Shown here in pieces: positions 1 through 17,561 of a stretch of DNA of 17,561 nucleotides (positions are counted from its first letter, which is position 1; each line of letters opens with the position of its first letter). A program made the translations under genes and the position numbers. Below the pieces are notes generated by a model that made no database searches, was not told where the DNA came from, and saw nothing but the letters and a program-made list of their open reading frames with translations. This stretch comes from an uncultured Bacilli bacterium (lineage in GTDB: Bacteria > Bacillota_I > Bacilli_A > RF39 > UBA660): positions 1 to 17,561 of the forward strand of contig CANQOH010000027.1 of NCBI GenBank assembly GCA_947625425.1. Direction: 5' to 3'.

Positions 1-34
1 CAACCTTACAAATAAATTATATAATATATTTTTT

Positions 35-69
35 AAAAAGAAAAGAGCAATTGACTTTGTCAACGCTCT
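35..69 (-). terminator. Rho-independent terminator of eno
   Basis: On the minus strand the arms AGAGC (69-65) and TTGAC (63-59) pair with GTCAA (55-51) and GCTCT (48-44) around an AAA loop, with a small internal mismatch. The stem is followed by the U-rich tract TTTCTTTTT (43-35). This is the strongest hairpin after the enolase stop codon and the likely 3' end of the eno transcript. Confidence 0.8.
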
Positions 70-70
70 G

Positions 71-100
71 AAAAATAGAAGCTATTTATTAGCTTCTATT
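71..100 (-). terminator. Stop-codon-embedded hairpin at the eno 3' end
   Basis: A perfect 10-bp inverted repeat (AATAGAAGCT, 74-83, with its complement 91-100) closes a 7-base loop and is followed on the minus strand by a short U run. The eno stop codon (84-82) sits at the edge of the stem. It is mostly A/T, so it may be an auxiliary terminator or a 3'-end stabiliser in front of the stronger hairpin at 35-69. Confidence 0.5.
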
Positions 101-1314
101 TCTTCTTCGATTCTAATTAATTGGTTATATTTACAAATACGATCGGTTCTAGACATTGAACCAGTTTTAATTTGACCTAAATCTAAGCCAACAGCTAAAT
201 CAGCGATTGTTGTATCTTCTGTTTCACCACTACGATGAGAGATAACTGTGTTATAACCATGACTCTTAGCAAGTTCAATTGTTTCTAGAGTTTCAGTTAT
301 TGTACCGATTTGGTTGACTTTTAATAAAATAGCGTTACCAGCATGTTTATCAATACCCATTTGTAAACATTTTTTATTAGTAACAAATAGGTCATCACCT
401 ACTAGTTGAATTTTATCACCAAGTCTTTCAGTAATCTTAGTAAATCCTTCCCAATCATTTTCATCTACTGGATCTTCAATAGAAATAATTGGATATTTAT
501 TAACTAATTCTTCATAGAAATCAATTAATTCATCAGTAGTAAGAGTTCTACCTTCACCTTCAAGATTATATTTACCATCTTTATAGAATTCACTAGCAGC
601 AACATCGATACCTAAGCAAACATCTTTACCAGGTTCATAACCTGCTCTTTTAATAGCTTCAACAATAAGTTCAAAACCTTCTTGATTACTATTTAAATCA
701 GGAGCAAAGCCACCTTCGTCACCAACACCAGTTGCTAAACCTTTTTCATTTAATACTTTTTTCAGATTATGAAATACTTCAGCACCTACTCTAACTCTTT
801 CTTTGATTGTATCTCTTTGAGGTATAATCATAAATTCTTGGAAATCTAATTTATTATCAGCATGAGCTCCACCATTAATGATATTCATCATAGGACGAGG
901 TAAAGTTCTTCCTTCACCAACATATGCATATAATGGTTTACCAGCAGCTATAGCACTGGCTTTTAAAGCAGCAATAGATATACCTAAAATAGCGTTTGCA
1001 CCAAATTTAGATTTAGTTTCAGTACCATCTAATTCAATCATGGCATAGTCTAATGCTTTTTGATCAGCAGCATCCATACCAATGACTAAGTCTCTTAATG
1101 GACCATTAACATTAGCAACAGCTTTTAAAGTTCCCTTTCCCATGTATCTTGTTCCGCCATCTCTAAGTTCTAGAGCTTCTCTTTCACCTGTTGAAGCACC
1201 AGATGGGACAGCAGCACGACCTAAAATTCCGTTTTCTAGAATAACATCAACTTCAACAGTTGGGTTACCACGAGAGTCAAGAATTTCACGGCCAATTACG
1301 TTTTTAATTTTCAT
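82..1314 (-). CDS. eno: Enolase (phosphopyruvate hydratase)
   Basis: Cytosolic glycolytic enzyme converting 2-phosphoglycerate to phosphoenolpyruvate with Mg2+; also a common degradosome partner. The N-terminal signature [15 protein letters not shown] is present. Active-site blocks follow in the usual order: [59 protein letters not shown] and [15 protein letters not shown]. An ATG at 1320 would give 412 residues, but the Shine-Dalgarno AAGGAG (1328-1323) is only 2 bases from it and 8 bases from the ATG at 1314. The 1314 start (410 residues, [14 protein letters not shown]) also matches the family N-terminus. The protein is about 20 residues shorter than the usual 430, with a short C-terminus ending soon after [10 protein letters not shown]. 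Stop codon TAG, the only one in the window. It has its own promoter and terminators. In many Bacillota eno directly follows gpmI; here gpmI lies about 16 kb upstream on the same strand. Confidence 0.97.
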
Positions 1315-1367
1315 AACCATCTCTCCTTAATATATTGCTATAAATTATGTTCTTATAGCCCACACAT

Positions 1368-1376
1368 ATTATACCA
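1368..1376 (-). promoter_or_regulatory. Extended -10 promoter of eno
   Basis: On the minus strand TGGTATAAT matches the extended -10 consensus TGnTATAAT exactly. No good -35 is seen at 17 bases; that position falls in the preceding terminator. Predicted start near 1361, giving a leader of about 47 bases with AAGGAG before the ATG. Confidence 0.65.
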
Positions 1377-1385
1377 AAAGGCATT

Positions 1386-1410
1386 AAAAAAAGGAACAAA
1401 ATTGTTCCTT
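1386..1410 (-). terminator. Terminator of the PP2C-DUF1292 operon
   Basis: AAGGAACA/TGTTCCTT forms a perfect 8-bp stem around an ATTT loop on the minus strand and runs into seven U residues. The TAA of the DUF1292 gene (1411-1409) overlaps the first bases of the hairpin. It separates that operon from eno. Confidence 0.85.
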
Positions 1411-1678
1411 ATTCGTTATGTAATTGATATTTAGTTTTAGCGGTCTCAGATAATGTTTGAAGCATAGCTTCAACAATATTGTTTTCTTCTTCAGTATCTA
1501 TTTTTGATAACTTACCATCTTCATAGACAGATGCATAACATTTTATCGTATTATCTTCTTTAGTAAAGTCAGTATAAACAACATAGTCTTTACCGGTATT
1601 ATCTGATGTAAATGACATTAAGATATCATATTCTTTTTCTTCGCCTAAATCATTTTTTACTTTAAGTTTATTCTTCAT
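1409..1678 (-). CDS. DUF1292 family protein (YrzB-like)
   Basis: Small acidic soluble protein of 89 residues. The pattern fits DUF1292: charged KNDLGEEKEYDILMSFTSD, then a GKDYVVYTDF strand, then an acidic segment, IKCYASVYEDGKLSKI and a closing helix EEENNIVEAMLQTL. Family members are widespread in Bacillota and have no established biochemical function. It is the second gene of an operon with the PP2C phosphatase: only two bases separate the upstream stop from this ATG, and its Shine-Dalgarno AGGAGG lies inside the last two Arg codons of the phosphatase. Translation is therefore probably coupled. An intrinsic terminator overlaps its stop codon. Confidence 0.8.
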   Translation of the reverse strand: MKNKLKVKNDLGEEKEYDILMSFTSDNTGKDYVVYTDFTKEDNTIKCYASVYEDGKLSKIDTEEENNIVEAMLQTLSETAKTKYQLHNE

Positions 1679-1680
1679 AA

Positions 1681-3144
1681 TTACCTCCTAAACATTGCGG
1701 CTGATGCATTATCTTTACCAGCAGATACGACTCGTGATGCTTCGCCGATAAATTTTGCTCTTTTAACAGCGTCATATGTTAAAGCTCTTTCAACTAAAGC
1801 TCTAGTTATTTCTGAACGTGGAGTATTTTGTGCGATAATTCGTATATCATCTTGTGATAGTAAATCTGTTACACCATCACTTAGTAGTAATAATGTCTTA
1901 TAAGTATAATTAGGAATTGTAAGAGTTTGGACTCTTGTCATATTTGGTTGGCCCATATAACCAGTTATTTTATTATTATTTGGATTAAATCTAAAATCAT
2001 CTATTTGTTCTGGCGATGGTTTTTGACCACCATTTTTGACTACTGCTTGATTCCATACATAGGATTCATCAGATGTTAATAAGCTTATACTTGTATCTGT
2101 AACAGCGTAAGCTCTGGAATCGCCTACATTAGCTATAATAGTATCTTGTTCAGTAACAATTGCACCAACTAATGTAGCTCCAGCTTCAGTATGATATTTA
2201 TTATATATATCGTCATTTATTTTTTTAATAGCTTGGGCAAATGATTCTTTTAAACCTGATGGAAAATAATAAGCATCAGCTGGGACGGTTTTAAACCACT
2301 CGGCTAAACTTTTAACAACATAGTTACTAGCTACTTCACCAGCGGCTAAACCACCCATACCATCAGACACAGCTAAGAATTTAAAATCTGGATTATCAGG
2401 ATGAGTTAAGATAATAACTGAATCTTCTTGATTTGATCTTTTTTTGCCAACATCTTGAGTGGCATATAATGTGCCATCTAAAGCATATTCATTACGAGCA
2501 TATTGAACTTGAGTACCCATAGCAACTTCTTGTAAACAGCGATTAACAGCTTCATAGTTAATGTTGACTTTAGTCATTGGTTTAACAACTGCAACATCAT
2601 GATCTATTTTAGCTAATAATTCTTTGGCATTAGGTGTCCCTACAGTATCTAATTGATAGCGGAATTCAGCGCCTTTTTCTAATGGATCTGGAATAAAGGT
2701 TGTACCATTACTATACCATTTAGGATTAAAACGAGTTTTAGCTACAGCATCAGCTAAGACAAATAATTGGTTTGGATTAGCTGAATAATATAAGATAGCA
2801 TTTATTTTAGGATTGGTTATTATTTCCATTTCCTTAACTATTTCACTAATGTTAGGGAATGAACTTTCATCATACCAACTTGTATTTCTAGTATGACGAT
2901 TTGGATCGTGTAGTTTTTGATATGCTGAATAAATAATAACAGCATTTTTTATAATATATTCAATAAAGTCTTTGTTATCTAATCTTCTAACTCTTGTACG
3001 AGCCATATTAGTACTTGTAAAATTAGTTGGATAAACTTCTTCAACAGCATTCTTATATAAAATTGAAGAAATATTTTCACTAAAGTTAGGATGTTTTTTT
3101 AATGTTTCAATAAAAGCTACATCAATATCTTGTATTTTTGTCAT
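1681..3144 (-). CDS. PP2C (PPM) family Ser/Thr phosphatase with an uncharacterised N-terminal domain
   Basis: Metal-dependent protein Ser/Thr phosphatase of 487 residues. The C-terminal half (about 225-487) carries the PPM motifs in order: KKRSNQEDS (metal Asp 241), DGMGG (261-265), GATLVGAIV, GDSRAY (341-346), SDGVTD (422-427) and a terminal GKDN (Asp478-Asn479). The catalytic core therefore looks complete. The N-terminal 220 residues, including RTRVRRLDNKDFIEYIIKN and a later ILYYSANPNQLFVLADAV helix, are not a domain I recognise. No membrane segment is seen. Simple bacterial PP2Cs of the PrpC type are near 250 residues, so the extra half may recognise substrate or act as a sensor. No partner Ser/Thr kinase gene is in the window. 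It opens an operon with the DUF1292 gene. SD is AGGTGAT, close upstream of the ATG. Confidence 0.9.
   Translation of the reverse strand: MTKIQDIDVAFIETLKKHPNFSENISSILYKNAVEEVYPTNFTSTNMARTRVRRLDNKDFIEYIIKNAVIIYSAYQKLHDPNRHTRNTSWYDESSFPNISEIVKEMEIITNPKINAILYYSANPNQLFVLADAVAKTRFNPKWYSNGTTFIPDPLEKGAEFRYQLDTVGTPNAKELLAKIDHDVAVVKPMTKVNINYEAVNRCLQEVAMGTQVQYARNEYALDGTLYATQDVGKKRSNQEDSVIILTHPDNPDFKFLAVSDGMGGLAAGEVASNYVVKSLAEWFKTVPADAYYFPSGLKESFAQAIKKINDDIYNKYHTEAGATLVGAIVTEQDTIIANVGDSRAYAVTDTSISLLTSDESYVWNQAVVKNGGQKPSPEQIDDFRFNPNNNKITGYMGQPNMTRVQTLTIPNYTYKTLLLLSDGVTDLLSQDDIRIIAQNTPRSEITRALVERALTYDAVKRAKFIGEASRVVSAGKDNASAAMFRR
1684..1689 (-). promoter_or_regulatory. Shine-Dalgarno of the DUF1292 gene inside the PP2C 3' end
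   Basis: AGGAGG, a perfect anti-SD match, encodes the final Arg-Arg of the phosphatase and is followed by TAATT and the ATG at 1678. A ribosome ending the phosphatase stands over this site, which favours reinitiation. Confidence 0.85.
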
Positions 3145-3160
3145 ACTATCACCTATTTTA

Positions 3161-3169
3161 ATTTTAACA
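3161..3169 (-). promoter_or_regulatory. Candidate extended -10 promoter of the PP2C operon
   Basis: TGTTAAAAT on the minus strand fits TGnTATAAT with one mismatch. It would start transcription near 3154, only about 10 bases before the ATG at 3144, with the SD AGGTGAT at the very 5' end. No convincing -35 is seen. Confidence 0.4.
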
Positions 3170-3182
3170 TAATTAAGAGTTT

Positions 3183-3219
3183 AAAAAAAGGGAAAAGATA
3201 GTTTACATATCTTTTTCCC
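3183..3219 (-). terminator. Terminator of the methyltransferase gene
   Basis: GGGAAAAAGATA pairs with TATCTTTTCCC (one bulged base), followed by seven U residues on the minus strand. The stop codon (3205-3203) lies in the loop, so the hairpin is built from the last codons of the gene. Confidence 0.85.
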
Positions 3220-4075
3220 ATCTTGCGTAAATACCACATGGTAGTATTAAGTTACTATTTTGCATAGGAATTCCTAGTTCATCACTACTAATATGACCAG
3301 AATATTTTTTATTAACAGTTAAAGATAGAATATTTTCTAGAACGTTCATAGATAAACCAGTTGTATAAGAATTAATTAAAAATAAAATTGGATCATCAGA
3401 TAATAATTCTGTACATAGTTCTACTAAAGGATATAAATCTTTTTCAATATCCCATACTTCCCCATTAGAACCACGACCAAATGATGGTGGATCCATTAAA
3501 ATAATATCGTATTTATTACCTCTTCTTATTTCTCTTTTAACAAATTTAACAACATCATCAACTAAGAATCTAATTGGTTTATCAGTTAGACCACTTGCAT
3601 TAACATTTTCTTTAGCCCAATCAACCATCCCACGAGATGAATCAACATGAACAACTTCAGCCCCAGCACTTAAAGCAGCAACGGAAGCTGCGCCTGTATA
3701 AGCAAATAAGTTTAGTACTTTAACTTGTCTTTTAGCGTTTTTGATTTTTTCTCTAATTAAATTCCAATTATAAGCTTGTTCAGGAAATAAACCAGTATGT
3801 TTAAAACCCATTAATTTAATATTAAAAGTTAAATCTTGATAATGAACTTGCCAAGATGATGGTAGTTTATGATTTTTGATATCCCAAGAGCCACCACCTT
3901 TATTACTACGATAATAGATAGCATCGACATCTGACCACATTTTTTCATTAAATTTTATGGGCCATATGATTTGAGGATCTGGTCTTAATAATTTATAACC
4001 ATGCCAATCTTCTAGTTTCATACCATCGGCCATATCAAGAATTTGATACTCAGTAAAATCAGTTACTAATTTCAT
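3203..4075 (-). CDS. Class I SAM-dependent methyltransferase, RlmI/COG1092-like
   Basis: Predicted rRNA or nucleic-acid methyltransferase of 290 residues. The Rossmann core shows motif I NLFAYTGAASVAALSAGA (122-139), the acidic end of the second strand HVD (143-145), the region around LVDDVVKFV, and motif IV DPPSFGRG (195-202), which is the target-binding loop in this family. COG1092 proteins such as RlmI (23S rRNA m5C1962) carry an N-terminal PUA domain and are near 400 residues. This protein lacks that domain and has instead about 110 residues resembling the Methyltrans_SAM lead-in (LEDWHGYKLLRPDPQIIW). The exact substrate is therefore unknown. Monocistronic: bounded by terminators on both sides, with an extended -10 promoter directly upstream. 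SD is AGGTG, 5 bases from the ATG. Confidence 0.87.
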   Translation of the reverse strand: MKLVTDFTEYQILDMADGMKLEDWHGYKLLRPDPQIIWPIKFNEKMWSDVDAIYYRSNKGGGSWDIKNHKLPSSWQVHYQDLTFNIKLMGFKHTGLFPEQAYNWNLIREKIKNAKRQVKVLNLFAYTGAASVAALSAGAEVVHVDSSRGMVDWAKENVNASGLTDKPIRFLVDDVVKFVKREIRRGNKYDIILMDPPSFGRGSNGEVWDIEKDLYPLVELCTELLSDDPILFLINSYTTGLSMNVLENILSLTVNKKYSGHISSDELGIPMQNSNLILPCGIYARWEKDM

Positions 4076-4090
4076 ATAATCACCTGTTTC

Positions 4091-4099
4091 ATTATATCA
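4091..4099 (-). promoter_or_regulatory. Extended -10 promoter of the methyltransferase gene
   Basis: TGATATAAT matches TGnTATAAT exactly. The predicted start near 4084 leaves a leader of only about 9 bases, so the SD AGGTG (4085-4081) is essentially the 5' end of the mRNA. Confidence 0.6.
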
Positions 4100-4107
4100 T
4101 GAATAAG

Positions 4108-4131
4108 AAAAAAGCACATTATCTATGTGCT
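4108..4131 (-). terminator. Terminator of the HAD-membrane protein operon
   Basis: AGCACAT/ATGTGCT, a perfect 7-bp stem with loop AGATA, then five U residues on the minus strand. The TAA stop of the upstream gene (4121-4119) is inside the hairpin. Confidence 0.8.
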
Positions 4132-4646
4132 AATAAAGTTTTAACAACGGGATCAAATAATTCTAAAATACCATGGATTAACATAAAGAAACCAATAACA
4201 ATTATTTGAACTTCTCCACTATAGGCAAGATTGATACTAGTTAAAATACCAGCAAGAATAAAGAATAGTAAATTGAAGACTCTTATTTGCCACATACGAT
4301 CTTTACGATCATGATAGTAATCTATCTTCTTTAATTTAGCTAAAGACATAAGAGCTATCCAACACATTAGTATTAAAGCTAAAGTACGTGGAGATGCAGT
4401 CATTTCAAAAATAATATTTAATACTAAAGTAAATAAGGAAGCTATAGCACTAAATAAACTTTCATAGTCTTTACTTTTATAAGTAAAAATAAATTGGATT
4501 AAGTTAAAAATAGTATACGAAGAAAAAACAAAAATCATAAGATTATTAATATTAGTTATTTTGTATATTGGTAATATTAATAAAATAATACTCGTTAAAA
4601 TTAAACTTAGAGCAATTAAAGTATCTACTTTTTGTTTGCTTTTCAT
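4119..4646 (-). CDS. Small multi-pass membrane protein, possibly DUF308/HdeD-like
   Basis: Integral membrane protein of 175 residues with about six hydrophobic segments. They are arranged roughly in pairs: LIALSLILTSIILLILPIY, LMIFVFSSYTIFNLIQFIF, LFSAIASLFTLVLNIIF, LALILMCWIALMSL, FNLLFFILAGILTSINLAY and IIVIGFFMLIHGILELF. The two-helix repeat pattern, the length and the final GFFMLIHGILELF segment resemble DUF308 (HdeD-type) proteins, but I cannot confirm this without a profile search. The Lys-rich ends and the loop KLKKIDYYHDRKDRMWQIR suggest cytoplasmic positions. It starts 15 bases after the stop of the HAD phosphatase gene, with SD AAGGAGAG, so the two are co-transcribed. No function is proposed. 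Confidence 0.75.
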   Translation of the reverse strand: MKSKQKVDTLIALSLILTSIILLILPIYKITNINNLMIFVFSSYTIFNLIQFIFTYKSKDYESLFSAIASLFTLVLNIIFEMTASPRTLALILMCWIALMSLAKLKKIDYYHDRKDRMWQIRVFNLLFFILAGILTSINLAYSGEVQIIVIGFFMLIHGILELFDPVVKTLLAHR

Positions 4647-4661
4647 TTTTATCTCTCCTTT

Positions 4662-5486
4662 TTATTCACTTAAACATAATTTTTCTAAGATTTTAGCTAC
4701 CCCATCATTTTCGGCACTATCAGTTATAATAGTTGAGCTTTCTTTTAAAAGATCATTAGCGTTGGCAACAGCTATTGAAGTACCAACCACATCAGTCATA
4801 CAAATATCATCATAGCCATTACCGATAGCAATAGCTTTTTCACTATCTATATTTAAATAATCTAATAATTCTACAATACCAGTACTTTTAGCAGTATTTT
4901 CTAATACAAAATCATGATAGTATTCTTTATTCTTTTCTCTTTTACCTTCGATTAAACCAATTGATGAATGAATTGCTTTTAAAGCAGGAAATTTTTCTTT
5001 AAATAAACTTGGTAAAACTAACATACGATCATAATTAGAACTTAAAATAACCATTTGATGAATTTGATTATTTTTTAAAACTTCATCGATATCACTAAAA
5101 TATTCAGCTGGTTCATTATTATAACTATATTCTTTAGTATTAATAAATCTATTTTTTAAAGAATTTAAAATAAGAGTTAGATTATGATCTTGGCAATAAG
5201 TATAAATTCCTTTTATATCATCTTTCTTTAGAGGTTTAGAATAGATTATTTCGCCAGTATTATAATTATAAACTTCAGAGCCATTAGAACTTATTATATA
5301 TTCACTTAAATTAGCTTCTTGACTTTTAAGAATGGCATAGTGAGCACTACGTCCAGTATTAACTACAACTTTTATACCTTTATCTTTTAAACGTTTCATA
5401 ACATCTTTGGTATATTCTGAAACTGTTCCATTTGATTTATTTAAAGTATCATCTATATCAACAAATACAATATCATATTTATTCAT
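4662..5486 (-). CDS. Cof-type HAD-superfamily (class IIB) phosphatase
   Basis: Cytosolic phosphatase of sugar phosphates or similar small phospho-metabolites. All HAD motifs are visible in the 274-residue form: motif I DIDDTL with nucleophile Asp10 and acid/base Asp12, motif II VVNTGRS, the motif III lysine in the KREKNKEYYHDF region, and motif IV GNGYDDICM. The roughly 100-residue insert between motifs II and III is the C2 cap typical of the Cof family. An ATG at 5498 would add MVVF, but GGTGG (5496-5492) lies 5 bases before the ATG at 5486, whereas nothing resembling an SD precedes 5498. First gene of an operon with the following membrane protein. Substrate cannot be read from sequence in this promiscuous family. 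Confidence 0.92.
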   Translation of the reverse strand: MNKYDIVFVDIDDTLNKSNGTVSEYTKDVMKRLKDKGIKVVVNTGRSAHYAILKSQEANLSEYIISSNGSEVYNYNTGEIIYSKPLKKDDIKGIYTYCQDHNLTLILNSLKNRFINTKEYSYNNEPAEYFSDIDEVLKNNQIHQMVILSSNYDRMLVLPSLFKEKFPALKAIHSSIGLIEGKREKNKEYYHDFVLENTAKSTGIVELLDYLNIDSEKAIAIGNGYDDICMTDVVGTSIAVANANDLLKESSTIITDSAENDGVAKILEKLCLSE

Positions 5487-5512
5487 AAAAACCACCATGT
5501 CTTACATATATT

Positions 5513-5521
5513 ATTATGCCA
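5513..5521 (-). promoter_or_regulatory. Candidate extended -10 promoter of the HAD operon
   Basis: TGGCATAAT fits TGnTATAAT with one mismatch; the predicted start is near 5506, 20 bases before the ATG at 5486. The flanking 5500-5560 segment is rich in TACATAT/ATATGTA words, including the palindrome TATGTACATA, which could be an operator or just AT-rich sequence. Confidence 0.4.
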
Positions 5522-5563
5522 TATAATGTAAATATATGTACATAATATGTTAATAGTTTACGT

Positions 5564-5595
5564 AAAGAAAAAGATATAAATTTAATTATATCTTT
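5564..5595 (-). terminator. Terminator of the PIG-L/YfhO operon
   Basis: AAAGATATAA/TTATATCTTT, a perfect 10-bp inverted repeat with a 6-base loop, followed by a U-rich stretch (TTCTTT) on the minus strand. The yfhO-like stop codon (5588-5586) forms part of the stem. The stem has little G/C. Confidence 0.65.
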
Positions 5596-8111
5596 CTTCT
5601 AGATTCAATAAAAGTAACTATTATAAAGACAATAAAGCCGATTGATGTGGTATATAAAGAAATATCTTTTAATGGCGATTTATATTCCATAGCTATGTGA
5701 TGATGACCACTTTTGATCTTAAAACCAATAAATGTTTCATTAACTTTTTCAATTTTAGTTTCTTGATCATCAACTTTTACTTTGAATCCTTCATCATAAG
5801 GAATACTTAAAGTAAAATAACCATCTTTAGTAACATTAATATCACCATTAATATAATCTCCTTTAGTAGTTTCTTTATCAACGATAAAGGTATCAACTTT
5901 AGAAGATAATTTTTCTAAATAAACATAATCTAAATAATATAATTCAAAGTCTGATAAATTATATTTACCTTCTGAGAAATTAATATTTAAAAATTCTTGA
6001 TTATCAAAAGCTAGAACATAATCAAATGTTGTATTACCATTATAGTATTTCCATGATTTGGCAGTTAGTTTATTTTTAATAGTATTAATAGTTATTGCTA
6101 AATCTTTTTCTTGATCAACACGATTCATTTTGAAACGAATAAATAATATTTTATTACGATATTTTTCTGGTAATTCATATTTTAATTTTAATTTACCATT
6201 AGATTTTATGGTATATGAACCATTTTTTTCTTTAATGATATTTTCATTTTTAAATATTTCATCTAAATCTAAGTCCATTTTAGTAACATTAGAAACGAAA
6301 TCATTATCAGTTTGAGCATCAGCAACAATAACATTTAATAAAGCTTCTTGTTTAGCTTCATCACTTAATCTATCAAAATCGTCATAACTCATAATATTAG
6401 CTGAAGCATAAGCAAATGGTAATGCTTGTTCATTTTTATAAACATAAATACCATCTTTTTCATAACACTTATCATAACCAATTAAACCCAAGCCATCAGA
6501 AATATAATATTTATTACCACTAAATAATAAATAGAAAATATTAGGTGATGTGACAGTTAAGGAACGATTACGAGTTGGAATATTATTCATAGCTATATCA
6601 TAAAAGAATTGATTATATTTTTGATTAGAAATAGATGAATAAACAGTTGAATTATAATAGTTTATATTTTCATATATTTTATTTGGGGTTCCAGCACGAT
6701 AAATATTATTAGATATACGATACATATTATGATCATTATTAGTTATGTTGTTTACTAATTCTTTAACTACTTGTTCATTATTTTTAGTTGTATATTTTAA
6801 TTCTAAAGTATCAAATTTATTAAAGATGATACAAGTACTAAATAATAAAATAAATAATGGAATAGTTAAAATGAGTTTTTTATTAAATTTATTATAAAGA
6901 GCTATTAGAATAAATAATAATATGATATGGATAAAATAAGCAGCTAGATATGATTTAGTAATAATAACTATAATTGAAATAATAACCATTATAGGAGTTA
7001 AAACTTGATAACGGACTTTTTGATCAAGAACATCATTTATAAATTCAGCTAGAACAATTACATATAAAGGTAATAAAGGAATTAATGATTTAGAATCAAT
7101 ATACATCGTACCATTTAATAAATAATTGAAGATATTAAATAAACCTAAGATAGTTAAGAATAAAGCTAAAATCTTACGGGGTTTATCTTTGGTAAATAAA
7201 TGAACCATAGCAGGAATTATTATAGCTGTAAGACCTACACCATATGAATAGAACATAACATTTCTAAAAGATAAACGTGGTAATAATAATTTCTTTAAAC
7301 TGATGACTACATTTGATGGAGCACGATTATTCATTATCGCTGCTAAAGTTGGTAAAGTAATTATTGAAGACATAAAGATAGCAATAATAATTGGTCTTAA
7401 AACACTTATTAAAGCTTTCATAAATGTTTTAAAAGTTACTTTATTCATTTGTTTTAAATAACAATAAAGACCATAAATTAGAAGACAAAGAATTCCCCCA
7501 ACACTATAGTAATAACTAGTCATTATCATTAAGAAAACAGAGATAGTTAATAACCAACTATGTTTTTTTTCAAAGACTTTATCAACACCAAATAAACCTA
7601 ATATTAAAAATGGCATATAGTTGATAAACATTAAATGACGATGAGAATGAACAGAAATTGATGAAGATAAAATAAAAGCTAAACAAGCAATTAAACAAGC
7701 TTCACTTTTATAATTTTTAGATTTTAAAAAGACATATAATAAATTAGCACTGATAATAACAATTAAGATGATAGATATAATAAGATAATTTATCATTGGT
7801 AATTTAGGTATTAAATAAGATATTAAGATAATTGGACTTAATAAACCATAATAAGAGAAATTATAGATATTTTGACCATTACCGATATTTAAAGCTAAAT
7901 CAGGAAATAAATCATGAGTATTATAAAATAATGTTCTAAAGTATTCAGGCATTGATACATGTTCAGCATACCAGTCTAAGGTTGAACCATAATAGTAAGT
8001 TGTACCACATAAAAGGAAAACTAGTAATAGAAAAGTTAAAGATATGATAAGCATGTAAATTATATCTTTTAATTCTAGTTTATTAGTAGTAGTTTTTTTA
8101 GGCTTTTTCAT
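5586..8111 (-). CDS. yfhO: YfhO-family polytopic membrane glycosyltransferase-like protein
   Basis: Large membrane protein of 841 residues. After a Lys-rich cytoplasmic start comes a first membrane helix (about 17-36), then an extracellular loop with LDWYAEH (Asp46), in the position of the acidic catalytic residue of GT-C transferases. The family signature NGQNIYNFSYYGLLSP (78-93) follows. About a dozen further membrane helices reach residue 430. A long extracellular domain (about 440-805) and a last helix (ISLYTTSIGFIVFIIVTF) before SRRKI complete the protein. YfhO proteins in Bacillus and Listeria are linked to glycosylation of wall or lipoteichoic acids from a polyprenol-phosphate sugar. 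Its ATG overlaps the preceding deacetylase stop (TAATG), with SD GGAGTG 7 bases upstream. Acceptor and sugar are unknown; no CsbB-type sugar-loading enzyme is in the window. Confidence 0.88.
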   Translation of the reverse strand: MKKPKKTTTNKLELKDIIYMLIISLTFLLLVFLLCGTTYYYGSTLDWYAEHVSMPEYFRTLFYNTHDLFPDLALNIGNGQNIYNFSYYGLLSPIILISYLIPKLPMINYLIISIILIVIISANLLYVFLKSKNYKSEACLIACLAFILSSSISVHSHRHLMFINYMPFLILGLFGVDKVFEKKHSWLLTISVFLMIMTSYYYSVGGILCLLIYGLYCYLKQMNKVTFKTFMKALISVLRPIIIAIFMSSIITLPTLAAIMNNRAPSNVVISLKKLLLPRLSFRNVMFYSYGVGLTAIIIPAMVHLFTKDKPRKILALFLTILGLFNIFNYLLNGTMYIDSKSLIPLLPLYVIVLAEFINDVLDQKVRYQVLTPIMVIISIIVIITKSYLAAYFIHIILLFILIALYNKFNKKLILTIPLFILLFSTCIIFNKFDTLELKYTTKNNEQVVKELVNNITNNDHNMYRISNNIYRAGTPNKIYENINYYNSTVYSSISNQKYNQFFYDIAMNNIPTRNRSLTVTSPNIFYLLFSGNKYYISDGLGLIGYDKCYEKDGIYVYKNEQALPFAYASANIMSYDDFDRLSDEAKQEALLNVIVADAQTDNDFVSNVTKMDLDLDEIFKNENIIKEKNGSYTIKSNGKLKLKYELPEKYRNKILFIRFKMNRVDQEKDLAITINTIKNKLTAKSWKYYNGNTTFDYVLAFDNQEFLNINFSEGKYNLSDFELYYLDYVYLEKLSSKVDTFIVDKETTKGDYINGDINVTKDGYFTLSIPYDEGFKVKVDDQETKIEKVNETFIGFKIKSGHHHIAMEYKSPLKDISLYTTSIGFIVFIIVTFIESRRKI

Positions 8112-9433
8112 TATGCTTCACTCCACTCGCTTGCTTTAACCCAGTTTTCATATGGATACATATGACCAAATTTTTCATTTATGAAATACTGACTCTCATA
8201 TAATTTAAGTAGACGATTTTTCTCTTTAAGTTCTTTTTTCGTAATAGAAATTAGTTCTGATAAATGATTATTTAAATCATCTTTTTTATAATAACGACCA
8301 AAGTAATATAATTTAGATTTATCAGGTACGACATAGGTCGTAATACTACTTGTCATTTGATGATGAATATGACCGTATTCGCCATCAGGATTATGCGTAA
8401 CAATAATATCCCAATCTTTAAGAGCAATAATATCTTTAATGTCTTGGGTAATATTACCACGAACAGAATCCCAATTATCACGTTCACCATTAGTTTTGTC
8501 TGGATAACCTAACATAATATATTTATCTTTAGTTTCTTTCATTACTTTTTCAAATTCTTTTACACGGACTTTATCGACACCACAAGTAACACAAACAACT
8601 AAATAGTCATCTTCCATTAAATGAGCTCCACCCCAAATAGTATCATCATCTGGATGAGCGACAATCATTAACTTATTAACATTTTTTAAATTAATTTTAG
8701 AAAAATCTAAAGGATTACGATAAGTTGATTTACCCCAATCATTATAATTGACCCAATTTTCATAAGGAATCATTTGATCAAATGTAGTTTGAATAAAAGA
8801 TTGACTCTTATATAAACCAATTATATTTTTCTTCTCAGATAATAAATTATCATCAATTGTAATCATATCATTTATATTATTAACTAAATTCTTTTTACTA
8901 TAATAATGACCAAAGTAAAATAATTTACTTTTATCAGAAACAACATTAGTCGTTAGGCTACTAGTCATTTTATGATGAATATGACCATATTCACCATCAG
9001 GATTGTGAGTTATAATAGTATGCCAATCTTTTAAAGCAACAATACTTTCTAAATCTTTAGTAATGTCGTCTCTTACACTATCCCAATTATCACGTTCACC
9101 ATTAGTTTTATCAGGATAACCTAACATTATATATTTATCGTTTGTTTTATGCATAACTTTAACAAATTCATTAACACGTGTTTTATTTGTACCACAAGTA
9201 ATACAAACTACTAAGTAGTTATCTTCAATTAAATGAGCTCCACCCCATAAAGTCTCATCATCAGGATGAGCGACAATCATTAAATTATCTATATCAGTTA
9301 AATCGATTTTAGAAAAATCTTTATCTATTTTATATAAATTATAAAAATATAAATATATTCCGATACCCATTGTTAAAATACATACTATTAAAATGATTAA
9401 TAATACATAATATTTCTTTAAGAAATTTTTCAT
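8111..9433 (-). CDS. Membrane-anchored PIG-L/LmbE deacetylase with two tandem catalytic domains
   Basis: Predicted Zn2+-dependent N-acetylglucosaminyl de-N-acetylase of 440 residues. MKNFLKKYY precedes one hydrophobic helix (about 10-31); Lys on the N-terminal side predicts N-in, catalytic part outside. Two complete PIG-L units follow with a 204-residue period. Each has the metal and base motif (AHPDDE 55-60; AHPDDD 259-264), WGGAHL, LGYPDKTNGERDNWDSVR and THNPDGEYGHIHH (142-154; 346-358). In characterised members (MshB) the His and second Asp of AHPDD and a later His bind zinc and the first Asp is the base; all are kept in both units. Only the motif's last residue differs (Glu60, Asp264). 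SD AGAAGGG is 6 bases upstream. It is translationally coupled to the YfhO-like gene, pointing to an extracellular GlcNAc-type glycan as substrate (inference). Confidence 0.9.
   Translation of the reverse strand: MKNFLKKYYVLLIILIVCILTMGIGIYLYFYNLYKIDKDFSKIDLTDIDNLMIVAHPDDETLWGGAHLIEDNYLVVCITCGTNKTRVNEFVKVMHKTNDKYIMLGYPDKTNGERDNWDSVRDDITKDLESIVALKDWHTIITHNPDGEYGHIHHKMTSSLTTNVVSDKSKLFYFGHYYSKKNLVNNINDMITIDDNLLSEKKNIIGLYKSQSFIQTTFDQMIPYENWVNYNDWGKSTYRNPLDFSKINLKNVNKLMIVAHPDDDTIWGGAHLMEDDYLVVCVTCGVDKVRVKEFEKVMKETKDKYIMLGYPDKTNGERDNWDSVRGNITQDIKDIIALKDWDIIVTHNPDGEYGHIHHQMTSSITTYVVPDKSKLYYFGRYYKKDDLNNHLSELISITKKELKEKNRLLKLYESQYFINEKFGHMYPYENWVKASEWSEA
8114..9319 (-). repeat. Tandem in-gene duplication, 612-bp period
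   Basis: Unit 1 (about 9319-8708, residues 39-242) and unit 2 (about 8707-8114, residues 243-440) are direct repeats. Stretches are identical at DNA level: the sequence beginning TCCCAATTATCACG (plus-strand reading) occurs at 8469 and 9081, exactly 612 bases apart, and the identity runs about 29 bases. Both units start with DFSKI and end with PYENWV, so the whole domain including its C-terminal cap was copied. Confidence 0.92.
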
Positions 9434-9473
9434 ATTCTACCCTTCTTGCATACACATATAGCACTCAAGACAA

Positions 9474-9502
9474 ATAATACTCTTAAAAAAAATAATTGTC
9501 AA
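9474..9502 (-). promoter_or_regulatory. Sigma-A-type promoter of the PIG-L/YfhO operon
   Basis: On the minus strand a perfect -35 TTGACA (9502-9497) is followed by a 17-base spacer and the -10 TATTAT (9479-9474, 5 of 6). Predicted start near 9467, leader about 33 bases, SD AGAAGGG before the ATG at 9433. This is the only unit here with a perfect -35. Confidence 0.7.
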
Positions 9503-9584
9503 TTAATACTCTAGTTTATCAATAATAAGGATAATATTGGCTTTTTTTGACATAAATGTTATATTATTTAAGACTTTTTTAAAT

Positions 9585-9608
9585 AAATTATTATTATATT
9601 AATAATTT
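9585..9608 (+). repeat. Perfect 9-bp inverted repeat upstream of mgtE
   Basis: AAATTATTA and TAATAATTT flank a 6-base spacer immediately upstream of the mgtE -10 box, covering the -35 position. All-AT composition means it may be chance; a dimeric repressor operator is the alternative. The 9434-9646 intergenic region, the longest in the window, holds otherwise only the two divergent promoters. Confidence 0.3.
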
Positions 9609-9611
9609 TTT

Positions 9612-9619
9612 TGTATAAT
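9612..9619 (+). promoter_or_regulatory. -10 promoter element of mgtE
   Basis: TGTATAAT contains a perfect -10 TATAAT (9614-9619). The -35 position (9591-9596, TTATTA) is weak. Predicted start near 9626, with SD AGGGAG (9633-9638) 8 bases before the ATG at 9647. Confidence 0.5.
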
Positions 9620-9646
9620 ATGGTCAAAGAAGAGGGAGTTGATATA

Positions 9647-10996
9647 ATGAAAAAAGAAAATTTAGCAGAAGCTTTAAAAGAATTATTAGAAGAAAAAAAT
9701 TATTTAAAGATTAAGAATCTTTTAAGTAATGAAAATGAATATGATATCGCCTCCGTTATTGAAGACTTACCTAGTGATGAATTAATTAAAGTTTTTAGAT
9801 TATTAAATAAAGATTTAGCAGTTGATGTTTTTGTTAATTTAGATGATGAAATTCAAAAAGAATTAATATCTTCTTTAACGAAAAAAGAAGCTAAAGATAT
9901 TATTGAAAATATGTATACTGATGATGCAGCCGACTTATTTGATGAAATGCCAGCAATGCTTGTTACTTCTCTACTTAGTAATGTTGATAAAGAAACAAGA
10001 AATGATATAAATAAATTACTTAAATATCCAGAAAATAGTGCTGGTTCTTTGATGGCAATAGAATATATTCATCTAAAGAAAGGTTTAACAATTAAAGAAT
10101 CTATTGCCAGAATTAGGAAGCAAGCTGAAGATTTTGTTTCTTATGATTCATGTTTTGTAACTGATGAAAAACGTAAGTTACTTGGTAAAGTATCAGTTAA
10201 AGATTTACTTGTTAATGATCCTGAGACATTAATTGATGATGTTATGGAAGAATGTGAACATAAAATAAATACTTTAATGGATCAAGAAGATGTTGTTAAT
10301 ATTTTCCAAGATTATGACTATAGTACTTTACCAGTTGTTGATTCAGAAGAAAGATTAGTTGGAATTATTACGGTTGATGATGTTATCGATATTATGGAAG
10401 AAGAAGCAACAGAAGATATTGAAAAGATGGCAGCTATCGTTCCAACCGAAAAGTCTTATGATAAAACAAGTATATGGGAAACATTTAAAGCAAGAATACC
10501 TTGGTTATTACTATTAATGATTTCAGCGACATTTACTGGTAAAATTATTCAAAACTTCGAAGCCCAACTTGCAACCTGTGCAATCTTAACCGCATTTATA
10601 CCAATGTTAATGGATACGGGTGGTAATGCTGGTGGACAAGCTAGTGTTAGTATTATAAGAGCTTTATCGTTAGATGATATTGAATTTAAAGATATTTTTA
10701 AAGTAGTTCTTAAGGAATCAGGGGTAGCTATTTTATGTGCGATTGTTTTAGGTATATGTAATTTTGTTAAGATATTATTAATTGATAAAGTTACTATACC
10801 AATAGCAGCTTGTGTATGCATTACATTAGTTATTACCGTTATTATTGCCAAAATAATTGGTTGTACTTTACCGATGTTTGCCAAAAAGATTGGTTTTGAT
10901 CCAGCAGTAATGGCTAGTCCATTTATTACTACTTTAGTTGATGCTTGTTCCCTACTCGTTTATTTTAAAGTAGCGACTTTAATTTTAGGAATTTAA
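9647..10996 (+). CDS. mgtE: MgtE magnesium channel/transporter
   Basis: Inner-membrane Mg2+ channel gated by intracellular Mg2+, 449 residues. Order of parts: N-terminal acidic superhelical domain (about 1-130, with DDAADLFDEMP and the YPENSAGSLM hinge), two CBS domains (about 135-250, with SCFVTDEKRKLLG and STLPVVDSEERLVGIITVDDVIDIM), a connecting helix (EDIEKMAAI), then five membrane helices. The pore motif PMLMDTGGNAGGQAS and the final DPAVMASPFITTLVDA helix, with the conserved ion-binding Asp, are present. A TTG start at 9611 is possible in frame, but it lies in the -10 box and therefore upstream of the predicted transcript. The ATG at 9647 with SD AGGGAG is preferred. It is the only plus-strand gene; it converges on the ALDH-like gene across a shared terminator and diverges from the PIG-L operon. 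No M-box-like leader fits in the roughly 21-base 5' UTR. Confidence 0.95.
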   Translation: MKKENLAEALKELLEEKNYLKIKNLLSNENEYDIASVIEDLPSDELIKVFRLLNKDLAVDVFVNLDDEIQKELISSLTKKEAKDIIENMYTDDAADLFDEMPAMLVTSLLSNVDKETRNDINKLLKYPENSAGSLMAIEYIHLKKGLTIKESIARIRKQAEDFVSYDSCFVTDEKRKLLGKVSVKDLLVNDPETLIDDVMEECEHKINTLMDQEDVVNIFQDYDYSTLPVVDSEERLVGIITVDDVIDIMEEEATEDIEKMAAIVPTEKSYDKTSIWETFKARIPWLLLLMISATFTGKIIQNFEAQLATCAILTAFIPMLMDTGGNAGGQASVSIIRALSLDDIEFKDIFKVVLKESGVAILCAIVLGICNFVKILLIDKVTIPIAACVCITLVITVIIAKIIGCTLPMFAKKIGFDPAVMASPFITTLVDACSLLVYFKVATLILGI

Positions 10997-11020
10997 AAAA
11001 GACATTTTAAATGTCTTTTT
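10996..11020. terminator. Bidirectional terminator between mgtE and the ALDH-like gene
   Basis: AAAAAGACAT/ATGTCTTTTT is a perfect 10-bp inverted repeat around TTTAA. The U-run on the plus strand serves mgtE (stop 10994-10996); the A-run gives a U-run on the minus strand for the ALDH-like gene (stop 11024-11022). Each stop is within about one base of the stem. Confidence 0.85.
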
Positions 11021-11021
11021 C

Positions 11022-11984
11022 TTATGGATAAATAATTATCTTTTCATTACATAAAGAAGTTTCATTAATATCTAAAGGATGATTAGCTAAAGGACTAGTA
11101 TTAACTAAGACTTGTTTAGATTTAACTTCTTTAATAAAAGTATGAGCATTATCTTTGTTATCAGTGAAGATTGAAGTACTATATAACGAACCATTAGTAT
11201 TAATAAAATAGATAGCTTCATCTAAGTTATTAACTGGTATAGCATTTGGTATATCAATATTTAGATCTTCTTGATAATAAATTGTTATATTATTATTTAA
11301 TTTAATAAAGTCTTTAATAAAATCTAGATTAGTTAATGATTCAATATATAAATCAAAATTTTCATAACCACTAGTTATTATTTTATTATGAGTTTGTTTT
11401 AAAGCATTATTTTGTAATTCACAATTACCAATAGCAATAACTAAATCATAACTAGTATAGTAATTTAAGACTTGATAGATATTGTCATTAGCATAGATAT
11501 TGATTTGATTAGAGTCCATTTGATTATGAGTTAAAACATTTTTAATAGCTTCAACTAAATAATTATTAGTACCATACATGTAACCATTATAACTGATTAA
11601 TAAAGAGTTATTAACAATTAAGTTACGTAATATTAATTCAAGTAAAGTATATGGATTACCATCAAAGATAAGACAGATGGTTCCAAGGCTTTCAATTTCC
11701 TTACCATAGTAATATTTCTTTTCATCGTTTTTTAAATTATCAATTACTTTACCATAAGTTATTTCTTCTTTTAAACAGTTATCGATTATGTTATCAAAGA
11801 TAGATAATTCAACTTTAAAACCATTATTATTCTTAAGATCTATTTTATTAGCTTCTTCTAGAACATTAAAAGTTTTATCTAATGTTTCTTTTATTTCAGT
11901 TAAAAGATTATTAAGATTAAGAGTATTTAGTTTATTGGCATTTTGAGTTTGTAAAACAATCTTTTCTAAATTATCTTGTTCCAT
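11022..11984 (-). CDS. Shortened aldehyde-dehydrogenase-superfamily (ProA-like) protein, probably inactive
   Basis: Resembles glutamate-5-semialdehyde dehydrogenase/ALDH proteins over most of its length, but has 320 residues where ProA usually has over 400. Recognisable parts are GKEIESLGTICLIFDGNPYTLLELILRN (cofactor-domain entry), DLVIAIGNCELQNN, KIITSGYENFDLYIES and a C-terminal part, LDEAIYFINTNGSLYSTSIFT to VLVNTSPLANHP, which in ProA follows the catalytic region. The block normally carrying the catalytic Cys (around VCNALE in ProA) seems missing: the chain passes from ENFDLYIES through an Asn/Ile-rich segment to the C-terminal part. The family and the missing site are judged by eye only. 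ATGs at 12008 and 12005 exist, but SD AAAGGGG (11999-11993) lies 8 bases before the ATG at 11984, which is chosen. It overlaps the giant gene by 14 bases, implying co-translation. A proline-synthesis role is doubtful; no proB is nearby. Confidence 0.65.
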   Translation of the reverse strand: MEQDNLEKIVLQTQNANKLNTLNLNNLLTEIKETLDKTFNVLEEANKIDLKNNNGFKVELSIFDNIIDNCLKEEITYGKVIDNLKNDEKKYYYGKEIESLGTICLIFDGNPYTLLELILRNLIVNNSLLISYNGYMYGTNNYLVEAIKNVLTHNQMDSNQINIYANDNIYQVLNYYTSYDLVIAIGNCELQNNALKQTHNKIITSGYENFDLYIESLTNLDFIKDFIKLNNNITIYYQEDLNIDIPNAIPVNNLDEAIYFINTNGSLYSTSIFTDNKDNAHTFIKEVKSKQVLVNTSPLANHPLDINETSLCNEKIIIYP

Positions 11985-14900
11985 GTGAGATACCCCTTTC
12001 TTCATCAAAATCAGGACTTAATGAATCAATAGTGTTATATAAAGTAGTTACATCGCTTAACATTCGCGATGTATCAATTTGCTTACCTTTATTTATTAAT
12101 TGTAAGAAAGCTAACTTCATTTGAAGATATACTTCTTTAGACACATCTTTAAGGACATTATTATAATCAATTTTAGTTTTTACAAGTAAATCTAAGATAT
12201 TAATATTAGATGGTGTTTCTTCATAAATAATAGCAAAGTTTGGTGTAACAATTAGTCTTAAGTAATCAGCATTAACACCATAATTGTAAGCTAGTTCACT
12301 AAAGGCGTTTTCTTCATCATCAATATCACAATTTAATTGATAGTTTTGACGATTAGATGTTTCCACCTCAAGATGTTTTAAAGTTTTAACTACTGTACTA
12401 TTTATATTATTTTTATCATATTCTTGATATACATCATAGTGAATAGTTGGTGTTTCAGTATCAGTAGGTTCTATATGACCTTCTTTTTCAGAAAGAATAT
12501 ATTGAGTTCTAGAATCACTAATGTATAAAGGTCTTTGTAATGGAACAGGTGCTTCATACTTAGGTGGTAGTTTAGGTGTTTCTTCATCTTTCTTAGCGTA
12601 TTTATTAATAGCTGTAGCTATATCATTGTAACCTAAACCTACTGTTACTTTAGATAGTTTTAAACTATTATATTGTTCTTCAGTTATTTTACCTTCATCT
12701 AATAATTTCTTATAAGCTGCTTCATCAGTAGCGATTAATTCTTCGGCAGCTTTAACATAAATATCAAAGATTATTTTAGCAAATTCAGCTTTAGATAAAT
12801 GTTTTTCTTTTTCAGCACGTTCGAAAGCACGATCAGGTACTTCAACATTATCGAAGCATAAAACATTTTGATTACGCCATACCCAACTTTGAGCAGATAT
12901 TTTACCAAGTTCATCTCTAATAACGAATAAACGACCATGTTTACTTGTCATACTATGTTCCATATCAAGTTCGGCACAGTTACCTATTTCTTGACAACAA
13001 TCTGATAAAGTACCAGCAGCAATTGGGAAAGCATCCATTAAACGAGTTATTTCATAGGTATATTCATTGTTACTTGAAGATATTCGAGGAATACTTGAGA
13101 AAGTTCTTAATTTACCATAATTAAAGATTTGTTGTAGAGTATCAAAATCATTTTGGGTATAACCAGCAATAGCTGAAACACGAGCTAACTCTTCATTGCC
13201 TATTTCAACATTAATATATTTATTACTTTGAACATAATCAACAGCTAATTTTAGAGTTAATGCACGATTACTATTATCTATTTTTATTTGGGTAAATTGT
13301 TTTTGAATAGCAGCAACATAAGTCATATAATCTGGATTAGCAAGAATTTCATCGATATTTTTTAATAAGAATTCTCTAAATTCTGGATCATATTTTAAAG
13401 TGAAACCACCAAAGAGCGTATGAGCTATTTGCGGAGATATCATTCCTCTTAAATCGTTAGCTTCCATAAAGTTTCTAACCCATTTAGCTGTTTCGGGATA
13501 TTGTTGTTCATTAATTATTAAACGACATTGTCTATCTTCACCAACATTATATATTAAAGGCAATACTGGTTCGTTTTCGCTGATATCAAAACCTTCTTTT
13601 TGCATGACTTCACGAAGACGTTTATATTCATTTAAACCAATTAACATATTATTTTTAGTAGCTTCTGGATCAACAAATGATCTTAAGATAGTTTTTTCCA
13701 TTTGAAAGATTGTATTTTGCGCTACTGGAGTAAGATTACGTGGTAAATCATTAATTAATGAAAGTAATCTTTTTTCAGCACGAGGGTCGCCTTCAAAAAT
13801 ACCAAAAGAATAAGCTAGTTTAATTAAAGCATCAATTCCTTCGCGAGTTTTTTTGAAATTACCACATCTCATTAATGTTGACCAACTCTTACCATTAGCT
13901 AAGAACTTATCAGCATCTTCAAAAGGAATTGTCGTCATAACTACATAACTAGGAATAAATTTCTTACCAGTTTTTAAATACCACTTTTCTAATAATTCTA
14001 GTTTATTATTATTTATCATATAATCAACATCTTCAGGCTTTTGATTACCTAGTTTAAGGAATTGTTTTTCACCACCAAGACGAGTAATAAAATCATCGAT
14101 ATTTTTACCTTTTAAATATGGGGAATTATAATAAAATGGTAAGATACTTTTGTCTTGTAAAAATGGTTGCCATTCGGGATGACTCTTTAAAATAGTGAAT
14201 GATATATTGTAATTAGGATTATAGTAATAGTAATATTTTAAATCTTCAGGAGCAGCTGGTGATAAGAACATATGAGGTATTTCTTGTTTAATAAATTCGG
14301 GAACATCATCAGAATATGACATTCTACCCTCTTTAATATAAGTAACTATTTTATCTTTTATACTATTAATATCTGTTTGATCAAAATTTTTTAATTCTTT
14401 TAAACTAACTAAAATGTCCGGATCATTTTTAATGTAATTACCAAAGATAGAAACTAATTTATAAGCTATTTCATCAGGTAACCCATTTAAATGATTATTA
14501 GTTATAGTAATTCCTCGAAAAGCAAAGGAAAACTTAATACCTTTTAAATATTCTATGTATTCAGGATGCTTACATAAATCATCATAATTAAGTGAACAAT
14601 TGTAAAATTTACTTTTTAACTCTTGTGGAGTATTAGCAGGAAGAAATATATCAGGATGTTCTTGTTTAAATGATTCAGGTACATCTTCACTAAAAGTTAA
14701 ATTATAATGAGTAATTGCTGAATATAAACTCTTTTCAATACTTCTTTCTAAACCTTCTTTACTATCATCCTTTACATCAATAACAATAAATCTAAATAAA
14801 TGAGAAATAGAACTATATGGTACAAGAAAATCTAGTAAAGCTTTTAAACCATATTTTTTAGTATATATGTCTTGAAAAGTTAATTCAGTAATCATTTGTG

Positions 14901-17139
14901 GCATTGGGAATTCAGAATTAACAACACCAATACGTTTAGGAATATCCATAAAATTGAATGAAGTTTTACCTTCTAAATAAGGAAGCCATTCAGGATGTTC
15001 TTTTATTTTATTTAATGATAAACTACCAGCATAGAAATAATTTTTTAATTCAGCTGGAGCATCTAGACTTAAAAATAATTCAGGATGTTTATTTTTAAAC
15101 TTAGGAGATAATTCTTCATCATAAGTAGCATCAACTAGTGTATATTTTTTATCTAATTTATTAATTATGTTGTTATATATAGCTTCAATAAGTAAGTCAT
15201 CTAATTCTTCAAGAGTTAAATTATCTAATGACGTAATATTTATGGTGATATTATCTAGTAAATTACCATAAGACCATATGTATTCATTAACTTTATCAGA
15301 AGCACCAATAGAATATAAATAATCTAATAATCCTAGGTGGTCGTCTGAAGATGTTAAGGTTGGTTGAATAGTCGATAAAGAATCAGTTAGTTTTATATTT
15401 TTTAAAAATGGTTGCCATTCAGGATGAAGTCTTAAAGATTGAAAACTTAATTTATTAGTATAATAAAGATTTTGTAAATCTTCAGGAGCAATTTTGCTTA
15501 AAAAAATATCAGGATATTTACTTGTAAATGTTTCAGGTAACTCCTTAACTATTTTGGCATGATATTCATAGTATTGATTACGAAAAGCAATTCTAAATAA
15601 GTTAGCTAAACGATTAAGGAATTCTTCATAAGTAGTTACTGGTTCATCAACATTATAACTATAATACTTAGAAATAATATCTAAGTTTTTACCTAAAGAA
15701 CCATATTCATCTTGAAAACGGATTAGATTATTAAGACCTAAAGAGTCGATTAAACGTTGATCATTAACGGTTGCTAAAGTAGTTGATGGAGTTAGTAAAT
15801 AGAAATAATTATCATCAAGAACATTTAAGCCTTGAAGATAAATGCCTATTTTCTTTATCCATTCAGGATACTTGGCTTCACCATATATAGAAGAATCAGT
15901 AGCTTTACCAAAAAGCAAATTTTGATTGTTATAATAACGTTCAACTACAGTTAAATAAAAGATATCTTTAGGATTAGTTATACCTCTTTCTGGAGCATTA
16001 TTTATGTGATTTGTTAACATATTAAAGAAGTCATAATCTTCAGAAAAATCAAAATTTAAAGTATTATCTAAAAATAAGAATGGAGATTCAGCAATAATTT
16101 GAGAAAAATTCTCAGAACCAATTAATTTTCTTATTTCTCTAAAATAATAAGCACCAATATGATTAAAGAAATCACCTTTACTAAAGACCGAATAATATTT
16201 AACGTAATCTTCAACTGTTAGTGAATTTTTATTAAATCTTTCATAAACATCTGGTGGTAATTCATTTTCATTAATAAATAGATTTGGATATTTGGTTTTA
16301 AAACGATTACTTAAATTATAAGTTCTTTGATAATATGAAGTAATTATTAACTTAGAAACATATTCATCTACTTTATCCATCATTTGGGAGATAGATTCGA
16401 TTTTTAAGATAGCTTCGGCTTCTTCTTTAGTTACATCAGATTGAGGACCATAATTATAATATGTTATATTTTCTATGACAATTGATAATTCATTAATATA
16501 TTCAGGATTTTCTTTATAAATACTTAATGCTTTGGTTAAACCAAAATAATTAATTATATTGTTAAAAGTTGTATTTAATTTAGAAGTATAGTTTAAATAA
16601 TTTTTTTTAGTTTTAGAAGATAGTTCTTTTATTTGTTCATCACTTAAAGCAAGTAAATCACTTATTTCTAACTGATTATTAATATATTTCTTTTCAAAAT
16701 CGTTATCAAATAAAGGCGATAAGAAAACTGTTGGATTATCTTTAACTACTTTTTCATCAAAACTATCACGTGATAGATTTAAATAACTACGATTTACATT
16801 ACGAACATTACAACCTTTTAAATTAACTCCTAAAGGAGATTCAATACTATCAATAATGTTAAAATCGATATTGGCATGGGTAGCAGATAAATCTAAAGGT
16901 TCATCAAGAGAAACAAGAGATATATCTTTCCATTCGGCAAAAGGTATTTCACTTAAGTCATAGCTGATTATTTCTTTGATGGTAGAAAATATCGAACTAC
17001 CATATTCTCTTATAAATTTATCTTCATCTTCTTCATATAAATCTTTATGTTCTTCACTTAATTGTTCAAATTTTTTTAATTCAGTAAAAAATTTTTCTCT
17101 TAATTCTCTAAATTTTTCTAAAGTTATTTTTTCTCTCAT
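11971..17139 (-). CDS. Giant repeat protein with CCQ/AQSWVWRN C-terminal domain, function unknown
   Basis: A single uninterrupted 1722-residue frame; no signal peptide or membrane helix seen, so probably cytosolic. Parts: a charged helical start (1-60); a short segment with LKGCNVRNVNRSYLNLS; about seven repeats of roughly 143 residues (about 127-1000), marked by P(D/E)(I/L)FLS, AP-ELK, FY, and 38 residues after the unit start HPEW-P-L; a non-repeated middle region (about 1000-1370, with SYVVMTTIPFEDADKFL, AYSFGIFEGDPRAEKRLLSL and AHTLFGGFTLKYDPEFREFLL). Next comes a compact domain with DCCQEIGNC (1380-1388), HS (1395-1396), GRLFVIRDELGKIS, AQSWVWRN (1416-1423) and CFDNVEVP, then a long helix and VTVGLGYND. 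A Pro-rich linker and an acidic tail end the protein. The strand-helix-strand order after GRLFVIRD faintly recalls a GNAT fold (speculation). SD GAGGT, 7 bases from the ATG; own promoter; overlaps the ALDH-like gene by 14 bases. Confidence 0.9.
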   Translation of the reverse strand: MREKITLEKFRELREKFFTELKKFEQLSEEHKDLYEEDEDKFIREYGSSIFSTIKEIISYDLSEIPFAEWKDISLVSLDEPLDLSATHANIDFNIIDSIESPLGVNLKGCNVRNVNRSYLNLSRDSFDEKVVKDNPTVFLSPLFDNDFEKKYINNQLEISDLLALSDEQIKELSSKTKKNYLNYTSKLNTTFNNIINYFGLTKALSIYKENPEYINELSIVIENITYYNYGPQSDVTKEEAEAILKIESISQMMDKVDEYVSKLIITSYYQRTYNLSNRFKTKYPNLFINENELPPDVYERFNKNSLTVEDYVKYYSVFSKGDFFNHIGAYYFREIRKLIGSENFSQIIAESPFLFLDNTLNFDFSEDYDFFNMLTNHINNAPERGITNPKDIFYLTVVERYYNNQNLLFGKATDSSIYGEAKYPEWIKKIGIYLQGLNVLDDNYFYLLTPSTTLATVNDQRLIDSLGLNNLIRFQDEYGSLGKNLDIISKYYSYNVDEPVTTYEEFLNRLANLFRIAFRNQYYEYHAKIVKELPETFTSKYPDIFLSKIAPEDLQNLYYTNKLSFQSLRLHPEWQPFLKNIKLTDSLSTIQPTLTSSDDHLGLLDYLYSIGASDKVNEYIWSYGNLLDNITINITSLDNLTLEELDDLLIEAIYNNIINKLDKKYTLVDATYDEELSPKFKNKHPELFLSLDAPAELKNYFYAGSLSLNKIKEHPEWLPYLEGKTSFNFMDIPKRIGVVNSEFPMPQMITELTFQDIYTKKYGLKALLDFLVPYSSISHLFRFIVIDVKDDSKEGLERSIEKSLYSAITHYNLTFSEDVPESFKQEHPDIFLPANTPQELKSKFYNCSLNYDDLCKHPEYIEYLKGIKFSFAFRGITITNNHLNGLPDEIAYKLVSIFGNYIKNDPDILVSLKELKNFDQTDINSIKDKIVTYIKEGRMSYSDDVPEFIKQEIPHMFLSPAAPEDLKYYYYYNPNYNISFTILKSHPEWQPFLQDKSILPFYYNSPYLKGKNIDDFITRLGGEKQFLKLGNQKPEDVDYMINNNKLELLEKWYLKTGKKFIPSYVVMTTIPFEDADKFLANGKSWSTLMRCGNFKKTREGIDALIKLAYSFGIFEGDPRAEKRLLSLINDLPRNLTPVAQNTIFQMEKTILRSFVDPEATKNNMLIGLNEYKRLREVMQKEGFDISENEPVLPLIYNVGEDRQCRLIINEQQYPETAKWVRNFMEANDLRGMISPQIAHTLFGGFTLKYDPEFREFLLKNIDEILANPDYMTYVAAIQKQFTQIKIDNSNRALTLKLAVDYVQSNKYINVEIGNEELARVSAIAGYTQNDFDTLQQIFNYGKLRTFSSIPRISSSNNEYTYEITRLMDAFPIAAGTLSDCCQEIGNCAELDMEHSMTSKHGRLFVIRDELGKISAQSWVWRNQNVLCFDNVEVPDRAFERAEKEKHLSKAEFAKIIFDIYVKAAEELIATDEAAYKKLLDEGKITEEQYNSLKLSKVTVGLGYNDIATAINKYAKKDEETPKLPPKYEAPVPLQRPLYISDSRTQYILSEKEGHIEPTDTETPTIHYDVYQEYDKNNINSTVVKTLKHLEVETSNRQNYQLNCDIDDEENAFSELAYNYGVNADYLRLIVTPNFAIIYEETPSNINILDLLVKTKIDYNNVLKDVSKEVYLQMKLAFLQLINKGKQIDTSRMLSDVTTLYNTIDSLSPDFDEERGISHGTR
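14140..16761 (-). repeat. Diverged tandem repeats (about 143 residues, about 430 bp) in the giant gene
   Basis: Aligned by hand, units begin at about residues 127, 276, 386 (degenerate), 534, 677, 820 and 946 (partial), that is nucleotides 16761, 16314, 15984, 15540, 15111, 14682 and 14304. Units at 534, 677 and 820 are in exact register: 38 residues from unit start to the His of HPEW or HPEY (His572, His715, His858), a 143-residue period. The last unit has a 3-residue insert (His987). The segment near TGGTTGCCATTC (plus-strand reading) recurs almost unchanged at 14165 and 15410. The variable part between HPEW and the next unit is helical and Leu-rich. Confidence 0.8.
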
Positions 17140-17164
17140 AAGAACTACCTCTACTCTATTATTA

Positions 17165-17173
17165 ATTATATCA
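17165..17173 (-). promoter_or_regulatory. Extended -10 promoter of the giant gene
   Basis: TGATATAAT on the minus strand is an exact TGnTATAAT match. Predicted start near 17158, about 19 bases before the ATG at 17139, with GAGGT (17151-17147) as SD. No -35 is apparent because that position lies in the gpmI terminator. Confidence 0.65.
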
Positions 17174-17183
17174 TAGGCAAATT

Positions 17184-17211
17184 AAAAACCCATAAGTTTT
17201 TTATGGGTTTT
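17184..17211 (-). terminator. Terminator of gpmI
   Basis: AAAACCCATAA/TTATGGGTTTT, a perfect 11-bp inverted repeat with a 5-base loop, ending in a run of U on the minus strand. The gpmI stop codon (17212-17210) overlaps the base of the stem. Confidence 0.8.
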
Positions 17212-17561
17212 ACTTAATTAAAGAATTACCATTTATTTCGATAGGTATTGGTAACTCTAATAAACTTAACATCGTTGGCGCAATATCTGATAGTTTGCCA
17301 TCATCTTTTAGTTCTAAACCTTTTTTAGTAATGATAAATGGAACTTTATTAGTTGTATGAGTTGTACATGGTGAACCATCTTCGTTAATCATAACATCAC
17401 AGTTACCATGATCAGCGGTAATAATTAAAGTACCTTCTTTTTCTTCGACTTTATCATATAATCTTTTTAAACATTTATCTAAGAATTCAACAGCTTTAAC
17501 AGCAGCATCATAAACACCAGTGTGACCAACCATATCACCATTAGCATAGTTTAAGATAACA
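17210..17561 (-). CDS. gpmI: 2,3-bisphosphoglycerate-independent phosphoglycerate mutase, C-terminal part
   Basis: Glycolytic enzyme interconverting 3- and 2-phosphoglycerate with two Mn2+ ions. Only the last 116 codons are present: the reading frame runs off the window edge, so the true start is outside. The first visible residues VILNYANGD lead into MVGHTGVYDAAVKAVE, the family's NYAN-DMVGHTG substrate and metal motif; the ATG at 17533 is therefore internal, not a start. TADHGNCDVM carries the metal-binding Asp-His pair, and THTTNKVPFI the next metal His. The ending SDIAPTMLSLLELPIP is typical. A terminator overlaps the stop, so it is not co-transcribed with the following genes, nor with eno far downstream. 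Confidence 0.96.
   Translation of the reverse strand, partial: VILNYANGDMVGHTGVYDAAVKAVEFLDKCLKRLYDKVEEKEGTLIITADHGNCDVMINEDGSPCTTHTTNKVPFIITKKGLELKDDGKLSDIAPTMLSLLELPIPIEINGNSLIK

Follow-up and report, generated by a model that had tools for sequence, protein, structure and literature searches.

The window, the whole analysed stretch of 17,561 nucleotides from an uncultured Bacilli bacterium, encodes on its minus strand a giant repeat protein, P0001, and a ProA-like partner (pseudo-ProA) whose gene overlaps that of the giant. It was found that the partner is strongly linked to giants that bear a domain named M here. The pair could be a cytosolic two-protein recognition-and-modification complex in which the array serves recognition, a GNAT domain is the effector and pseudo-ProA the adaptor, a reading that we put forward tentatively and with somewhat less than even confidence.

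Layout of the giant protein

The claim of an earlier note that one open frame encodes P0001 holds, as the frame is intact and uninterrupted from ATG to stop. Over residues 1080-1560 it has 308 homologues at E<=1e-3. The features of the giant and its partner are as follows.

11971..17139, minus strand: giant protein P0001, 1722 aa, with cap, repeat array, M, GNAT1 and GNAT2 (ORF call, homologues)
16780..17139, minus strand: N-terminal cap, residues 1-120, with helices followed by short strands (model secondary structure)
16591..16767, minus strand: repeat core unit 1, residues 125-183 (hmmsearch)
16162..16317, minus strand: repeat core unit 2, residues 275-326 (hmmsearch)
15388..15543, minus strand: repeat core unit 3, residues 533-584 (hmmsearch)
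14944..15117, minus strand: repeat core unit 4, residues 675-732 (hmmsearch)
14515..14688, minus strand: repeat core unit 5, residues 818-875 (hmmsearch)
14137..14310, minus strand: repeat core unit 6, residues 944-1001 (hmmsearch)
13120..14124, minus strand: M domain, residues ~1006-1340, mostly helical (HMM of residues 1020-1225 across loci; model)
12469..13101, minus strand: GNAT1-like domain, residues ~1347-1557 (AlphaFold model and structure comparison; alignment A5)
12994..12999, minus strand: invariant Cys-Cys, C1381-C1382 (36/36 rows of A5)
12874..12891, minus strand: QSWVWR motif, residues 1417-1422 (36/36 rows and 121/121 proteins)
12841..12858, minus strand: CFDNVE motif, residues 1428-1433 (36/36 rows and 121/121 proteins)
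12013..12441, minus strand: GNAT2-like domain, residues ~1567-1709 (predicted model)
11971..11984, minus strand: start/stop overlap of partner and giant, 14 bases (sequence)
11022..11984, minus strand: pseudo-ProA partner, 320 aa from an ATG within the last codons of the giant (ORF and profile matches)

The earlier note had described about seven units of roughly 143 residues, three of them in register. Profiles of single units were employed because a blastp comparison of P0001 with itself gave no off-diagonal pair, and these profiles recovered other units with up to 65.8 bits, the best chance score being 10.2 bits (six profiles, each against 200 shuffled copies). Hence the repeat is real, but the count came to six with a pooled profile, whose training set included P0001's own units among others; homologues have 3-7 units. 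Units 3-6 detect one another with strong scores (12-66 bits). Only some unit profiles link units 1 and 2 to the array, and not all profiles detect all units; the unit-3 profile was built from 5 rows. As the start-to-start spacings from unit 1 to unit 6 are 150, 258, 142, 143 and 126 residues, the period of ~143 is limited to units 3, 4 and 5. By eye, a degenerate seventh unit is seen at residues ~387-435, and the N-terminal cap looks pentapeptide-like.

The array is predicted to be helical with a mean pLDDT of 91.4. Whole-array fold searches gave no convincing solenoid, an absence that is no evidence for a new fold. In 7/8 homologues compared, identity is 20-25% in the array against 40-47% in M and 53-59% in GNAT1, with 32-37% for GNAT2 in the same kind of comparison. 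Judged from these identities, the array diverges faster than M and GNAT1.

No known family matches the repeat, as had been claimed, and P0001 as a whole gave no meaningful match by sequence to Pfam, NCBIfam, PHROGs, PADLOC or the PDB. At E<=1, Pfam returned only SHOCT at residues 1476-1494, below its cut-off, and no GNAT family, PF14284 or DUF4116. A COP9 subunit (PDB sequence match, E 1.1) and sarcoma antigen 1 (PDB profile match, E 0.0025) were taken as helical chance. Phage and plasmid collections gave no match to P0001, the plasmid collection none to the partner, and four scans of viral contigs no confirmed relative. An Rfam scan found no match, and a promoter/terminator scan no excess over shuffles.

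Instead of the two non-repeated domains described before, three distinct regions follow the array. According to the predicted models, the C-terminal half consists of the helical M and two domains, GNAT1 and GNAT2, for which structure comparison supports a GNAT fold; no sequence similarity between these two was found by hhalign. In general form, the GNAT1 motifs are an invariant CC, QSWxWR and CFDxxE. The CoA pyrophosphate loop, [QR]xxGx[GA] after strand 4, was found in 0/36 rows and 0/121 proteins when 45 residues downstream of CFDxxE were searched. This absence, together with the low confidence of the Cys-Cys loop in the model (pLDDT <50 at model residues 445-447) and the missing catalytic segment of the partner (see below), would fit a non-catalytic binding machine, where degenerate GNAT-like domains bind a ligand or protein as a scaffold or sequestration device and pseudo-ProA is a dead enzyme kept for binding. 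Nevertheless, CC, QSWxW and CFDxxE are kept in 36/36 rows across several kinds of N-terminus and can be made out in a cyanophage protein too, a conservation exceeding the usual demands of folding, and we regard this reading as somewhat unlikely.

A relation to PcfJ (PF14284) was raised by eye, C, FxxR and N being similarly spaced, and by Foldseek against viral models, where PcfJ-like proteins were among the matches (best a phage model, E 8.3e-4, prob 0.66). The C-terminal domain would then be a remote PcfJ relative acting in DNA transfer. Profile comparison did not support the relation, as hhalign gave a Prob of 0.04% against a set of only 7 PcfJ proteins and 0.1% against one PcfJ protein. With P0001 also lacking a PF14284 match, a conjugation or phage role of this kind is highly improbable.

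The pseudo-ProA partner and its linkage to M

The partner matches NCBIfam ProA at 1.9e-15, split over two stretches, and its 56.5 bits against NF001221 are below the curated ProA cut-off of 289. It aligns to PDB 1o20 in two blocks between which chain residues 244-328 have no counterpart, and TIGR00407 positions 238-290 are unmatched in 6/6 partner copies listed. The catalytic cysteine of ProA, which we take to lie near position 255 of 1o20, would fall inside the unmatched stretch. On sequence grounds, the partner is a ProA-like protein without the segment expected to hold that cysteine. In 10 genomes with a family member, no gene scores above the ProA cut-off. The ORF tool gives a longer frame for the partner, with a TTG start and reaching up to 12008; by eye, a ribosome-site-like stretch precedes the overlap with the giant.

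The partner is present at 51/57 M-bearing loci. At M-lacking loci it was found in 0/15 cases by single-sequence search and in 1/15, weakly, by profile search; L060 has no detectable M, yet a weak partner match adjoins it in the profile search. The presence of M across loci, as traced with the HMM of residues 1020-1225, largely tracks the partner gene. Window-type giants and strong partner matches occur in the same 8/193 genomes sampled from one bacterial order and in the same 4/191 from a second; weaker relatives of the partner were found also without a window-type giant. This overlapping gene lends weight to the earlier suggestion of P0001 as the core of a possible new system.

The gene order around the pair is the same in L001, the closest relative, and no signal peptide was seen by eye in P0001. 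Both observations suit an ordinary cytosolic protein of a little-studied lineage whose neighbour is kept through shared transcription. A window-type pair that is so scarce among the relatives sampled and yet closely linked across two orders speaks against this, and we hold such a housekeeping role to be very unlikely.

The distribution of all A5 relatives is patchy (52/193, 17/191 and 6/59 genomes). Along with the fast-diverging array, the tandem copies at some loci and the presence of a Mob_Pre relaxase gene on the upstream side of three copies, this would agree with an anti-phage or conflict system in which the array would detect an invader, the GNAT tail would act by poisoning or modification and the partner would be an inhibitor or immunity protein. 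However, PADLOC 2023 gave no family at E<=1 for six proteins, the GNAT1 domain is carried by phages themselves, and apart from the partner no neighbouring family is widely shared between loci. The few neighbour genes recognised, by eye only, are not defence genes. A defence function therefore appears quite improbable to us.

On visual inspection, the large proteins encoded next to distant pseudo-ProA genes appeared repetitive. Their half-vs-half alignments beat 50 shuffles in 0/6 cases, and for this reason the repeat label was withheld from them; none has the FLS/HPEW unit typical of P0001.

A candidate recognition-and-modification complex

In the two-protein complex proposed here, the steps can be listed by falling confidence. 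First, the giant and partner would be translationally coupled and would assemble into a complex. Second, the fast-diverging array of variable length would bind a target. Third, the partner would dock on the half that runs from M to the GNAT domains, with M as the likeliest site, since it occurs alongside M even where only one FLS/HPEW unit or none is left. Fourth, GNAT1, and perhaps GNAT2 too, might be the effector of an acyl- or aminoacyl-transfer-like reaction, with the invariant CC/QSWxWR/CFDxxE residues serving in place of the classic CoA loop. Fifth, pseudo-ProA may be an adaptor or a metabolite-sensing regulator and no enzyme. The previous reading of P0001 as a recognition scaffold with a C-terminal effector is borne out insofar as the array is uncharacterised, less conserved and predicted helical; the C-terminal part can be read as a putative effector.

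A broader reading, which we consider doubtful, is that pseudo-ProA is a constant adaptor shared by several giants, each with its own C-terminal effector, and so marks a new two-component recognition class. It would cover the FLS/HPEW-repeat GNAT giants, the DUF4116-repeat GNAT giants and further large proteins of undefined architecture; the CC/QSWxWR tandem GNAT would be one such effector and may perform transfer without the classic CoA loop.

Immunity and signalling repeatedly make use of large repeat proteins in which a changeable recognition array is joined to a conserved tail. Among the relatives of P0001, the type of array switches while the tail persists, and most copies retain the coupled, dead-looking enzyme. 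If pseudo-ProA is a common adaptor, the result would be a system of uncultured bacteria that lends itself to direct testing, and the tail would open up a family of GNAT-like domains that has no name yet and extends to phages. No description of the giant protein or of its pair with pseudo-ProA was found in the open-access literature, which does not establish its absence in print; on this ground the pair may represent a two-protein machine of a new kind.

Comparison with known systems

Among the structural matches of the C-terminal domains, which have GNAT topology in the model, are GNAT acyltransferases including VipF and FemX, both tandem GNAT proteins. In contrast to classic GNAT enzymes, GNAT1 of P0001 lacks the CoA pyrophosphate loop behind strand 4 and the GNAT domains are fused to a giant repeat array. 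We know of no GNAT protein with an invariant Cys-Cys and QSWxWR. With ProA (gamma-glutamyl phosphate reductase) the partner shares the two blocks seen in NCBIfam ProA and 1o20, in 320 aa as against the 427-residue chain of 1o20.

In phages, ORF68 of the Microcystis phage MaMV-DC and its sister in MaMV-DH01 carry the GNAT1 motifs behind a large N-terminal part, and BFVD A0A7G9A3X2 is a phage protein of GNAT1 type by fold. The stretches of MaMV-DC and MaMV-DH01 (8.3 and 6.3 kb, 74 frames) gave no FLS/HPEW unit, M or pseudo-ProA by profile. A further comparison is with the DUF4116 (PF13475) proteins. Their repeats are predicted as an alpha-solenoid in PMC8078820. The repeat of P0001 differs from them in sequence and has no DUF4116 match, whereas the relatives L060 and L121 carry DUF4116 repeats ahead of the same GNAT1 tail as P0001.

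The giant and its repeat array

The giant, P0001, consists of a cap, an array of FLS/HPEW repeats, a helical domain M (residues ~1006-1340) and two regions with predicted GNAT folds, GNAT1 (~1347-1557) and GNAT2 (~1567-1709). Its gene is preceded by a gpmI-like fragment and followed first by a ProA-like gene (the pseudo-ProA partner) and then by genes for a divergent MgtE-like protein, a duplicated PIG-L and a YfhO-like protein, with further genes as far as an enolase-like one. The PIG-L, YfhO and PP2C labels are backed by Pfam; gpmI, MgtE and enolase were assigned by eye.

11971-17139 (-): giant, complete frame of 1722 residues
11022-11984 (-): pseudo-ProA partner, overlapping the 3' end of the giant by 14 bases
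8111-9433 (-): PIG-L protein with an internal duplication, halves 66% identical across 177 residues
1681-3144 (-): PP2C phosphatase with an additional N-terminal region of ~230 residues, adjoining a DUF1292 protein

The closest locus found, L001 from an uncultured Bacilli MAG, shows 69% identity to P0001 across residues 1-1722 and the same gene order around the giant.

Profiles of six candidate units, obtained from alignment A1 (28 sequences out of 121 proteins, namely P0001, its database copy P0002 and 119 others), were searched back on P0001. Between-unit scores reached 65.8 bits, compared with a shuffle best of 10.2 bits (200 shuffles per profile). Strong mutual matches were observed for units 3-6. 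With the unit 1 profile, units 2 to 5 score 11-29 bits (shuffle maximum 4.3), and unit 1 itself is found weakly or missed by the profiles of the other units. The unit-3 profile contains five rows only, as most homologues are gapped at this position. A pooled profile, whose training set includes the units of P0001 itself, detects six units in P0001; in the 121 proteins it gives three units in 4, four in 18, five in 75, six in 19 and seven in 5. In all of 23 chosen homologues, the best match of unit 1 is the first unit and that of unit 6 the last, while unit 2 corresponds to the second unit in 20 and units 3-5 have no steady counterpart position. The ends of the array are therefore fixed and its length varies internally. 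Identity to P0001 in seven of eight homologues compared is 53-59% for GNAT1, 40-47% for M, 32-37% for GNAT2 and 20-25% for the array; the corresponding values for the close relative P0005 are 81, 77, 58 and 49%.

The pseudo-ProA partner and domain M

The partner ORF matches ProA in NCBIfam at 1.9e-15, with a score far under the cut-off. In the comparison with the ProA structure 1o20, the first of two aligned blocks stops at chain residue 244 and the other begins at 328; the catalytic cysteine of 1o20, which we take to lie near 255, would fall in the stretch absent from the partner.

The genome collection yielded 71 loci, 56 with M and 15 (L057-L071) with GNAT1 and no detectable M. Of the 56 M-bearing loci, 50 have the partner close to the giant (51 of 57 counting the window). 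It is downstream of the giant in 47, upstream in two (L036 and L055), and past a small reverse ORF in L052. Among the six partnerless loci, the giant is cut by the contig end in five (L014, L019, L026, L028, L041), and in L037 the partner was not found, with 882 bases present. No partner was found by phmmer at the 15 M-lacking loci, where the A6 profile of 16 partners gave one weak match, at L060 (E 1.1e-4). This partner-like gene (6811-7662, 283 residues) is located directly downstream of a DUF4116-GNAT1 giant and has no NCBIfam match; M was not detected in L060, even at a loose threshold.

Of the 48 downstream pairs, 31 have the partner ATG 11 or 14 bases before the giant's stop codon ends; the conserved last residues of the giant therefore correspond at least partly to the start region of the partner. 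The partner and M are present even where FLS/HPEW units are undetectable (L051, L053) or down to one (L047, L055); putative docking was thus assigned to the M-to-GNAT half rather than the array.

Co-occurrence was followed in 193 genomes sampled from one host's order and 191 from another's, presumably RF39 and TANB77, with E thresholds picked after the lists were seen. The giant (E<1e-140) was found in 8 of the 193, the identical 8 that carry the partner at E<1e-30; in the 191, 4 genomes contained the giant, and these were also the 4 with the partner at E<1e-100. At E<1e-30 two more genomes of the latter sample carry the partner: the match in G435 adjoins a divergent GNAT giant, and that in G575 has no GNAT giant beside it. 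Some relative of the C-terminal module is present in 52/193, 17/191, 6/59 (relatives of L001's genome) and 6/392 genomes of the phylum. Ten genomes carrying a family member (the window-type giant in six of them) all lacked a gene above the ProA cut-off, which 12 of 14 controls possess.

Architecture and descent of the relatives

The N-termini of the M-lacking proteins differ from the window type. L060 has DUF4116 repeats (Pfam), L057 and L058 have repeats recognized by eye as the BspA-like leucine-rich type, and the remaining loci include other helical-looking regions; the more distant L086 also looks BspA-like by eye. In eight of the 15 the downstream gene family is of another kind. L061-L066, L068 and L069 carry 3' of the GNAT1 protein a distinct conserved gene (222-491 aa) with a VIDISxKDK-like motif recognized by eye; the two tested gave no Pfam match above cut-off.

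The GNAT1 profile scores ~62 bits on the cyanophage protein MaMV-DC ORF68 and on its sister (E about 1e-20 in a four-sequence set, 2-3e-19 in 74 frames), and the best viral fold match is a phage model (E 1e-10). A Mob_Pre relaxase-like gene is directly upstream of the giant in L031 (Pfam 1.7e-47) and, by family clustering, in L033 and L068. At least two giant-family ORFs occur in L007, L014, L019, L035, L041, L044, L045, L046, L049, L054 and L070. Some are full-length tandem copies; others, L035, L041, L045 and L046 among them, may each be a single gene interrupted by a stop or through misassembly. The homologue P0145, on a contig of 1949 bases, joins helix-turn-helix Pfam matches (N-terminal by eye) to the C-terminal module and may be an assembly chimera.

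In a tree built on 61 C-terminal pieces the window groups with L001. One supported clade holds 14 of the 18 Clostridia-labelled rows, and the other four are placed among Bacilli-labelled rows. As the tree needs four label changes, transfer or MAG mislabelling is likely.

Proposed mechanism and the wider partner family

The observed architecture, repeat, partner identity, overlap and co-occurrence, together with the predicted folds of the array, M and GNAT regions, are consistent with the following scheme. The giant and its partner would form a complex in which the array may bind a target, the partner would dock on the M-to-GNAT half, GNAT1 would perform transfer chemistry and the pseudo-ProA may have a regulatory role. 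Complex formation taken alone is quite probable; the entire chain is tentative, and we would sooner expect at least one of its steps to fail.

Some partner-like match occurs in 27 of the 191 genomes of the second order, many without a GNAT giant. We chose ten regions: in eight the match has no adjacent GNAT giant, and the other two contain divergent pairs. In the L121 pair the giant has 11 DUF4116 units, GNAT1 and a partial M match; in the L124 pair it is 1358 residues long, has GNAT1 and matches M weakly. In L117 (twice), L118, L119 and L122 the partner-like gene adjoins a large protein (597-918 aa) with no GNAT1, M or Pfam match, and in L120 a 969-residue protein is one ORF away; L115, L116 and L123 have no large protein nearby. 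The large neighbours were considered as repeat proteins, and repetitiveness was not supported. The partner family is therefore wider than the GNAT system. The notion of an obligate pair of partner and GNAT giant is weakened, and the wider family is compatible with the role of a shared adaptor.
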